Part shown: positions 1-64,000 of the stretch, piece after piece | How the letters are laid out: each line of letters starts with the position of its first letter | Position numbering within the stretch: position 1 is the first letter of the stretch | Source: Bythopirellula goksoeyrii | Lineage (GTDB): Bacteria; Planctomycetota; Planctomycetia; Pirellulales; Lacipirellulaceae | NCBI RefSeq assembly: GCF_008065115.1 | Contig: NZ_CP042913.1 | Coordinates: forward strand, 1,958,338 to 2,022,337 | Length of the DNA: 64,000 nucleotides | Direction: 5' to 3' | Made by a program: the position numbers and the translations under genes | The notes under the pieces: model-generated | Told to the model about the DNA's origin: nothing | The model's database searches: none | The model's input: the letters and a program-made list of their open reading frames with translations, nothing else

Positions 1-743
1 GAGTTGATATCGACCGAGTGTTCGATTGCCAGACGGGCAAACTGTTCGGAGTCGGCAAGCAACTTGTTGCGTATTTCATTCGCCAATTCTGGAGTCCCTA
101 CGGCGATGAGTCGAGCATTGATAGTTTCACCAAATTCACGTTCCATGGCTTCGCTGAGTTCAGCGTCGGAAACCTGAATGTTTTTCTCCGCCAACTTACG
201 TAGCGCCAACGTCGGCCACACGATATCGCGTGCATATTCCTGAGCAGTGATCCCGCGTTCTTTCTCCAGCATCTCAAGCCATTGCTCGCGAGAAAGTTGG
301 AATCGCTTGGCCATGCGATCAATCTCGGCAGCGATATCTTGATTGGTGATTGCGATGCCTCGTTTCTCGCAATGGTTCAGAATCAAACGCTTGTTGACCA
401 GACTCTCTAGTACTTCTTCGCCGTGTCGTTTCACACAGGCATCCGAGAGGTCTTTGCGGCTGATGTCTTTGCCGTTGACGATTGCCATCACGTCATGGGG
501 AAGCTTCTTGATGGCAGAGGCCGTTCCATCTGCTGCAGCCGTGCGCGCTGAAGCTGCTACACTTGAATGCGTGGCTGCCTTGGCAGTCTTTGGAGCATCC
601 GTTTGTTTGAATTTAAGTGTTAATACGAGGATTACCGCCGCGGCCACGATCCAACCAATTTGGTTCTTCCAGAGCCAACGGGAGATCCGGTTTGAGAGGG
701 GGCGTACTTTTGCATCCGTGCGTACTGAGTCTGGGTGAGACAT
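1..743 (-). CDS. Membrane-anchored SurA-like peptidyl-prolyl isomerase (partial, C-terminus outside window)
   Basis: The reading frame runs off the left edge, leaving 247 residues of the N-terminal part. It starts at an ATG preceded by GGAG (8 nt). Residues about 1-30 are basic and lead into one membrane segment (WIVAAAVILVLTLKF). An Ala/Thr-rich linker follows, then 'AIVNGKDISRKDL' and 'ESLVNKRLILNHCEKRGI', which match the N-terminal chaperone region of SurA/PrsA proteins. The start of the parvulin-type domain (INARLIAVGTPELANEI) is visible before the cut. The inferred role is folding of exported proteins, anchored in the inner membrane with the bulk outside the cytoplasm. It lies downstream of frr on the same strand, but a 245-bp repeat-bearing gap suggests its own promoter. 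The isomerase active site cannot be checked because the C-terminus is missing. Confidence 0.72.
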   Translation of the reverse strand, partial: MSHPDSVRTDAKVRPLSNRISRWLWKNQIGWIVAAAVILVLTLKFKQTDAPKTAKAATHSSVAASARTAAADGTASAIKKLPHDVMAIVNGKDISRKDLSDACVKRHGEEVLESLVNKRLILNHCEKRGIAITNQDIAAEIDRMAKRFQLSREQWLEMLEKERGITAQEYARDIVWPTLALRKLAEKNIQVSDAELSEAMEREFGETINARLIAVGTPELANEIRNKLLADSEQFARLAIEHSVDIN

Positions 744-901
744 GGCGGTTTCTCCATAAACCGTGTGCAAAGAAATGGGTCGACGCGCGTCGGGTGCGCG
801 AAGAATACGGGGTTTCGCCGAACAGTATAGGCCGCATGAGAAAAATGCGACAAGAGAGATGAGGAGCCAAGCCTCAAGAGAACTGCTAGCATTGCCAGCT
901 A

Positions 902-990
902 ATGTCGAATGACGAAATACCCATGCACGAATGAATGACGAAGCAAAAATGACGAATCAGAACTCCGTTTTAGTCATTCTGTCATTTCCT
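902..990. repeat. Low-complexity GAATGACGAA-type intergenic repeat
   Basis: The gap between frr and the isomerase gene holds several near copies of GAATGACGAA (about 905-960), followed by the opposite-strand form 'gtcattctgtcattt' (973-987). The arms can pair. The element ends right at the frr stop codon. No gene is seen in the rest of the 744-988 gap. Confidence 0.55.
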
Positions 991-1549
991 ACCCATCCAT
1001 CACCTCGGCTTCTTTCGCCTTGGCAATATCGTTCGCCTGGTCCTCATAGGTCTTGGTAAGGTCCTGGATTTCCTTCTTGAGTGAATCCCGATCGTCTTCA
1101 CTCATGGTCTTGTCCTTTTCGGCCTGATCGGCATGTTTGTTGCCATCTCGGCGGACATTGCGTATCGCAACCTTGGACTCTTCAGTGAGGTCTTTGATGC
1201 GTGAAACCATCGAGCGACGAACTTCCCCAGATAGTGCCGGGATATTGAGCCGAATCACTTTGCCATCACTTTGTGGCGCCAACCCCAGGTCGCTCGCGAT
1301 GATGCCCTTTTCAATTTCCTTGATCGTCGAGGGATCGAAGGGTCGAATAACGATTTGTGTCGGCTCGGGTGCGCTCACCGACGCGATCTGCTTAATAGGA
1401 GTAGGAGAACCATAGACTTCGACCCGAACGGTATCTACCAATCCAGGATTGGCCCGCCCGGTGCGGATACCGGTCATATCGTCCTTAAGCTTGCTGATCG
1501 CCTTTTCCATGCGCTCTTCAGTATCAAGAAGGATTTCGTCTTGTGTCAT
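989..1549 (-). CDS. frr: Ribosome recycling factor
   Basis: A complete 186-residue protein, the usual RRF length. With EF-G it splits post-termination ribosomes in the cytoplasm. Family hallmarks seen are the N-terminal helix 'MEKAISKLKDDMTGIRTGRANPGL', broken here at 'RTGRANPGLVD', then 'YGSPTPIKQIASVSAPEP', 'IVIRPFDPSTIKEIEKGI' and 'IRLNIPALSGEVR', and the C-terminal triple-helix segment. It is the last of rpsB-tsf-pyrH-frr, the order conserved in most bacteria. No clear Shine-Dalgarno lies before the ATG. The short upstream gap (1550-1655) is an AGAGTTTAGAG-type low-complexity tract. Confidence 0.97.
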   Translation of the reverse strand: MTQDEILLDTEERMEKAISKLKDDMTGIRTGRANPGLVDTVRVEVYGSPTPIKQIASVSAPEPTQIVIRPFDPSTIKEIEKGIIASDLGLAPQSDGKVIRLNIPALSGEVRRSMVSRIKDLTEESKVAIRNVRRDGNKHADQAEKDKTMSEDDRDSLKKEIQDLTKTYEDQANDIAKAKEAEVMDG

Positions 1550-1655
1550 GGTTGAGTGTAGAGAGTTTAGAGTTAAGTGATGAAAGGTGAGCCGGATGCG
1601 TCAGCTTCTGGCATGGGGTTCGTGGCTAGTTGCCTTCTTTACGGTCTCTGGCACT

Positions 1656-2432
1656 TTAGATGTCAGCTCCTGATGCACTCACGGCTTCTTTGCGGCTGGT
1701 AACCGAAGTGCCGATTTTCTCTCCGCGGACGGCACGTTCAATGTTGCCATCAACACGGTAATTGAACACGAGAATAGGCAAGTCGTGCTCCATGCATTGG
1801 GCAATCGCGGTGGGATCCATCACACGCAAGTTTTGATCCCGCACCTCTTGGAAACTCAGATTGCGAAACAGCACCGCGTGGGGGTTTTTCTCGGGATCTT
1901 CGCTATAGACTCCTTCAACCCGCGTAGCTTTCATCAAGATATCGGCTTCGATCTCCAAGGCTTTCTGAGCTGCCGCGGTATCGGTCGTCACAAATGGGGC
2001 ACCCGTCCCCCCCGCGACGATCACGATGCGACCCTTTTCGAGATGTCGCTTTGCACGGCGGCGGATGTAAGGTTCCGCTACACCATCCATCTTCACGGCA
2101 CTCATCAGGCGCGTCTCGCACCCAAGTGACTCAAGCGCGTCTTGCAAAGCAAGCCCATTAATCACCGTGGCCAGCATTCCCATGTAGTGGGCTGTGGCTT
2201 CCTGGATGCTGGAGTTGCCGGCCGTGAATTGGGCTCCCCGCAGGATATTGCCGCCACCAATCACAATGGCTATCTCGACTCCCTGCTGCATGGCACGATA
2301 AGTCTGAGAGGCAATGTGAACTACCTCTTCCATGCTGATGCCGCGTTCACCGGGAGGAGCAAAGCTTTCACCCGAGAGTTTAAGAACCACCCGGCGATAG
2401 GGCCCATCGGTTTGTCCTGGCGAGTCAGTCAT
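1656..2432 (-). CDS. pyrH: Uridylate kinase (UMP kinase)
   Basis: 258 residues. It phosphorylates UMP to UDP in pyrimidine nucleotide synthesis and belongs to the amino-acid kinase fold. Visible motifs are the N-terminal '[11 protein letters not shown]' phosphate loop, '[13 protein letters not shown]', '[11 protein letters not shown]', '[16 protein letters not shown]' and '[18 protein letters not shown]'. The C-terminus runs about 18 residues past the usual end ([17 protein letters not shown]), with no assigned function. The gene lies between tsf and frr, as in most bacteria. A perfect 30-nt palindrome with a T-rich tail sits just upstream, so much of pyrH transcription may depend on read-through or a promoter in the 68-bp gap. 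Confidence 0.97.
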
Positions 2433-2457
2433 GGGGTACTCATTGTTGGATTAAGAA

Positions 2458-2487
2458 AACGCCCGGGGGTTGCAACCCCCGGGCGTT
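2458..2487 (-). terminator. Rho-independent terminator or attenuator after tsf
   Basis: A perfect 30-nt palindrome (AACGCCCGGGGGTTG and its complement). On the minus strand it is followed by TTTTCTTAAT, the intrinsic terminator pattern. It lies 13 bases past the tsf stop and 25 bases before the pyrH start. Confidence 0.75.
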
Positions 2488-2500
2488 AAGGAAATCAATA

Positions 2501-3355
2501 TTACGCCGCGTCGACGGCCTCACTGGAACTGGTCTCTCCCAATTGCCAGCGGATGAAGCGTTTGAGCTTCATTCCGCCTGCCTTGGCGAAATTGCCCACA
2601 GTTTGGCTCTCATCTTTCACAAAGGGTTGCTCCGACAGAACATGTTCAGCATAGAAGTTTTTCATCCGGCCTTCGATCATCTTTTCGATGATGTTTTCCG
2701 GCTTGCCTTCTTGGCGGGCACGATCCTTCTGCAGCTCTCGCTCCTTGCTGACAATCTCGGGATCCAGCTCTTCCTTGGTAGTGGCACGAGGATTCATAGC
2801 TGCCACATGCAAGCTGACATCCTTAGCCAATTCGTCGGTTCCCCCTTCGACCTCCAGGAGCACGCCGATCTTAGCCATATGGACGAAACCCCCCGCGGGA
2901 GCGTCAATCCGCTCTAGCCGGGCAATGCGAAATACCTCGCGAATCTTATTCTGCAGCTCATCTCGTTGATCTTCGAGAGTCATCTCTTTCTTGCTTGGCG
3001 AAGGCTGAGCCCACAGTTCTTCGGGCGTTTTTGCACCTGGGCCGGTTGCCAATTGCTTGGCGAGGTCTTCGGCCAACTGGATAAACTCTTCGTTAGCGGC
3101 AACTGGCGCCGATTCGCATTGCAACTCCACCATGGCACCTACTCCGTCGGCAATGCTGGCAAAGATTCCAATTCGACCCTCTTCGGTAGCGCGGTCTTGA
3201 CGCTTGCCCATAAACTTTTTGCCGGCTTCGCGTAAAGCCCGCTTGGCGGCTTCCACATCACCTTCCGATTCTTTCAGTGCGGCTTTGCATTCCATCATCG
3301 GTAGCTGCGTCTCATCGCGCAGCTTCTTTACCATGGCTGCGGTGATTTCTGGCAT
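2501..3355 (-). CDS. tsf: Translation elongation factor Ts
   Basis: 284 residues. It exchanges GDP for GTP on EF-Tu. The N-terminal UBA-like domain 'ITAAMVKKLRDETQLPMMECK' is clear and is followed by 'ALREAGKKFMGKRQDRATEEG', a core with 'GAMVELQCESAPVAANEEF', and the C-terminal 'MIEGRMKNFYAEHVLSEQPF' segment. A GAGGAG site lies 9 nt before the ATG. It follows rpsB after 143 bp, the standard rpsB-tsf pair. The coiled-coil and second core region carry a charged stretch (SPSKKEMTLEDQRDELQNK) that looks lineage-specific. Confidence 0.97.
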   Translation of the reverse strand: MPEITAAMVKKLRDETQLPMMECKAALKESEGDVEAAKRALREAGKKFMGKRQDRATEEGRIGIFASIADGVGAMVELQCESAPVAANEEFIQLAEDLAKQLATGPGAKTPEELWAQPSPSKKEMTLEDQRDELQNKIREVFRIARLERIDAPAGGFVHMAKIGVLLEVEGGTDELAKDVSLHVAAMNPRATTKEELDPEIVSKERELQKDRARQEGKPENIIEKMIEGRMKNFYAEHVLSEQPFVKDESQTVGNFAKAGGMKLKRFIRWQLGETSSSEAVDAA

Positions 3356-3392
3356 AGTAATTTACTCCTCGTGTCTCGGTAAGATATGTGTG

Positions 3393-3422
3393 TAGACCGG
3401 AACAAGCCGTGCGCAGTTCCGG
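3393..3422. repeat. Dispersed palindromic repeat, CCGGAAC...GTTCCGG type
   Basis: A hairpin with CCGGAAC/GTTCCGG arms around 'aagccgtgcgca' lies in the rpsB-tsf gap. Two near copies in inverted orientation occur at 27685-27717 and 27757-27789, so this is a dispersed element. Here it may also attenuate transcription between rpsB and tsf. Confidence 0.7.
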
Positions 3423-3498
3423 AAATAATTAGCTAATTGCTATGGGTCAGGAGTCAGAGAGATAGCTCTCGATTCTCACCCCAAGCTCTCGACTATAT

Positions 3499-4245
3499 TC
3501 AACTGGCGGATTGGCCATTCTTGGGCTCAGCACCCTCGGCCTGTTGCTGCTGGGCTGTAGCGGATTCGGCTTTGCCCTTAGCAATTGCGTCGGCCAGTAT
3601 GTTTATGATCAGATCGATCGAACGCATACTGTCGTCGTTGCCAGGGATGGGTAGATCGATCAAATCAGGATCGCAATCGGTATCAATCAAAGCGACCGTG
3701 GTGATCCCCATCTTGCGGGCTTCCTTGACGGCGTTCTTCTCTTTCTTTGGATCGACGATGACCATGCACTCCGGCAAACGGTTCATCTTTCGCATTCCAT
3801 TGAGATTCTGAAACATCTTGCGGTATTCGCGATTCAGCGAGGACTGCATTTTTTTGGAATACGAATTGATCTCTTCGCTTTCGCGAATGTGTTCGAGTTC
3901 CTCCAGCCGTGAGAGCCGACTGCGAATCGTGCGGAAATTGGTCAACGTGCCACCCAACCAGCGGTCGTTGATGTAGGGCATTCCGCATCCCTCGGCTGCT
4001 TTCTGAATCGTCTCGCCCGCTTGTCGTTTCGTGCCGACAAACAAGATGAGACTGCCGTGACTGGCCACGTCCGCCAAATACTTCTTTGCACGCAGCAGGC
4101 CGCGAATGGTTTCGCGGACGTCGATAATGTGGATCAGATTGCGGCGGGCATAAATGTAGGGCCGCATCTTGGGATTCCAGCGGCTTGAGCGATGCCCAAA
4201 ATGTACGCCGGACTCAACCAACTCTTTGACTAAAGTCGTTGACAC
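3499..4245 (-). CDS. rpsB: 30S ribosomal protein S2
   Basis: 248 residues from the preferred GTG start. S2 joins the 30S subunit late and docks with S1. Motifs are '[22 protein letters not shown]', broken here at '[19 protein letters not shown]', then '[13 protein letters not shown]', '[12 protein letters not shown]', '[12 protein letters not shown]' and '[20 protein letters not shown]'. The frame opens seven codons further upstream (4266), but a GGAG site sits 8 nt before the GTG that gives '[10 protein letters not shown]', so that start is chosen. The Ala/Gln-rich C-terminal tail is variable in the family. First gene of rpsB-tsf-pyrH-frr. The 247-bp upstream region (4246-4492) holds no other gene; an S2 autoregulatory leader would lie there but was not recognised. 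Confidence 0.96.
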
Positions 4246-4492
4246 TAGTTTTACTCCAAAAGGCACATCGGCTTAGCCTTCGAGAAGACCATATCCCATT
4301 CTGGCGAGCAAAAAGCCCACCGGGCATCCGACGTTAGGTAGTTCATTCGGCCTGAAATTCCAAAGCGCTGACTTGGGCCGTGCAAGTCAATTTAGCCCTG
4401 TAGTTTATCGCTCGGTTTTCTCAGCGTCAACAGGCCCGAGTGCTGCTTAATCTCAAGCAGGGAAAGAAGTTAGACCGTTCCCGATACGGATT

Positions 4493-5491
4493 TTAGGCAC
4501 CGATTTCAGCCAACCCCGCCAGCATGGCGTCATGCAGGATTCTATTCGTGGCCAACACGCCACGATTGGTTGCCAAAGTCCTCCCGTGAGAGAAATCAAG
4601 CGGTTTTCCGTCGAGATCGGAGACTCGACCACCGGCTTCCTCCACGCAGATCGATCCAGCCGCCTGATCCCAGATTTTCTCTCGATAGTCCAATCGCGAA
4701 GGAGATAGGAGACGAAGGTTAATTTCCCCGCCACCTGCCGCAAGGACGGCATACTTGGCTTGGCTGTCCATCGCCACCGGATCAGCCGTGACGCCCAATG
4801 CGGTGACGAGCTCACCGATGCCCCCCGTATCCGTATGGGCCTTTTCAACACTGCGTAGCATGCGCGCCGAGGCAATGTTACTTTCTAAAGAGACGGAGAG
4901 CTTTGTCCACGCAGCATCTTCATCGGTTAGCAAACTTGCAAAGCAGCCGCTCTCACAACGAGCTACGACGATTGTTCCAGCGCCACCCTTTTCTGGTTTG
5001 ATGCCAGCGCCCAATTCGGGACATCCCAGCGCACCAACTCGGACTTTACCATCCCGAATAAATGCTAAAGCTACGGCATATTGATCCCCGCGCAGAAACC
5101 CTTTCGTTCCATCGACGGGGTCGAGCGTCCAGAACTCGTCAGTTGGTTCGCCTGCACCACGATCAATCCAAGCACACACCTGGTCAGGGGTCGCGGTCGG
5201 TTCTAGCTGCCGGACAAAATGCGTGATTTGTTCGAGCGACTCTTTACTCTCAGGTGTGCACAGCGCCTCCGAGCTTTCTTCGCCTACAAATCCCATCTGT
5301 GGAAACGTATCCAGCAGACGTTTGGAAACAATCGCCTGGGCAGCAAAATCAGCTACAGTCACGGGTGATTTGTCATCCTTACTGATTGCAGCCGTCACAA
5401 GCTTCTTCTGGACTTGCTGCGCAAGCTGCGCTGCCTCGCGAACCGCGGATATTGCAAATCGAACTTTGGAACAATCGATGGGAGAATTCAT
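4493..5491 (-). CDS. 3'(2'),5'-bisphosphate nucleotidase / inositol monophosphatase family
   Basis: 332 residues from the ATG at 5491. The longer frame to 5560 runs through the tRNA-Gln terminator, so it is rejected. The lithium-sensitive phosphatase fold shows 'SPVTVADFAAQAIV', 'FVGEESSE', the metal motif 'FWTLDPVDGTKGFLRGDQYA' (D-P-V-D-G-T) and 'KIWDQAAGSICVEEAGG' (W-D). The wording around DPVDGTKGFLRG is closest to the Hal2/SAL1 group, which turns PAP into AMP and relieves inhibition in sulfate assimilation. Inositol phosphatase activity cannot be excluded. It stands alone, directly downstream of tRNA-Gln and its terminator on the same strand. Confidence 0.85.
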   Translation of the reverse strand: MNSPIDCSKVRFAISAVREAAQLAQQVQKKLVTAAISKDDKSPVTVADFAAQAIVSKRLLDTFPQMGFVGEESSEALCTPESKESLEQITHFVRQLEPTATPDQVCAWIDRGAGEPTDEFWTLDPVDGTKGFLRGDQYAVALAFIRDGKVRVGALGCPELGAGIKPEKGGAGTIVVARCESGCFASLLTDEDAAWTKLSVSLESNIASARMLRSVEKAHTDTGGIGELVTALGVTADPVAMDSQAKYAVLAAGGGEINLRLLSPSRLDYREKIWDQAAGSICVEEAGGRVSDLDGKPLDFSHGRTLATNRGVLATNRILHDAMLAGLAEIGA

Positions 5492-5515
5492 ACAGAATAA
5501 CAATTCTAAAAACGG

Positions 5516-5545
5516 AACGCCCAGGGACCAGAATCCCTGGGCGTT
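5516..5545 (-). terminator. Intrinsic terminator of tRNA-Gln
   Basis: A 12-bp perfect stem (AACGCCCAGGGA / TCCCTGGGCGTT) with a 6-nt loop, followed on the minus strand by 'ccgttttta'. It separates the tRNA-Gln transcript from the nucleotidase gene that starts 25 bases further on. Confidence 0.8.
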
Positions 5546-5563
5546 ATATGTGCAAAGCAAAAA

Positions 5564-5634
5564 CTACCCCGCCAGGACTCGAACCTGGAATGAGGGAATC
5601 AAAATCCCTAGTGTTACCATTACACTACGGGGCA
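5564..5634 (-). tRNA. tRNA-Gln (anticodon TTG)
   Basis: A 71-nt cloverleaf on the minus strand. The acceptor stem is TGCCCCG/CGGGGTA, the D arm GTGTAATGGTAACAC, and the anticodon stem AGGGA/TCCCT with loop TTTTGAT, so the anticodon is TTG (reads CAA). The T arm contains GGTTCGAGTCC. CCA is not encoded. It has its own terminator at 5516-5545. Confidence 0.95.
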
Positions 5635-5720
5635 ATACGCTCGCGCGTCTTGTCGCGGCTGAACCCGTCAATTTAGGGTAATCAGGCGAATCTCGAAAGG
5701 GGGACCATCGATTGAATGCC

Positions 5721-5772
5721 CAATGACCAAGGAAGTTAAATCACAGGAGCGAAAACGGGTCATTGGTCATTG
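5721..5772. repeat. Inverted repeat CAATGACCAA / TTGGTCATTG at the rex 3' end
   Basis: Two 10-bp perfect arms (5721-5730 and 5763-5772). The right arm lies inside the rex frame and supplies its last residues (N-D-Q) and its TGA stop. The sequence resembles the CAATGACCAATGA low-complexity family. The gap 5635-5759 holds nothing else. Confidence 0.6.
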
Positions 5773-6434
5773 AGATTTGCGAGCTTATTCGCCACCGTGA
5801 AAGTCACCTGCTCTAGCTCACGAGCCAAATCGACTCCCACCATGCTCACTCCTTCGGGGACTTGAAGGGTCACGGGGGCGAAATTCACGATTCCCTTGAT
5901 CCCTGCCGCGACGAATTCATCGGTGACCGACTGAGCCATAGCGGCGGGGACAGCCACCATCCCCAACTCGATCTTCTTGGCCTTGAGTACTTCTCCGAGC
6001 TGACTGAGGTGACTCACCTCGACTCCTTCGATCTCGGTTCCCACTTTCGCAGAATCGGTATCAAACGCCATCACAATGCGGAAGCCCTGTTGCACGAAAC
6101 CTCGATAACCCAGCAAGGCGCGGCCCAGATTTCCGACCCCCACCAATGCAACCTGCCATTCGCGGTCGGTGCCCAAAATCTTGCGAATTTCACCTATGAG
6201 CTCTACGCACTTGTAGCCGATCCCGGGATGGCCGAAGTGGCCAAAGTGCGCAAGGTCTTTTCTCACCTGGGCATCGGTAAACCCCAGCCTACGACCAAGC
6301 TGACTACTACTGGTCGTTTCCTTGCCTGTCGCGATCAGGTGCTGCAATTCCCGTAAGTAGAGGCTCAGTCGGCTGACGACTGCCCCGGGAATAGCACTCG
6401 GATTAGGCCGAGAAGTGTGACTCTCTTCGGACAA
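5760..6434 (-). CDS. rex: Redox-sensing transcriptional repressor Rex
   Basis: 224 residues. Rex dimers bind DNA when NAD+ is high and leave when NADH rises, controlling fermentation and respiration genes. The N-terminal winged helix covers residues about 17-85 ('SRLSLYLRELQHL', 'LGRRLGFTDAQVRKDLAHFG'). The Rossmann domain begins at 'VALVGVGNLGRALLGY' (G-x-G-x-x-G), followed by 'IVMAFDTDSAKVG' and the C-terminal swapped helix 'ELEQVTFTVANKLANL'. All are standard. The last three codons and the stop come from an intergenic-type repeat (5763-5772). No consensus Rex operator was seen nearby. It is monocistronic. Confidence 0.96.
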   Translation of the reverse strand: MSEESHTSRPNPSAIPGAVVSRLSLYLRELQHLIATGKETTSSSQLGRRLGFTDAQVRKDLAHFGHFGHPGIGYKCVELIGEIRKILGTDREWQVALVGVGNLGRALLGYRGFVQQGFRIVMAFDTDSAKVGTEIEGVEVSHLSQLGEVLKAKKIELGMVAVPAAMAQSVTDEFVAAGIKGIVNFAPVTLQVPEGVSMVGVDLARELEQVTFTVANKLANLNDQ

Positions 6435-6926
6435 GTTCTAACCTAAAGGCTTGAGAAGCTGGGGGGTGTGTAAGACTCATTTCTTGCGACCTGCACTCTG
6501 CCATCATAGGCAAGCAGGCCCACTCTAACCAGAATCAGCATTACCTAGCAAGTCAGAATCACTCGATCGTCAATCAAGGTAACGAGTTACGAAAATTGGG
6601 AGATGTTAAAGGGTTGCTTGATTCTGGTCGAGATATCGCCCCTGTTTACCACCCAGCCAGAGCCATCAAGTCGATTCTGCAAATTCGTTTCAGATGGCAT
6701 CTCTCCTACGATACTTCTGTCCAGTTTCGACCTTGATGGTCCGGCAAAATGCAACATTGCGATTGTACCGATTGAGTATGGCAGGCTGACTTCGCTGTGT
6801 AGGAAAAAGGCAACATCTAGCTAAGGCAGGGGGTCTGTTCTTACCGAAATCTCCAATGAGTGGGAACTATCCCATTTTGACCAAACCATTTATTTCCACA
6901 TCTCATTAGTGAAGGAGACGAACACC
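6435..6926. other. Intergenic region between rex and the YTV-repeat gene
   Basis: Divergent promoters for rex (left) and the YTV gene (right) must lie here. No gene, RNA or clear operator was recognised. A strong AAGGAG site at 6912-6917 belongs to the following gene. Confidence 0.5.
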
Positions 6927-8507
6927 ATGAGAGCCAAGTCGGTAGTGCGAGCTCTAGCTGCCATTGCCTTAGCAATGCTGCCATCGGCAGCATGGGCCGG
7001 GTACTGCGGCGTCGCACGTTACAACGGTTGCACACCATGTTGCTACCAACAGAATTGCCACACCGTCATGAAAACTGTGCGGTGCGTTGAGTGGCAAAAG
7101 CAGCAAGTTACCCGCTGCAAGACAGTTTACGATCGAGTATGCGAAGATCGGGTTATCAACTGCACCCGCTATGTTCGCGAACAACGCCAGAAAGAAGTTT
7201 GTTACACCGTTTGCAAGCCCGTCTGGGAAACCAAGACCCGTTGCTACACCGTGTGCAAGCCAGTTTGGGAAACCAAGACCCGCAACGTCTGCTACACCAC
7301 GTATCACCCGGTGTGGGAAACCAAACAACGCTGCTACACCGTCTGCAAACCTGTCTGGGAAACCAAAACCCGCGATGTCTGCTACACGACCTACCATCCT
7401 GTTTGGGAAACGAAGCAGCGTCAGTACACCGTCTGCAAGCCAGTTTGGGAAACCAAGACTCGTTGCTACACGGTACAGAAGCCAGTGTGGGAAACTCGTA
7501 CCCGCGAAATTCCTTACACCACCTACAAGACCGTATGGGAAACTCGTGAGCGGAACTACACCGTCTGCAAGCCTGTGTGGGAAACCCGTGAGCGGGAGCA
7601 AACCTACTACGTTCGCGTAGCCGTTCCCTACACCAAGACCATCCAGGTTCGCGGTGGACATTGGGAAACTGAGACCTATGAGATTCCAGGCAAGACCTAC
7701 ACCAAGACCGTTCGCGAACCAGGCACCTTTACCTACGATCCGTGCCGGTGCCGGTGCGTGTACTGCCCCGGTCCTTGCAAGACGCTTTGCTGCCAGGCCC
7801 CTCCGAAATGCTGCTGCAAGCGTGTCTGGGTTCCTGAATGCCACACCAAGGAGATCTGCTGCACAAAGTACGTTTGCGAACCACGCACTCGCACCTGCTG
7901 CTACAAGGTTTGCCGCATGGTGCCTGAGACAAGAACTTGCACCTACAAGGTCTGCCGCTCGGTTCCTTGCCAGCACACCCGCACTTGTTGCTACAAGGTC
8001 TGCCACATGGTTCCTGAGACCAAGACCTGCTGCTACAAGGTGTGCCACATGGTCCCCGAGACCAAGACCTGCTGCTACAAGGTGTGCCGCATGGTACCCC
8101 AGCAGCACACCAAGACCTGCTGCTACAAGGTGTGCCACATGGTCCCCGAGACCAAGACCTGCTGCTACAAGGTGTGCCGCATGGTACCCAAGCAGTGCAC
8201 CAAGACTTGCTGCTACAAGGTGTGCCACATGGTCCCCGAGACCAAGACCTGCTGCTACAAGGTGTGCCGCATGGTACCTGAGCAACGGACCAAGACCGTT
8301 TGCTACAGCGTCTGTGTGCCAGTTTGCGAGCAGAAGACCATTAAGGTCACCCGCTGCGTACCTCGCCAGGTGCCGTACACGGTTTGCCGTTGCGTACCTC
8401 GCGTAGTTTGCAAGCAAGTCCCAGTTTGTGTTCACTGCCCAGACCCATGCTGCGAGCCTTCATGTGGATGTGCAGAACCTTCCTGTGGAGCACCCTGCTG
8501 CGACTGA
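6927..8507 (+). CDS. Secreted Cys-rich YTV-repeat protein (planctomycete cell-wall type)
   Basis: 526 residues from the ATG at 6927, which has AAGGAG 9 nt upstream. A signal peptide (basic start, 'ALAAIALAMLPSAAWA') is followed by two repeat blocks. Block 1, about residues 92-235, has some ten copies of a 13-residue unit like YTVCKPVWETKTR, alternating with a YTTYHPVWETKQR variant. After a spacer with 'YCPGPCKTLCCQAPPKCCCK' comes block 2, about residues 320-460, with units like CCYKVCHMVPETKT. The tail is Cys/Pro-rich (CCEPSCGCAEPSCGAPCCD). YTV-rich proteins were reported from the Rhodopirellula baltica cell wall; the repeat and Cys content fit a disulfide-linked wall structural protein, which is inference here. 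No enzymatic motif is present. It is monocistronic with a strong terminator. Confidence 0.8.
   Translation: MRAKSVVRALAAIALAMLPSAAWAGYCGVARYNGCTPCCYQQNCHTVMKTVRCVEWQKQQVTRCKTVYDRVCEDRVINCTRYVREQRQKEVCYTVCKPVWETKTRCYTVCKPVWETKTRNVCYTTYHPVWETKQRCYTVCKPVWETKTRDVCYTTYHPVWETKQRQYTVCKPVWETKTRCYTVQKPVWETRTREIPYTTYKTVWETRERNYTVCKPVWETREREQTYYVRVAVPYTKTIQVRGGHWETETYEIPGKTYTKTVREPGTFTYDPCRCRCVYCPGPCKTLCCQAPPKCCCKRVWVPECHTKEICCTKYVCEPRTRTCCYKVCRMVPETRTCTYKVCRSVPCQHTRTCCYKVCHMVPETKTCCYKVCHMVPETKTCCYKVCRMVPQQHTKTCCYKVCHMVPETKTCCYKVCRMVPKQCTKTCCYKVCHMVPETKTCCYKVCRMVPEQRTKTVCYSVCVPVCEQKTIKVTRCVPRQVPYTVCRCVPRVVCKQVPVCVHCPDPCCEPSCGCAEPSCGAPCCD
7199..7590 (+). repeat. Tandem 39-nt coding repeats, block 1 (YTVCKPVWETKTR units)
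   Basis: About ten consecutive 39-45-nt units, each encoding Y-T-[VT]-x-[KH]-x-V-W-E-T-[KR]-x-R. The DNA copies have diverged at third positions, so the array is old or conserved at the protein level. Confidence 0.85.
7885..8300 (+). repeat. Tandem coding repeats, block 2 (CCYKVCHMVPETKT units)
   Basis: About nine units of 42-48 nt encoding C-C-Y-K-V-C-[HR]-M-V-P. Copies between 7990 and 8275 are almost identical in DNA (for example 'gtgtgccacatggtccccga' recurs four times). This points to recent expansion or gene conversion, unlike block 1. Confidence 0.85.
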
Positions 8508-8560
8508 TGGTAAGAGAATGGTTTCCTTCAAGGGAAATTAGTTTTGGTCAAACAAGCTGC

Positions 8561-8600
8561 TGGCCCGGCAAATCGCAAGATTCGCCGGGCCAGTTTTTTT
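8561..8600 (+). terminator. Intrinsic terminator after the YTV-repeat gene
   Basis: A strong stem (TGGCCCGGC.AAT / ATTCGCCGGGCCA) with a short loop, followed by GTTTTTTT. It lies 54 bases past the stop codon. Nothing further is recognised in 8601-8819. Confidence 0.85.
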
Positions 8601-8819
8601 GTAACGAATCATTGGGCCGCGGCCGGCCCGGCGAGTCCTGCTGGCTAGAGGGGAGCGAGTTGACCCCCTCTAAACGCAGCCCGTTTGCCCAACCAAAGAA
8701 TCATAACTGCTCGGCTCTATGCATCGCGTATGAACGCAACCTCTCCATGCATGACCTACACTATAACTATTCGGAATCGTGTTTCGGTTTGACCTTTCAG
8801 AAAGAAACTAGAGACAGCC

Positions 8820-9521
8820 ATGAACTTTCTCCGTAAGAACTGGTACTACCTTGGTGCACTGCTCTTGGTGGCTCTGGCGGCAGCGCTGTCATTTATCTGG
8901 GGTGAAATTAGCACGTTGCGTGCAATGATGCTACTGAGCTTTATGGCATTACTCGCGCATCAATTTGAGGAGTATGCCTGGCCGGGTGGCTTTCCGGCAG
9001 TTATCAATCTTGCCGTGATGCCCAGCGGGAACAAACCGGATCGCTATCCGCTTAATCGGATGACATCGCTCTTTGTGAACGTGATCTTCGCCTATCCTTT
9101 CTATCTGGGCTCAGTAATATTCTGCAACCAGGTCTGGCTTGGTTTGGGACTGGTCCTCTTCGGGATGTTTCAATTGGGATTTCATGGCATCCAGATCAAC
9201 AAGAAAATGCAATCGATCTACAATCCGGGTCTCTTCACGGCCATCGTCCTTTTTTGGCCCATTGGCATCTACTACATGTGGTACGTTGCTGACCAAAATC
9301 TCAGCGCCTGGTGGATGTGGCCAGTTGGAGGTGCTATCGCATTCGCTGCAACATTCTTTGGCGTGTATCTGCCGATCACACACTGGTTCAAAGACGAGAA
9401 CTCTTGCTACCCCTTCAGCCCGCAAGAAATGGCTCGCTTCCGTGTTGAGCAGAAAATGAATCATCTGGCTAGCAACCAGCAACTCGTGGCTACGCCGAGC
9501 AGCTACTCGCAGGGAAGTTGA
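8820..9521 (+). CDS. HXXEE-domain membrane protein
   Basis: 233 residues with several hydrophobic segments (residues about 8-27, 33-45, 80-100, 105-120, 140-160 and 165-190). The motif 'LLAHQFEEYAWPGGFP' carries H-x-x-E-E, which names the family, and 'FHGIQINKK' and 'YNPGLFTAIVLFWPIGIY' follow. Molecular function is not established. The buried His and Glu residues suggest metal binding or a membrane enzyme, but that is inference. The start has a weak GAAAG/GAGAC ribosome site. It converges with the NagZ-like gene, 31 bp apart. Confidence 0.75.
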   Translation: MNFLRKNWYYLGALLLVALAAALSFIWGEISTLRAMMLLSFMALLAHQFEEYAWPGGFPAVINLAVMPSGNKPDRYPLNRMTSLFVNVIFAYPFYLGSVIFCNQVWLGLGLVLFGMFQLGFHGIQINKKMQSIYNPGLFTAIVLFWPIGIYYMWYVADQNLSAWWMWPVGGAIAFAATFFGVYLPITHWFKDENSCYPFSPQEMARFRVEQKMNHLASNQQLVATPSSYSQGS

Positions 9522-9552
9522 TCAAGGATCACTAGCAAGGGCTCACACAGTT

Positions 9553-11103
9553 TCATTCCTTCAATACAATCGATTCGGCCAGTGCACGTTGAGAAACGGG
9601 CACATCGCTAAACGCACAAAGGCGGGTACCCGCTGCAGGATACTCATCGAGAGACTCAGGAGTTCCTAGAGAAGCCAAGACACAATCGCGCGACTGCGTG
9701 AGCTCCTTTAAGAAAGCGTCTTGAGCAGGCAAAAGGCCGAACTGATGCCATGCTGCCGGCTTCACGATTTGCGCAATCAGAATCTGTTCGGCGCTCATCA
9801 CATTCGCCAACACCTGGGCATACTCTTCCGGCGAGGCACTTGCTCCCAATTCGAAATAGTGGCAATTGCCAAACCGTTCACGAATCGCCGCTCCCAAAGT
9901 CTGCTCAGGCGGATCGAGATGCGATTGGTGAGGCCGCAGCAAAACCGCACAGAACGATTTATCGGATGAGAAAGGAAGCAAAGGCTTATCAGCTGAGATT
10001 TGTCGTATAGAATCTCTTGCCACACGTTTCGCCAAAGTATGAGATTGCTCTCGAATCTCTTCGCGATTTGCGTCAAGTGGGGGAAGCTGTTGCCTGAGAT
10101 TGCGAACCCGCTGAAAAGCCTCCTCAACTCGCTCCAGGGAGAGACGTTCTTCGCTTACAGCTGTCTCAATCGCGGCCAAGGTTTCCAAAGGATCCTCGAC
10201 GTCCAGCAATAGATCGACCCCTGCTAGGATCGCTTTGAGGGCAAGTTCACCGCCAGATTTGCATTGCGATTTGACTCCCTCCATCAGCAAGCTATCGCTC
10301 GCAACCACGCCCTGGTATCCAAGCGTATCTCGCAGCAGGTCTATGAGTATTGGTTGCGAGAGTGTCGCGGGAACTCCACTTGGATCAAGCCCCGGAAAGC
10401 GCACATGGGCAGTCATCACCAGCGGAACTCCCTCGGCTATGGCGTTCTGAAAGGGGATTAATTCACAAGCGAGCAACTCCTCGCGACTGGCAGTTACTGT
10501 GGGAAGCGCGTGATGCGAGTCTTCGTGAGTGTTGCCATGTCCGGGGAAATGCTTTGCGGTGGAAAGAATCCCTCCCGCTTTGTATCCAGCGACGGAGGCC
10601 GCAACCAGACGGCCAACTTCCTCGGCATGTGCGCCAAATGCACGCGTGGCGATGATAGGATTGCGAGGATCGACATTCACATCGGCCACCGGCGAGAACG
10701 AGATATGGATCCCGTTGGCTCGGGCTGCTAACCCCGTGAGGCGAGCGAATTCGTGGGCAGCTTTCTCCGCCTCATCCCCCAGTGCACTAAAAGCCATCGC
10801 ATGAGGAAACAGCACTTCGCCGCGGAGTTGCTGGCCGACTCCGCGTTCGATGTCCGCCGCAATCAATAGAGGAGAACGAGCAACGCTTTGCAAATGGGAT
10901 AGAGTCTCGGCGGTGGAATCCTGTTGACCATTGAAAAGCAACAGGCCACCCAGCGGACATTCCTTCAAAAGGTCTTCAATCCGCGCGGCATCTTCCTCCA
11001 CTGAACGCACCGGTGGTAAGTTCGAGCCGATTCGGACAAACATCAGTTGGGCCAGCTTGTCTCGCAGTGGGACTTCTGCAGAAGATAGTGAAGTCTCGTT
11101 CAC
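9553..11103 (-). CDS. nagZ: NagZ-like beta-N-acetylhexosaminidase (GH3)
   Basis: 516 residues, longer than the roughly 340-residue E. coli NagZ, because a C-terminal alpha/beta domain of about 180 residues follows. The barrel domain shows 'LLIAADIERGVGQQLRGEV', 'FSPVADVNVDPRNPII', the general-acid loop 'KHFPGHGNTHEDSHHALP' (His/Asp) and 'GVVASDSLLMEGV' with the nucleophile Asp. NagZ removes GlcNAc from muropeptides. The start is GTG at 11103, overlapping the AmpG-like stop as GTGA with AGAGG upstream, so it is translationally coupled. No signal peptide is seen, which fits cytoplasmic muropeptide recycling after import. Other GH3 hexosaminidase substrates are possible. Confidence 0.85.
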   Translation of the reverse strand: MNETSLSSAEVPLRDKLAQLMFVRIGSNLPPVRSVEEDAARIEDLLKECPLGGLLLFNGQQDSTAETLSHLQSVARSPLLIAADIERGVGQQLRGEVLFPHAMAFSALGDEAEKAAHEFARLTGLAARANGIHISFSPVADVNVDPRNPIIATRAFGAHAEEVGRLVAASVAGYKAGGILSTAKHFPGHGNTHEDSHHALPTVTASREELLACELIPFQNAIAEGVPLVMTAHVRFPGLDPSGVPATLSQPILIDLLRDTLGYQGVVASDSLLMEGVKSQCKSGGELALKAILAGVDLLLDVEDPLETLAAIETAVSEERLSLERVEEAFQRVRNLRQQLPPLDANREEIREQSHTLAKRVARDSIRQISADKPLLPFSSDKSFCAVLLRPHQSHLDPPEQTLGAAIRERFGNCHYFELGASASPEEYAQVLANVMSAEQILIAQIVKPAAWHQFGLLPAQDAFLKELTQSRDCVLASLGTPESLDEYPAAGTRLCAFSDVPVSQRALAESIVLKE

Positions 11104-12425
11104 GTTGTTGCCTCTAGTTGCTCAGGAGAAGCCTTCCGACCGAAAGAGGGATCGATCTTCACAAGTCCGCAAACAATGAAACTTGGAATCGTTGCGATCA
11201 TCATCCAGATAAAAAAATGCTGATAACCGATCATTTCTTGCAGCCACCCACTGAGCATACCAGGAAGCATCATCCCCAGTGCCATGAAACCAGTACAGAT
11301 GGCATAGTGGGCCGTCTCATGTTTGCCGCGCGAGATATAAAGCATGTAAAGCATAAATGCTGTGAAACCAAAGCCATAGCCAAATTGTTCAATTGCCACG
11401 CACAAGTTAATTGCGAAGAGACTCTCCGGCTGCACCTGTGACAGAAACACGTAGACGGCATTGGGCAGATTGATCGCGGCGACCATCCACCACAGCCAAA
11501 ACTTGAGTCCCTGCCTCGCGGCGACGATGCCACCAAGAATTCCACCCAGCGTAAGCATGGTGATGCCGACCGTGCCGTAGACCACTCCCACTTGTTCAGT
11601 CGAAAGTCCCAGCCCTCCCTTCGAAATGGGGTCTAGCAAAAAAGGGGACGCCATCTTAGCAAGCTGAGCTTCAGAAAATCGGTATAGAAGCAAGAATGCT
11701 AAGCTGAGTGCTATGCCTGGTTTCTTAAAAAATGATACGAAGGTTTCCAGGAAGTCGGCAGCGATTTGGCCCGCACTTCTGTCCGTACCGGGCGTGTCTA
11801 GCACTGGTCGAGGAAGCACGAAGCCATGATATAGACCGCAAACAACAAAAAAGCCTGCGATCAAGTAAAAAGTAGTTGCCCATGCTTGGGGAATGTCTTG
11901 AGTCCGTTCCAAAGCCCCCGCCAGCATCACCAACAGTCCTTGCCCTGCAATCATAGCCAGGCGGTAGAACGTGCTGCGGATTCCCACGAACCAGGCCTGC
12001 TCGTGCGCTGGTAAAGCGAGCATGTAGAACCCATCGGCGGCGATGTCGTGAGTAGCCGAACTAAATGCTAAGAGCCATAGAAATGCGAGCGAGTATTGCA
12101 GAAAATTACTCATTGGCAGGGTAAACGCAACGCCTGCAAGACCCGCCCCGATCAATAACTGCATCGCCACGATCCACCACCGTTTGGTCCTCAGCACGTC
12201 GACCAGGGGGCTCCAGAAAGGCTTGATCACCCAAGGTAGATAAAGCCAACTCGTGTAGAGAGCGATTTCGGTGTTGGAAACGCCCATTCGTTTGTACATG
12301 ATGACCGCCACGGTCATCACAACCACATAGGGAACTCCCTCGGCAAAGTACAATGTGGGTATCCAGCTCCAAGCCTGCCGGCGAGAAGTGGTCGATACTT
12401 CCGGTGAATAGGGGCGTTCAGACAA
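11100..12425 (-). CDS. AmpG-like MFS permease (muropeptide or sugar importer)
   Basis: 441 residues with about 12 membrane segments. The N-terminal signature 'WIPTLYFAEGVPYVVV' followed by 'LPWVIKPFWSPLVD' is typical of the AmpG/PAT branch, whose best-known member imports anhydromuropeptides from the periplasm. 'SATHDIAADGFYM' fits the AmpG family D-[IV]-A-x-D motif. The start is TTG at 12425 with GGAATGAG upstream, 15 bp after the GHL10 stop. The next gene overlaps it by 4 bp. The operon context (glycosidase upstream, NagZ downstream) supports muropeptide transport. Specificity is inferred. Confidence 0.82.
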   Translation of the reverse strand: MSERPYSPEVSTTSRRQAWSWIPTLYFAEGVPYVVVMTVAVIMYKRMGVSNTEIALYTSWLYLPWVIKPFWSPLVDVLRTKRWWIVAMQLLIGAGLAGVAFTLPMSNFLQYSLAFLWLLAFSSATHDIAADGFYMLALPAHEQAWFVGIRSTFYRLAMIAGQGLLVMLAGALERTQDIPQAWATTFYLIAGFFVVCGLYHGFVLPRPVLDTPGTDRSAGQIAADFLETFVSFFKKPGIALSLAFLLLYRFSEAQLAKMASPFLLDPISKGGLGLSTEQVGVVYGTVGITMLTLGGILGGIVAARQGLKFWLWWMVAAINLPNAVYVFLSQVQPESLFAINLCVAIEQFGYGFGFTAFMLYMLYISRGKHETAHYAICTGFMALGMMLPGMLSGWLQEMIGYQHFFIWMMIATIPSFIVCGLVKIDPSFGRKASPEQLEATT

Positions 12426-12440
12426 GCGATCTCATTCCAA

Positions 12441-14030
12441 TCATGGGCTATTCGACCCATACCAGCTCAGCGGACTTTCTTCACCTATCCGGTTCACGGT
12501 AGATACAACCACAGCGGCAGGTGACTTCTTTCTTTTCTGCCCCGCTTTATCATACATCGGTCGCACGGACTCGCTACCGGGGACAATATCGACATGCCAT
12601 TTGCCGCGATACTTAGAACGGACAACCCAGAGCCAGGCGGTATCGGTTTCGTTTGACTCGAGAGCGACGACCCACTCACCACCAGATTTCTTTACTGAGA
12701 ACTTCGGTTCTATTTGCTCATTGTCCGAAGATGTGGATAGCCAGGGGCTAGCCGGTATGAGGGCCGGTTGTTGGTAAGTATTCTTAAGAAGTACATCGGC
12801 GATCCCGCCCGAATTGCGCAGTAACGCTTTCATACTGAAATGCACATTGCCACTGGCACCTTCTTGAGCTCGTGTGACCCAAATCTGGGCAGCTATTTCC
12901 TTCGCGGGCCAGCTCTTGCCATCCGCTCCACCGACGCGCGAGGTATAGTTCCCAGGCCAGAGATGGCGTTTGGCCTTATTCTGCGAGTTCCACCAATACA
13001 ATAAGGCCGCGTAACTTTGCTGGGGAGGGCCAATCTTCCAATACAGCTGGGGAGTAAAATAATCTACCCAGCCTTCTGCGAACCATTTCTCGGCATCCGC
13101 ATAGAGCGACTCATACTGGTCGAAGCCTTTGATCTGCGCAAGGCTACCGGGTCGACCAATACCAAAGGGACTGATGCCAAATTTTACCCAGGGCTTCACA
13201 TGTTTGATGTCCTTATACATCTGACTTACTAGCTGATTGACGTTTTCTCTACGCCAGTCGTCACGAGATAGTTTGGTGCCAGCCGCCAATGCTTCTTCCC
13301 AACTAGCATCATCGGGAAAGGGAACCGGTTCTCCATCTTTGCTCACAGGGTAGGGATAAAAATAATCGTCCATGTGGATGCCATCGATGTCGTATCGTTC
13401 AACGACATCGCGAATCACCGCCAAAGTATGTTCCGTGGCTGCAGGTTCACCGGGGTCGAGCCACTGATAGCCACCGTATTCCTTGACCGCTTCGGGTTGC
13501 AGTTTGCTGATGTGATTCTCAGCAACAGGTCCTTTGCTGCCGCTATGGCGAGCCCGATAGGGATTAAACCAGCCGTGAAGCTCAATCCCCCGGCGGTGGG
13601 CCTCGGTGATCGCGAATTCGAGCGGATCGTAATACGGTTCGGGTGGTTTCCCCATCGCGCCGGTAAGAAACTCCGACCAAGGTTCTAGTTTCGAGGCATA
13701 CAGCGCATCGCAGGCAGGGCGCACTTGGAGGATGATGGCGTTGAGATTCAATTTCACCGCTTTGTCCAGAATGGCGATCATCTCAGCTTGCTGCTCGCCA
13801 GTAGAGAGTCCCGGGCGCGACGGCCAATCGATGTTGGCAACCGTTGCTACCCAGGCAGCACGAAATTCGCGTTCTACCTCAGGCAAGTTCTTCTTCACAC
13901 TTTCAGGCGGCTCTTTAGCAACGAGAACTCCGTTCGGAGATAAGAGACAAGCACTAACAAGAATCAGCAATGCCTTCACTAATGTCTGATAACAACTCAT
14001 TCGTTCTGCCTTAGTAAGGGAAACATTCAT
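12441..14030 (-). CDS. Exported GHL10-family glycoside hydrolase (DigH/YngK-like)
   Basis: 529 residues. A signal peptide ('ALLILVSACLLSPNGVLVA') is followed by the GHL10 (PF02638, DUF187) barrel: 'REFRAAWVATVANIDWPS', 'LNAIILQVRPACDALYASK', 'HGWFNPYRARH', 'VVERYDIDGIHMDDYFYPYP' and 'WVKFGISPFGIGRPG'. E. coli DigH (YddW) of this family cuts peptide-free peptidoglycan glycan strands. The ATG overlaps the upstream stop as ATGA and has GGGGAGGT 9 nt upstream inside the preceding gene, so translation is coupled. The C-terminal 100 residues look like a Fn3/Ig-type module. With the importer and NagZ downstream, a wall-turnover role is inferred. Confidence 0.85.
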   Translation of the reverse strand: MNVSLTKAERMSCYQTLVKALLILVSACLLSPNGVLVAKEPPESVKKNLPEVEREFRAAWVATVANIDWPSRPGLSTGEQQAEMIAILDKAVKLNLNAIILQVRPACDALYASKLEPWSEFLTGAMGKPPEPYYDPLEFAITEAHRRGIELHGWFNPYRARHSGSKGPVAENHISKLQPEAVKEYGGYQWLDPGEPAATEHTLAVIRDVVERYDIDGIHMDDYFYPYPVSKDGEPVPFPDDASWEEALAAGTKLSRDDWRRENVNQLVSQMYKDIKHVKPWVKFGISPFGIGRPGSLAQIKGFDQYESLYADAEKWFAEGWVDYFTPQLYWKIGPPQQSYAALLYWWNSQNKAKRHLWPGNYTSRVGGADGKSWPAKEIAAQIWVTRAQEGASGNVHFSMKALLRNSGGIADVLLKNTYQQPALIPASPWLSTSSDNEQIEPKFSVKKSGGEWVVALESNETDTAWLWVVRSKYRGKWHVDIVPGSESVRPMYDKAGQKRKKSPAAVVVSTVNRIGEESPLSWYGSNSP

Positions 14031-15043
14031 TCTTGAACTACCTCCCCTCCGTCTTTAGACGCCTGGGCAACGTAGACCTGAGGGGCGATGTCGTCGGCAA
14101 CAAAGTGAACACTGCCGTCGACGTGGCTAAAGTTGGCGCCGCCCGGATGGAAGCTGCCGAATGGGAGATTGTTGAAGGCCAGTGTTTTCTTATCATCCGA
14201 CACAGGATCGGGTCGTTCATCATCTTGATGTCCCTTGTAGTATCCCACCACTTCCAGGTCCGCATTGAGAGGCACCGTCGCATTGATGTTCTTCATACTA
14301 CTCATGCAAGAACCTGGCGAAGGTCCTGTTGGAGGATCACTGAGTACCGAAGTCTGCCAAAAGGCACCAGCAGTCCACGCCCGCAGTTGATACCAACGCT
14401 CACCTGCCAGGAAGGTGTTGCTAAGACCATCCTGAATCTGACGAATCATCGTCCTGCTACCAGGAAAAAAGACGCCGTCGCTGTTGACGACACCACAAAG
14501 GCCGCTGTTGTCGCCGAACGACTCGTTAGCATCATTGCGACTGGCAGCCGACCCAGTCACCCCGGCATAGCTTGAGCTCGCCAGGCTCTCGCCGTTGCGA
14601 TTGTCGACGACCTCGTCGTCGCTTGGGCAATGATAGGGTTCGATGCGTACTTCGTTAACATTCTCCAAGGAGTAGATGTTCGGTGGCTGCATGGCGGGGT
14701 CCGTTTTGCGAAATTGAGTCACTTGCCGTTGGATTTCCGTCAGTAACGAGCCGTTTTCCAAATAGGAGAGGAGGCCGACTTCCCAACTAAATCCGTTTCG
14801 ACCCCCGACTCTATTGATTGTTGAGCCAGTAGGGAGCTCGCCTCTGGCGGACTCGTAGTTGAGAGTCGCCAGTGTGATGTTCTTAAGATTGTTTTCACAA
14901 CTCATCCGACGCGAGGATTCTCTCGCAGCCTGGACTGCGCTGAGCAAGAGCCCCACCAACACACCAATGATTGCGATCACGACCAAAAGCTCTACCAACG
15001 TAAAGCCCTGACGATACCCGGCCCGATGCTTAATTCTCTTCAT
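14027..15043 (-). CDS. DUF1559 pseudopilin-like protein
   Basis: 338 residues. It begins with a class III prepilin signal ('GFTLVELLVVIAIIGVLVGL', cleavage before Phe) and the conserved 'AVQAARESSRRMSCENNLKN' stretch. It ends in the planctomycete H-x9-DG motif ('HPGGANFSHVDGSVHFV'). The family (PF07596) is expanded in planctomycetes and its function is unknown; type II/IV-like surface assembly is the usual guess. The surprise is its place: first gene of an operon with a peptidoglycan glycosidase, overlapping by 4 bp. The ribosome site is weak. Confidence 0.88.
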   Translation of the reverse strand: MKRIKHRAGYRQGFTLVELLVVIAIIGVLVGLLLSAVQAARESSRRMSCENNLKNITLATLNYESARGELPTGSTINRVGGRNGFSWEVGLLSYLENGSLLTEIQRQVTQFRKTDPAMQPPNIYSLENVNEVRIEPYHCPSDDEVVDNRNGESLASSSYAGVTGSAASRNDANESFGDNSGLCGVVNSDGVFFPGSRTMIRQIQDGLSNTFLAGERWYQLRAWTAGAFWQTSVLSDPPTGPSPGSCMSSMKNINATVPLNADLEVVGYYKGHQDDERPDPVSDDKKTLAFNNLPFGSFHPGGANFSHVDGSVHFVADDIAPQVYVAQASKDGGEVVQE

Positions 15044-15680
15044 TACTTGGTTCCCAAAGGTTTAATTCAAATCAGCGTCGCTACTTTTTCCAATCAGAAC
15101 CTTCAAATGTAAATCAACTCGTTGAGGTATCACAACAGGAAATACTCTTCAGTATCTCAGCTTTGCGCACGCAGTTTCTCGTTTTTGCGAAGTGAAAGTG
15201 ACTCCATTAAAATTGCAAAGCCATCTATCAACACAGACTACCTAACTCATCCCCGATAAGTCGCGAGTCCACGACTTGCCGCAAATCGAGGCAGGATTCC
15301 TGACCCAGGCACCCCACCTGCCAATGTTTGCTCTGTTCCAAACCTCCCTAGATTTCAGTAGAAATTGGGCCACTCTATTCGTAATAATAGCCTCAGTGCA
15401 GCCTCGCTCTCTCTCAAGCGAATCGAACCAGCCACGGCATTTCGTTTAACAATACTCGACTCCAACAATGAAACCGGAGATCGCGCAATCCATGATAAGC
15501 AAACAAGTTAAAGCGAATTTGAGTGCTCGCTGACACAGGGGTTTTGTTTTGTGGAAAAGTATTTTCACATTATTGGCTCACTACAATCACTCTCTCAAGG
15601 TCACACTGCGCATAACACATACAGAAAAACTCAATGCCTTCGTGGTTCAATGCAGCACGTAGGACAACGTAAAATGGCTA
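15044..15680. other. Intergenic region upstream of DUF1559 operon and nfi
   Basis: A 637-bp, relatively AT-rich region between divergent genes. It must hold both promoters. No RNA gene, repeat or operator was recognised. Confidence 0.45.
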
Positions 15681-16394
15681 GTGAGCTCTGACTTGAAACT
15701 CATGAAACCACATTCTCTTCATCCCTGGAACGTCACTCCTACTGAGGCGCGCGAAATCCAAGAGCGATTTCGAAATCATGTTCTCCAGAAGAACGTCGCC
15801 AGATTGAGACACATTCGTCATGTTGCCGGCGTCGACGTCAGCATCAAGAACAATCGAGTCATTGCGGCAATCGTGGTTCTCGACTTTTCATCGCTTGAGA
15901 TTATCGCCAGCTCTATCCATCGGCAACCAGTTCGTTTTCCCTATGTGCCCGGCTTGCTAACCTTTCGCGAGTGCCCTGCCCTGTTGCCCGCTTACGAGAA
16001 AATCCGAGTCGAACCCGATCTCGTGCTTGTTGATGGACAAGGGATCGCTCATCCCCGTCGGTTTGGTTTGGCTGCCCATTTGGGTGTCCTACTGGGCAAG
16101 CCAACGATTGGCTGTGCTAAGTCCCGACTCATTGGTGTGTACGAGGAGCCCCATGAAGAAGCTGGCTGCTATACAGACCTTTTCGATGGTGAAGAACTCA
16201 TCGGAGCAGTCTTGCGCACACGCACTAATGTGAAACCGCTTTTCATCTCCGTCGGCCATAAGATTGAATTGCCCACCGCACTCGACTTGGTGCTGAACTG
16301 CTGCCGAGGCTATCGACTCCCCGAGCCGACACGCCTGGCCCATCAGTCGGCTGGAGGTCTATTGCCTTCACCTCGTGCCCGATATGAAACATAG
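15681..16394 (+). CDS. nfi: Endonuclease V (deoxyinosine 3' endonuclease)
   Basis: 237 residues. It nicks DNA (or RNA) near deaminated adenine (inosine). Motifs are 'IRHVAGVDVSI' with the metal Asp, 'PVRFPYVPGLLTFRECPALL' with the PYVPGLLxFRE wedge and catalytic Glu, 'DLVLVDGQGIAHPRRFGLAAH' broken at 'VDGQGIAHPRRFG', and 'GCAKSRLIGVY'. The start is uncertain: GTG at 15681 or ATG at 15702 (MKPHSLHPW); neither has a good ribosome site. The 3' end overlaps the convergent CPBP gene by 52 bp. Confidence 0.93.
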   Translation: MSSDLKLMKPHSLHPWNVTPTEAREIQERFRNHVLQKNVARLRHIRHVAGVDVSIKNNRVIAAIVVLDFSSLEIIASSIHRQPVRFPYVPGLLTFRECPALLPAYEKIRVEPDLVLVDGQGIAHPRRFGLAAHLGVLLGKPTIGCAKSRLIGVYEEPHEEAGCYTDLFDGEELIGAVLRTRTNVKPLFISVGHKIELPTALDLVLNCCRGYRLPEPTRLAHQSAGGLLPSPRARYET

Positions 16395-16933
16395 ACCAGC
16401 GCCACAAAATCGTAGAAGGCATGTGCGACGATTGGGGCGACCAAGTCTTCGTAAGCCCATGCCAGCCAACCAAAGTAAAGGCCGATCACAGTAGCCGCCA
16501 GAAAATAAGCCGTACTCATCGCATGGGCTAAGCCGAAGAGCAATGCAGTCAGGATCACGCCGATCCAGAGGGTTGTCCAAGAAATGAAGAGCGGTTGCAA
16601 CGCCCCGCGAAAGAGAATCTCCTCTCCCAACCCAGCGGCCAAACTTACCAACAAGAACTCCATCCAGCCACACCCTGCGAATAGCTCTCGCACCACATGT
16701 TCCACATTCCGACGCAGTTTTGCCAGGGGTTTCCAGTCCACCTCGTAAGCGGCCAAAAGCAGCAGAATCATTGGTAAACTAGCTACTATTCCTCGCAGCA
16801 CGGAATCGAGAGTGAACGAGAGACGTCCCTGAAGTGAGATTGACCCTAGCCATGCCACCAAAACCCCGAGAAAGCCCAAACCTGTCTCAAATAGCATCGC
16901 AGTTGCGACAGTTTGGGCCTTGTTACTTGTCAT
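16343..16933 (-). CDS. CPBP-family intramembrane metalloprotease
   Basis: 196 residues with about six hydrophobic segments. The CAAX/CPBP motifs are 'LGEEILFRGALQPLF' (EE-x3-R), 'LLFGLAHAM' (F-x3-H) and 'PIVAHAFYDFVAL' (H-x3-D/N). These build the metal site in the membrane. Substrate is unknown; relatives process peptides, confer bacteriocin self-immunity or regulate signalling. Its end overlaps endonuclease V on the other strand. Confidence 0.85.
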   Translation of the reverse strand: MTSNKAQTVATAMLFETGLGFLGVLVAWLGSISLQGRLSFTLDSVLRGIVASLPMILLLLAAYEVDWKPLAKLRRNVEHVVRELFAGCGWMEFLLVSLAAGLGEEILFRGALQPLFISWTTLWIGVILTALLFGLAHAMSTAYFLAATVIGLYFGWLAWAYEDLVAPIVAHAFYDFVALVYVSYRARGEGNRPPAD

Positions 16934-17259
16934 GTCGTAGCTCGAATACTGTGGGTGGAAGCGGTCTTTTCCCAGTTTTTCACTAGGTTCCCCATTTCAA
17001 GTCTCATCCTGAGGGGCTCGTCTCCTTGACGATCCGTTGGTGCCAAATTAGATTGACTGGTTCGATTTTCTCACCAAGTCCAACCTGACTGGTCCTCTGG
17101 CGACCGCTGGCGTGGAACGCTTTAGTTCAAGAGACGCTGCTCGGTTAGCACTTGTTTCTCGCGCGGGCCACTTAACGACTCTAGCGAGAAGAAATCAGCG
17201 AATCAATCGGCGTGCAGATTACCACTGCAGGAAAACATAAATAGTAAGGACTCAATCAA
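16934..17259. other. Divergent promoter region, CPBP protease / ppdK
   Basis: 326 bp with no gene. No operator, RNA or repeat was recognised. The ppdK start is preceded by 'agtaagga' as a plausible ribosome site. Confidence 0.45.
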
Positions 17260-19923
17260 ATGGCAAAAAATTCGACCAAAATGATCTACTACTTCGGCAA
17301 GACGAAGACCGAAGGCAATGGCAAGCAAAAGACTCTCCTGGGTGGCAAGGGTGCAAACCTAGCAGAAATGACCAGCATCGGATTGCCAGTCCCTCCAGGA
17401 TTCACGATCACGACCGAAGTTTGCGACCTTTATTATAAAAACAAGCAGAAGCTCCCGACCGGCTTGATGGATGAAGTGAAACGCAATGTCGGTATTATGG
17501 AGAAGGAACTCGGCAAGAAGTTTGGGGACACGAAGTCGCCGCTTCTGGTCTCCGTGCGCTCCGGTGCCGCCTCTTCGATGCCGGGCATGATGAACACGAT
17601 CTTGAATCTAGGACTCAATGATGAATCAGTCGTTGGTCTGGCAAACGCCACCGGCCAGAAGCGATTTGCCTACGATGCTTACCGCCGCTTAATCAATATG
17701 TATGGTGACGTTGTTTGTGGCGTCGATCACGAGCACTTTGAAGAGATCTTCGACAAGATCAAGAAGCGATACAAAGCAGCAACAGATAACGACGTGCCAT
17801 TGGAAGGCATGGTCAAACTTTGCGAGGAATACAAGAACGTATTCAAGAAGCACTACGGCAAGCCTTTTCCTCAAGAACCCATCAAGCAGTTGGAACTTGC
17901 CATCGAAGCAGTATTCAAGAGTTGGATGCAGCCACGTGCCGTCAAGTATCGTCAGGTGGAGAACATTACCGGCCTCTTGGGCACTGCCGTCAACGTTCAG
18001 TCCATGGTGTTCGGCAACATGGGCGACGAGTCGGGAACCGGCGTGGCATTCACTCGTAATCCCTCTACGGGCGAGAACAAGTTCTACGGCGAGTTCCTCA
18101 TCAACGCCCAGGGTGAAGATGTGGTCGCCGGTATCCGCACTCCCGAGCCCGTTGAGAAAATGGCCAAGTGGGACAAGAAGGCCTACGACCAGCTCATGAA
18201 GATCAAGGACCAACTTGAGAAGCACTACCGTGATGTGCAAGACATTGAGTTCACAATTGAGAACAAGAAACTCTACATGTTGCAGACCCGCAACGGCAAG
18301 CGCACCGGTGCTGCCGCGGTCAAGATTGCCTGCGACATGGTCAAAGAAAAGCTGATCACCGAGAAGGAAGCCGTTATGCGGATTCCGGCAGGTGACTTGA
18401 CTCAGCTCTTGCTTCCCAGCTTTACGCCAGCCGCTAAGCAGGCTGCGAAGAAGGACGGTCGTTTGCTCACCGTGGGCCTTCCTGCCTCGCCAGGTGCCGC
18501 CTTTGGCAAGCCTGCTTTCACCGCCGCTGAAGCAGTTGATCGCACCCTCGAAGGAGAGCAGGTCCTACTAGTGCGTAAGGAAACGAATCCCGAAGACATC
18601 GACGGCATGCACTCCGCCGCGGGTATTCTCACCAGCACAGGAGGAATGACGAGCCACGCTGCTGTAGTTGCCCGAGGTTGGGGCCGTTGCTGTGTTGCAG
18701 GAGCTGGAGAGATTCAAATCGACGAGAAGGCTCGCAAAATCAAAGTTGGTGGCAAGGTGTTTACCCATAAAGATGTGATCTCGATCGATGGTTCGACTGG
18801 GGAAGTCATGGAAGGTGAAATTGCCACTCAAAACCCCAAACTCTCCGGCGATTTTGCCACGGTGATGCAATGGGCCGACAAGTATCGCACGATGAAAGTT
18901 CGCACCAATGCCGACACGCCCAAGGATGCCAAGCGGGCACGTGATTTTGGTGCTCAAGGTATTGGCTTGTGCCGAACCGAACATATGTTCTTCGAAGGGG
19001 AGCGCATCATGGCGATGCGTGAGATGATCCTCGCCGAAAATGAAGAGGATCGGAAGAAAGCCCTGAAGAAACTCTTGCCTGTCCAACGGAAAGACTTCAT
19101 CGGCATCTTTACAGCCATGAAAGGGTTGCCAGTCACGATTCGTCTGCTTGATCCTCCCTTGCACGAGTTTCTCCCTCATGACGACAAGAGCCAAGCAGAA
19201 ATGGCCTCGCGACTCAATGTCAAACGGGCTGATGTTAAGAATCGGGTGAACGCCCTGCACGAACAGAACCCGATGCTCGGGCACCGTGGTTGTCGCTTGG
19301 CGGTCACCTATCCCGAGATTCTTGACATGCAGGTGACCGCGATTACCGAGGCTGTGATTGCCTGCAAGAGTAAGAAGATCGATGCCCAGGCTGAGATCAT
19401 GATTCCTCTGGTGGGGACAGCGACCGAACTTCAGATGCTTGGCGATCGAACCCGCCAGGTCATCGAGGACGTCAAAGCCGCCAAGAAGTACACCGGAAAG
19501 CTTGATATTCTGGTCGGCACAATGATCGAAATTCCTCGTGCCGCTCTCACTGCTGATGAAATCAGCCCCGTGGCCGACTTCTTCAGTTTCGGCACCAACG
19601 ACCTAACTCAGATGACTTTTGGTTACAGCCGTGACGATATCAACACGTTCCTCCCCGACTACTTGAGCGATGAAATCCTTCCGCGTGACCCATTCCAGTC
19701 ACTCGACACAAACGGTGTCGGTCAGTTAGTGCAAATGGGCGTGACCAAAGGACGCTCAGTGAAAAAGGACCTCAAGTGCGGCATCTGTGGCGAGCACGGC
19801 GGTGATCCCGACTCGATCCGATTCTGCAATGAGGTTGGATTGGATTACGTTTCGTGTAGTCCTTTCCGAGTTCCCATTGCCCGCCTTGCCGCCGCACAGG
19901 CTGCGTTGGCGAACGGCAAGTAG
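17260..19923 (+). CDS. ppdK: Pyruvate, phosphate dikinase
   Basis: 887 residues, standard length. It interconverts pyruvate, ATP and phosphate with PEP, AMP and pyrophosphate, working in gluconeogenesis or PPi-linked glycolysis. The ATP-grasp domain opens with 'LLGGKGANLAEMTSIGLPVP' and contains 'VSVRSGAASSMPGMMNT'. The swivelling domain has the phospho-His loop 'GGMTSHAAVVARGWGR' (His about 466). The TIM barrel ends with 'LKCGICGEHGGDPDS' (catalytic Cys about 843). All key residues are present. It is monocistronic. A hairpin at 19939-19968 follows. Confidence 0.97.
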   Translation: MAKNSTKMIYYFGKTKTEGNGKQKTLLGGKGANLAEMTSIGLPVPPGFTITTEVCDLYYKNKQKLPTGLMDEVKRNVGIMEKELGKKFGDTKSPLLVSVRSGAASSMPGMMNTILNLGLNDESVVGLANATGQKRFAYDAYRRLINMYGDVVCGVDHEHFEEIFDKIKKRYKAATDNDVPLEGMVKLCEEYKNVFKKHYGKPFPQEPIKQLELAIEAVFKSWMQPRAVKYRQVENITGLLGTAVNVQSMVFGNMGDESGTGVAFTRNPSTGENKFYGEFLINAQGEDVVAGIRTPEPVEKMAKWDKKAYDQLMKIKDQLEKHYRDVQDIEFTIENKKLYMLQTRNGKRTGAAAVKIACDMVKEKLITEKEAVMRIPAGDLTQLLLPSFTPAAKQAAKKDGRLLTVGLPASPGAAFGKPAFTAAEAVDRTLEGEQVLLVRKETNPEDIDGMHSAAGILTSTGGMTSHAAVVARGWGRCCVAGAGEIQIDEKARKIKVGGKVFTHKDVISIDGSTGEVMEGEIATQNPKLSGDFATVMQWADKYRTMKVRTNADTPKDAKRARDFGAQGIGLCRTEHMFFEGERIMAMREMILAENEEDRKKALKKLLPVQRKDFIGIFTAMKGLPVTIRLLDPPLHEFLPHDDKSQAEMASRLNVKRADVKNRVNALHEQNPMLGHRGCRLAVTYPEILDMQVTAITEAVIACKSKKIDAQAEIMIPLVGTATELQMLGDRTRQVIEDVKAAKKYTGKLDILVGTMIEIPRAALTADEISPVADFFSFGTNDLTQMTFGYSRDDINTFLPDYLSDEILPRDPFQSLDTNGVGQLVQMGVTKGRSVKKDLKCGICGEHGGDPDSIRFCNEVGLDYVSCSPFRVPIARLAAAQAALANGK

Positions 19924-19938
19924 ACATATGAGGTGTGC

Positions 19939-19968
19939 CGTCAGCGACTGGTCCTCCGGTCGCTGACG
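19939..19968. terminator. Hairpin between convergent ppdK and recQ
   Basis: A 10-bp stem (CGTCAGCGAC / GTCGCTGACG) with a 10-nt loop, placed in the 46-bp gap between two convergent stop codons. No T-run is present on either side, so it may be a rho-assisted or bidirectional terminator, or a dispersed repeat. Confidence 0.5.
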
Positions 19969-19969
19969 C

Positions 19970-21928
19970 TCACGGCTCGCCTACTACACTTTTTGCCAAT
20001 TCCAGTACTTCGGCGAACGGCACTCTATCCATTCTGCCAAAGTCCCGGTGTTTGCCTAGTTTTGCTCGTGTCGATGCAGGTGACTTGATCCCACACAAGA
20101 ATCGAGCGATTTGTCTCGGGCTGCGCAGCGCAGGGCTGTGTTCCGCTTGAAGCTGATTCACAACCGCTCGGTCTCTGTCAGTAATCTTCGAATACTGAGC
20201 CCGTGGCAATGTCTGTTGCGGATTCCCTTGACAGCGACCGCAGTGACCACAGTCATCGCGATCCTCGCCGAAATAATCGAGCAAATATCGCGTGTAGCAA
20301 CCGGGGCATTCGACCAGCGAAACTACCTTGCGTAGCCTTGCGATATCTTGTTCTTCGCGCTGCTCAAACTTTTCTTGCATAGTGCGGACCAAGTCTTCCA
20401 AGTCGGCAACACGCTTCACCACGCGATAGCCAAACCGCACACCAGAGGCTTGCAATAGGATGTCCCCTCGTTGATCCAAATAGTCGAGCGCCGCGACAAT
20501 TCTCTCGCGTGACTCCGATAGGCGCTCGCTCGCAGCAGCAACGTCGATCGTCAGCCAAGTCTTTCCTTTCCTGGCCAACTTAAAAATACTACGGAGAAAA
20601 TCAGCTCGCTCGGCGTTGAATTGCTCCAATATCGTCTGCGAAGGCCTCAGCGGTTGGAACTTGTACTCGGTGTATTTTGGCCCGGTCGATTGTAGGACCC
20701 CTTCCAGTTCGAGGTAAGTAAGCAGAGTTTTTACGACCAGATCGCGCACGTCGTGTCGCCCCGACAGATCGTACACGGAGACCTCGATCTCATCTCTGCC
20801 CGCCAAAAGTTCTCTTGTTAATTCTCTCACCCCCTCCTCAGTTGGTGTGTCGCCGTATGAGAAATTCTCTAGAGTGACTAAGTCGTCGCGGCAGGCCAGC
20901 ATTTCGCACACCGCCGGTTTGCCATCCCGTCCCGCGCGGCCGATCTCCTGCTGATAGCTCTCAAGGCTTTTAGGCAGATTGAAGTGATAAACCCCGCGAA
21001 TGTCAGCCTTATCGATTCCCATGCCAAAGGCGATCGTCGCCACAACGATCATGTCGTCGGCAGCCATGAAATCTTCTTGCACTTTGGTTCGCTCTTCGGT
21101 TTTCATCCCCGCGTGGTAGGCCCTTGCATTGAAGCCCTTGTCTTTCAGAAAAGCCGAGACCTGCTCCGCCGTTTTCTGCAGAGTGACATAGACGATGGCC
21201 GGTTCACCTCGATGGGATGAGAGTTTCTTCACAAGCACACGATGCCGTTCTCGATCATCGCAAGCCGTCACATTGATCTCCAAATTTGCTCGATAGAAGC
21301 CCGTATGTACAACGTGTTCTGGCTCGACGCTAAATGCTTCGGCAATGTCGTCGACGACTTCAGGCGTGGCAGTCGCCGTCAGAGCCAGCACTCGCTCGAC
21401 ATTCAGTCTCTTAGCCAGGTCCGCGATACGGAGGTAATCGGGCCGAAAATTGTGCCCCCAAGCACTGATGCAATGTGCCTCATCCACCGCTAACAGCGCG
21501 ATCTTCTGCTGAGCTAGAAGCTGCAAGAAACGTTCATTCGCCAGACGTTCCGGGGACACATACAACAGGCGGGTACGACCGCTCCGCAAATCGTCATAAA
21601 CCTGGACCGCCTCTGCCCGATCTAAGCTCGAATCAAGCCGCGCCGCACAGATGTTCTTGGCCTGCAGGAAGTCGATCTGGTCCTTCATGAGCGCAATCAG
21701 CGGCGAAATGACTACCGTCAGCCCATCCAAGAGTATCGCCGGCAACTGATAACAGAGGCTCTTCCCGGAGCCCGTGGGAAAGATCGCCACCGACGAGTGC
21801 CCGGCGAGCAACTGCCGAATCGCCTGCTCCTGCCCTGGCCGGTAGCCGTCGAAACCAAACACTTCCTTGAGAACTTCATTTGCACGATCCATCATCACGG
21901 GCTTCCGTTCAAGAGTAGCGGTAGACAT
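19970..21928 (-). CDS. recQ: ATP-dependent DNA helicase RecQ
   Basis: 652 residues. A 3'-5' helicase used in recombination and fork repair. Walker A 'FPTGSGKS' is at residues 50-57, DEAH at 149-152, and the aromatic-rich loop reads 'HCISAWGHNFRPDY', where the family usually has Asp in place of that Asn. Domain 2 has 'GRAGRDGKPAVCEM'. The zinc site is 'CPGCYTRYLLDYFGEDRDDC', then 'GHC..C'. Winged-helix and HRDC-type ends follow (HRDFGRMDRVPFAEVL). A GAGGAG site precedes the ATG. A LexA-like palindrome lies 45 bp upstream, suggesting SOS control. Confidence 0.96.
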   Translation of the reverse strand: MSTATLERKPVMMDRANEVLKEVFGFDGYRPGQEQAIRQLLAGHSSVAIFPTGSGKSLCYQLPAILLDGLTVVISPLIALMKDQIDFLQAKNICAARLDSSLDRAEAVQVYDDLRSGRTRLLYVSPERLANERFLQLLAQQKIALLAVDEAHCISAWGHNFRPDYLRIADLAKRLNVERVLALTATATPEVVDDIAEAFSVEPEHVVHTGFYRANLEINVTACDDRERHRVLVKKLSSHRGEPAIVYVTLQKTAEQVSAFLKDKGFNARAYHAGMKTEERTKVQEDFMAADDMIVVATIAFGMGIDKADIRGVYHFNLPKSLESYQQEIGRAGRDGKPAVCEMLACRDDLVTLENFSYGDTPTEEGVRELTRELLAGRDEIEVSVYDLSGRHDVRDLVVKTLLTYLELEGVLQSTGPKYTEYKFQPLRPSQTILEQFNAERADFLRSIFKLARKGKTWLTIDVAAASERLSESRERIVAALDYLDQRGDILLQASGVRFGYRVVKRVADLEDLVRTMQEKFEQREEQDIARLRKVVSLVECPGCYTRYLLDYFGEDRDDCGHCGRCQGNPQQTLPRAQYSKITDRDRAVVNQLQAEHSPALRSPRQIARFLCGIKSPASTRAKLGKHRDFGRMDRVPFAEVLELAKSVVGEP

Positions 21929-21972
21929 GGCTTGCTCCTCGCTGGTTTAGTGTTTTGAGAAGGGATCTGGAT

Positions 21973-21992
21973 ATGTGAACAAATGTTCACAT
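21973..21992. promoter_or_regulatory. LexA/SOS-box-like palindrome upstream of recQ
   Basis: Perfect 8-bp arms ATGTGAAC / GTTCACAT around AAAT. The core GAAC-N4-GTTC equals the Gram-positive-type LexA box. It is 45 bp before the recQ start codon, in a plausible operator position. It does not match Rex, whose arms are spaced by 4 bases as TTGTGAA-N4-TTCACAA. Confidence 0.55.
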
Positions 21993-22137
21993 CTACCCAA
22001 GGTACCGTAGTCCCAGGAGGTTGCAAGCACTTTCTTTTAAAAATTGCTGACAATTTAGCCAACCTAGCGTGCCGCCTCCGCCGATCGGAAATCGACTAAC
22101 CGGGGCGAGAGTAACGCAAATAGTGATTTTCATGAAA

Positions 22138-23178
22138 TCAAGGCTCGAAGACCGTCACCCCACATCCGGAGTAGTCTTGCATTCCTGCCAGCTCCTGAGG
22201 CGCGCTTTCCAGAGGCAAAACACGATCGATCAGCCGCTCGGGAGTCAGCTTACCAGCTTCGATCAACTTGAATAGTTCAGGATACGCATGGGCCTGCATA
22301 CCGTGACTCCCGACCATCTGTATTTCCCAGCCGATGAGGCGACTCATCGGAGTCGCTGGGAGCGATTCCACTTCCGTGAGCAATCCCACCTGTACATGCC
22401 GTCCTCGTTTACGAAGCGAAAGGACTGAATTGGTATAAGTCACACTGCTACCCAACGCGTCCAAAGAAACGTCTGCCCCCCGACCGGTCAACTCGTGAAT
22501 CGCGGCGGGGATATCTTCGGTTTCTCGTGCGTTGAGAATTGCTTCGGCACCGAGTTGTTCTGCCAATAGCAGTGGTTCCGCACGAATGTCGACGGCTATC
22601 ACCCTGGCACCCAGCGCCACTCCAATCATGACTGCCGAAAGCCCAACTCCTCCACAACCGTGAACTGCCAGCCACAACCCTTGCTTGACTTCCCCTTGCA
22701 CGGCTACCGCGCGAAAGGCAGTCGCCATGCGGCATCCGAGACTGGCTGCAGCCACACTGGATAAGGAATCAGGAAGGGGCACCAGATTTTCTTCGGCATA
22801 TCGCACCGAGACTAGCTCCGCAAACGATCCCCAACCAGTGAATCCTGGCTGAAACTGGTTATCACATACTTGCTGGTTGCCGCTCGTGCATTCCGGACAA
22901 TTGCCGCAGCCAGCGACGAACGGCATCGTAACCCGTTGTCCCAGAAGGGCAGGGCGGACCTTGTCGCCCACCGCCACTACTTCCCCGGCAAACTCGTGGC
23001 CGGGCACGTGAGGAAGAGTCTGGATATCAGGATCGCGGCCCTGCCATCCGTGCCAGTCGCTACGACACAGTCCCGTTGCCTCGACACGGATCACGGCACC
23101 ATCGGGCGCCGGAGTAGGATCGGGCACCATTTCCATGGAAGGTTGTTCGCCAAAGCGGTGATATACGACGGCCTGCAT
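22138..23178 (-). CDS. Zinc-dependent alcohol dehydrogenase (MDR family)
   Basis: 346 residues. The catalytic zinc ligands appear in 'GLCRSDWHGW' (Cys) and 'PGHEFAGEVV' (His, Glu). The structural zinc motif is 'CGNCPECTSGNQQVC'. The Rossmann fold 'LAVHGCGGVGLSAVMIGVAL' carries G-C-G-G-V-G and is followed by 'VIAVDIRAEPL', whose Asp suggests NAD rather than NADP. The substrate cannot be told; the family covers primary and secondary alcohols and polyols. It stands alone. The start lacks a strong ribosome site. The 209-bp gap to recQ holds only the LexA-like box. Confidence 0.88.
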   Translation of the reverse strand: MQAVVYHRFGEQPSMEMVPDPTPAPDGAVIRVEATGLCRSDWHGWQGRDPDIQTLPHVPGHEFAGEVVAVGDKVRPALLGQRVTMPFVAGCGNCPECTSGNQQVCDNQFQPGFTGWGSFAELVSVRYAEENLVPLPDSLSSVAAASLGCRMATAFRAVAVQGEVKQGLWLAVHGCGGVGLSAVMIGVALGARVIAVDIRAEPLLLAEQLGAEAILNARETEDIPAAIHELTGRGADVSLDALGSSVTYTNSVLSLRKRGRHVQVGLLTEVESLPATPMSRLIGWEIQMVGSHGMQAHAYPELFKLIEAGKLTPERLIDRVLPLESAPQELAGMQDYSGCGVTVFEP

Positions 23179-23260
23179 GGCGAAGAAACAATTTCCAACT
23201 GAGAGTTTCTTGAGTAATCTCCGGTCACTTACGTTGCCGGTGGGTGCCTAACGAATGCGA

Positions 23261-23842
23261 TTATTGACACACAGCCCACCCCATTACCAGTGGCACGTAC
23301 TCTCCATCGACGATCTGCCACAAGTTGCCGTAGACATTAACGACACCCAAGCGGCGCTTGCCGTGCCATTCCCAGCGCTCGCTGGTAAGCATGTCAAACA
23401 CCCTGGCAGAAGTCGTGTAACTCAAGAGCTTCCAATTACCTGATGCATCCAGTTGTGCAGCAGGGGACCTGCCCAAGCCTTCGATATCTTGCTTCAGTCG
23501 AGGAACTCGCTCTTCCAAGATTCTTTCTTGATCTTGTTCAGAGAGTCTTAGATCGAATCGGCTCGTGGGTAAAATCGTTCCCTCACCAAAGGCATACTCA
23601 AAAGTGTTCTCTTCTGTGGCAAATCCCCACACGCGTCGCTTGAGCACGGAAGAATAGAAATAGTAGGCATACCCGGGCTTGATCTCACTCGGCGGAACCA
23701 GAACAAGCCCTGTGTTGTCGTCTCTGGGGGTGAGGCGGTATACATTTTGGTGGTCGTCTGCAGGAATTGATTCCTGGGCGGCCACTGTCGGGCACCAAAC
23801 AGTGGCAAGTAGCAGGGCAATCATGTTGGAATACAATCGCAT
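23261..23842 (-). CDS. Secreted protein of unknown function
   Basis: 193 residues. A signal peptide (MIALLLATVWCPTVAAQ) is followed by a mixed alpha/beta sequence with no family I recognise. Notable parts are 'GLVLVPPSEIKPGYAYYFYS', 'RRVWGFATEENTFEYAFGEG', an amphipathic segment (RFDLRLSEQDQERILEERVPRL) broken at 'LSEQDQERILEERV', and a C-terminal 'WEWHGKRRLGVVNVYGNLWQ'. A GAGG site lies before the ATG. No neighbour explains it. Confidence 0.6.
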   Translation of the reverse strand: MRLYSNMIALLLATVWCPTVAAQESIPADDHQNVYRLTPRDDNTGLVLVPPSEIKPGYAYYFYSSVLKRRVWGFATEENTFEYAFGEGTILPTSRFDLRLSEQDQERILEERVPRLKQDIEGLGRSPAAQLDASGNWKLLSYTTSARVFDMLTSERWEWHGKRRLGVVNVYGNLWQIVDGEYVPLVMGWAVCQ

Positions 23843-24062
23843 GAATTCGGCCTCATTGAGTTCTTTATAATATGGTTGGCGGAGAATTCGCCTATCCCAG
23901 TATACCTCGCATAATGCCGCAAATAGCGCATTTTCAACGGTTTTTTGCTGCTAGCAGGTCCATAAATGCAGTGGGTTCTGCCCTCCAGGGGAGTGCGGCA
24001 TTCTGTTACACTTCGTCGCTATTTTCTTTCGCAGATTCCCCAGTCATTCCTTTTACATCACC

Positions 24063-27000
24063 ATGCTTAAAGCCTTAGAACTCAACGGCTTCAAGAGCTT
24101 TGCCGACCGTACGCGGCTGGAATTTCCCAGCGGCATCACGGCGGTGGTGGGGCCCAATGGTTCGGGGAAATCAAACGTTGTCGACGCAATCAAGTGGGTG
24201 CTAGGGAGTCAGAGTGCCAAAGCGTTGCGTGGCTCGGAGATGACGGATGTCATTTTTAGTGGCTCGCGGAGTCGTAAGCAGGCGAATGCCGCTGAAGTAA
24301 CGCTTACCTTTGATAACTCAGCTCGCATTCTGGATGTCGACGAAGAAGAAGTGCATGTCACACGACGCGTTCTGCGTAGTGGCGAAGCGGAATACCTCTT
24401 GAATCGTGAAGTCTGCCGCCTGCGCGATATCCGCGAAATCTTCGCGGGTATCGGTGTTACGACGGGTGCCTACAGTATCATCGAGCAAGGCAAGGTTGAT
24501 GCCCTCTTGCAGTCTTCTGCGAAAGAGCGGCGATTGATTTTCGAAGAAGCAGCCGGGGTAAGCCGCTTCAAGCTCAAGCGGCAAGAAGCGACCCGTCGAC
24601 TGGAGCGAATCGAACAAAACCTGCTGCGACTTTCTGACATCGTCGAAGAACTCGAATCACGCTTGCGGAGCGTAAGAAGCCAAGCGGGGAGGGCACGCAA
24701 ATACAAAGAGTTCTCTGACCGCCTTCGTGAGTTGCGAACTCAAGTTGGTTTGGCCGACTGGCGAAAACTGTCAGAAAACCTTGAAATTGCTCAGCGAGAA
24801 GCGGAGTCCCTGCGTGCCGAAGTGGATGAAGTCCGAAAGGCAGTTGCAATTCACGACGAAGAATTACAGTCTGTGGAAAAAGCGACCGACAACCTGCAGG
24901 CTCAATCCCACGAGGCCACTTCCCAGGCAACTTCGGTAAGAGAACGAATTGCCCAGAATGAATCCTTGCGTCGTAGCCAACTCGCCCGAGGGGATGAACT
25001 TGTTGAGGAGACTCAGCGGCTTGAGAAACAGTTGCTCTCGATGAGCACCCGTGCCGGCAGTGCTCAGCAATTGGTCGCTGAAACAAGTGCCCAGCTGCAG
25101 CAGTCCGAAACACGATACAGTGAACTCGAAGGCCAGGCAAAAGAACGGCAGGCGGAACTGAATCTTGCCCAGGAGGCATTGGCTCAATGTCGTAGTGACC
25201 TAGCTGCTTGTCGAAGCAAGACAACGGAGGCCTTTCGTGAAGCCACCCAGCTTGAACACCGCATTCATGTCTTAGAATCTCAGCATACCGAGGCGGTTGC
25301 AACGGGAGATCGAAATCGCGTTGAAGCCGACGAAGCCAGAGAAGCAAAGGCAGAGTCGAGTGGCCATTTTGCCATCGCCAACGATCTGCTGCGCCAACAG
25401 GAGGGAATTGCTCAACAAACCCAGCAAGAACTTCTTGCTACCCAGGAGAAACTTCGTGAACACCGTAGCCAGTTGGCTAAATCACAGGCAGCCCTTGCAG
25501 ATCTCAAGGGTCGGCTTAGCGGTGCCAAAGAACGCTCCCTCGTGCTTGAGGAGTTGGAGCGGCAACTGGACGGTTTGAGTGCCGGAACCAAAGAAGTGTT
25601 GCGCTTGGCCAAGGCAGAGCCAGACGGACCCTTTGGCAAGGTGCGAGGTGTAGTTGCCGATCTATTGCATGTTGATGCCGATACGGCGTCGATCGTCGAA
25701 ATTGCCTTAGGAGAACGTGCGAACTGCTTGGTGATCGAGCAAGTCGATTCCCGCATGGTGGAAATGGCTGAGGCGGATTGGCTCGGTCGCACGAGTTTCT
25801 TGCGACTCGATGTGCCGTCGCCCGCTAGCGCCGTTGATCGAATTGATCTCTCTGATGAGCCCGGAATAATTGGCCGTGCTGACCAATTCGTCGAAATCGC
25901 TCCGGACCTGGCTCCACTTACTCGAAGGCTGCTAGCTCGGCACTGGTTCGTAGACTCACTCAAGACGGCTTTTAGCTTGTCCAAAGGAATCGGGCGAGGG
26001 CTAAACTTCGTCACTGCTGTGGGGGAAGTGCTCTCCGCAGATGGCACGCTAACGGTTGGACCTCGTCAAGCCTCGATGGGACTCTTGTCCCGCCGTAGTG
26101 AGCTACGCGCCCTTGTGGACGAAATCCGGGACATGCAGCACAAAATTCTCTCCCAGCAGGAACACTGTTCGGATTTGGAATCCGCCGTCCAGTCCGATGA
26201 ACAGAACCTTGCGAAATTGAGTGCCCAGCAAGAGAAGGCAACTCGTGCGGTCAACGAGTCCATGATGAAGGTCGCATCGGCGCGTGACCGTCTTGACAGG
26301 GCGAATGAGACGCTTGCCGAAGCAGAAGCTCAGCTCAAAGCTGCCGATGAGAAGGCGACCGCAGCAGCCAATGAAATGGCCGATGTGAAGAGCCAACTCG
26401 CCAATCGGCATGTGAGTCAAGAACAACTCCAGCACCAACTTAATTTATACACGGAGCAAGCCACTCGACTGGAACAGCAGGTCACGGGTCTCCAACCGAG
26501 CCTCACGGACATCCGCGTTGCCTTGGCCCGTAGCGAACAACGCCGCGATGGTCTCCGCCATCAGATGGAACAGCTTCGCCGGGACCACGAGGAGCATGAC
26601 CAAGCCTTGGCGGAAACTAGGCAACGAGCGGTCGTCTGCCGCACGCAACAAGAATCGCTCAGGCAGTCGGTCCTCGACCTTACCAGCGAGTTGGCAGAGC
26701 TCTATGGTAAGAAAGACCGCCTTACCAATGAACTCCTCGAATGGAACAGCCGCCTCGAGCAACTTCGCAAGGAGCGGTCTACCTCAAGCCGCAATGCCGA
26801 ATCGCTTCGCTCACAACTATTGGAAAAGCAATCTCGTCTTCAGCAATTCGATCACCGGCACCAGCAAGGAGATGGCCAGCGAAAAGAAATTGCAGAACGA
26901 CTGGCTGAGGACTACGGCCTCGATATTGCCATGCTGGCAGTCACCGAGCCCCCCGTGGAAATCTCGGATCGTGCTGCAGTCGAAGCGGAGATTCGCACCT

Positions 27001-27665
27001 TGCGTGAACAGCTCTCGGGCGTTGGTCCAGTCAATCTTGAGGCACTCAGCGAGCTAGAGGCCATTGAGGAACGCCACGCCTCTTTGGCGAAACAATACCA
27101 GGACCTTCGTTTGGCCAAAACTCGGCTGGAGCAGTTGGTTCTCAACATCAATGCGGAAAGCCGCGACATTTTTGTGCAGACCTTGGAACTGGTGCGGGGA
27201 CACTTCCAAGAACTCTATCGAAGTCTGTTTGGTGGAGGCGAAGCGGACATTATCATCGAAGAGAGTGAGACTGAAGACGTACTCGAATGCGGCATCGAGA
27301 TCGTCGCTCGTCCCCCTGGAAAACAACCACGTAGCATGTCGCTCTTATCAGGTGGTGAACGGACCATGACCTGCGTGGCTCTCCTGCTAGCAATTTTCCG
27401 CAGTCGCCCAACTCCCTTCTGTGTGCTCGATGAAGTGGATGCAGCACTTGATGAAGCAAACATCGACCGCTTCGTGGATGTATTGCGTGAATTCATGTCG
27501 TCCACCCAATTCATCGTCATTACCCACAGCAAACGCACCATGTCCTGCTCCGACACCCTCTACGGCATTACCATGCAGGAATCAGGCATCTCGAAACACG
27601 TTTCCGTGAGATTCGAGGATGTCAGTGCTGATGGGCAGATTCGCCAATCGGGGCAAGCGGCTTGA
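24063..27665 (+). CDS. smc: Chromosome segregation protein SMC
   Basis: 1200 residues. The ATPase that loops and compacts DNA with ScpA and ScpB. Walker A 'GPNGSGKSNVVDAIKWVLG' starts at residue 30. Two long coiled coils (about 170-500 and 670-1010) flank the hinge (about 515-665, 'GPFGKVRGVVADLLHVDADT'). The signature is 'SLLSGGERTMTCVALLLAIF', broken at 'LSGGERTMT' where many SMCs read LSGGE[RK]AL[TA]. Walker B is 'FCVLDEVDAALDEANIDRF'. No ribosome site is obvious. scpA/scpB are not in the window. Confidence 0.97.
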   Translation: MLKALELNGFKSFADRTRLEFPSGITAVVGPNGSGKSNVVDAIKWVLGSQSAKALRGSEMTDVIFSGSRSRKQANAAEVTLTFDNSARILDVDEEEVHVTRRVLRSGEAEYLLNREVCRLRDIREIFAGIGVTTGAYSIIEQGKVDALLQSSAKERRLIFEEAAGVSRFKLKRQEATRRLERIEQNLLRLSDIVEELESRLRSVRSQAGRARKYKEFSDRLRELRTQVGLADWRKLSENLEIAQREAESLRAEVDEVRKAVAIHDEELQSVEKATDNLQAQSHEATSQATSVRERIAQNESLRRSQLARGDELVEETQRLEKQLLSMSTRAGSAQQLVAETSAQLQQSETRYSELEGQAKERQAELNLAQEALAQCRSDLAACRSKTTEAFREATQLEHRIHVLESQHTEAVATGDRNRVEADEAREAKAESSGHFAIANDLLRQQEGIAQQTQQELLATQEKLREHRSQLAKSQAALADLKGRLSGAKERSLVLEELERQLDGLSAGTKEVLRLAKAEPDGPFGKVRGVVADLLHVDADTASIVEIALGERANCLVIEQVDSRMVEMAEADWLGRTSFLRLDVPSPASAVDRIDLSDEPGIIGRADQFVEIAPDLAPLTRRLLARHWFVDSLKTAFSLSKGIGRGLNFVTAVGEVLSADGTLTVGPRQASMGLLSRRSELRALVDEIRDMQHKILSQQEHCSDLESAVQSDEQNLAKLSAQQEKATRAVNESMMKVASARDRLDRANETLAEAEAQLKAADEKATAAANEMADVKSQLANRHVSQEQLQHQLNLYTEQATRLEQQVTGLQPSLTDIRVALARSEQRRDGLRHQMEQLRRDHEEHDQALAETRQRAVVCRTQQESLRQSVLDLTSELAELYGKKDRLTNELLEWNSRLEQLRKERSTSSRNAESLRSQLLEKQSRLQQFDHRHQQGDGQRKEIAERLAEDYGLDIAMLAVTEPPVEISDRAAVEAEIRTLREQLSGVGPVNLEALSELEAIEERHASLAKQYQDLRLAKTRLEQLVLNINAESRDIFVQTLELVRGHFQELYRSLFGGGEADIIIEESETEDVLECGIEIVARPPGKQPRSMSLLSGGERTMTCVALLLAIFRSRPTPFCVLDEVDAALDEANIDRFVDVLREFMSSTQFIVITHSKRTMSCSDTLYGITMQESGISKHVSVRFEDVSADGQIRQSGQAA

Positions 27666-27684
27666 TCGGGCAGCTATCTGCCTG

Positions 27685-27789
27685 TAGGCCGGAACGAGCG
27701 GTAGCGCTGTTCCGGCATTGCCAATGAATCGACGCGACATCGCGTATTCCTACTTCATGCCGGAACTGCGCACGGCTTGTTCCGGCCTA
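27685..27789. repeat. Inverted pair of CCGGAAC-type dispersed palindromes downstream of smc
   Basis: Copy 1 at 27685-27717 and copy 2, in the opposite orientation, at 27757-27789. Each can form its own hairpin and together they pair over about 33 bases. A third near copy lies at 3393-3422. It may end smc transcripts. Confidence 0.75.
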
Positions 27790-28431
27790 CTGAATGTCGC
27801 CGCAGGGCCAGTACCCATCCCGTGGGGTGGCCTTTTCAGGCACGATCAAGAGAATCCTCATCTTGAATCCAGCCGTCATAAACGGCCTTCTCTGTGCGAA
27901 TAGGGAAACTCTCTAAAGTCAGACCCCCTTTTGAATCGAAACTAACCTTCGGAAGGATTGTTTTGGTTGCCTGCCGACTGGGAGTCAACCAAAGCGATCC
28001 ACGCAGGGGGGAGCCTGCCAAGTATTGGGATAAACGTTGCCACGCCTGTGGTAGCGCCCACCCACCACGCTAGCGGTACGCTCTCTCTCGCGACACCATA
28101 TTGACCGATCCTTCGGGAATCGGGCATAGGAATCGGTGTTTTTGTAGGAATTGGAAGGATTGTTCACTACGGTCTCCAATTTAACGAATTTCACCAATCT
28201 TCCTATGCTTGCATTGCCGATGGAAGAATACATGACGGAGAGGATCAGAAGGACCTGAGCCAACCCACCATGAAAATTTTGTATTCCGACCCAAGTGTGC
28301 GAAATCAGAATACCGTACTGGCACCCCAGGGAAGCCCACGCCAGTCTGATGCACAAAGAGGAATACACGGCTAGAGGGTAAGTGCCCCTAGTGCGACCAG
28401 CGAAACGCAAGACATTATTGGAGTACCCGTG
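27790..28431. other. Intergenic region downstream of smc
   Basis: About 640 bp without a supported gene. Short frames here have no ribosome site or family likeness. It carries the promoter of the following HTH-receiver gene. Confidence 0.4.
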
Positions 28432-29004
28432 ATGAAGGTCTTTACAACTGGTCAGGTCGCCAAGATCTGCAAAGTGGCCCCGCGCACGGTCAGCAAATGG
28501 TTTGACTCAGGGCGTTTGAAGGGCTATCGAATTCCCGGTTCCCAGGACCGGCGGATTCCTCGCGAATATCTAATCCGTTTCCTCAAAGAGCATGGTATGC
28601 CTTTGGGCGATTTGGAAGATGAAGCGATGGCCAAAGTCCTGATCGTTGCCCAGGACCAGGTGCTGATCGAAAACCTGAAACGTGAACTACCTGCCGAAAA
28701 GGCATTCCGCACCTCTACCGCCGCGAGCGGTTTCGAGGCCGGCATCCAAGCCGAGAGCTTCCACCCTGATTGCATCATCGTCGATTTTTCAATCGGTCAA
28801 GTCGAAGCCCTGCAAATCTGCCAGAACCTGCGTCGTAGCAGTGACTTTGCAGAAACCATTTTGATCGCCCTGCTGCCAGACGATGGCACCACGGCAAGCT
28901 TCGATCGCTCCAGCATCAACGAGACGTTCAAGAAGCCTTTCGACGCCGCCCTGTTGGCCGAAAGACTGCGGACCCTGATCGGTGCGAAGAAAGAGTTGGT
29001 CTAA
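28432..29004 (+). CDS. Helix-turn-helix protein fused to a divergent receiver domain
   Basis: 190 residues from the ATG at 28432 (GGAG 8 nt upstream; a GTG one codon earlier is less likely). Residues 1-55 are an excisionase/MerR-like winged helix ('FTTGQVAKICKVAPRTVSKW', 'LKGYRIPGSQDRRIPREYL'). Residues about 66-187 look like a response-regulator receiver: beta-1 'KVLIVAQDQ' keeps only one acidic residue (D75), the phospho-acceptor is D118 in 'CIIVDFS', and the Lys is in 'FKKPFD' (K168). DNA-binding first and receiver second is the reverse of usual regulators. The target and any partner kinase are unknown. A terminator follows. Confidence 0.78.
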   Translation: MKVFTTGQVAKICKVAPRTVSKWFDSGRLKGYRIPGSQDRRIPREYLIRFLKEHGMPLGDLEDEAMAKVLIVAQDQVLIENLKRELPAEKAFRTSTAASGFEAGIQAESFHPDCIIVDFSIGQVEALQICQNLRRSSDFAETILIALLPDDGTTASFDRSSINETFKKPFDAALLAERLRTLIGAKKELV

Positions 29005-29127
29005 GATACCACAACCTGCCGGGAATAAAGTTTCGCTGGTGGTTTACTATAGAATTAGGGGCTGTTGAATGATTCAACTGCCGGGTGGCTGGGTTCTCCC
29101 GAACTGTCACCCCTACCCCGCTCAAGA

Positions 29128-29161
29128 AACCTCGCTGTCAGAAATGGCAGCGAGGTTTTTT
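29128..29161 (+). terminator. Intrinsic terminator after the HTH-receiver gene
   Basis: A 13-bp stem (AACCTCGCTGTCA / TGGCAGCGAGGTT, one mismatch) with a GAAA loop region, followed by a run of T. It lies 124 bases past the stop. Confidence 0.85.
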
Positions 29162-29265
29162 CATGCGCCAAGCCCGAGGACCACGTCCTCGGGGAATTCG
29201 CCCGGAGGCAGGTGTGCCTCCGGCTAGTAGGGGACAGCTTGTCAACTATCGGGTAGAATGAGGGC

Positions 29266-29619
29266 ATGAGTAGTTCTGCCAACATTCCGATGAAACTCAT
29301 CGAAGTACGAACAGACACCGAAGCTGCAATTATCGTTGCGGCACTTGAACGCGAAGGCATTGAAGCGCATATCTCAGGAGAATATACGTCTGGTTTTCGC
29401 GCTGAAGCACCAGGTTGGCCAACTATTGTGGTTCGAAATACAGACTTCGAACATTCCCAAGAACTGTTGACAAAAATAAAATTGCCAAGTGATTCTACCA
29501 GTAATGTTTCCGCTGAAAATGAGGACTCTCACTTAAATGGGCTTTGGACTGGCCTTGAAATTATCGCTTTCATTGGAACCCTTGGCGGGATTATTTACGC
29601 ACTCATTAGTTCAATTTGA
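29266..29619 (+). CDS. DUF2007-type small membrane protein
   Basis: 117 residues. The N-terminal 70 residues ('MKLIEVRTDTEAAIIVAALE', 'GIEAHISGEYTSGF', 'IVVRNTDFEHSQELL') match the DUF2007 ferredoxin-like fold, called a putative signal-transducing domain. The C-terminus is one membrane segment (LEIIAFIGTLGGIIYALI). Function is unknown. It sits 9 bp before moaC and may be co-transcribed. An internal ATG at 29290 is a possible alternative start. Confidence 0.65.
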   Translation: MSSSANIPMKLIEVRTDTEAAIIVAALEREGIEAHISGEYTSGFRAEAPGWPTIVVRNTDFEHSQELLTKIKLPSDSTSNVSAENEDSHLNGLWTGLEIIAFIGTLGGIIYALISSI

Positions 29620-29628
29620 ATAGCTAAT

Positions 29629-30102
29629 ATGCCTGATCTTACCCATTTCGACGAACAAGGCGCCAGCCGCATGGTCGACATCGGCGAAAAGCCGGTCACA
29701 CATCGCATGGCCAGGGCGAGTGGCATTGTGCGGATGCAGGCTGCCACGCGGCGATTGATTCTGGATCGCCAACTTGCCAAGGGGGACGTGCTGGAAGTTG
29801 CCCGATTGGCGGGGATCATGGCGGCGAAGAGGACAGGCGATTTGATTCCCTTGTGCCACCCACTGCCACTTGATGCGGTGAGCATCGCTTTCTCTGAGGT
29901 CGGCGAGGATGCTCTGCGGATTGAGGCTACGGTGGAAGTAACCGCCAAGACGGGGGTCGAGATGGAAGCCCTCATGGCCGTTTCCGTCGCGGCGCTGACC
30001 GTCTACGACATGTGCAAGAGTGTGGACCGAGCGATGCGGGTCGAGTGTGTCCAGCTTGAAGAAAAAAGCGGCGGTCGGAGCGGGCACTTTGTGCGTGAAT
30101 GA
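29629..30102 (+). CDS. moaC: Cyclic pyranopterin monophosphate synthase
   Basis: 157 residues. MoaC forms cPMP, the first stable molybdopterin precursor, from the MoaA product. Motifs are '[20 protein letters not shown]', then '[20 protein letters not shown]' and '[20 protein letters not shown]' with the catalytic KR[11 protein letters not shown] region, and a final 'KSGGRSGHF'. Complete. moaA and moaE are not in the window. It converges with miaA. Confidence 0.96.
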
Positions 30103-30128
30103 CACTGCGACTCGTTGAATCGCGGCTA
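30103..30128. repeat. Dispersed repeat, CACTGCGA...ATCGCGGCTA type (copy 1)
   Basis: A 26-bp element directly after the moaC stop. It matches 23 of 26 bases with 60037-60062 downstream of dnaX. The adjoining CGGCTATAGCCG (30122-30133) is a perfect palindrome that may act between convergent moaC and miaA. Confidence 0.6.
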
Positions 30129-30146
30129 TAGCCGTGCGGCAATGCA

Positions 30147-31076
30147 TCACACGGCGGCGATCTGTTCGGAGACTTCTTCTGCATCTGCGTCTCCTTCGAT
30201 GTTCACAAATCGACACTCGCACAGACTGCGAAACCAGGTTCCTTGACGTTTGGCAAAGCGGCGCGTGCGGGCCTTGATCTTTGCAACCATCGAATCATAG
30301 TCGTCATCGGCAAGATAATCGATCACCTCGCGATACCCGACTGCTTGACTCGCGGTGCGACCGAGGGTTTTTCCCTCGGAAGTCAGTCGCTTCACTTCAT
30401 CGATTAAGCCGCGTTCGAGCATCTGCTCTACTCTCTCATTTATCCGTTCATGTTGTTCTTCGCGAGAGCGGCGCAGTACAAACACCCGGCACTCGTCTGC
30501 TGGAGTACCTTCGTCAAAGTGTGACTGCTGATGGCTGATAGGTTCGCCAGTGGCGCGGAATACCTCCAATGCACGAATCAATCGCCGCGTATCGTGTGGA
30601 TGAATCTGCGAAGCGGCCAGCGGATCGAGTTGCTCCAGTCGCTGGTGCAACACCTCGTTACCAACTTCTTCGACTTCCGCGGCAATTTGCTCGCGCACTT
30701 TCCAGTCGGCAGGGGGCCCCGACGACAACCCCCGCAGGAGCGCTTTTAGATAGAGCGGCGTCCCGCCGACAAAGAGTACTTCATGGCCCCGAGATCTGAT
30801 CTCGGCAACGGCTTCCTGTGCCAATTCCAGATAGCGCTCGATACTGAATTCCTCGCTCGGATCGACAACATCGATTAGGTGATGCAATACTTGGGCCTGT
30901 TCCTCAGGGGTAGGCTTGGCCGTGCCGATGTCCATTCCACGATAGACGGCCATCGAGTCGAGCGAGATGATTTCGGCCCCGATTCTACGGGCTAGCGAAA
31001 GTGCGACCTGGGTTTTTCCCACGGCGGTAGCACCACTGAGAAACCAACAATCGACGATCGGTTGTGCTTCGTTCAC
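30147..31076 (-). CDS. miaA: tRNA dimethylallyltransferase
   Basis: 309 residues from a GTG start. It adds dimethylallyl to A37 of tRNAs that read codons starting with U. The P-loop is 'LSGATAVGKTQVALSLARR', followed by 'EIISLDSMAVYRGMDIGTAK', 'HHLIDVVDPSEEFS', 'LFVGGTPLYLKALLRG' and 'HDTRRLIRALEVFRATG', all conserved. The C-terminal 'IKARTRRFAKRQGTWFRSL' binds tRNA. Monocistronic; no hfq is nearby, unlike proteobacteria. Confidence 0.96.
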   Translation of the reverse strand: MNEAQPIVDCWFLSGATAVGKTQVALSLARRIGAEIISLDSMAVYRGMDIGTAKPTPEEQAQVLHHLIDVVDPSEEFSIERYLELAQEAVAEIRSRGHEVLFVGGTPLYLKALLRGLSSGPPADWKVREQIAAEVEEVGNEVLHQRLEQLDPLAASQIHPHDTRRLIRALEVFRATGEPISHQQSHFDEGTPADECRVFVLRRSREEQHERINERVEQMLERGLIDEVKRLTSEGKTLGRTASQAVGYREVIDYLADDDYDSMVAKIKARTRRFAKRQGTWFRSLCECRFVNIEGDADAEEVSEQIAAV

Positions 31077-31218
31077 GAGATTTGAGTTAGTAATGGGTCG
31101 ATGCAGGGTGCTTACGCACCCTGCCCGCCTTGGTTAAGATGGAGGCTTCATTTTGCACGAAAAACTCTATTGTGATGCGTGATGACCTTAAGGGGAACCC
31201 GCACACTCCGTTAATGCC

Positions 31219-31554
31219 ATGTCTCACGAAACACGTCCACTCAACCGTCTGGAACAAACGATTCTAGCGCGCAAAGATGCTCCCAGCGAGAAATCCTACA
31301 CTACCCAACTGCTTGAAGGGGGCATTGAGAAAATCGGTGGCAAAATCATCGAGGAAGCCGCCGAGGTGGTCGAAGCGGCAGGAGAGCCTGGAGAAGAAGG
31401 CTGCCAGCACACTATTCGGGAGGCAGGAGACCTGCTTTATCACCTGCTCGTCTTGATGGCCTGCCGTGGGGTGAGCCTTGCAGAGGTCGAAGCCGAACTT
31501 GCTCGGCGAGAGGGTGTCTCCGGATTAGAAGAAAAGGCTTCGCGAAAATCATAA
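31219..31554 (+). CDS. hisE: Phosphoribosyl-ATP pyrophosphatase
   Basis: 111 residues. The second step of histidine synthesis. The MazG-like all-alpha fold shows 'SYTTQLLEGGIEKIGGKIIE', then 'EEAAEVVEAAG' and 'EAGDLLYHLLVLMACRGV' with the metal-binding E-E-x2-E and E-x2-D residues. It is a stand-alone hisE, not fused to hisI. hisG follows after a 106-bp gap filled by a palindromic repeat. Confidence 0.95.
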   Translation: MSHETRPLNRLEQTILARKDAPSEKSYTTQLLEGGIEKIGGKIIEEAAEVVEAAGEPGEEGCQHTIREAGDLLYHLLVLMACRGVSLAEVEAELARREGVSGLEEKASRKS

Positions 31555-31567
31555 GGTAAGAAATGTC

Positions 31568-31639
31568 TCTCGCAGAGACACAGAGCACACAGAGACTTAG
31601 GCATTCCACAATCTCTGCGGCCTCTGCGTCTCTGCGAGA
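31568..31639. repeat. Palindromic CTCGCAGAGACACAGAG-type repeat between hisE and hisG
   Basis: Arms 31568-31585 and 31622-31639 match at 17 of 18 positions when one is inverted. A related design (ACCACAGAGG... arms) recurs at 55192-55274. It fills most of the hisE-hisG gap. Confidence 0.75.
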
Positions 31640-31660
31640 ACAAATTATTGAAGAGCTGAT

Positions 31661-32515
31661 ATGACTGAAAACTTGCGCATTGGTGTTCCCAGCAAAGGCC
31701 GGTTGGCCGATATTTCTACGGCATTATTGCTCGAAGCGGGACTACGTTTTCGCCGCCAAGATCGGAGCCTCTTTGCTCGCGTGAAGGAGATGCCGATCGA
31801 CATCACTTTTCTTCGCACTGACGACATCCCTGTGTTATGCGCCGAAGGAGCGATTGATCTTGGCATCACCGGGGCCGACTTGGTAGCAGAGAGTGGCGTC
31901 GAGCTGGTCGAGCGACTCAATCTGGGCGTTGGCAATTGTCGACTGGCAGTTTGTGTCCCGACTGATGGAGGGATCGATTCTCCCAAGAAGCTCGCAGGCA
32001 AACGAATCGCTTCCAGTTTTCCCAACGTGACTCAATCGTATTTGGCAAAGCATGGTGTGAGCGCACACACGGTAAAGCTCACCGGCTCGGTCGAGGTGAT
32101 GATCGCGTTAGGTATAGCGGACGCAATTGTCGACTTGGTTGAGACAGGCAGTACCTTGGCTGCCAATCGTCTGCGAATCTTGGATGAGATCGGCACCTAT
32201 GAGACGGTATTGATTCAGAATCCTAACACGAATCACGAGGCCTTGTGCGACCGGGTTGTGCGTCGACTTGAAGGAGTAGTCATTGCGAGAGCTTATTCGC
32301 TTTTGGAATACAATGTCCCCGCTGCACAACTCACCGATGCCGAACGCATTACGCCCGGCTACAATTCGCCTACTGTCAATCAGCTTGAAGACAAAAGCTG
32401 GTACAGTGTGCGAGCGATGGTCAAGCGAGGCGAAGTAATCGGCATCATGGAGCAGCTAGAAACGCTTGGCGCGACCGCGATTTTGGAAACTTCGATCGCC
32501 AATTGCCGCCTCTAA
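31661..32515 (+). CDS. hisG: ATP phosphoribosyltransferase (long form)
   Basis: 284 residues. The first, feedback-regulated step of histidine synthesis. The length and the C-terminal ACT-like domain ('TPGYNSPTVNQLEDKSWYSV', 'AMVKRGEVIGIMEQLETLGA') mark the long HisG form that needs no HisZ. Catalytic parts are 'LRIGVPSKGRLADIS', 'DLGITGADLV' and the PRPP loop 'VKLTGSVEVMIALGIADAIV'. A small hairpin (GCTTAGCG/CGCTAAGC, 32532-32555) follows without a T-run. Confidence 0.96.
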   Translation: MTENLRIGVPSKGRLADISTALLLEAGLRFRRQDRSLFARVKEMPIDITFLRTDDIPVLCAEGAIDLGITGADLVAESGVELVERLNLGVGNCRLAVCVPTDGGIDSPKKLAGKRIASSFPNVTQSYLAKHGVSAHTVKLTGSVEVMIALGIADAIVDLVETGSTLAANRLRILDEIGTYETVLIQNPNTNHEALCDRVVRRLEGVVIARAYSLLEYNVPAAQLTDAERITPGYNSPTVNQLEDKSWYSVRAMVKRGEVIGIMEQLETLGATAILETSIANCRL

Positions 32516-32651
32516 GATTTAGACGCTTGCAGCTTAGCGCTGGAAACCGCTAAGCCGCAAATGGCTAATTTCTGCTTGAATATCCAGTGATTCTCATGGA
32601 TACTGGGGTTTCACACTTGCTTTTCAACCAGCTGACCATGGTGAGAACCCT

Positions 32652-34733
32652 ATGGCCAATTCTCCTCGACATCGTTTCTGGCACTCAGGCATATTGGTTC
32701 ATGGCAGCTATGTTTTTGCTTGTCTAAGTGCTTTCATATTTGCAACCAGTTCGACGGCTGCCGAATATGAATCCCGTATCTGGTCGGACAAGAGTGGCAA
32801 ACACGAAATCAAGGCGAAGTTTATCGATTTGGTTGACGGTCAAGTCCGACTGGAGCGCCCCAACGGCGATGTCAGCCGTATCCCGCTGGAGAAGCTCAGC
32901 GTAGCTGATCAAGACTATGTGAAGAACGGTGCCAAATCTGCTCAACCACATGAGCCCGCAGCGCCTGCTCCCCAGGGTTTGCAGGTTGGGGATCGCGTCG
33001 AGGCCCAGCACTTTGGCAAATGGAAACTGGGGGTCGTTACGGAGATTGACTACAAGTGGGATGACGTTGAAGTACGCATCGATGGCGACGACGATATGGA
33101 TTGGACCAAGGACCTCGACGAGCTGCGCTACCCCGGTACGACTCAGCAGCCGTTCCTGGTCAAACCAGCCTCCCCCGCCAGCTCTCTCAAGACTGTCCGC
33201 CCGGATTACGATGATATGGCGAGGCTGATTGCCGATGGCACTCCCGCCGACAAAATCCAAGCCGACCCGCACTCTGATGCCGGCTCTGCTTGGAAACCCC
33301 GCGCTGTGCGACTTAGCGGCAAGAGTGACTTTTTCGAAAAGCCAGCCGATTTTGTCGTTACTGCATCTGCCGAACCATTGGCGCTTATTCTGCATGGAAA
33401 TCATCATGGAGAGGCGTTGCCTCGAGTTGAAATTGTCGACCTCAGTTCCCGCAAAGTGGTTGCCTCTGGGCCGGCTCCTCCTGGCACGAGCAAACTGGTA
33501 CTTTCTCCCTCAGGAACTACGATTGCGACCGCTCAGTCGGATCTTCATGGCGATGACTCTTCGGGACAAGTTGACATCTGGAAGTTGGCTGACAAAAAGA
33601 TCAGCCACTTGGTGAGTTTTGTGCCTTACGTGATGAATACCTGGCCGAATCTCGATCCCGAATGGTTCGCGTGGCTCGACGACAAGCGCTTGTTTACCGT
33701 GAACTCAGAGGGCCAACTGTTGTTGTGGAATGCCTCCGACGCGAAGGCGAATTACGAACTGATGCTCGATCGAGGTGTTAAGCCGTTGCTGACTGCCGGA
33801 AGAAGACATTTGGTGGTCCCTACCTCCGCAGGAGTACAGTTTTATGATGCCGATTCGGGCGACTTGCTTGCAGTCGTCGGCTCAGGGAATTTTCGAAATG
33901 CGACTCTGGCGTTTTCTCCCTCAGGACGCCAGTTGGCGATCGCGTCTAATGAGTTTATCGACGTGTTCGACATAACAACCGGTGAAACGACACGTTCGTT
34001 TCCCTGCCGCGGTCTCGGCTTTCGAGATGAATTGACATGGGTCGATGAAGACTACCTCTTTTCAGCAGGCGGACTGCTGATCAATGTCCCCTTGCGTATC
34101 ATCGCTTGGAAATTCGACATCCGAAATCAGCTGGTAAAATCTTTTGCTGGCACACATTGGATGCTATTGGACAACCATGCCAAGAAGACACAGGCTCTGG
34201 TACCTTTCGAACTGCCTCCACCAGAAGCTCTCGAAGCTGTGAAGGATCTCAGTGATGAAGACCTGTTGGTCGTCAAACCCGGCGACTCCATCAGCATCGA
34301 TGTACAGATTCCAGAAGACAACTTATTGGCGCAAGATGTTCAACAATCACTCGAAGAGGCACTGGCAGACGCGAACATGAAGTTGGTTGACGATTCGCCA
34401 CTTAAACTCGTGGCAAGGACTAAGACAGGTGAGACGCAAAAAATCCGCTATCGTGGGTTTCACGATCATTTCGGCAAGGGAGAACTTATCGATGTGGTCA
34501 ATCGCATCTACGAAATGGAACTACTGCTCAACGGTGCGGTCATCTGGAAACGTGAATCTGTGCATTCGGCGCCTTATCACTTGCAATTGCAAGAAGGGGA
34601 AAGCACCCGCACGGCAATCGACCGTGTGATGAAGCCGAGCGGAGCGAATTTCAAGGGGCGACTTCCTTCGTTCGTTGTACGGCCTGAGTATATGGAGCCC
34701 CTGGGAAAGAGCAACTTGTCGCTAGGGTTTTGA
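32652..34733 (+). CDS. Exported SHD1-domain protein with beta-propeller
   Basis: 693 residues. A signal peptide or anchor (residues about 10-38) precedes an SHD1 module ('RIWSDKSGKHEIKAKFIDLV', 'RIPLEKLSVADQDYV'), common in planctomycetes. A Tudor/SH3-like module follows ('LQVGDRVEAQHFGKWKLGVV', 'DWTKDLDELRYPG'). Residues about 220-520 form WD40-like blades ('KLVLSPSGTTIATAQS', 'LAFSPSGRQLAIAS'). The last 170 residues are of unknown type. The inferred role is an extracytoplasmic scaffold; no enzyme motif is seen. The 278-bp gap to the next gene is empty. Confidence 0.72.
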   Translation: MANSPRHRFWHSGILVHGSYVFACLSAFIFATSSTAAEYESRIWSDKSGKHEIKAKFIDLVDGQVRLERPNGDVSRIPLEKLSVADQDYVKNGAKSAQPHEPAAPAPQGLQVGDRVEAQHFGKWKLGVVTEIDYKWDDVEVRIDGDDDMDWTKDLDELRYPGTTQQPFLVKPASPASSLKTVRPDYDDMARLIADGTPADKIQADPHSDAGSAWKPRAVRLSGKSDFFEKPADFVVTASAEPLALILHGNHHGEALPRVEIVDLSSRKVVASGPAPPGTSKLVLSPSGTTIATAQSDLHGDDSSGQVDIWKLADKKISHLVSFVPYVMNTWPNLDPEWFAWLDDKRLFTVNSEGQLLLWNASDAKANYELMLDRGVKPLLTAGRRHLVVPTSAGVQFYDADSGDLLAVVGSGNFRNATLAFSPSGRQLAIASNEFIDVFDITTGETTRSFPCRGLGFRDELTWVDEDYLFSAGGLLINVPLRIIAWKFDIRNQLVKSFAGTHWMLLDNHAKKTQALVPFELPPPEALEAVKDLSDEDLLVVKPGDSISIDVQIPEDNLLAQDVQQSLEEALADANMKLVDDSPLKLVARTKTGETQKIRYRGFHDHFGKGELIDVVNRIYEMELLLNGAVIWKRESVHSAPYHLQLQEGESTRTAIDRVMKPSGANFKGRLPSFVVRPEYMEPLGKSNLSLGF

Positions 34734-35011
34734 GACTGTCAGATAGAATTCGCCTCGGTTTTTCGGCAAGATCATGCAATCCCGGGCGAATACCCTGCTG
34801 CAGACGCCCAAAATAGGCATCTCGATTTTGCCGGAATAATCGGCACGTCCCTCTCTGAGACGAGAACTTGAGGTACAATTTCGGGATGATTGGCTGATGT
34901 GAGAAGCTGTCTGCTGCCCGCCAGAAGAAATTGCTGGCCGGGACTGACGACTAAATGCTCACAGCTTGACGACGGAATATCCATCATCACATTAACCGCC
35001 GGAGGAACAAT

Positions 35012-35671
35012 ATGCTTGACATACTATTTCTGATTGCAGCAATCATTGGCGGCACCGTAATGATTTGCCAGTTCCTGCTCACGCTGATGGGAATGGGCGA
35101 TGACGGCGGAGACATCGGTGATGGAGATTTTTCCGGCGATGCAGATGTAGCTGGCGACTTTGATCTCGACGGCAATATGCCCACCGATCACGACACGCCC
35201 TTGGGGCACGCAGCCGACGCGGACTACCAACATCCGGACAGCACTTGGCTATTCGGCGTGTTGTCATTTCGTACCTTGATCGCCGCCGCGGCATTCTTTG
35301 GCATTTCCGGCAAGGCCGCGCTCAGTGCGGGGATTTCTGAACCCATGTCATTGATGATAGGGATCGTGGTTGGCTTGGCGGCCATGTATGGCATGTATTG
35401 GATAATGAAGGCGATGTCGAGACTCGCCTCCTCGGGGAATGAGCGCATAAGCTACACCCTCGGAAAACACGCCAAAGTATATGTGCCGATCCCAGCCGAC
35501 GGCTCTGGCTTGGGAAAAGTACATGTCAATTTACAAAATCGCACGGTGGAGTTCCAAGCCGTCTCGGAGGAAAGTGAACCCCTCCGTACCGGCGAAACAG
35601 TGCAGATCGTAGCAGTAAAAAACAGTGACACGGTTGCGGTCCGACGATTGGCCGCACCGGTGGAAGCATAA
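35012..35671 (+). CDS. NfeD-like membrane protein (flotillin partner)
   Basis: 219 residues. One membrane segment (residues 3-27) is followed by an acidic Gly/Asp repeat ('GDDGGDIGDGDFSGDADV'), two more membrane segments (about 85-140), and a C-terminal OB-fold ('YTLGKHAKVYVPIPADGSGL', 'RTGETVQIVAVKNSDTVAV'). This is the YuaF/NfeD1b arrangement found next to flotillins. A GGAGGAA site gives the start. Flotillin follows in 64 bp. It probably stabilises or localises flotillin assemblies. Confidence 0.8.
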   Translation: MLDILFLIAAIIGGTVMICQFLLTLMGMGDDGGDIGDGDFSGDADVAGDFDLDGNMPTDHDTPLGHAADADYQHPDSTWLFGVLSFRTLIAAAAFFGISGKAALSAGISEPMSLMIGIVVGLAAMYGMYWIMKAMSRLASSGNERISYTLGKHAKVYVPIPADGSGLGKVHVNLQNRTVEFQAVSEESEPLRTGETVQIVAVKNSDTVAVRRLAAPVEA

Positions 35672-35680
35672 TGAGGCACG

Positions 35681-35702
35681 TCCGGAAGCGTTAGCGCCCG
35701 GA
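35681..35702. repeat. Dispersed GAAGCGTTAGCGCC element
   Basis: A small hairpin (TCCGG/CCGGA ends) in the NfeD-flotillin gap. Its 14-bp core is found inverted at 53334-53347 upstream of the queD-like gene. Confidence 0.5.
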
Positions 35703-35735
35703 GCAAATAGCAAAATATCAAGGGGGAAACGAAAA

Positions 35736-37370
35736 ATGACAAACTTGATCCTTCTGGCACAAATGGCATCCGAAACGATGATCTGGCTGGCAATACTCGC
35801 CGCAGCAGTCGCGGCAATCTTCTTCATGATGATCATCATGCTGAAGACAAACTACAAACGTTGCTCCAGCAATCAGGTGCTGGTCATCTTTGGTAAGACC
35901 AAGCAAGGGCAGGCCGCCAAGACCGTACATGGTGGGGCGTCATTCGTCTGGCCCTTGTTTCAGGACTACGAATATCTGAGTCTTGAACCGATTCAAATTG
36001 AGATCCCCTTGCGGGGTGCCCTCTCGATCGAGAACATCCGTGTTAACGTGCCTAGTGTGTTCACCGTTGCCATTGGCACAGCTCCCGAGGTGATGACCAA
36101 CGCCGCGATTCGGCTCTTGGGACTCTCGACGGCAGATATCCGCAAGCAGGCAGAAGAGATTATCTTCGGTCAACTTCGGCAGGTGGTCGCCTCGATGGGC
36201 ATCGAGGACATCAACCGAGATCGTGACGCCTTCTTGCAGCACATTCAAAACTCAGTCGAGCCAGAACTCAAGAAGATCGGTCTCGTGCTGATCAATGTGA
36301 ACATCACCGACATCACCGATGAGAGCGGCTACATCGACGCGATTGGCCAGAAGGCTGCCTCGCAGGCGATTCAGCAGGCTCGTGGTGATGTGGCCGACGA
36401 AGAGAAGCAAGGTGAAATCCGCGTGGCTCAGGCCAATCGTGAACGGGCGATTGAAGTGGCCAATGCGACCCGTGACCAGCAGATCGGCACCCGCGATGCC
36501 GAGCGCGAACAGGCTGTGCGAATCGCCGACATGGCCAAACTGCAGTCTGTGGGTGAGCAAGAGGCGGCCTACGAACGCGATATTCAGATTAAGAATGCCG
36601 AGCGCGAGATGCGTATCTCGGTCGCCCAGGCTAACGCCACCGCTGTCGAAGGGGAAAACCTCTCCGAGGCGAAAGTTGCCCAGTCACAAGCGACCTTGCT
36701 CACAGAGAAAGCTGATGCCTATCAACGGGGCGAATCCCGCAAACGCGAAGCCGAAGCTGCGGTGCTCGAAGTACAAAACCGCGCAATGGCTAAAGCGGCC
36801 CTGGCCGAGGCTGAAAAAATTGAAGCAGAGCAACGAGCCAAGCTCGAAGCCCCCGCCAAGGCACAAAAAGCGAGAACTGTGGTCGAGGCCGAGGCGGAAG
36901 CCGAGAAGCGTCGCCTGGAAGCAGTCGGTGAAGCATCGGCAATCTACGCCAAGCTCGAAGCCGAGGCCCGTGGCCAATACGAAATCTTGGCCAAGAAGGG
37001 CGAAGGCCTCAAGCAAATAGTCGCAGCCTGTGGCGGCGCGAAAGAAGCCTTCCAACTCATGATGCTCGAACACCTCGACACCCTTGCCGAAAGTTCCGCC
37101 AAAGCGATCTCGAACATCAAGTTCGACAAGGTCGTCGTTTGGGAAAACGGCGGCAGCAACGGCCGCTCGAACACCGCTGACTTCCTTCACAAGATGGCGG
37201 GGACCCTTCCTCCGATGATGCAAGTAATGCGCGACATCGGTGGTATTGAGATCCCTGAGAGTTTGGCGAAACTTGCCGGCGAAGGCGACATTAAAGAATC
37301 CTCGGAAAATGGTCACGTGTCGACGGTTGAATCATCGGCTGACGTTCCCCCCAAACGCAAGGGAGTCTAA
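35736..37370 (+). CDS. Flotillin family protein
   Basis: 544 residues from the ATG at 35736, chosen for its AGGGGGA site; the frame opens 37 codons earlier inside the previous gene. An N-terminal membrane segment (about 10-32) is followed by the SPFH/band-7 domain ('VLVIFGKTKQGQAAKTVHGG', 'LGLSTADIRKQAEEIIFGQL') and the flotillin coiled coil, rich in A-E-A-E-A (about 210-440), ending in an acidic tail. Flotillins form membrane microdomain scaffolds. It forms a yuaF-floT-like unit with the gene before, and a 108-residue protein follows after 1 base. Confidence 0.92.
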   Translation: MTNLILLAQMASETMIWLAILAAAVAAIFFMMIIMLKTNYKRCSSNQVLVIFGKTKQGQAAKTVHGGASFVWPLFQDYEYLSLEPIQIEIPLRGALSIENIRVNVPSVFTVAIGTAPEVMTNAAIRLLGLSTADIRKQAEEIIFGQLRQVVASMGIEDINRDRDAFLQHIQNSVEPELKKIGLVLINVNITDITDESGYIDAIGQKAASQAIQQARGDVADEEKQGEIRVAQANRERAIEVANATRDQQIGTRDAEREQAVRIADMAKLQSVGEQEAAYERDIQIKNAEREMRISVAQANATAVEGENLSEAKVAQSQATLLTEKADAYQRGESRKREAEAAVLEVQNRAMAKAALAEAEKIEAEQRAKLEAPAKAQKARTVVEAEAEAEKRRLEAVGEASAIYAKLEAEARGQYEILAKKGEGLKQIVAACGGAKEAFQLMMLEHLDTLAESSAKAISNIKFDKVVVWENGGSNGRSNTADFLHKMAGTLPPMMQVMRDIGGIEIPESLAKLAGEGDIKESSENGHVSTVESSADVPPKRKGV

Positions 37371-37371
37371 C

Positions 37372-37698
37372 ATGCCCGGTACGTGCGGCGCACCCGTTGG
37401 CGTTAAGCGTGCGTATGCCACCAAACTTGCCCCGCAATTGGCAAAGGACTACGGCAAGTGCCGACGCTATACCCCCAATGAGGTTTTCGAATCTGCAAAT
37501 CGAGCTGGGCTCGATATCGATTATATTTGTTGGGGATATGTGCTTTTTTGGGATCAGATGACATTTGAAGCACTCCACGACAGGATGGGCGAGACTTGTG
37601 ACTACGCAGAGATGCATACCGAAATTGGTAGCGTGATGGCTGATGCTGCTGAGTGTGTGCGTTCCGCCAAACACATTTTCTTGCTGAGCTGCCGATAG
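37372..37698 (+). CDS. Small hypothetical protein in the flotillin operon
   Basis: 108 residues. The ATG is 1 base after the flotillin stop, with AAGGGAG inside the flotillin end, so the two are translationally coupled. The protein opens 'MPGTCGAPVGVKRAYATKLA' and contains 'KDYGKCRRYTPNEVFESANR' and 'LDIDYICWGYVLF'. No signal peptide, membrane segment or known family is seen. The tight coupling suggests a role with flotillin. Confidence 0.65.
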   Translation: MPGTCGAPVGVKRAYATKLAPQLAKDYGKCRRYTPNEVFESANRAGLDIDYICWGYVLFWDQMTFEALHDRMGETCDYAEMHTEIGSVMADAAECVRSAKHIFLLSCR

Positions 37699-37994
37699 GT
37701 CGTCGAGTTGGTTGCCTGGGTTGTTCGATTGGTCGATATTCGATCCGAGTGATTGGAGTTGGCCTGACCTGGGCGACTGGCTTGATTTCGATATATCCGA
37801 TTGATCCAATCAGCCGACAAGCGTCGTCTTTCGCACAGTAAATGTAGCACTCCTTCTCAAGTTGTCCTCCAGGTTCGATCAGCCATTTTGTCGTACTTGC
37901 CTCCAGGCGATTGCGCCAGAGATCGGTAGTAGAGTATCCCTGTATATCTGAGGTGTCCGGGAATTGCACTCGATATATACAAGGGCAAAGCGAA

Positions 37995-38056
37995 CTGTCA
38001 TCCCGAGGTACTCCGAGGGATCTAGCCAGATTTCTCGGAGTACCTCGAAATGACAG
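37995..38056. repeat. Dispersed palindrome, GTCAT..CGAGGTACTCCGAG type (copy 1)
   Basis: A near-perfect 62-bp palindrome, arms 'cgaggtactccgag' and 'ctcggagtacctcg' closed by CTGTCAT/ATGACAG. Copy 2 is at 60511-60570 with the same arms and loop. The rest of the 37699-38280 gap holds no supported gene. Confidence 0.85.
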
Positions 38057-38280
38057 TAAACGAATTCTCGGACCCCCTCATTGATCTATCCGTTTCCGCG
38101 GACTTCTCGGATTTATTGCTTCTAGACCAAAAAATCCTAATCTGCTGATCGAGAGTCCTCGTATGTTCTCTCAGTACGCTCCTTTTCTGGACGTTAGAGC
38201 ATCTTGAGAAGAGGCACTTTCGTTCAACAGAGCCGCTGCGCTAACTGGCCACCTGATTCTCAACTTAAGGAAATCAAGAA

Positions 38281-39333
38281 ATGAACTCCCGACTGATCCT
38301 TCCGACATTCGCTTTGGCATCGTTGTTGCTAAGCGTGGAATCTGTCACACAAGCAGCGGATCACCTCGACGCCCCCAATGTGATGGGTCTGGCCGATCGT
38401 GACATCAATGATCTGTACGCGTTCCAGTCGCCAACGAATTCCAATAACACGGTCTTGATCATGACGGTAAATCCTATCGCCGGTAATCCTGCCACGGGTT
38501 CAAACGCACCCTTTGGCGCCACAGTGAACTACGGGTTCCAGATTGACAACACTGGCGATGCTATCGCCGACGTAAGCTACACAACGACATTCACGGCTTC
38601 GGTAGGTGGAGTTCAAACACTCACCACTCTGCGTAATGGCGTACCATTTGCCACCGGCACGACCGGAATGAATATCACCGCGACCGGTGCCGGCGGGGGA
38701 ACCGTGCGAGCAGATGTGTTTGACGATCCGTTCTTCTTCGATCTGAATGGGTTTAACAATGGCCTTGCCTTCACGGGCGACGACTTTTTCGCCGGCTTGA
38801 ATACGAACGCGATTGTGTTGGAGGTTCCCAGTAGCGATTTGGGCGGCAACATTGGTGTTTGGGCTACCACCGAGGTTGGTGGAAATCAAGTCGACCGCAT
38901 TGGTCGACCCGCCATCAATACTGTGCTAATTCCCTCGGCAAGAAAATCAGAGTTCAATATGGCCGATCCTGCTGATGATCCGACTGCTTTCGGCTCCGAT
39001 GTCCAGGCAGCCATCGAAAGCCTGAATGGTGGCGATAGCACTCACGCGGCGACTTTGACAGGAATTCTTCTGCCGGACGTTCTCACCATTGATACGTCAG
39101 ACGCCAGCGGATTCTTGAACGGGCGTCAGCTTGCGGACGATGTGATCGACGCCGAATTGACGTTGTTGACGAACAGCTCTTCTCCGATCGGTGACGGCGT
39201 AGCTGCCAACGACGTTGCATTTCCAGGTGTGTTCCCGTATTTGGCTGCCGCTAACGTGCCCGAGCCGGGGACCTTTGCACTGGGAGCATTAAGCTTGGCA
39301 GCGCTTGGCTTCCGCCGACGCGGTCGTTCCTAA
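38281..39333 (+). CDS. DUF4331 protein with PEP-CTERM sorting signal
   Basis: 350 residues. A signal peptide (LALASLLLSV..TQAA) is followed by 'DHLDAPNVMGLADRDINDLY', the typical start of DUF4331, and 'PFFFDLNGFNNGL', then 'VLEVPSSDLG', 'VWATTEVGG' and 'IGRPAINTVLIP'. The C-terminus is a PEP-CTERM tail: 'VPEPGTFALGALSLAALGF' plus RRRGR. PEP-CTERM proteins are thought to be sorted by exosortase to the cell surface. DUF4331 function is unknown. An AAGGA site precedes the ATG; a terminator follows. Confidence 0.88.
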   Translation: MNSRLILPTFALASLLLSVESVTQAADHLDAPNVMGLADRDINDLYAFQSPTNSNNTVLIMTVNPIAGNPATGSNAPFGATVNYGFQIDNTGDAIADVSYTTTFTASVGGVQTLTTLRNGVPFATGTTGMNITATGAGGGTVRADVFDDPFFFDLNGFNNGLAFTGDDFFAGLNTNAIVLEVPSSDLGGNIGVWATTEVGGNQVDRIGRPAINTVLIPSARKSEFNMADPADDPTAFGSDVQAAIESLNGGDSTHAATLTGILLPDVLTIDTSDASGFLNGRQLADDVIDAELTLLTNSSSPIGDGVAANDVAFPGVFPYLAAANVPEPGTFALGALSLAALGFRRRGRS

Positions 39334-39364
39334 CACCAGAGAGTAGGTTTTTGCTAAGTAAGCG

Positions 39365-39391
39365 ATCCCGCAGCGCTTAGCGCTGCGGGAT
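39365..39391 (+). terminator. Intrinsic terminator after the DUF4331 gene
   Basis: A perfect 12-bp stem (ATCCCGCAGCGC / GCGCTGCGGGAT) with a TTA loop, then TGTTT. It lies 31 bases past the stop. Confidence 0.75.
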
Positions 39392-39515
39392 TGTTTGCAT
39401 CGTAGCTACGCTCAGTTTTCTCGATCAAGTCTGTCCCAACGAATATCGCCTAGAATTCAGGCATGGTAGGGTTAAGATCGTCGCCGTCCCCTGGCCTTGT
39501 GGTAAATATCAACCA

Positions 39516-40721
39516 ATGAAGCGACAATACATTTCTTTCGCCTTCCGCTTGCTGAGTTGTTTCGTCATTGCAGGGAGCATTGGCGAATCTCCCGCTTCCG
39601 CCGCCGATGCCTATCTCCCCGCTAGCGACGACGAAGTGTTGGAGACACTTCCCAGCACATTGCTCTCCAGCCGCAGTGAGTTGTCATCGCTGCGGAGAAA
39701 ACTAGCCGACAACCCTCGCGATGTTAACACAGCAGCTTCCGTAGCCTCTCTCTACATGCAGATGGGGAGCCAAGAGGGAGACCCTCGATACTTCGGCTAT
39801 GCCCAGGCGGCCCTTGAGCCTTGGTGGGAAGTGAACAATCCACCCGCTGCAATTCTCAGACTGCGGGCAAAGCTCAAGGAAAAGGACCACCAATACGATC
39901 GGGCCCTCGACGATCTCAAAACCTTTCTGGAACATGAGCCCCAGGACATTCAGGCCTGGATTGAAGTTTCGAACATCTATCGTGTCCAAGGGAAGTACGA
40001 CAAGTCCCAACAAGCGTGTGATCGGCTTGGTGAGTTTGCCGGTGACGTGGTCGCGAATGTCGGCCTTGTTCCTCTGCTGATCTCAACCGGCCAAGCAGAG
40101 AAAGCTGACAAATTGTTGGCGGACATGTTGCCAATCATCAAACGAGAATCCCCCGAGACCCTCGAATGGGTTTTGACCGAGCAGGCGGAAGCAGCCCGGG
40201 CTCTCGGTCGCGATGAGCAGGCCGAACGACATTACAAAGAAGGCCTGGCCAACAACCCCGCCAACCTCTATCTCCTGCGGGCATGCGCTGATTTTCTGCT
40301 CGACCAGAATCGCACCGCAGAGGTGTTGCCGTTACTCGAAGAACACACAACCGACAACGGCGTCTTGCTCCTCGCGGCAATCGCTGCCCGCAGGACGGGC
40401 AAGAAAAAGGTCTCTCGCGACTTTCAAACACAACTCGAAAATAGATTTGAGGAAATCCGCCTGCGTGGCAGCGAGCCGCACGGCCGCTTTGAGTCTCGCT
40501 GTGCCCTTGAGTTGCAAGACGACGCCCAGAAAGCCCTCACGCTGGCCCTGGACAATTGGGAAAAGCAAAAGGAGATGAACGACACCCGCAATGTGCTCGC
40601 CGCTGCCATCGCGGCTAACGATCCCCAAGCCGCTCAACCGGTGGTGCGCTTCCTCAAGCAGAATGGCAACCAAGACGTGGACCTCCAAGAGCTCGTCGAG
40701 CAATTGGAGGAGATGGAGTGA
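39516..40721 (+). CDS. Exported TPR-repeat protein
   Basis: 401 residues. A signal peptide (LLSCFVIAGSIGESPASA) is followed by helical TPR-type repeats from about residue 65 on ('WIEVSNIYRVQGKYDKSQQA', 'EQAEAARALGRDEQAERHYK', 'LANNPANLYLLRACADFLLD'). It ends with the start codon of the HupE-like gene inside its stop (GTGA). TPR proteins hold other proteins; the coupled HupE-like membrane protein is the likely partner. Confidence 0.78.
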   Translation: MKRQYISFAFRLLSCFVIAGSIGESPASAADAYLPASDDEVLETLPSTLLSSRSELSSLRRKLADNPRDVNTAASVASLYMQMGSQEGDPRYFGYAQAALEPWWEVNNPPAAILRLRAKLKEKDHQYDRALDDLKTFLEHEPQDIQAWIEVSNIYRVQGKYDKSQQACDRLGEFAGDVVANVGLVPLLISTGQAEKADKLLADMLPIIKRESPETLEWVLTEQAEAARALGRDEQAERHYKEGLANNPANLYLLRACADFLLDQNRTAEVLPLLEEHTTDNGVLLLAAIAARRTGKKKVSRDFQTQLENRFEEIRLRGSEPHGRFESRCALELQDDAQKALTLALDNWEKQKEMNDTRNVLAAAIAANDPQAAQPVVRFLKQNGNQDVDLQELVEQLEEME

Positions 40722-41848
40722 AGTACCTATTCGCCAGCTTGTTCTTCGTTATCGAACTCATGTGCGCGACGGCATTTGCCCACAAGCCAAGTGACAGCTA
40801 CCTTACCATCACGGGAGGTGAAGAATATCTCACCATCGAGTGGGACATCGCTCTGAAGGATCTGGAGTTTCTCATTGGACTCGACGAGAATCAAAATGGT
40901 GAGATTACCTGGGGCGAGGTTAAAGCTCGTCGAAAGGCGGTCACTGCCCACGCACTAAGTCGTCTGCAGATTTCTCACCGAGGCTATGATTGCCAACTCA
41001 AGCTGCTGGATGTACTCGCAACTCGTCACAGCGATGGCGGCTACGTGGTGCTGTCGCTCAGCACCGATTGCCCGGGCGACGCGGCTGAGCTCACGATCCA
41101 CTACAACTTGCTTTTCGACGTCGATCCCACCCACCGCGGACTCGTGCATTACACCAACGGCGAGATCGACAGCACGTATGTACTCAGCCCCGAATCGCCG
41201 CTTCTGGAACTTAAGACGGGTGAAGTAAATCGGTGGAATTCCTTTGTAGCCTATGTCGAGGAGGGCATCTGGCATATTTGGATTGGCTATGACCATATCC
41301 TATTCCTGCTCACGCTGCTGATCCCTGCCGTACTCATTCGCCGTGACCACCAGTGGCAACCGGTCGAGAGTTTCCGCCCGGCATGGACGTCAGTCCTCAA
41401 GATCGTCACGATGTTCACCATCGCCCATTCGCTGACTCTCTGGTTGGCCGTGATGGAATACGTCACTCTTCCCGGCTGGATCGTAGAAGCGGCCATCGCT
41501 TTTTCGATCATTGTGACGGCACTCAACAATCTCTTCCCCGTTTTGCACCTCTCGGGTTGGGCCATTGCCTTCGGCTTCGGTCTGATCCACGGTTTTGGAT
41601 TCGCCAATGTGCTGATCGACTTAGGCCTGAGTAGCGTGTCGCTAGGCATCGCACTTTTAGGTTTCAACGTCGGTGTAGAGTTGGGCCAACTCGCCATCGT
41701 AGCGGTATTCCTGCCCCTGGCCTACCTGATGCGCAGCACAACATTCTACCGCTGGGCGATCTTACGCTGCGGATCGATCCTGGTCGCCGTTATTGCAGCT
41801 ATCTGGATGTATGAGCGCATATTCAACGCCACGATAGTCGGGTTGTGA
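40718..41848 (+). CDS. HupE/UreJ-family membrane protein
   Basis: 376 residues from a GTG that overlaps the TPR stop, with GGAGG upstream. A signal peptide (residues 1-20) is followed by an extracytoplasmic domain of about 170 residues, including the EF-hand-like 'LDENQNGEITWGEV'. Five or six membrane segments follow, with 'GIWHIWIGYDHILFLLTLLI', 'MFTIAHSLTLWLAV' and 'GLIHGFGFANVL', the His-rich signature of HupE/UreJ_2. Relatives are linked to nickel or cobalt uptake, but this long two-part form is uncharacterised. No hydrogenase or urease gene is nearby. Confidence 0.82.
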   Translation: MKYLFASLFFVIELMCATAFAHKPSDSYLTITGGEEYLTIEWDIALKDLEFLIGLDENQNGEITWGEVKARRKAVTAHALSRLQISHRGYDCQLKLLDVLATRHSDGGYVVLSLSTDCPGDAAELTIHYNLLFDVDPTHRGLVHYTNGEIDSTYVLSPESPLLELKTGEVNRWNSFVAYVEEGIWHIWIGYDHILFLLTLLIPAVLIRRDHQWQPVESFRPAWTSVLKIVTMFTIAHSLTLWLAVMEYVTLPGWIVEAAIAFSIIVTALNNLFPVLHLSGWAIAFGFGLIHGFGFANVLIDLGLSSVSLGIALLGFNVGVELGQLAIVAVFLPLAYLMRSTTFYRWAILRCGSILVAVIAAIWMYERIFNATIVGL

Positions 41849-41940
41849 ATGGTACTGCGGAAATTATTCTGAACTTTCTGTCAGTCACATGCAGATCAGG
41901 AGAACTGCAAAGCCACCAAAAACGAATTCCCAGAGCTATT

Positions 41941-42015
41941 TCTCGCAAAGGCGCTAAATCGCAACGTTCAAAAAGCTGATTATTTATAACTTCGCGCCTT
42001 AGCGCCTTTGCGAGA
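41941..42015. repeat. Palindromic CTCGCAAAGGCGCTAA-type repeat
   Basis: Arms 41941-41962 and 41994-42015 match at 20 of 22 positions when inverted, around an AT-rich centre. Same architecture as 31568-31639. The rest of the 41849-42456 gap has a long minus-strand frame that runs through this repeat and is not believed. Confidence 0.75.
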
Positions 42016-42456
42016 GTTGCTTTCTGCCAATGACGCATCATGACTTTGTAGTTCTCCTTAGTTGCAGCTGAAATTCTAGGAAACACTGTCAATCTTATAT
42101 TTCCGCCGCAGGCGCGACTTGAGGTTGAGAATTTCTCAGATCCTAGTGGAGATGACTTGTTGAGAATATTCATCATTTCTTCACTAATCGCGATTGGTTC
42201 TCGCCTTCCGTGAGCAGTATGCCATGTTTCGCGTGACAAAGTGACCTCGAAGTGCCCGCAGTTTAGCCAGCGGAACCTTAAAAATTGCTTGTATCTTCCG
42301 TAGTAGGTTGTAGATTGAGTGATGCACAGTTTCCGGTTGTCGACTTCGTTAGCTTGAAATTGACTTGCTGTTCGACACGTTGAATGGCAGTGCATCATCT
42401 GGTTCACGATCGGTCAGCAACCATGACACTTTTCCACTTGGATTAGGAGAACAGAA

Positions 42457-43065
42457 ATGTCCAGTTTACTTGAAGCATTACTCGGTGGTGGATCTCCAAC
42501 CGTCGAAAAGGTCAAAAGGGATACCGACTTGGATGCCAAGAAGGCCGAGCAAGCCTATGGTGCAGCTATTGGCACTTTGCTCCGAGGCCTAGAGGCCAAG
42601 AGTCAGACCAAGGAGGGAGCCGACACCATTTGGGATATGCTGCGCAAACAGGTTGAGCAAGGAAATGTTCCCCCCGAAGCACCGGCAGAAAACAAGCATG
42701 TTGAAGTTAAAGACATGGACCCCAATCAGGTGAATGATATCCTCTCGGTCATCTTCGGAAAGGATGCGCCGAAGGTCGAAGGAGGCTTTGGCAAGGTCAT
42801 CACGCTCGACTCAGAGGCCACCAAGAAGATCCTCGGCAAAGTATTGCCTGCCGTACTCGGCGGAATCTTTGGTGCGGCGGAAAAAGAGCCTGAGGATAGC
42901 CGACAGGCTCTGCCGAAAATTCTCGGCGGCGCGCGTACGGAGATGGAGCAGAAGCAGCCCCAAACGCGTGGTATCTTCGACGCCATTCTGGATCGCGACG
43001 GCGACGGTGATGTCGACCTAAACGACCTCAGCGGCCTCGTCGGCGTCTTGGCAGGTAAGCAATAA
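42457..43065 (+). CDS. DUF937-like protein with a C-terminal EF-hand-like tail
   Basis: 202 residues. The N-terminal 'MSSLLEALLGGGSPTVEKV' and 'AYGAAIGTLLRGLEAKSQTK' and the central 'KKILGKVLPAVLGGIFGAAE' resemble DUF937, a bacterial domain of unknown function. The C-terminus has a calcium-loop or dockerin-like 'ILDRDGDGDVDLNDLSGLVG'. No signal peptide is seen. The GGAG site is clear. The family is weakly supported; it could be a surface or envelope stress protein. Confidence 0.6.
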   Translation: MSSLLEALLGGGSPTVEKVKRDTDLDAKKAEQAYGAAIGTLLRGLEAKSQTKEGADTIWDMLRKQVEQGNVPPEAPAENKHVEVKDMDPNQVNDILSVIFGKDAPKVEGGFGKVITLDSEATKKILGKVLPAVLGGIFGAAEKEPEDSRQALPKILGGARTEMEQKQPQTRGIFDAILDRDGDGDVDLNDLSGLVGVLAGKQ

Positions 43066-43254
43066 GATTTCGTCCAACCTAGAGGGCACGAGATTTGATC
43101 GGTGGGCAGACTCTGCCTGTTGACTGATCTCGTGTACCCTCTGGACCTATCTAATTATTCGCAGCAGGCCACTCAACTCAGCAAACATATGTTAACGCCA
43201 AACCCGACTAACCTGCCCCTCCCCAGATTGTGTTAGTGCTGGCACAATAGGCGG

Positions 43255-45030
43255 ATGACTTCTGCCGTTGAACATCACACCGTCGTCCAAATCAATGTCG
43301 CCGATCGACTTGCGCACTTTGCCCAGCGTATGCCGCTCTCCGTGGCCGTGGCTTGTCCTGGGCATGGTGATGCTGCGGGGCGAAATAGCTATGCCACTTG
43401 CACGTTTGCCGAACTCGATCGCGATGCCACTGCCTTGGCTCGCGGCTTGGTCGACCTGGGTGTGACGCCTGGAACGCGACTGGTGCTCCTGGTGAAGCCC
43501 GGGGTGGAGTTTGTGAAGCTAGTCTTTGCCCTCTTGCGTTCGGGGGCGACTACGATCTTGATCGATCCTGGCATGGGAAAAAAGCATCTGGTGAATTGCC
43601 TTGCCGCGGCTGAGCCCGCCGGATTTGTTGCGATCAGCCCTGCTCAAGCTGTGCGAACTCTACTCAAGAGCCGTTTCCCGCAAGCAAAGCTCAACGTGAC
43701 TGTTGGCCGGCGATGGTTCTGGGGCGGCACAACCTACAAACAACTGCTCAGCGCAGGAACCAACTCGGGTACCCGCTTGCCGACTTCGCGGGCAACAGAC
43801 CCCGCCGCGATCATCTTCACAAGCGGCAGCACGGGGCCCCCCAAGGGCGTACTCTACACCCACCAGATGTTCGACACCCAGGTTGCCGAGATCCGCCGCG
43901 AGTATGACCTTCAGCCCGGCGGAGCGGATCTGGCGTGCTTTGCCCTCTTTGGTCTGTTCAACTCCGCAATGGGAATCACCACGGTGTTCCCCAAGATGGA
44001 TTTCTCCCGCCCCGCCTCGGCCGATCCTCGCAAGTTGCTCTCCGCGGCGAGTGATTGGCAAGTAACCCAAGCGTTTGGTTCGCCGGCAGTTTGGGACAAA
44101 CTGAGCCGCTATTGCGAACATCACGGCGAACAGATTCCCACCCTGCGCAAGATTTTCTCTTGTGGCGCACCCGTGCCGGCCAAAGTGCTGCAGCGAACCC
44201 TAGCCTACGTCGATGCCTATGCCGAAATGCACACACCCTATGGAGCAACTGAGAGCCTCCCCGTGGCAACCATCGCCGCCAGCGAGGTACTTTCTGAGAC
44301 TGCTGAGCAGACTGCGTGCGGGGCAGGGGTGTGCGTCGGGCGTAAGTTCGAATCGATTGATTGGCGTGTGATCCGGATCTCGGATGAGCCGATCACAAAC
44401 ATCGCCGACGTTGAGGAGTTGCCGATGGGTGAAATTGGTGAACTCATTGTGCGTGGTCCGCAGGTATCGCCGCAGTACGATGGAGAGTTGCGAGTTGCGA
44501 GTTGCGAGTTGCGAGAGAAAGAATCAACTCGCGTCTCGAAACTCGCATCTCACAACTCAATGACTAAAATTACCGACGGCATCTCAATCTGGCACCGCAT
44601 GGGCGATGTAGGCTACTTGGACTCACAAGGTCGGTTCTGGTACTGCGGCCGTAAGAATCACCGCATCGAAACCAGCGAAGGAACTTTGTTTTCCGTGCCT
44701 TGTGAGGAGATATTCAATACACATCCGGATGTCGCTCGCACGGCCTTGGTTGGGATCGGTCCAGCGGGTGGAGCTACACCCCTGTTGGTCGTTGAGCCGA
44801 GTGGAACACTCTTACGGCGTTGTGGTAAGAACTGGTCTCGCAGCGACTATCACAGGCTCCAAGCGGAGTTATTGGAATTGGCTAAGGGGTACGAAATTAC
44901 TAAGCACATCGCACAACCTATTTTTCATCCCGGGTTGCCTGTCGACGTGAGACACAACTCAAAAATCAACCGCGAGCAATTAGCAAAGTGGGCGACGAGA
45001 GAGTTGGGCGGACACAAGCTTCAGCATTAA
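43255..45030 (+). CDS. oleC: OleC-like beta-lactone synthetase (AMP-binding superfamily)
   Basis: 591 residues. OleC turns a 2-alkyl-3-hydroxy acid into a beta-lactone with ATP in long-chain olefin synthesis. The adenylation loop is 'AIIFTSGSTGPPKGVLYTHQ', followed by 'YGATESLPVATIAASE', 'HRMGDVGYLDSQGRFWYCGR' and 'KNHRIETSEG'. The assignment as OleC rather than an acyl-CoA ligase rests on the oleD gene 66 bp downstream and an oleB gene nearby. Residues about 411-435 are an odd low-complexity insert (ELRVASCELREKES...), encoded by a palindromic repeat inside the gene. oleA is not in the window. Confidence 0.82.
   Translation: MTSAVEHHTVVQINVADRLAHFAQRMPLSVAVACPGHGDAAGRNSYATCTFAELDRDATALARGLVDLGVTPGTRLVLLVKPGVEFVKLVFALLRSGATTILIDPGMGKKHLVNCLAAAEPAGFVAISPAQAVRTLLKSRFPQAKLNVTVGRRWFWGGTTYKQLLSAGTNSGTRLPTSRATDPAAIIFTSGSTGPPKGVLYTHQMFDTQVAEIRREYDLQPGGADLACFALFGLFNSAMGITTVFPKMDFSRPASADPRKLLSAASDWQVTQAFGSPAVWDKLSRYCEHHGEQIPTLRKIFSCGAPVPAKVLQRTLAYVDAYAEMHTPYGATESLPVATIAASEVLSETAEQTACGAGVCVGRKFESIDWRVIRISDEPITNIADVEELPMGEIGELIVRGPQVSPQYDGELRVASCELREKESTRVSKLASHNSMTKITDGISIWHRMGDVGYLDSQGRFWYCGRKNHRIETSEGTLFSVPCEEIFNTHPDVARTALVGIGPAGGATPLLVVEPSGTLLRRCGKNWSRSDYHRLQAELLELAKGYEITKHIAQPIFHPGLPVDVRHNSKINREQLAKWATRELGGHKLQH
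44485..44558. repeat. In-frame low-complexity palindrome inside oleC
   Basis: Four GAGTTGCGA units followed, after a short spacer, by the inverted form (ACTCGC..CAACTC). It adds about 25 residues between 'VSPQYDGE' and 'ITDGISIWHRMGDVG' without breaking the frame. Confidence 0.8.
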
Positions 45031-45096
45031 ATCAACCGGGGTCGAGACGACCCGGCTCGCAACTAACCACCAACCACTAAGCACTAACTCTTGACA

Positions 45097-46104
45097 ATGC
45101 ACACACTCGTTACCGGCGGCGGAGGATTTCTTGGGCGCGCTATCGTCGAGCAATTGCTTGCCCGCGGCGATCAAGTACGGAGCTTTAGTCGCGGCGTGCA
45201 TGCAGAACTTACTGAGTTAGGCGTAGAGGTCGTGCGTGGCGACATCCGCGATGCAGAAGCCGTTGCCCAGGCGTGTGAGGGAATCGAATGTGTGTTCCAC
45301 ACCGCAGCAATCGCTGGCATTGGTGGCACTTGGAATCGGTTCTACTCAGCAAACACGTTGGGTACGGAGAATGTCATAGCTGCCTGCCGAAGGCATGGGG
45401 TTCAAAGCCTGGTCTACACAAGCAGTCCCAGCGTGACTTTCGCCGGTGGCGATCAATGTGGCGTGACCGAATGCGAGGCACCTATCGATTTGGCATGGCT
45501 TGAGAAAAACGAATGTCATTACTCCCGCAGCAAGGCGCTGGCAGAGCAGGGGGTACTAGCCGCTAACTGTGAGCAACTCGCCACCTGTGCATTGAGGCCG
45601 CACTTGATATGGGGACCGGGCGATCCGCATTTGGTGCCGCGACTAATCCATCGAGCAAAGAGTGGTCGGCTGCGTCGCGTAGGGGACGGCACGAATCTGG
45701 TCGATGTGATCCATGTCGAGAACGCCGCAAGGGCGCACCTGCAGGCAGCGGACTCCCTCGTCCGACCCGATTCACCCGTCGCAGGCAAGACTTATTTTTT
45801 GAGCCAGGGTGAGCCAGTCAACTGCTGGCAGTGGATCAACCAAATCTTGGCATTGGTGAACGTGCCCCCTGTGATCAAGTCGATTTCGCTCAAAAAGGCC
45901 TTGCGCATAGGTCAGGCGTGCGAATGGGGATATCGAATCGCCCGTTCCCAACAGGAGCCTCCCATGACCCGGTTTCTTGCCTGGCAGCTTGCCAGTTCGC
46001 ACTGGTTCGACATTTCTGCCGCCCGACAAGATTTCGGCTATCAGCCCCTCGTTTCTACTGCAGAGGGAATGCAACAGCTGGCTGCGTGGTTGCAGCCGAG
46101 TTAG
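45097..46104 (+). CDS. oleD: OleD-like NAD(P)-dependent 2-alkyl-3-ketoalkanoate reductase
   Basis: 335 residues from the ATG at 45097 (a TTG lies two codons earlier; neither has a ribosome site, and 45060-45090 is a CCAACCACTAA low-complexity tract). An extended SDR of the 3-beta-HSD type: 'TLVTGGGGFLGRAIVEQLL', 'CVFHTAAIAGIGGTWNRFYS', active-site 'VYTSSPSV', 'CHYSRSKALAEQ' (Y-x3-K) and 'ALRPHLIWGPGDPHLVPRL'. It reduces the OleA product before OleC acts. Its place right after oleC supports the call. Confidence 0.85.
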   Translation: MHTLVTGGGGFLGRAIVEQLLARGDQVRSFSRGVHAELTELGVEVVRGDIRDAEAVAQACEGIECVFHTAAIAGIGGTWNRFYSANTLGTENVIAACRRHGVQSLVYTSSPSVTFAGGDQCGVTECEAPIDLAWLEKNECHYSRSKALAEQGVLAANCEQLATCALRPHLIWGPGDPHLVPRLIHRAKSGRLRRVGDGTNLVDVIHVENAARAHLQAADSLVRPDSPVAGKTYFLSQGEPVNCWQWINQILALVNVPPVIKSISLKKALRIGQACEWGYRIARSQQEPPMTRFLAWQLASSHWFDISAARQDFGYQPLVSTAEGMQQLAAWLQPS

Positions 46105-46192
46105 GGACCACCTAGCCGATTCCCCCACTGCCAATTACAATCAGCAGCTTGCATTTTTCGCGATTTTGTCATTGTCACTTGAAGAGGACGCC

Positions 46193-47959
46193 GTGCTTCG
46201 TACCCATACCTGTGGTCAACTTTCTGAAAAACTCGAGGGAGAAACCGTCACACTCTGCGGCTGGGTCGATAGCTACCGCGACCACGGTGGGGGGCTCTTT
46301 GTTGACCTCCGCGACCGCTACGGCATCACCCAAGTGGTCTTTAATCCTCCCGATTCCACTTCTGAGGTAATCGAGGCGAGCAAATCGCTACGGGCTGAGT
46401 ATGTGATTCGCGTGACTGGCAAGGTCGCTCCCCGCCCGGAAGGAATGGCCAACAAGCGTTTGGCAACGGGCGCCATCGAATTGCGTGCCACGACGCTCGA
46501 ACTGTTGAACAAGTGCCTTACGCCCCCCGTCTCGCCAAGTTCTGATGAAGCCCCCGGCGAAGATTTACGACTCAAATATCGCTACCTTGATCTGCGTCGT
46601 GCCGAGATGCAGAAAACGATGTTGCTTCGAGCCGCACTGATCAAGGACATGCGCGACTATTTCGCTGAGCATGATTTCGTCGACGTCGAGACACCAATCC
46701 TTGGACGCAGCACTCCCGAGGGGGCTCGCGATTATCTCGTTCCTAGTCGCGTACATCGTAACATGTTCTATGCCTTGCCGCAGTCACCGCAGTTGTACAA
46801 ACAGATCCTGATGATCGCTGGCTACGATCGCTACATCCAAGTGGCCCGCTGCTTTCGCGATGAAGACCTCCGTGCTGACCGCCAACCGGAATTCACGCAA
46901 CTGGATGCCGAGATGTCGTTCGTGGACTCCAACGATGTGATGGGAATCATCGATGGCTTGATCGCCGGACTTGCCAAGAAGCATTTGGGAATCGAAGTTG
47001 CAACTCCCCTGCCCCGCATGACTTACGACGAGGCGATGGAGCGCTATGGCCACGACGCACCCGACCTGCGGTTTGGCATGGAGATTGTCGACTGCACCGA
47101 TCTAGCAGCCGAAGCAGAGTTCCGCGTCTTTCACAGTGTCGCGACCTCTGGAGGTCGCGTGCGGGCTATCAATGCCAAGAAGGGAACCGAGCAGTATTCT
47201 CGGCGTGGCATCGATGGTCTGACAGAATTCGTGGGTGAGTACGGGGCGAAAGGCTTGGCTTGGTTCAGAGTTGAAGAGGATGGCTCGCTTAATTCGACAA
47301 TCGCCAAGAATTTCACGCCTGAACTGCTCAAGAGAATTGGCGAGCGACTCAATGCCGAGCCAGGGGACTTGTTGCTTTTCGTGGCTGATTCGTTCGCAGT
47401 GACGTGCAAAGCCCTGTATGCTCTGCGTTCTAAGATTGCCCGTGAGATGAAGCTTTACGAACCCGGGCAGATGAATTTTTCCTGGGTGGTCGAATTCCCC
47501 ATGTTCGAGCGAGACGAAGAGGAAGCTCGCTGGCAAGCGATGCACCATCCCTTCACAGCCCCTCGCGATCAGGATTTGGAATTATTAGATACTGATCCGG
47601 GCAACTGTCGTGCAAAGGCCTATGATTTAGTGGTCAACGGCTACGAGGCAGGTGGCGGCACGATTCGTATTCACGACAACAAAATTCAGAGCAAGGTCTT
47701 TTCTTTGTTGGGTATCGACGAAGAGACCGCCAAGGATCGATTTGGATTCTTGCTTGATGCCCTGCAATATGGTGCCCCACCGCACGGTGGAATTGCCTTG
47801 GGCATCGACCGCTGCGTGATGCTGTTTGCCCAATTGGAAAATATTCGCGATTGCATAGCCTTTCCCAAAACACAAAAAGCTACCGATCTTATGACCGAGG
47901 CTCCCGGGGAAGTAGATGCCAAACAGCTCCGAGAACTAGCGATCAAATTGGTCGAATGA
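46193..47959 (+). CDS. aspS: Aspartyl-tRNA synthetase
   Basis: 588 residues from the GTG at 46193, which has AGAGGA upstream; the open frame extends into oleD but is not used. A class II synthetase. The N-terminal OB-fold ('CGWVDSYRDHGGGLFVDLRD') binds the anticodon. Motif 2 is 'VARCFRDEDLRADRQPEFTQ', the GAD domain is in the middle, and motif 3 is 'GGIALGIDRCVML'. The bacterial form with a GAD insert. Whether it also charges tRNA-Asn cannot be told. Confidence 0.96.
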   Translation: MLRTHTCGQLSEKLEGETVTLCGWVDSYRDHGGGLFVDLRDRYGITQVVFNPPDSTSEVIEASKSLRAEYVIRVTGKVAPRPEGMANKRLATGAIELRATTLELLNKCLTPPVSPSSDEAPGEDLRLKYRYLDLRRAEMQKTMLLRAALIKDMRDYFAEHDFVDVETPILGRSTPEGARDYLVPSRVHRNMFYALPQSPQLYKQILMIAGYDRYIQVARCFRDEDLRADRQPEFTQLDAEMSFVDSNDVMGIIDGLIAGLAKKHLGIEVATPLPRMTYDEAMERYGHDAPDLRFGMEIVDCTDLAAEAEFRVFHSVATSGGRVRAINAKKGTEQYSRRGIDGLTEFVGEYGAKGLAWFRVEEDGSLNSTIAKNFTPELLKRIGERLNAEPGDLLLFVADSFAVTCKALYALRSKIAREMKLYEPGQMNFSWVVEFPMFERDEEEARWQAMHHPFTAPRDQDLELLDTDPGNCRAKAYDLVVNGYEAGGGTIRIHDNKIQSKVFSLLGIDEETAKDRFGFLLDALQYGAPPHGGIALGIDRCVMLFAQLENIRDCIAFPKTQKATDLMTEAPGEVDAKQLRELAIKLVE

Positions 47960-48071
47960 TTCTCCATTGCGGTTATTGCTAGTTGACGATCCTCTGGCGA
48001 CTCTCGACAATCAGGGGTCGTAGAATTAATCGACTTTTCTCCCGCGTTGTAGGGCTAAGGATTTGGAAGCT

Positions 48072-48815
48072 ATGATGCAACCAATTGTGCAGAAGTGCTT
48101 GTTGAGCAAACTGACTTGTGTTGCTTGCGCGGTCGGAGCCCTTTCAATTGGTTGCTCACAATCAACTGTTCACGATTCTGTGACACAATTGGCGCCCAAA
48201 CAGCAAGTGGTATCTGAAGTCGCAAATGAATCGACTCAAAGAATCGAAGTTGAGTCGGAATCACTGGTTGCTCAGTCCTCGGTTAAGCCACATGTGGTTC
48301 GTAAGGAAGTGGCTCAAGAGATCACTGCCAACATTCCTGAAGTAATTCTGAGCACCGCCCACTCGGCAATGTGCCGCGTGCGTGTCGGCGACGAGATGCC
48401 AGAAATAGAATTGCCCCAATTGGGTCATGACGAGGTGACTCTATCAGAACTTAGTGGAGATCAAGCAACTGTTGTGCTGTTTTGGAAGCCCGACCGCTGG
48501 ATGAGCCACATGGCGCTATCCGATTTGGAACGAGAAGTTGTGTCCAGCGCTGAATCGGAGAAAGTGGCTGTGATAGGCATCGCAGTAGAAACCCCTGAGG
48601 ACCAAGTCGCAGCGGAAGCAAAATCCTCGGGAGCGAGTTTCCCGCAGCTCTTGGATGTCGATGGTAAAGCTTTCGACCAATTGGGCATGGTAATGCTTCC
48701 CCGCATCTATGTGCTCGATCCCGCTGGCCGCATCGTCTGGTTCGACATCGAGTACAGCGAGAGTACTCGGCGCGAGTTACATGAGACGCTGGATGCGCTG
48801 AAAGGGACGAATTGA
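48072..48815 (+). CDS. Redoxin-like lipoprotein lacking the catalytic cysteine
   Basis: 247 residues from the ATG at 48072. A signal ends at 'ALSIGCSQ', a plausible but imperfect lipobox, predicting a lipoprotein. After a linker of about 70 residues comes a thioredoxin/AhpC fold: 'VGDEMPEIELPQLGHDEVTL', 'VVLFWKPDRWMSHMALSDLE', 'SGASFPQLLDVDGKAFDQLG' and 'LPRIYVLDPAGRIVWF' with the cis-Pro. The active-site position, normally C-x2-C after 'FW', reads KPDRWMSH, so peroxidase or thiol exchange chemistry is unlikely. It may act as a binding or structural variant. Confidence 0.75.
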   Translation: MMQPIVQKCLLSKLTCVACAVGALSIGCSQSTVHDSVTQLAPKQQVVSEVANESTQRIEVESESLVAQSSVKPHVVRKEVAQEITANIPEVILSTAHSAMCRVRVGDEMPEIELPQLGHDEVTLSELSGDQATVVLFWKPDRWMSHMALSDLEREVVSSAESEKVAVIGIAVETPEDQVAAEAKSSGASFPQLLDVDGKAFDQLGMVMLPRIYVLDPAGRIVWFDIEYSESTRRELHETLDALKGTN

Positions 48816-48841
48816 GCTGGTCGATCAAGAAGTGATTTTTA

Positions 48842-51526
48842 CTACTTCGGTCGACTAGCCACACGCGTCTCCGTAAGTTGCTCCTGCCATTCTTTGACTA
48901 GCTGAAATGCCTCAAGCGGAGTCGTACCGTTCAGGTCCACTCCCCGAATCGTGTCCAGCAGCGGATGATCCATCGTCTCGAACAATGTCATCTGCATGGC
49001 ATGTCCGTTTTTCGATTGCGGAGTGCGGAGTTCGGAATGCGGAGTGAGCGTATTATCGTGTTGGGCTTCGAGTTGGGCGAGGATCTCCTCAGCCCGTTGG
49101 TTCACTTCGCGGGGCACTCCGGCAAGCTGGGCCACGTGGATTCCGTAGCTCTTGTCGGCTGCGCCAGGGACGATCTGGTGCAGGAACACGACCTCACCTT
49201 GCCATTCCTGAACGGAGACATTCAAGTTGCGAAGCCCAGAGAGCGTCTCCTCTAGATCAGTCAGTTCGTGATAGTGCGTGGCGAACAAAGTGCGGCAGCC
49301 GATTCTGTCGTGCAAATCTTCGACCACGGCCCAAGCGAGCGACAAGCCGTCATAGGTACTCGTGCCGCGGCCTATCTCGTCAAGAATAACCAAGCTCCGC
49401 TCGGTGGCCGTATTAAGAATTCTTGCCGTTTCGGTCATCTCGACCATGAACGTACTTCGACCTCGCGCTAGATCGTCACTAGCACCCACGCGAGCAAAGA
49501 TGCGATCTGCCACTCCAATCGTCGCACGCTTGGCCGGGACAAAGCTGCCGACTTGGGCCAATAGTGTGATCAGTGCCACCTGACGAATGTAAGTACTCTT
49601 GCCAGCCATATTGGGACCGGTAATGAGAAGAATTGCGGAATTCGGATTGCGGATTGCGGAATCACCATTTCCGCCTTCCGCCTTCCGCCTTCGGCCTTTA
49701 TTGGTTGCCTCGCAACTCACATCATTCGGCACAAACGTTCCCTCTGGTTCCGTGATATCGAGGACCGGATGACGACCTTCGACGATGTCGAGGACCGGAT
49801 CAGAACTGATCTCGGGGCGTACGTAGTTGCGAGCCCGCGCCAGCTCGGATAGTGAGGAAAGTACGTCGATCTCGGCCAAGGCATCGGCTGTGCCTTGTAG
49901 TCGGCGTGTTGCCGAAGCGACCAATTCACGTAATTCGACAAACAGTTCATATTCTAAGTCTTGTGAGCGCTCCTCAGCAGCCAGCACCTTTTCTTCGTGC
50001 TCTTTGAGTTCGGGAGTAATGAACCGCTCGGCGTTTTTAAGCGTTTGCTTGCGAATGAAATAGTCGGGGACTTTGTCTCGGTGTGTGTGGGTCACCTCCA
50101 GGTAATATCCAAATACCTTGTTGAAGCCTATCTTGATGCTAGGGATGCCAGACTCCTCGATGGCCTTCGTCTGGTACTCAGCCATCCAGCGTTTGCCACC
50201 TCGCATGAGCTCCCGCTGCTCGTCGAGCTCCGCATGAAAACCGGTTCGAATGAAACCACCGTCACGTGTCGTCAGCGGGCAATCCTCTTCCAGAGCTGCC
50301 TCTAGCCGTCCACGAATATCCGCACAGAGATCGATCCGCGATTCGAGTTGAGAAAGTCGTTCCGCTTTCCTCCCTGTCAGCTTGGCCTTCACTTTTGGCA
50401 GGCTGCTGAGTGTCCGAGCAACAAAACTCAGGTCCTGCGGAGTTGCACGACCCGTTGTGACGCGGGCTACTAGGCGCTGCATGTCGTAAATCGCTTTGAG
50501 TTCAGCGCGCACATCGGTGGTAACCGCCGGATGAGCAACCAGCTCGCCGACCGCCTCGAGCCGAGCATTGATCTGATCGACATTAGTCAAAGGGCTTGCA
50601 AACCAGTCACCCAGCATGCGCGCTCCCATCGAAGTCACTGTCCGATCGACAACCCCCAGCAAGGAACCTTCGCGGCGTCCCTCTCGCAAAGAATGCGAAA
50701 TCTCTAGACTGCGGCGGGTTGCTTGGTCGATTTCCAGGGAAGTTCCCGTCCGATGAGGGAGCAGGGCGGCAATGTGGGTGAGAGAGGTTTTTTGCGTCTC
50801 GGTCAAATAGTCGAGCACAGCTCCTGCAGCGGAGAGGGCAGGGGAGTCCGATTCTTCAAAGCCAAAGCCAGAGAGCGACTGCGTGCCGAAATGTTTGGTG
50901 AGGGCTGTGAGTGCCGCTTCTGTGCCAAACGACCATGCTGGGCGACGAGTCGTCAAGCGACCTTCGCTCCACGACGCTGGAAGCGGGGAAGAATCCTCGC
51001 TGACGATGATCTCTACCGGGGCGACACGCGCCAACTCGTCTTCTAACTTCTCGCTCGGTATGACAGTTGCCTCGAAGCGGCCCGTGGAGATGTCGATCCA
51101 GGCAAGCCCGCAGTGTCCGTCGAACTTCGGCAAGTTGCGCGAAATCGCCAACAGGAAATTGCTTTCCGCTGGATTGAGCAGCGCGTCGTCGGTCACCGTG
51201 CCTCGACTCACCACGCGAGTGATTGCCCGCTTGACGATCCCCTTTGCCTGACGTGGGTCTTCCATCTGCTCGCAGACTGCGGCCCGTAACCCGGCGGAAA
51301 TAATCTTGGTTAGATAGCTATCGAGCTGATGATGAGGAAAGCCAGCCATAGCGACGGGATTCTCCCCTTTGTCGCGACTCGTAAGGGACAACCCTAGCAC
51401 TCGGGCGGCCGTCTTGGCGTCCTCAAAAAAAAGCTCGTAAAAGTCGCCCATGCGAAATAAGAGCAGCGCATCCCCAGCGGCCGCTTTCGCCTCGTGGTAC
51501 TGCTTCATCATCGGGGTGGCTGACAT
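48842..51526 (-). CDS. mutS: DNA mismatch repair protein MutS
   Basis: 894 residues from the ATG at 51526 (GGAG 9 nt upstream; an in-frame TTG lies 5 codons earlier). MutS binds mismatches and starts repair. The N-terminal mismatch loop is 'LLFRMGDFYELFFEDA' (F-x-E). Walker A is 'LLITGPNMAGKSTYIRQVAL', and 'ILDEIGRGTSTYDGLSLAWA' and 'FATHYHELTDLE' follow. Two low-complexity inserts sit at about residues 609-632 (RRRKAEGG..., directly before Walker A) and about 826-838 (HSELRTPQSKNG), both encoded by repeat DNA. mutL is absent from the window. Confidence 0.96.
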   Translation of the reverse strand: MSATPMMKQYHEAKAAAGDALLLFRMGDFYELFFEDAKTAARVLGLSLTSRDKGENPVAMAGFPHHQLDSYLTKIISAGLRAAVCEQMEDPRQAKGIVKRAITRVVSRGTVTDDALLNPAESNFLLAISRNLPKFDGHCGLAWIDISTGRFEATVIPSEKLEDELARVAPVEIIVSEDSSPLPASWSEGRLTTRRPAWSFGTEAALTALTKHFGTQSLSGFGFEESDSPALSAAGAVLDYLTETQKTSLTHIAALLPHRTGTSLEIDQATRRSLEISHSLREGRREGSLLGVVDRTVTSMGARMLGDWFASPLTNVDQINARLEAVGELVAHPAVTTDVRAELKAIYDMQRLVARVTTGRATPQDLSFVARTLSSLPKVKAKLTGRKAERLSQLESRIDLCADIRGRLEAALEEDCPLTTRDGGFIRTGFHAELDEQRELMRGGKRWMAEYQTKAIEESGIPSIKIGFNKVFGYYLEVTHTHRDKVPDYFIRKQTLKNAERFITPELKEHEEKVLAAEERSQDLEYELFVELRELVASATRRLQGTADALAEIDVLSSLSELARARNYVRPEISSDPVLDIVEGRHPVLDITEPEGTFVPNDVSCEATNKGRRRKAEGGNGDSAIRNPNSAILLITGPNMAGKSTYIRQVALITLLAQVGSFVPAKRATIGVADRIFARVGASDDLARGRSTFMVEMTETARILNTATERSLVILDEIGRGTSTYDGLSLAWAVVEDLHDRIGCRTLFATHYHELTDLEETLSGLRNLNVSVQEWQGEVVFLHQIVPGAADKSYGIHVAQLAGVPREVNQRAEEILAQLEAQHDNTLTPHSELRTPQSKNGHAMQMTLFETMDHPLLDTIRGVDLNGTTPLEAFQLVKEWQEQLTETRVASRPK
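49015..49048. repeat. In-frame GCGGAGTTCGGAATGCGGAG repeat in mutS (C-terminal)
   Basis: Near copies of TGCGGAGT/TTCGGA code for 'TPHSELRTPQSK' between the clamp helices and the beta-clamp-type end 'QMTLFE'. A related sequence forms part of the second mutS insert. Confidence 0.7.
49631..49700. repeat. In-frame low-complexity insert in mutS before Walker A
   Basis: Three GGATTGCGG-type units on one side and four CCGCCTTCC-type units on the other. On the coding strand they give RRRKAEGG and SAIRNPNSA. E. coli MutS has only a short loop at this position. Confidence 0.8.
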
Positions 51527-51673
51527 GGTCGACTGCTCCAAAAAGTCGGAAGACAGCGACCCATACTAACGCATCCCAACAGGTCCTTGGAGGGGGGCAG
51601 GGAAACTATGGAAGGAATTGAGGGATAGGAAAACAATAGCGGCCGGAATTTGGTTTCGCGCCGTTCACTAGGC

Positions 51674-52663
51674 TCACTCGACCAGCAATTCCTCTTCGGC
51701 ACCCTTATTGATTTCGAGATCGCCACTATCCTCGAGGCGGCGAATAATATCGACGATTTCCTGTTGTTTGGCCTCAACGGCTGAAAGCTTCACGGCCCCC
51801 AGGAATTCCAGCTCTTCTCGAAGCATGTCACCTGCTCGCTGTGACATATTGCCAAACACCTTCTCCTTGAGTTCCGGGCTAGCACCCTTCAAGGCCATTG
51901 ACCACTGGGAATTATCAACATTCTTGAGCACGATTTGCATGTCTTTGTCGTTGAACTTGACCATATCTTCAAAGACAAACATCAATCTGCGAATTTCCTC
52001 GACCAGATCGGGGTCTTCCTGAGAGAGATTTTCTAAGAGTGTTCTTTCTGTTGAGCGGTCGGAGACATTGAGCATTTCTGCCACCGCCCCTACTCCGCCG
52101 GCGTTCTCGAAACTCTGACCCATGAGGCTCGACATACGGCGTTCGAGACCCTGCTCTACCTCATGGATAATATCGGGGCTGGTCTGCCCCATGGCCGCCA
52201 CACGTTGCACGACGGACAACTGACGCTCGGTAGGAAGTCCCGCGAGTATCTCGGCTCCCGTCTGGGCCGGCAAGTGTGAAAGAATGAGCGCAATCGTCTG
52301 AGGGTGCTCATCCGCTACGTAGGTCAAAATATTCTGACTATCGACATGGCGCAGAAAAGAGAAAGGAACCTCTTCGATCGATTGTCGGATATTATCCAGA
52401 GTGGAATTGGCATTCTTACCCAGTGCCATCTGAACAAGTTGCTTGGCTCGGTCGAGACCTCCTGATTCAACAGAGCCTGAAGGATTTGACTCTGCAAATT
52501 GCAAGATGATTTGGTCTTGTTCTTCCGAAGGGACGCCCTTGAGTCGTGCTAGTTCAATCGAGACTGCTTCTACTTGCTTGGCATCCAGACGTGACAAGAT
52601 GGCTACAGCCTCCTCTTCCGGTAGTGAGGCGAGCAAGACAGCGGCTTTGCGGAGGTCATTCAT
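51674..52663 (-). CDS. fliG: Flagellar motor switch protein FliG
   Basis: 329 residues. FliG couples the MS ring to the C ring and receives torque from the stator. The N-terminal part starts 'RKAAVLLASLPEEEAVAILS'; the middle domain has the 'DEHPQTIALILSHL' EHPQR-like motif, which reads EHPQT here; the C-terminal domain has 'FEDMVKFNDKDMQIVLKNVD' and 'SQRAGDMLREELEFLGAVKL' with torque residues. Complete. No other flagellar gene is within the window, so it is uncoupled from the usual fliF-fliG-fliH cluster. mutS lies 147 bp downstream; the gap 52664-52839 to the queD-like end is empty. Confidence 0.95.
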   Translation of the reverse strand: MNDLRKAAVLLASLPEEEAVAILSRLDAKQVEAVSIELARLKGVPSEEQDQIILQFAESNPSGSVESGGLDRAKQLVQMALGKNANSTLDNIRQSIEEVPFSFLRHVDSQNILTYVADEHPQTIALILSHLPAQTGAEILAGLPTERQLSVVQRVAAMGQTSPDIIHEVEQGLERRMSSLMGQSFENAGGVGAVAEMLNVSDRSTERTLLENLSQEDPDLVEEIRRLMFVFEDMVKFNDKDMQIVLKNVDNSQWSMALKGASPELKEKVFGNMSQRAGDMLREELEFLGAVKLSAVEAKQQEIVDIIRRLEDSGDLEINKGAEEELLVE

Positions 52664-52839
52664 GCTAGTTCGTCAGACAAGAGTTCAGCGCAGCATTTGC
52701 GCCAGTGGAGTCTCAGAATTAGCATCGACTAGCCATTTGGGGAACTTAAGTAGAGTTTGATGATTGAGCCCGTGCTAGCATTGGTGTCATAGTCGCTAGG
52801 CTACGACCTCCGGGAGCCGTGTGCCGCGTTGCGGCCCGG

Positions 52840-53319
52840 CTAGGGGTTAGTTTCGTAGTATCCCCACTGGCCGTCGCATTCGTCTACGCCGACGCTGAGG
52901 CGTGAGGGTGTGCAGTCTGGCAGCGTTTCGAGCAGGAGGGTGGCGATATACTTCGCTAACAATTCTGCTGTGGTATTGGCCATCGGCAACAACACACAAT
53001 CCTGCCGAGGGAAGACCCAACGTCGCACGCCGTGGGTTACTTCGACTTCCTCTCCTTCGACAGTGACTCCTATCGTCGGATGCTCCAGCGGAAGCAACAT
53101 TCGGTGGTCGAGCGAATCAACAATCTTCTGCAAGGCGTCTCGGACCAGAATAAAATCAACGACATACTGGTTCTCGTCGAGTGGGCCGTTGACTTCGGCC
53201 GTCACGTGGTAGTTGTGTCCGTGCAAGGGTTCGCAGATGTCGCCATTGAACGTGATAAAGTGCGCAGCGCTAAAGACAAAGCGTTCTTTGCTGAGGCGGA
53301 CATGAAAGGATTCAGACAT
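52840..53319 (-). CDS. 6-pyruvoyl-tetrahydropterin synthase / QueD family
   Basis: 159 residues. The zinc and catalytic signature is 'FSAAHFITFNG' and 'CEPLHGHNYHV', which fits the C-x3-H-G-H motif of QueD. 'VVDFILVRDALQKIVDSLDH' and 'PMANTTAELLAKYI' follow, with 'VGVDECDGQWGYY' near the end. QueD makes carboxytetrahydropterin for queuosine; related proteins serve other pterin pathways. No other que gene is nearby. It is last in an oleB-citG-like-queD-like run, 43 bp after the previous gene. Its GGAG site overlaps a dispersed repeat (53334-53347). Confidence 0.85.
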   Translation of the reverse strand: MSESFHVRLSKERFVFSAAHFITFNGDICEPLHGHNYHVTAEVNGPLDENQYVVDFILVRDALQKIVDSLDHRMLLPLEHPTIGVTVEGEEVEVTHGVRRWVFPRQDCVLLPMANTTAELLAKYIATLLLETLPDCTPSRLSVGVDECDGQWGYYETNP

Positions 53320-53333
53320 AGCTAAGTACTCCA

Positions 53334-53347
53334 GGCGCTAACGCTTC
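53334..53347. repeat. Dispersed GGCGCTAACGCTTC element (copy 2)
   Basis: 14 bp identical, in reverse orientation, to the core at 35686-35699. It sits directly upstream of the queD-like start. Confidence 0.45.
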
Positions 53348-53362
53348 TAGTCGCGCCAGCGA

Positions 53363-54202
53363 CTAATAAAACCTTACAGGCCATTCTAGGCGATTCTCAC
53401 GCAGGAGGACAAACAGCGCCGCCGCGATCAGGTCTGCCGATGTGCCCGGATTGCGGCGGTGGCCGTCGGTGCGGAGCGAGAAATCGAACTCGGCGATTTC
53501 TCGATCAAATAATTCGTCTCCGGGTCTGCCAAGTGAGAGGACATGTGCCGCCCGTTGTGATACTTGTTTGCTGATTTCGATTCCACACTTGCGGGTGATG
53601 AGGCTATCGGGGTGGTTTGCCAGCAACTCAAGGAAAGCTACGACGATTGACACACTAAGCGGCAAGCCGGCGGCAGAGATTCTTTCAGCCACCCAGAGTA
53701 CCTGTTCAAAGTTGTTCGTGTATTGTCGTGCAACCAAGTCCCGCTCTGCTCCCGTTTGCATCGCGGCGAGGAGCGTGATATCGGGGGCCGGTTGATTCAC
53801 ATCGGCGTCGTCCACCTTGCCAAGCCCGCCTGGGTTGGCCAATCGAATCGCTTCGTAGGCGGTGCGAGTATCTGCGGCGGTCAATCCTGCCAATACTTCA
53901 CCAATCCCGTCTCGAAGGGGAATATCTGTCCTTGCGGCTGCCAGCGGTGCCAAGAGCAGCACGGTACCCAAATAGGTATTCGTACCGACAGATGCATGGA
54001 TGGCGGAGATACAATCGAGAATGGCTTGCCCCGCGCCGACCTTGCCAGCCGAGGCAATTGGCTGGCCAATCACAGCGGCACTCGTAAGAAAATCGGCGTA
54101 GGTGACATCCTCAAAATCAGCCCCCCGATAAACGTTCCCCGGTTTGGGAGCAGTGGCTTCCCAAATACAAGCCAATGTTGCACAGGCGGCAAGATCCGTC
54201 AT
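53363..54202 (-). CDS. Triphosphoribosyl-dephospho-CoA synthase-like protein (CitG/MdcB family)
   Basis: 279 residues. The family signature is 'ATLACIWEATAPKPGNVYRG' (E-x3-P-K-P-G), followed by 'AILDCISAIHASVGTNTYLG' (N-T-x-L-G), 'LLLAPLA' and the end 'DGHRRNPGTSADLIAAALFV' (N-P-G-x-x-A-D). CitG builds the prosthetic-group precursor of citrate or malonate lyase, but no lyase gene is present. Homologues near pterin or C1-carrier genes may do another CoA- or ATP-linked ribosyl transfer, which is inference. The ATG overlaps the oleB stop as ATGA. Confidence 0.85.
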   Translation of the reverse strand: MTDLAACATLACIWEATAPKPGNVYRGADFEDVTYADFLTSAAVIGQPIASAGKVGAGQAILDCISAIHASVGTNTYLGTVLLLAPLAAARTDIPLRDGIGEVLAGLTAADTRTAYEAIRLANPGGLGKVDDADVNQPAPDITLLAAMQTGAERDLVARQYTNNFEQVLWVAERISAAGLPLSVSIVVAFLELLANHPDSLITRKCGIEISKQVSQRAAHVLSLGRPGDELFDREIAEFDFSLRTDGHRRNPGTSADLIAAALFVLLRENRLEWPVRFY

Positions 54203-55164
54203 CGATTTGCTCCAGTAGCCGCTTCAGCAGTGCGAGCCAAGAAGTCAGCCAAGAAACGTTGCGACTCCTCGGGAGCATCTTCGACAACCCAGTGACCAAC
54301 ATCGGCCAGTCGATGCACTTCGGCCTTGGGCCACACTTGGCAAAACTTCTCCAGACATTCCGGCGTGAAGCACCAGTCCTGCATCCCCCAGATCAAGAGT
54401 TGCGGTAGCCCGGCGAGACTCGGCAAGGCATCCTCAATCTCACCCAGGGTGTCCCAAGTTGGATGGCTTGCTGAGAGCGGAATGTCTTTCACGAATTGAT
54501 GCACGGCAGCTCGACGCGTCCAACTGTTATAGGGTGCCAGGTAAGCCTCGGCGACTGCGGGATCAAGTCGAGTGGTTCGGGAGAGTGTCATCCGCAAAGA
54601 CGCAAGCGAAAACGCATTACCACCCTGCAGCGCCAGTTTTCCGAACAGGGGCCACCGGCAGACGCGAATCCGCCAAGGGATGAACCAAGGCCGAAAAGCT
54701 CCCGTGTTGAAGAGCACGATCCGCTCAAACAGATCGCGCTCTTTGAGGAGCGTACCCAGCCCAATCGCTCCACCCCAATCTTGGGCTACCAGTGTCACCC
54801 GGCAGAGATCGAGATTGCGCACAAGTTCTGAGAGATTCTGAATATGATCCGCTAACCGCAAGGGACGCTTTTGAAGATCACTCAGCCCACAGCCGATGTG
54901 ATCTGGGGCAATGCAGCGATAGCTGTCTCGATTTGCTTCGATCAACCGCCGCCAATGGAACGACCAGGTTGGATTGCCATGGACAAACAGCAGGGTCTGC
55001 TCTGCGTTTTCCGGACCTTCGTCCAGGTAGTGCATACGTCCGCCGGCCACCTCGCACCAATGACCGGTGAAGGGATAGAGTTGCTGCCAAGAGTCGCATT
55101 CGTCGGGTGGAGTCTTCAATGCTCTATCATTTAATTCGAGGCTGGGATTTTCATGGGGATACAA
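54199..55164 (-). CDS. oleB: OleB-like beta-lactone decarboxylase (haloalkane dehalogenase-like)
   Basis: 321 residues from a TTG at 55164 with GGA upstream. The frame opens at 55227, but the first codons there lie in a dispersed repeat. The alpha/beta-hydrolase fold shows 'HYLDEGPENAEQTLLFVHGN', 'PTWSFHWRRLIEAN', the nucleophile elbow 'LVAQDWGGAIGLG' (Asp) and the His in 'LADVGHWVVEDAP'. OleB splits CO2 from the OleC beta-lactone to give a cis-olefin. Family members resemble haloalkane dehalogenases, so dehalogenase activity is an alternative. oleC and oleD lie 8-12 kb away on the other strand. Here it heads an operon with citG-like and queD-like genes. Confidence 0.75.
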   Translation of the reverse strand: MYPHENPSLELNDRALKTPPDECDSWQQLYPFTGHWCEVAGGRMHYLDEGPENAEQTLLFVHGNPTWSFHWRRLIEANRDSYRCIAPDHIGCGLSDLQKRPLRLADHIQNLSELVRNLDLCRVTLVAQDWGGAIGLGTLLKERDLFERIVLFNTGAFRPWFIPWRIRVCRWPLFGKLALQGGNAFSLASLRMTLSRTTRLDPAVAEAYLAPYNSWTRRAAVHQFVKDIPLSASHPTWDTLGEIEDALPSLAGLPQLLIWGMQDWCFTPECLEKFCQVWPKAEVHRLADVGHWVVEDAPEESQRFLADFLARTAEAATGANR

Positions 55165-55191
55165 GCTTGATCCAAAGTAAATGAATTTTGA

Positions 55192-55274
55192 ACCACAGAG
55201 GTCACAGAGGACACGAAGTTGGGACAAGGAGGGTCACCTAGAAAGCGATTGGTATTCTCTGTGTCCTCTGTGGT
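55192..55274. repeat. Palindromic ACCACAGAGG(T/A)CACAGAG-type repeat
   Basis: Arms 'accacagaggtcacagag' and 'ctctgtgtcctctgtggt' lie 43 bases apart and pair at all but two or three positions. Same style as 31568-31639. It overlaps the upstream end of the oleB frame. Confidence 0.75.
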
Positions 55275-56088
55275 AAATCCTTCTTTGGTTTGAGTAACAT
55301 TCTAACGACAATCCCTCCCGTCGTCGGCCCCCGGACTTTCGAGTTGTGACTAGTGTTGGCCATTTGGGTCGCTAACTATTTCGGGATCTTCTGGATAATG
55401 CGTCTACCGGGCAAGCGCGGTTGCATGCAAGCCAATAATCTTTGCTGCCTTGCTCGATCCTACGCACCATGGCGAGAGAACCATGGTGGCCCTCTCACGA
55501 AAACCAAAAACAAAATACAAAACTAAACTTCCGCACTGTGATTTCCTCGATGTTTTCTACGAATTTCCAAGTAGTTTTGTAGTACGAAACTCTCCCTCCT
55601 CGGTGTAAGACTACAAGAGACTTCGTGCAGTCAACTCCCCTGAAACCTACCGACGGATCTCTAGCCGGGCTCCCTGGAAGCGTGCTCTCAGCTTGTCAGG
55701 CTTCTGGCACTACTCTCCCGACAGAGGGCATTTGAGATTGGGCTCTCGACTTTGTTCTCAATCGTCAAACAACTAGCAGACGATGCAGCGAGCACCATTA
55801 TCGCAATTCGTTGGCCAAATTCCACAACGATTTGTGGGCCACTTGTGAGGCAGGGACTATGAGCTGGGTAAGCTGAACGGGGAGAAAATCAGCCGCCGAT
55901 AAATCCTGTCAGTCAGAAATTTACGGATTCGATGTGCTCCACTGAAGCAGCGAGGTGAACTTCGCGGCTTTGTACGATGAGGCGTCCTTTGGACAAGAGT
56001 TGTTGTCTGCCGGTTCTAGCAGCGGGTTTGGCACGGGTATGATGCTTACGGTCTTAGCTGTCTAAGTCACAGGATCAACTTTCCACTT
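55275..56088. other. Intergenic region between oleB and a small hypothetical gene
   Basis: About 810 bp without a supported gene. No RNA or further repeat was recognised. Confidence 0.4.
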
Positions 56089-56469
56089 TCAATCAGGCTT
56101 CGGTCCACCAGAGTAATAATATTCGCCCTCCGGCTTAAGTACAATTTGTTTCGCATTGGTACTGATCGAAGGTTTTCCATGATCCCTAGATTTCATGAAT
56201 TTAGGGACATTTGTCAGCGTTATTGAATTCTTGGATTTCGACAAAGTCAATTCGGACGCACTCCCAAAGAATTCAAGGCGATCAAACCCTTTAATATTGA
56301 ACTCCAATAGTAAATCACTTTGGGGCCTGAATACGATTTGATCTTCGAGGACCTCTAATTTTACTGGCCCTTGAAATGCAAGTTCGTAGTCCCGGAATTG
56401 GATTTCCGTTTCGCTTGTAACCATGTGAAACGAAAGACCCATAGCCAAGATTAAAGTAGCTAACGACAT
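56089..56469 (-). CDS. Small exported hypothetical protein
   Basis: 126 residues from the ATG at 56469, which has GGAGG 6 nt upstream; a start 15 codons earlier is less likely. A signal-like segment (LATLILAMGLSFHMVTS) is followed by beta-rich sequence ('IQFRDYELAFQGPVKLEVLE', 'LLLEFNIKGFDRLEFFGSAS', 'SKNSITLTNVP'). It ends 'YYYSGGPKPD'. No known family. Confidence 0.5.
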   Translation of the reverse strand: MSLATLILAMGLSFHMVTSETEIQFRDYELAFQGPVKLEVLEDQIVFRPQSDLLLEFNIKGFDRLEFFGSASELTLSKSKNSITLTNVPKFMKSRDHGKPSISTNAKQIVLKPEGEYYYSGGPKPD

Positions 56470-56889
56470 GAGGGACCTCCAAGAAAATATGGGGGTTAAA
56501 AAAGACCCGAGCAACCGACCCTTCTCGTCTTGAGACGCATCAACACCAGCTATGGATGCAACTGAGGGGGAAACGCTCCTAGCATGGGATGCTGGAGCCT
56601 AATTGGGGCAAATCTAACTTATCTTGCTCGCTCCAAAAAGTGCAGTTTCGCGGCCCCCCCCAAGTCCCGCTGCTTTATCGACCGCCGCTACCAACGGCTA
56701 AGTTCCGGGGTTTTGGAACGCCGCCGCTGGATATGCGGTGGCTGAAACGTCACGTTTTTGCAAGCATTGGGAACTCAAGATACAATTCTTCAATGGCGAC
56801 AATCCACAGCCAGTAATCTAATATTCTCTCTTGTTAGTAAACTTTTCGACAAAGTGTTGGATTTGCCACTGCTGGGAGACTCTCGAATT
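56470..56889. other. Intergenic region between two divergent hypothetical genes
   Basis: 420 bp. The rightward frame could begin at 56758, but no ribosome site supports that. No RNA or repeat was recognised. Confidence 0.4.
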
Positions 56890-57696
56890 ATGCGACTACC
56901 CCAGCTACGCTTCTCTTTAAGAAGCCTTTTAATCCTGACAACACTTGTGGCTTTAACCACTTGGTGCATTGTGCGGCCAATCGTGAAGGAGCGACAAAAT
57001 ACACTCTTACTCGAACATCTTAATCAGTCTTGGGAGAAGCAACTCTCAACAACTCATTTGACAGACCTCGAATTAAAAGTTCGTTACGTGACTGGGAAAG
57101 TGAGAGGGGAATTGGGAGCGTCCAAGTCGATGAACCCCACTGAATTCCATAGCTTTGTGAAGTCCCTAAATCTTGATAAAAATGTTGACGCAATTGCTGA
57201 TTTCTCGACTGCATTCAGGTCAGACTTACTAGAGGAACAAAAAGCCTGGACGACCTACCGGCTCAAAATACACGGAGGCGGATTTCGTTTTCAGATCGAT
57301 GACGATGAATTACCTCCACAATCCCAATACATTCGTCGCAGCACACGAGTAGAACCGGGGGATTTGAGGTACGTTCCCCAATATCTTTTTACCACAGAAA
57401 GCACCAGCGTTCTGTACAAGCAGGATTGTGTGGAATTAACATTTGACGGCAAAAGGAATTATCGTCAGCTTTTAGTTGATCCGAAAAATGGTTTTGTCTT
57501 CAATTCATTCTTTGAGTCAAAAGTCAAGAAAAATGTGGGAAAAAAGACTCACGAAGTAGTCATTCAGCGGTCGCCAAAAGAGTATCATAGAGGAGTTATT
57601 TGGCCTTCGGTGTTCGTCAAGGGTGAATTTAGAGATGGCACTCTCTTTGAATATACGGCATACGTCGTTGAGGAGTCGATTTCTGATGGTTACTAG
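56890..57696 (+). CDS. Membrane-anchored hypothetical protein with planctomycete RFSLRSLL N-terminus
   Basis: 268 residues from the ATG at 56890. It begins 'MRLPQLRFSLRSLLILTT', then 'LVALTTWCIVRP', an inside-out membrane anchor typical of many planctomycete proteins. The rest (about 220 residues) is soluble and charged, with 'NPTEFHSFVKSLNLDKNVDA', 'FRFQIDDDELPPQSQYI' and 'LLVDPKNGFVFNSFFESKVK'. No enzyme motif or family was recognised. Confidence 0.6.
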   Translation: MRLPQLRFSLRSLLILTTLVALTTWCIVRPIVKERQNTLLLEHLNQSWEKQLSTTHLTDLELKVRYVTGKVRGELGASKSMNPTEFHSFVKSLNLDKNVDAIADFSTAFRSDLLEEQKAWTTYRLKIHGGGFRFQIDDDELPPQSQYIRRSTRVEPGDLRYVPQYLFTTESTSVLYKQDCVELTFDGKRNYRQLLVDPKNGFVFNSFFESKVKKNVGKKTHEVVIQRSPKEYHRGVIWPSVFVKGEFRDGTLFEYTAYVVEESISDGY

Positions 57697-57852
57697 AGCA
57701 ACACCAACCTTCGCTAACCTTCCGAGGATTTATCGACGAATGGCACTTAGATCTTCCGCAAGTCGTTGCGTAGAAATGACCTATGCAGAAATGGCCTCTC
57801 TTGCGTAGATGGTGTTTATCAACAACCTCATCACCCACAAGGAGGCCCAAGG

Positions 57853-58113
57853 ATGGCCTCTTCTAACCAAGGACGGTTCCAGCAACAGATTAGTTTTCTC
57901 AGGCGTCAGTTTTTGCAGGGAGGCGGCGTTCCTTTCGCAGATGTGCTTTCCGAAGCGATTGGGACGCGCTCCGCTTTGTCGAGCTCCACTCGACAGCCGC
58001 GTTGCGGCAAACAATTTTGGCGGCAGCTTTTTGCCCAATTTCTGGCACCTTTGACGATCCGTCCTTCAAAGCGTACAAATAAGGGCAGGGCGAACAATCG
58101 CGGCTGTGGGTGA
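57853..58113 (+). pseudogene. Possible transposase N-terminal remnant
   Basis: A good AGGAGG site (7 nt) precedes an 86-residue frame. Its first 35 residues ('GRFQQQISFLRRQFLQGGG', 'VPFADVLSEAIG') recall the N-terminus of IS4-type transposases known from planctomycetes. After that the sequence loses any likeness and runs into the SRP RNA. Family assignment is from memory and tentative. Confidence 0.35.
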
Positions 58114-58231
58114 GGGGTCTCTGCAATGGGGGCCTTGCGAACCTGGTCAGGGTGGAGACACAGCAGCCATAAGCTAGTGCTTCTTTGTGTGGGGGCCTCT
58201 CACCGGCGGTCGCGATTGTTCCTGTTTTTTT
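58086..58231 (+). ncRNA. ffs: Signal recognition particle RNA (small bacterial type)
   Basis: The apical domain is unmistakable: GGTCAGG-GTG-GAGA-CAC-AGCAGCC at about 58145-58167, with the GGUCAGG/AGCAGCC symmetric loop and a GNRA cap. The basal stem is GTGAGGGG.../...CCTCTCAC (58110 to 58203). A further 11-bp perfect stem (58092-58102 with 58211-58221) encloses it and ends in T7 (58225-58231), so the transcript or its terminator extends beyond the usual 4.5S core. It is 31 bp upstream of dnaX, as in the B. subtilis scr-dnaX-yaaK order. Confidence 0.92.
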
Positions 58232-58262
58232 CCGCTAAGCTGCCAGCGGCTTTGAGATTTCG

Positions 58263-60017
58263 ATGACTGAGGAAGACCGATCTACGACCACTGGGGCAGA
58301 TTATGTCGTCGTCGCACGTCGGTATCGCCCCCAGGGCTTCGATGAGCTGATCGGACAACAGCATGTGGCCCAGGCCCTGAAGCGCGCGATTTCCAGCGAT
58401 CGGGTGGGGCATGCTTATCTTTTCACAGGGGCTCGGGGGGTCGGTAAGACCTCGGCGGCCCGCATCCTGGCTAAGGCCCTCAACTGTGAGCAGGGGCCAA
58501 CCGCCACTCCGTGCAACGAGTGCGAGATTTGCGAGTCGATTGCCGCTGGTGATGACGTGGATGTCCTCGAAATCGACGGTGCCAGCAATCGCGGCATTGA
58601 TGAGATTCGGCAGTTGCGGCAGAACGTGGCCGTTCGTCCCAGTCGATCTCGGCTGAAGATCTACATCATCGACGAAGTCCACATGCTCACCAAGGAGGCG
58701 TTCAACGCCTTGCTTAAAACGCTCGAAGAACCACCTGAGCATGTGAAATTTATCTTCGCCACGACCGAAGCGAACAAGATCCCGATCACGATCCTTTCGC
58801 GCTGTCAGCGGTTCGATTTTGCGGGTATTGAGTCGACGGCGATCCAGGAGCGGCTCGCCCAGATTGCCGAAGCTGAGGGAGTTACCGCCGAACCGGATGC
58901 GCTGCAGATTCTTGCCATGCGTGCCGCGGGTTCGATGCGTGATAGCCAATCGCTATTAGAGCAATTGCTTTCCGGAGGGGGCAATGCCATCACCACCGCC
59001 GACGTGACCGAGATGCTGGGAATTGCCCCAGCGGCACGGCTGAGTCAGTTGGTGCTCCCCTTGGTAAATCACGATGCCGCGACTGCCTTGGCGGAACTCG
59101 ATGCCGCGCTTGCCGAGGGGGCAGACGAAAGCCAATTGATTGACCAGCTGCTGGGTTATTTCCGCGATGTGATGACCCAAGCGGTGGGCTGCGACGAAAG
59201 CCGCCTGCTCTATGCCTTGCCGAGCCAGTGGCAGGAAGTGCGAGAGATCTCCGAGCAACTGGGAGTTCACACGTTGCTGGCCATAGTACAGGTACTCGAC
59301 CAGACAGCGGCCCGCATGCGGGTCAGTACTCACTCGCGAACTTTGGCCGAGATGGCAGTGGTGCGGATTTGCCAATTGGAAAACCTCGATGAGTTGGCAA
59401 CGCTGCTGGAGCAACTCCGTGAGCTTCCCGCTGGGGCACGAGAAATGTCAGGTGGAATAAAAAAAAACGCAACCTCTAGCCAAGCCCGCCCTTCTCGCCC
59501 TGCCGCGGTAACGCGTCAGAGTTTGCCCGCACGAGAGACGCCTGCGTCGCCCACGACCGCTCGGCAGGAGTCCGTGGCAGCGGTAGCGGTGGAGAGTGCC
59601 CCGTCGAAGGAAATACGTGTCCCCACGGCTGAGAACGTTGAGCAGATTTGGAAACAGGCGCTCGATTCGCTCACCGGCATGGTCGCCGACCAGGCTTCGC
59701 ATGTGGATGAAGTAACGGCCGATGCAGATGGGCGAATGGTGATCACATTCACCGAGAGCTTCTACCGCGATTGGTGTGAGCGACCCGCGAATCGTGCTCG
59801 GTTGGACGCAGCTCTCACAGAAGTCTGTGGACGCAAAGTGCCGTTAGTGTTGCAAGCGACAAAGCGTGATCCCGCGTCTTCAACGTCTGCGCCTCCCCCC
59901 TCGCGTCGCCAGAAACAGATGGAGTTAGTTTCTCAGCCGTTTGTGAAAAAGGCCATCGACCTCTTCGACGGCGATACGCAACGACTTAAGTACATTCCGC
60001 CGGCTGAAAAGAATTAG
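58263..60017 (+). CDS. dnaX: DNA polymerase III subunits tau/gamma
   Basis: 584 residues. The clamp-loader ATPase. Walker A 'LFTGARGVGKTSAARI' is near residue 60, followed by a zinc module ('CEQGPTATPCNECEICESI'), Walker B/DExx 'YIIDEVHMLTKEAFNALLKT', sensor 1 'FATTEANKIPITILSRCQRF' and the domain III helices. A linker of about 60 Ser/Pro/Ala-rich residues starts near 395, followed by a tau-type C-terminal domain ('VEQIWKQALDSLTGMVADQA'). At residues 399-402 an A9 run could produce a short gamma form. ybaB follows; recR is not next to it. Confidence 0.96.
   Translation: MTEEDRSTTTGADYVVVARRYRPQGFDELIGQQHVAQALKRAISSDRVGHAYLFTGARGVGKTSAARILAKALNCEQGPTATPCNECEICESIAAGDDVDVLEIDGASNRGIDEIRQLRQNVAVRPSRSRLKIYIIDEVHMLTKEAFNALLKTLEEPPEHVKFIFATTEANKIPITILSRCQRFDFAGIESTAIQERLAQIAEAEGVTAEPDALQILAMRAAGSMRDSQSLLEQLLSGGGNAITTADVTEMLGIAPAARLSQLVLPLVNHDAATALAELDAALAEGADESQLIDQLLGYFRDVMTQAVGCDESRLLYALPSQWQEVREISEQLGVHTLLAIVQVLDQTAARMRVSTHSRTLAEMAVVRICQLENLDELATLLEQLRELPAGAREMSGGIKKNATSSQARPSRPAAVTRQSLPARETPASPTTARQESVAAVAVESAPSKEIRVPTAENVEQIWKQALDSLTGMVADQASHVDEVTADADGRMVITFTESFYRDWCERPANRARLDAALTEVCGRKVPLVLQATKRDPASSTSAPPPSRRQKQMELVSQPFVKKAIDLFDGDTQRLKYIPPAEKN
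59450..59479 (+). other. Probable programmed frameshift or slippage site in dnaX
   Basis: AGGTGGA, then AT, then nine A and C, in phase as ATA-AAA-AAA-AAC. One extra A in the mRNA or a -1 ribosomal shift gives K-K-K-R-N-L and a TAG at 59477-59479. The AGGTGGA just upstream resembles the Shine-Dalgarno stimulator of E. coli dnaX, and the A9 resembles Thermus dnaX slippage. The product would be about 405 residues. Confidence 0.65.
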
Positions 60018-60036
60018 ATCAGTTGGTAGGCAGTGT

Positions 60037-60062
60037 CACTGCGATGCGTTGCATCGCGGCTA
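60037..60062. repeat. Dispersed repeat, CACTGCGA...ATCGCGGCTA type (copy 2)
   Basis: Matches 30103-30128 at 23 of 26 positions. The centre TGCGTTGCA is nearly palindromic. It fills part of the dnaX-ybaB gap. Confidence 0.6.
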
Positions 60063-60122
60063 ACAATGAAAGAACTATTCATCAACTGTCAGCATCGTGC
60101 TGCCGTAAGACAGGAGTAAATC

Positions 60123-60494
60123 ATGTTCAAAGGACTAGAAAACATTGCCAACTTGGGTGGTCTCATGAAGCAGGCCCAGGAAATGAGTGGCAAAATGAAG
60201 CAACTCACCGAGGAGTTGAAAGCCAAGCGAGTTGTCGGCTCTTCGGGGGCCGGACTCGTGGAAGTCGAAGCCAGCGGAACTGGCGAAGTGCTGGCCGTGC
60301 GCCTCGATCCCAGTCTCGTTGAAAAGCAAGACCGTGAATTGCTCGAAGACTTGCTTCCAGGTGCCATTAACGATGCTCAGCAGAAGGCAAAGGAACTCTA
60401 CGCCAGCAAAATGCAAGAACTCACCGGCGGCATGAACATTCCCGGACTCGGCGACATGCTCGGCCAGCTGGGCGATGGGCCTGGGCAAAGTTGA
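60123..60494 (+). CDS. ybaB: YbaB/EbfC nucleoid-associated protein
   Basis: 123 residues. A small DNA-binding protein. The family signature is 'MKQAQEMSGKMKQLTEELKA', then 'GAGLVEVEASGTGEVLAVRL' and 'LEDLLPGAINDAQQKAKELY'. The Gly/Met-rich end is normal. An AGGAG site precedes the ATG. The dnaX-ybaB order is widely conserved; recR, usually third, is missing here. Confidence 0.94.
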   Translation: MFKGLENIANLGGLMKQAQEMSGKMKQLTEELKAKRVVGSSGAGLVEVEASGTGEVLAVRLDPSLVEKQDRELLEDLLPGAINDAQQKAKELYASKMQELTGGMNIPGLGDMLGQLGDGPGQS

Positions 60495-60510
60495 CATGAC
60501 CAGCCTCTTG

Positions 60511-60570
60511 CTGTCATTTCGAGGTACTCCGAGGAATCTGGCCCGATCCCTCGGAGTACTTCGGGATGAC
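60511..60570. repeat. Dispersed palindrome, GTCAT..CGAGGTACTCCGAG type (copy 2)
   Basis: A 60-bp palindrome nearly identical to 37995-38056, starting 17 bases after the ybaB stop. Both copies follow the end of a gene. The gap 60571-60871 up to rpoN holds nothing else recognised. Confidence 0.85.
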
Positions 60571-60871
60571 GAAGTGTGAAATCCCGGGCATCCTCAGATA
60601 CTTACCTCGCAATTTGTCAAGACAGGATTCGTGTCTTGTATCTCGTCGCCAGCATGGTTTGCTGCAAATAGCCCAGATTCTGGGCTATCACACTTTTCGC
60701 ATTTCTACCGCTCCCAAACCGCAATAATACACTAGAATTGTGGTAGCCCGTCGGAGGGACAAGTTTGACCTTCGAGTAGCAATCACATTATGCTACAGAT
60801 CGGAGACTTCGGCGGCGCGGACGGTTGAAGCCCCCACGTAATTCCTTGAACTTTAACGAGCAGTTTATTTC

Positions 60872-62386
60872 ATGCGACTTTCATTCGGCCAACAGATGCA
60901 GATGGCTCAGAAGCAGGTGCTTGCACCGCGGATGATCCAATCGATGGAGATACTGCAGCTGCCGATCCTTGCTTTGCAGGAACGCATCGAGCAAGAGATG
61001 GAAGACAATCCTGTGCTCGACAAGGCAGAGCTGTCTGACGAGTCAACGGAAGTTGACGAGGATGCTTACAATTCGGATGCCCCGACCGAGTCCGAGAAAG
61101 AATTGGTTGTCAGAGATGACACCAACAACGAAGACGACTTCGAGCGACTCTTGAACATGTCGGACAATCTGCCCGACGAATACGAGGAGCGTAGCCGCCC
61201 CTCGCGTGGACAGATGGAGGCTGAGTCCGACCGACATCACGACGCCATGGCAAACATGGTGTCGCGCCCCGAATCACTTCTGGATTATCTCGATCACCAA
61301 CTCAGCTGGTTCGACCTTGATGAACCTCTCCGGAAGATGTGCGAGCGAATAATTTACAACCTCGACACGAACGGCTATCTCAAGTCACCGCTAGAGGAAC
61401 TCATTCCCCCCGCACCAACAGATATCAACGGCGATGCTCAGTCTTGGCGCGCTGAACAACTCAAGATTGCCGAATCGGCACTCGCCATCGTTCAACGACT
61501 TGACCCGCCAGGGATCGGTGCGCGCAACCTCAAGGAATGCCTGCTCCTGCAATTGACATCAGGCCTGCTGTTCTACGAAGAATTGCAAGTACTTATCGAA
61601 GACCACCTGGAAGACCTGGAGAACAATCGTCTTCCATTGATTGCCAAGAAAACCGGTTTCTCCATCGAAACAATCCAGGAAGCGTGGGAAGACCTGCGAA
61701 CGCTCAAGCCGAAGCCGGGAGCGGAGTTCAACGAAACCTTCGCCCCCTCGGTAACGCCCGATGTCTATGTCGATCGCAAAGACGAGGGTGGCTATGAGGT
61801 CCGCTTGGAAGACACCCAGTTGCCGTCGCTCTACATCAGCAACACTTATCGCAATCTGCTCCAAGATCCCAACACCAACGCCGAAACCCGCGAGTACATC
61901 AAACGGAAAGTCAACTCGGCCCAGTGGATCATCGAGGCCATCGAACAAAGGCGAAGTACGCTCACCAAGGTTTCGCAGGCCATCGTCGATCATCAAACAA
62001 GCTTCCTCGACAACGGACCCGAACACATAGAACCCCTCAAGATGCAGCAGATTGCCGACAAAGTCGGTGTGCATGTCACCACGGTGAGTCGGGCTGTTGA
62101 CGACAAATGGATGCAGACCCCGAGAGGAATTTTTCCGCTCAAGCGGTTCTTCGTAGGAGGCACCACTAGTGCTGACGGCGAGGAAGTCGCCTGGGACAAG
62201 GTGCGACTCAAATTGCAAGAAATAGTTGACAACGAAGACAAGACCAAACCGCTGAGCGACGATGCTTTGGTCGACGAGCTTGCTAAGGCGGGCATCACCG
62301 TCGCACGCCGCACGGTCACCAAGTATCGCAAAGCGATGGATATTCCCAGCAGCCGCCAACGGCGGGACTGGTCGAAGGAAAAGTGA
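60872..62386 (+). CDS. rpoN: RNA polymerase sigma-54 factor
   Basis: 504 residues. Region I is Gln/Leu-rich ('SFGQQMQMAQKQVLAPRMIQ', 'SMEILQLPILALQERI'), region II is acidic (about 55-120), and the core-binding domain follows. The HTH is 'LKMQQIADKVGVHVTTVSRA' and the RpoN box is 'ARRTVTKYRKAMDIPSSRQR'. It drives -24/-12 promoters with enhancer-binding ATPases. No raiA, ptsN or lptB neighbours, unlike proteobacteria. No strong ribosome site. Confidence 0.96.
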   Translation: MRLSFGQQMQMAQKQVLAPRMIQSMEILQLPILALQERIEQEMEDNPVLDKAELSDESTEVDEDAYNSDAPTESEKELVVRDDTNNEDDFERLLNMSDNLPDEYEERSRPSRGQMEAESDRHHDAMANMVSRPESLLDYLDHQLSWFDLDEPLRKMCERIIYNLDTNGYLKSPLEELIPPAPTDINGDAQSWRAEQLKIAESALAIVQRLDPPGIGARNLKECLLLQLTSGLLFYEELQVLIEDHLEDLENNRLPLIAKKTGFSIETIQEAWEDLRTLKPKPGAEFNETFAPSVTPDVYVDRKDEGGYEVRLEDTQLPSLYISNTYRNLLQDPNTNAETREYIKRKVNSAQWIIEAIEQRRSTLTKVSQAIVDHQTSFLDNGPEHIEPLKMQQIADKVGVHVTTVSRAVDDKWMQTPRGIFPLKRFFVGGTTSADGEEVAWDKVRLKLQEIVDNEDKTKPLSDDALVDELAKAGITVARRTVTKYRKAMDIPSSRQRRDWSKEK

Positions 62387-62737
62387 GTTAACCGGTTCGC
62401 CACAACGGTTTGATCAGACTACCTGTGGTTTTCTACTACAAGCAAAAACAAGCTTTGCTTCATGCGATCGCTTATTGCATGGGCAATTGCTCGTCCTTCG
62501 ACGGGTTTTCCACTGCCACAATTGCATCACGTAGGGGTCCTTGCGAAACTTTACGTATTCTCCGCAATATTTGTCTTTAAATGCGAGGGAATGTCGCAAG
62601 ACCTCCCAGACTACCAACGGACGATTTCTCCTTCATTACTTTTCCAACAGGTCTCACTTTTGAACGGTGGAAAAAGTTTTAGATGGCCGGGCTGTGCGGT
62701 AGTTTACTAGCGCCAAAGCTAGTGTATAGTAGTGACC
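62387..62737. other. Intergenic region between rpoN and nrdR
   Basis: About 350 bp. No gene or RNA recognised. A small palindrome-like CTAGCGCCAAAGCTAG lies near 62708-62723 before nrdR; no clear NrdR box was found. Confidence 0.4.
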
Positions 62738-63196
62738 ATGAAATGTCCTTTCTGCCGAACTGATAATGATCGCGTGATTGACTCCCGGGCTTGCCAGGAT
62801 GGGTTTTCCATCCGTCGCCGAAGGGAGTGCCTCAAATGCAAGCGTCGGTACACGACTTATGAACGGATTGAGGAGTCCACTATCAAAGTGGTCAAGCGCG
62901 ATGGATCACGCGTTCCTTTCACACGAGGCAAGATCAAGAGTGGTCTGGAACGGGCGTGCTGGAAGCGGCCGATCAGCGACCGCGAAATCGAACGGACCGT
63001 CGCCGCTATTGAGAACGATGTCTACGGCTCGTTTGAAACCGAGATCGACAGCCAGCGGCTGGGTGAGCTAGTCATGGAGCACCTTCGCGATCTCGATGAA
63101 GTGGCCTTCGTACGCTTTGCCAGTGTCTATCGCCAATTTGCGGACGCAGGCGACTTCGTCGCTGAAGTTCGTCCTTTTCTTTCGAAGGCGAAGTAG
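62738..63196 (+). CDS. nrdR: Transcriptional regulator NrdR
   Basis: 152 residues from 'MKCPFCRTDNDRVIDSRACQ'; a GTG two codons earlier is less typical. It represses ribonucleotide reductase genes according to ATP/dATP. The zinc ribbon is C-P-F-C ... 'RRRECLKCKRRYTTYERIEE' (C-x2-C), followed by the ATP-cone domain ('VVKRDGSRVPFTRGKIKSGL', 'LDEVAFVRFASVYRQFAD'). Complete. No nrd gene is in the window. Confidence 0.96.
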   Translation: MKCPFCRTDNDRVIDSRACQDGFSIRRRRECLKCKRRYTTYERIEESTIKVVKRDGSRVPFTRGKIKSGLERACWKRPISDREIERTVAAIENDVYGSFETEIDSQRLGELVMEHLRDLDEVAFVRFASVYRQFADAGDFVAEVRPFLSKAK

Positions 63197-63273
63197 GTTT
63201 CCTCTACCTGCTCATCTTTCTTCTCCACCTGGACACTCGCCAACGCACGATTTAGAATCGTTAGGAGATTCTT

Positions 63274-63346
63274 GGGGCGGTAGCTCAGTTGGGAGAGCGC
63301 TGCGTTCGCAATGCAGAGGTCGAGGGTTCGACTCCCTTTCGCTCCA
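63274..63346 (+). tRNA. tRNA-Ala (anticodon CGC)
   Basis: A 73-nt cloverleaf starting GGGGCGG-TAGCTCAG. The anticodon stem is CTGCG/TGCAG with loop TTCGCAA, anticodon CGC (reads GCG). The T arm is GAGGGTTCGACTCCC. The discriminator base is A and CCA is not encoded. Confidence 0.94.
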
Positions 63347-63734
63347 CTAGAAAAACGATAGTTTTCAGTGACCGCTTGCCAAATGTGTGTAGTAAACTAC
63401 ACGGTTTTTGGAACGCAAACTGGTTTATCCGGTCTATTCCTAAGCTATCTTTGCTTTAGAGGACCAATACTTGAAAACTCCTACGCCCTGTAAACTTAAG
63501 TCTACCGGTACTCGGCACGGGTGGATTGACGACAAACAGCGATATCTTGGCAAGGATTAAACAGCGGCTACGGAAGATAACCCAATTCGGTGTTGTTGGC
63601 GAATTCACTGTTCGCCGCGAGATATTGTCAATAGTTGTGTTTTGAGTCAGGCGACTTCCTGCTGAATTCCGTCTACGAATTTCTTATTTCTTACCTTGGA
63701 TGAGTGGGACGATTTTTTCGTGGCCGCTGAGCCT
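63347..63734. other. Region between tRNA-Ala and the transposase remnant
   Basis: About 300 bp (63347-63646) without a gene. The left end of the IS256 element should lie here, but no terminal inverted repeat could be defined without the other end. Confidence 0.4.
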
Positions 63735-64000
63735 TCACCACTTCTTCTGAGCGGACTGGCCGATCTTGAACATCATGGTCAGGCTCGCTCGGCGACTCCC
63801 GCTTCCCTTGGTTCTTCGATGACGCAACCGGATTGTTGCAAACGTCGATTCGATCGGGTTGGTCGTACGTAAGTGCTTCCGATGTTCTGCTGGGAAGTCG
63901 TAGAACGGCAGCAACACATCACGATCTTTTTTCAAGCACGCACATGCGTCAGGGTTCTTCGCACCGTACTTTTCCAAGAAGGTGTCGAATGCGTTTCCAG
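63647..64000 (-). pseudogene. IS256-family transposase, degraded, truncated by window edge
   Basis: The open part (63735-64000) reads 'GNAFDTFLEKYGAKNPDACA', 'FPAEHRKHLRTTNPIESTFA' and 'RLRHRRTKGSGSRRASLTMM', the C-terminal third of IS256 (Mutator-type) transposases with the N-P-I-E-S-x-F motif. A TGA at 63737-63735 interrupts 'SAQKKW*RLSGHEKIVPLIQ', where family members read on (CGA to TGA would explain it). Further on, a 7-bp tandem duplication (63679-63692) shifts the frame, after which 'KKFVDGIQQEVA' ends at 63647. So the gene is inactive unless suppressed. The N-terminus lies beyond the window. Confidence 0.82.

What the first reader, a model, noticed from the sequence alone, without database searches (positions are those of the whole stretch)
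59440..59480. dnaX carries an A9 slippage/frameshift signal that would yield gamma as well as tau
Seen: AGGTGGA, a 2-base spacer, nine A in phase A-AAA-AAA-AAC, and a TAG nine bases later in the -1 frame, all at the junction of the ATPase domains and the tau linker. Known: E. coli dnaX uses a -1 shift with an upstream Shine-Dalgarno, and Thermus dnaX uses transcriptional slippage on A9. This site combines both features. A random A9 in a conserved gene of a GC-moderate genome would be counter-selected unless useful.
Basis: partly seen in the sequence, partly recalled or inferred. Interest (0 to 1): 0.72.

Follow-up and report, generated by a model that had tools for sequence, protein, structure and literature searches.

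The report
Conserved slippage site in planctomycete dnaX
This bacterium's clamp-loader gene carries a run of nine A's that most likely makes RNA polymerase slip, so that one gene yields a long and a short replication protein; the run and the stop codons behind it are kept by selection in most of the relatives examined within its class.

Summary
It is not chance. A run of 9-11 A at this junction occurs in 13 of 13 dnaX genes of the genus and 106 of 130 examined in the class; synonymous recoding predicts about 10. Stops just behind the run are over-represented in both wrong frames. Run length is all-or-nothing: 2-5 A in 24 genes, 9-11 A in 106, none with 6-8, where recoding predicts 26. Three relatives have a zero-frame stop at the run and continue tau in another frame, two in -1 and one in +1. 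This fits Thermus-type transcriptional slippage, giving tau plus a ~405-415-residue gamma, better than E. coli-type ribosomal frameshifting. The Shine-Dalgarno-like AGGTGGA is not conserved (1 of 13 in the genus) and no clear stem-loop enrichment was seen. The mechanism is known from Thermus; its spread over this class was not found in the papers I could search. No expression data were available.

The parts
58263..60017 (+). dnaX, zero-frame ORF encoding tau (584 aa)
   Evidence: ORF; NF004046 and TIGR02397 above cut-off; domains I-III within residues 31-385
59459..59467 (+). A9 slippage run, codons AT(A AAA AAA AA)C
   Evidence: conserved as A9-A11 in 13 of 13 genus genes and 106 of 130 class-level genes
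59477..59479 (+). TAG in the -1 frame: stop for gamma from A10 transcripts or a -1 shift (405 aa, ends KKKRNL)
   Evidence: sequence; one search stop distance 3 codons
59509..59511 (+). TAA in the +1 frame: stop for gamma from A8 or A11 transcripts (about 415 aa)
   Evidence: stop distance 13 codons; position read
59450..59456 (+). AGGTGGA, Shine-Dalgarno-like; probably incidental
   Evidence: an SD-like 5-mer is present in 1 of 13 genus genes
58989..59417 (+). domain III of the clamp loader (residues 243-385), last domain kept whole in gamma
   Evidence: PF12169
59598..60014 (+). tau-specific C-terminal part, lost in gamma; DnaX_C / DnaA-domain-I-like fold (weak evidence)
   Evidence: searches (PF20964 at E 0.028, below cut-off; PF20964 in 11 of 42 relatives at E up to 0.01), model, fold matches

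Best explanation
The A9 is a programmed transcriptional slippage site. RNA polymerase adds or drops A's at the run, giving mixed mRNAs. Transcripts with 9 (or 9+3n) A's are translated to full-length tau (584 aa). Transcripts with 10, 8 or 11 A's shift frame and stop soon after, giving gamma (405 or about 415 aa), which keeps clamp-loader domains I-III but lacks the tau C-terminal part. Shown here: sequence, conservation, selection on synonymous sites, two-frame stops, run-length threshold. Inferred: that slippage happens in the cell, its rate, and that gamma works in the replisome.
For: Conservation: A>=9 within 260 nt after domain III in 13/13 genus, 19/27 rest of family, 58/73 rest of order, 15/16 other class members; 0 in the up to 1080 nt before the junction in any group. 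Synonymous-recoding null: 106 of 130 observed against 9.7 expected. Run-length gap: none with 6-8 A's, 26.1 expected. Stops within 5 codons: -1 in 90/106 (null 27%), +1 in 68/106 (null 23%), both in 57/106 (null 6%); mean over draws of one gene per family: -1 15.4, +1 15.1, both 11.2 of 20. Phase and length vary (phases 0, 1, 2; 9-11 A), so it is not a KKN peptide motif. Two-ORF relatives need opposite directions: L206 and L208 (-1), L188 (+1); Antonov et al. 2013 take mixed direction as the mark of transcriptional realignment (PMC3711429, section 10). Negative control: of 12 genus copies of the inositol-1-phosphate synthase gene, which has an A9 in the window's genome, only that one has nine A's. 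Two tRNA-Lys species, UUU and CUU, as reported for Thermus (PMC5009743 section 21).
Against: No RNA or protein data. 24 of 130 class-level genes, 59 of 68 in the rest of the phylum and 62 of 64 named genes of other phyla lack the run, so gamma made this way is dispensable to many. In the window gene the +1 stop is 13 codons away; in the genus the -1 stop is within 4 codons in 12 of 13 but the +1 stop is within 5 codons in only 6 of 13, which a -1 ribosomal shift would also explain. In L013 and L170 neither stop is close. Genes are related by descent, so counts are not independent; the tree needs 17 gains or losses inside the class.
Confidence: 0.84

Rival explanations
1. E. coli-type -1 programmed ribosomal frameshifting on A_AAA_AAC, helped by the SD-like AGGTGGA, makes gamma; transcription is faithful.
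For: In-phase heptamers A_AAA_AAA and A_AAA_AAC in the window gene, and a -1 stop 3-4 codons on in 12 of 13 genus genes; the window gene passes the SD test that E. coli dnaX passes.
Against: SD-like motif in 1 of 13 genus genes and at background in the class; raw downstream folding energy equals control windows (104 genes: median -10.7 against -10.9 kcal/mol; E. coli -19.1 in the same window; -18 or below in 11 of 104 against 7.9% of controls); +1 stops equally frequent when one gene per family is taken; no runs of 6-8 A, which would suffice for a ribosomal heptamer; no dnaX frameshift element among the Rfam matches at E up to 5 (that Rfam holds such a family is recalled); A_AAA_AAC is less shifty than A_AAA_AAG in E. 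coli (PMC5009743, passage).
Confidence: 0.09
2. Both levels act together: transcriptional slippage is the conserved mechanism and the window species has added an SD-stimulated ribosomal shift.
For: AGGTGGA lies 2 bases before the run in the window gene.
Against: The motif is absent from the nearest relative L004; the spacing is shorter than the 10 bases between AGGGAG and the A-run of E. coli; that a short spacing is unfavourable to a -1 shift is recalled.
Confidence: 0.05
3. The run is kept for another reason: a lysine-rich peptide, an A-tract DNA site or promoter element, or a DNA-level phase-variation tract; gamma is not a product.
For: Poly-A tracts can serve such roles (general knowledge, no call).
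Against: The A's at synonymous sites and the out-of-frame stops in both frames are over-represented; phase and encoded residues vary (KKN, KKK, KKT, KKM); a DNA-level switch would not keep 9-11 A with the zero frame open for over 100 codons in 101 of 106 genes (of the other five, three are two-ORF and two end at a contig edge).
Confidence: 0.02

Closest known systems
Thermus thermophilus dnaX transcriptional slippage (Larsen et al. 2000, not held; known here through passages of PMC1088944 and section 21 of PMC5009743)
   Same: A9 in the sense strand of a single tau ORF, stops in both non-zero frames, short product lacking the tau C-terminus
   Different: The run lies 68% of the way through the gene here, against seven-eighths in Thermus (PMC1088944); different phylum; here a class-wide conservation record exists and slippage itself is untested
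E. coli dnaX -1 ribosomal frameshifting (MG1655 gene read)
   Same: Gamma ends after the clamp-loader domains; -1 stop close to an A-rich slippery site
   Different: A9C instead of A6G; no conserved SD, no clear stem-loop enrichment, stops in both frames
Two-ORF dnaX genes with A7-A10 (Antonov et al. 2013, PMC3711429; passages and section 10 read)
   Same: Poly-A junction between gamma and tau parts; L188, L206, L208 here are of that layout
   Different: In the window gene tau is the zero-frame product; the passages I read name only Chlorobium and Chloroherpeton species among those genes; the supplement with the A10 genera could not be read
Caulobacter gamma by proteolysis of tau (from PMC5009743 section 21)
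   Same: Second way to obtain a gamma form
   Different: Post-translational; needs no slippery run; not tested here

Membership tests
Thermus-type dnaX programmed transcriptional slippage | Run of 9 or more A's in the sense strand after the clamp-loader domains | tested here: met
   106 of 130 class-level genes
Thermus-type dnaX programmed transcriptional slippage | Tau encoded in one zero-frame ORF | tested here: met
   584 aa; 101 of 106 run-bearing genes open for 105 codons or more after the run; of the other five, L188, L206, L208 are two-ORF and L159, L184 end at a contig edge
[quoted passage not shown]
   window: 3 codons (-1), 13 codons (+1), the latter not very near; class: both within 5 codons in 57 of 106 against 6%
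Thermus-type dnaX programmed transcriptional slippage | mRNA population with added or missing A's | not testable with these tools
   needs cDNA sequencing
Thermus-type dnaX programmed transcriptional slippage | Gamma and tau both made, about 1:1 | not testable with these tools
   needs protein data
E. coli-type dnaX ribosomal frameshifting | Slippery heptamer A_AAA_AAG | tested here: not met
   run is A_AAA_AAA_AAC
E. coli-type dnaX ribosomal frameshifting | Upstream Shine-Dalgarno stimulator | tested here: inconclusive
   an SD-like motif is in the window gene, but in 1 of 13 genus genes only and at background in the class (8 of 106 against 6.9%)
E. coli-type dnaX ribosomal frameshifting | Downstream stem-loop | tested here: inconclusive
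   no clear enrichment over control windows; window z-score -0.02; the z-score test also misses the E. coli stem-loop (z 0.30), the raw-energy test does not
E. coli-type dnaX ribosomal frameshifting | Match to a described dnaX frameshift RNA family | tested here: not met
   none listed in cmscan of 58000-60600 at E up to 5
Two-ORF dnaX (Antonov et al. 2013) | Zero-frame stop at the run, tau in another frame | tested here: not met
   window tau frame is open; the layout is seen in L188, L206, L208

The most novel reading that the evidence does not exclude
Slippage-made gamma is ancestral to a whole class of Planctomycetota and has been kept by selection for the short form itself; run length (9, 10, 11), phase and frame act as an evolvable dial, with some lineages flipping to a layout in which gamma is the default and tau needs slippage in either direction, and others losing the run altogether.
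Probability: 0.6. Interest if true: 0.66.

Novelty: new member of a known kind. Interest (0 to 1): 0.56.

Why it matters
Whether bacteria need gamma has been argued over mostly from E. coli (PMC5009743 section 21). A slippage site with selected synonymous bases and selected out-of-frame stops, kept over much of a bacterial class and lost in some lineages, is evidence that the short form is useful, and gives natural pairs (with and without the run) in which to ask what gamma does. It also warns that annotation of these genomes, and assembly of A9-A11 runs, can miss or misread a second replication protein.

Tried and rejected
Ribosomal stimulators: SD-like motif (106 genes) and downstream structure (104 genes, two left out as too short) were not clearly enriched. 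The z-score form of the structure test is uninformative because the E. coli positive control also fails it. A peptide-level (KKN) reason was rejected by varying phase and by the synonymous null. No dnaX element came up in Rfam. Alternative homopolymers in the 24 run-less genes: some hold G7 or C6-C8 (for example L039, L044, L192), others nothing of 6 or more; not pursued. A structure model of the tau tail (mean pLDDT 80.7, pTM 0.58) matched the DnaA domain I entry 4tps best (Z 9.9; Foldseek E 0.0055) and the E. coli tau C-terminal domain weakly (2aya, E 0.036; not among the 50 rows); this supports a tau-type tail only loosely. A profile search of the tail against PDB sequences found one chance-level match. 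Literature: searches listed no paper whose title or abstract start concerns planctomycete dnaX slippage; lists were capped at 10-30 rows; only Antonov 2013 held both 'planctomycetes' and 'transcriptional slippage'. Larsen et al. 2000 was not held.

Sampling. Genus and family: all 40 matching genomes of 43 searched (loci from those). Order: 74 loci of 189 matching genomes outside the family: 70 picked by hand from the listed rows to spread over families, before their runs were seen, one given (L128, from a genome with two dnaX copies, possibly a contaminant) and three given. Class outside the order: all 16 that sampled, one family. Rest of phylum: 69 loci of 248 matching genomes, mostly one per family but up to four, from the best-matching rows that one search listed (the list is cut), so biased to nearer families. 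Dropped for short sequence: L159, L293, L067, L071 (L159 is). L210 (same gene as L202) was left out. The named set overlaps the unnamed one (L049 and L182 are the same contig stretch by length and coordinates; L059 and L216 have the same run context). Where a class-level gene outside the order has two runs, the last was used. Runs of 9 or more A's further downstream (260-660 nt) occur in 3 of 68 and 1 of 64 genes outside the class and were not counted. In the stop test the observed counts include all 106 genes, the null only those with 20 or more codons left.

Full report
Observation. The described elements are all present at the stated place. dnaX runs from 58263 to 60017 on the + strand, 584 aa, and passes the DnaX models NF004046 and TIGR02397. 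The A9 (59459-59467) is read ATA AAA AAA AAC. One extra A, or a -1 shift, leads after KKKRNL to TAG at 59477-59479, 405 residues. One A fewer, or two more, leads to TAA at 59509-59511, about 415 residues. Pfam domain III ends at residue 385, so either product keeps the whole clamp-loader part. The mere presence of one A9 in 64 kb is not surprising (0.91 expected), but the whole 6.47 Mb genome holds only 19 matches (18 runs), about a fifth of what that rate extrapolates to.

Conservation. In the genus, 13 of 14 genomes gave a true dnaX (G012, 87% complete, gave none), and 13 of 13 have the run: twelve A9, one A10, always encoding KKN; the -1 stop comes after 3-4 codons in 12 and after 13 codons in one. 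Counting A>=9 within 260 nt after domain III: genus 13/13, rest of family 19/27, rest of order 58/73, other class members 15/16, rest of phylum 9/68, named Planctomycetota 11/14 (with the run, among others: Gemmata, Schlesneria, Aporhodopirellula and two Phycisphaerae; without: L048, L050 Anammoximicrobium, L060 Scalindua), named other phyla 2/64 (a Verrucomicrobia and an Ignavibacteria contig). No gene in any group had A>=9 in the up to 1080 nt before the junction. With the short locus L159 added, the class-level figure is 106 of 130, in 20 of 21 families. On a FastTree of the N-terminal parts (199 tips, rooted with L229) the 130 class sequences form one clade whose parsimony ancestor has the run, with 17 changes inside it; 200 label shuffles give 22.2 on average and 17 at least, so presence follows descent to some degree, yet it has changed often. 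I take the class to be Planctomycetia from the named members; the class name comes from no call.

Selection on the run. Drawing synonymous codons from each gene's own usage gives A>=9 in 9.7 of 130 genes (sd 2.7); 106 are seen; for the window gene alone the probability is 0.017. The longest A-run at the junction is 2-5 in 24 genes and 9, 10 or 11 in 74, 31 and 1; none has 6, 7 or 8, where the same null expects 26. All 106 run-bearing genes, and only 2 of the 24 others, encode KK after domain III. A threshold at nine is what Baranov et al. 2005 report for selection against slippage in a large proportion of genomes (PMC1088944, passages and the first of five parts of the text).

Selection on the stops. 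Within 5 codons after the run a stop stands in the -1 frame in 90 of 106 genes (null 27%), in the +1 frame in 68 (null 23%), in both in 57 (null 6%). Real positions further down the same linkers give 16%, 14% and 2% (2020 positions). Weighted to one gene per family, -1 and +1 are equal (15.4 and 15.1 of 20). In family f7, 4 of 4 genes have the +1 stop at 2 codons and the -1 stop at 8-15. In the window's own genus the picture leans to -1: within 4 codons in 12 of 13, while the +1 stop is within 5 codons in 6 of 13. A ribosomal -1 shift needs only the -1 stop; transcriptional slippage, which adds and drops bases, needs both, as described for Thermus (PMC5009743, section 21).

Direction. L188 (A11), L206 (A10) and L208 (A10) stop in the zero frame 0, 0 and 3 codons after the run, and the tau tail continues in +1 (196 codons), -1 (206) and -1 (237). 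Mixed direction among orthologues is the criterion by which Antonov et al. assign transcriptional realignment (PMC3711429, section 10). A homopolymer miscount in a draft genome could also produce this; it was not excluded.

Against ribosomal frameshifting. An SD-like motif before the run is peculiar to the window gene among the 13 of the genus. Downstream folding energies equal control windows (104 genes, median -10.7 against -10.9 kcal/mol), while E. coli dnaX folds at -19.1 in the same window; -18 or below is reached by 11 of 104 against 7.9% of controls. The genome has tRNA-Lys with anticodons UUU and CUU; the review notes that two lysine tRNAs in Thermus may be relevant to its use of polymerase slippage. 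These points lower, but do not remove, a ribosomal share.

Negative control. The same genome has an A9 in the interior of its myo-inositol-1-phosphate synthase gene. Of the 12 genus copies only the window species' own has nine A's, the nearest has eight, the others 2-5. A second one (L241, no Pfam family) is absent from the one relative whose match covers it (L338).

What gamma would lose. The run starts 8-65 codons after domain III (median 25, 106 genes), and tau continues for a median of 182 codons (101 genes). The tail is conserved (42 sequences), matches Pfam DnaX_C in 11 of 42 relatives at E up to 0.01 though only at E 0.028 in the window protein, and its model resembles DnaA domain I and, weakly, the E. 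coli tau C-terminal domain. So gamma would be a clamp loader without the tau tail; that the tail binds polymerase or helicase here is inferred from E. coli.

Verdict. The site works, most likely, like the Thermus thermophilus dnaX slippage site. It meets the sequence-level features of that kind; the RNA- and protein-level features are untested. What seems new, as far as the papers searched go, is its spread and depth of conservation in Planctomycetota, and the mix of layouts within one order.

Noticed in passing
window 58111-58205 (+): Small bacterial SRP RNA (RF00169, 47.9 bits) lies just upstream of dnaX.
   Followed up: no
window 60123-60494 and 60872-62386 (+): YbaB/EbfC nucleoid protein gene and a sigma-54 factor gene follow dnaX.
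   Followed up: no
G000:C1:4816756-4818946 (outside the window; L386): Dense array of 19 tRNA genes on one strand, including one with an odd four-base anticodon call; may be a mobile-element tRNA array.
   Followed up: no
L188, L206, L208: dnaX in two overlapping ORFs with A10-A11 at the join: gamma in the zero frame, tau only by slippage, in opposite directions.
   Followed up: partly
L298: dnaX stops 14 codons after the junction point used; the tau tail continues in the +1 frame, overlapping by 33 codons, with an ATG just after the stop and no A-run: a split gamma and tau tail, another shift site, or an assembly error.
   Followed up: partly
L310: The dnaX frame ends 25 codons after the junction point used, in a very GC-rich stretch with no A-run; no tau tail recognised.
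   Followed up: partly
L212, L214, L225, L226: Two long A-runs starting 12 bases apart (A9 TTG A9-A10) at the dnaX junction, the second followed directly by TGA or GTGA.
   Followed up: no
L072, L078: A9 at the dnaX junction also in a Verrucomicrobia and an Ignavibacteria contig, each with stops within 5 codons in both frames.
   Followed up: no
L239 (G000:C1:1034185-1034193): A9 inside the inositol-1-phosphate synthase gene, not conserved in the genus.
   Followed up: yes
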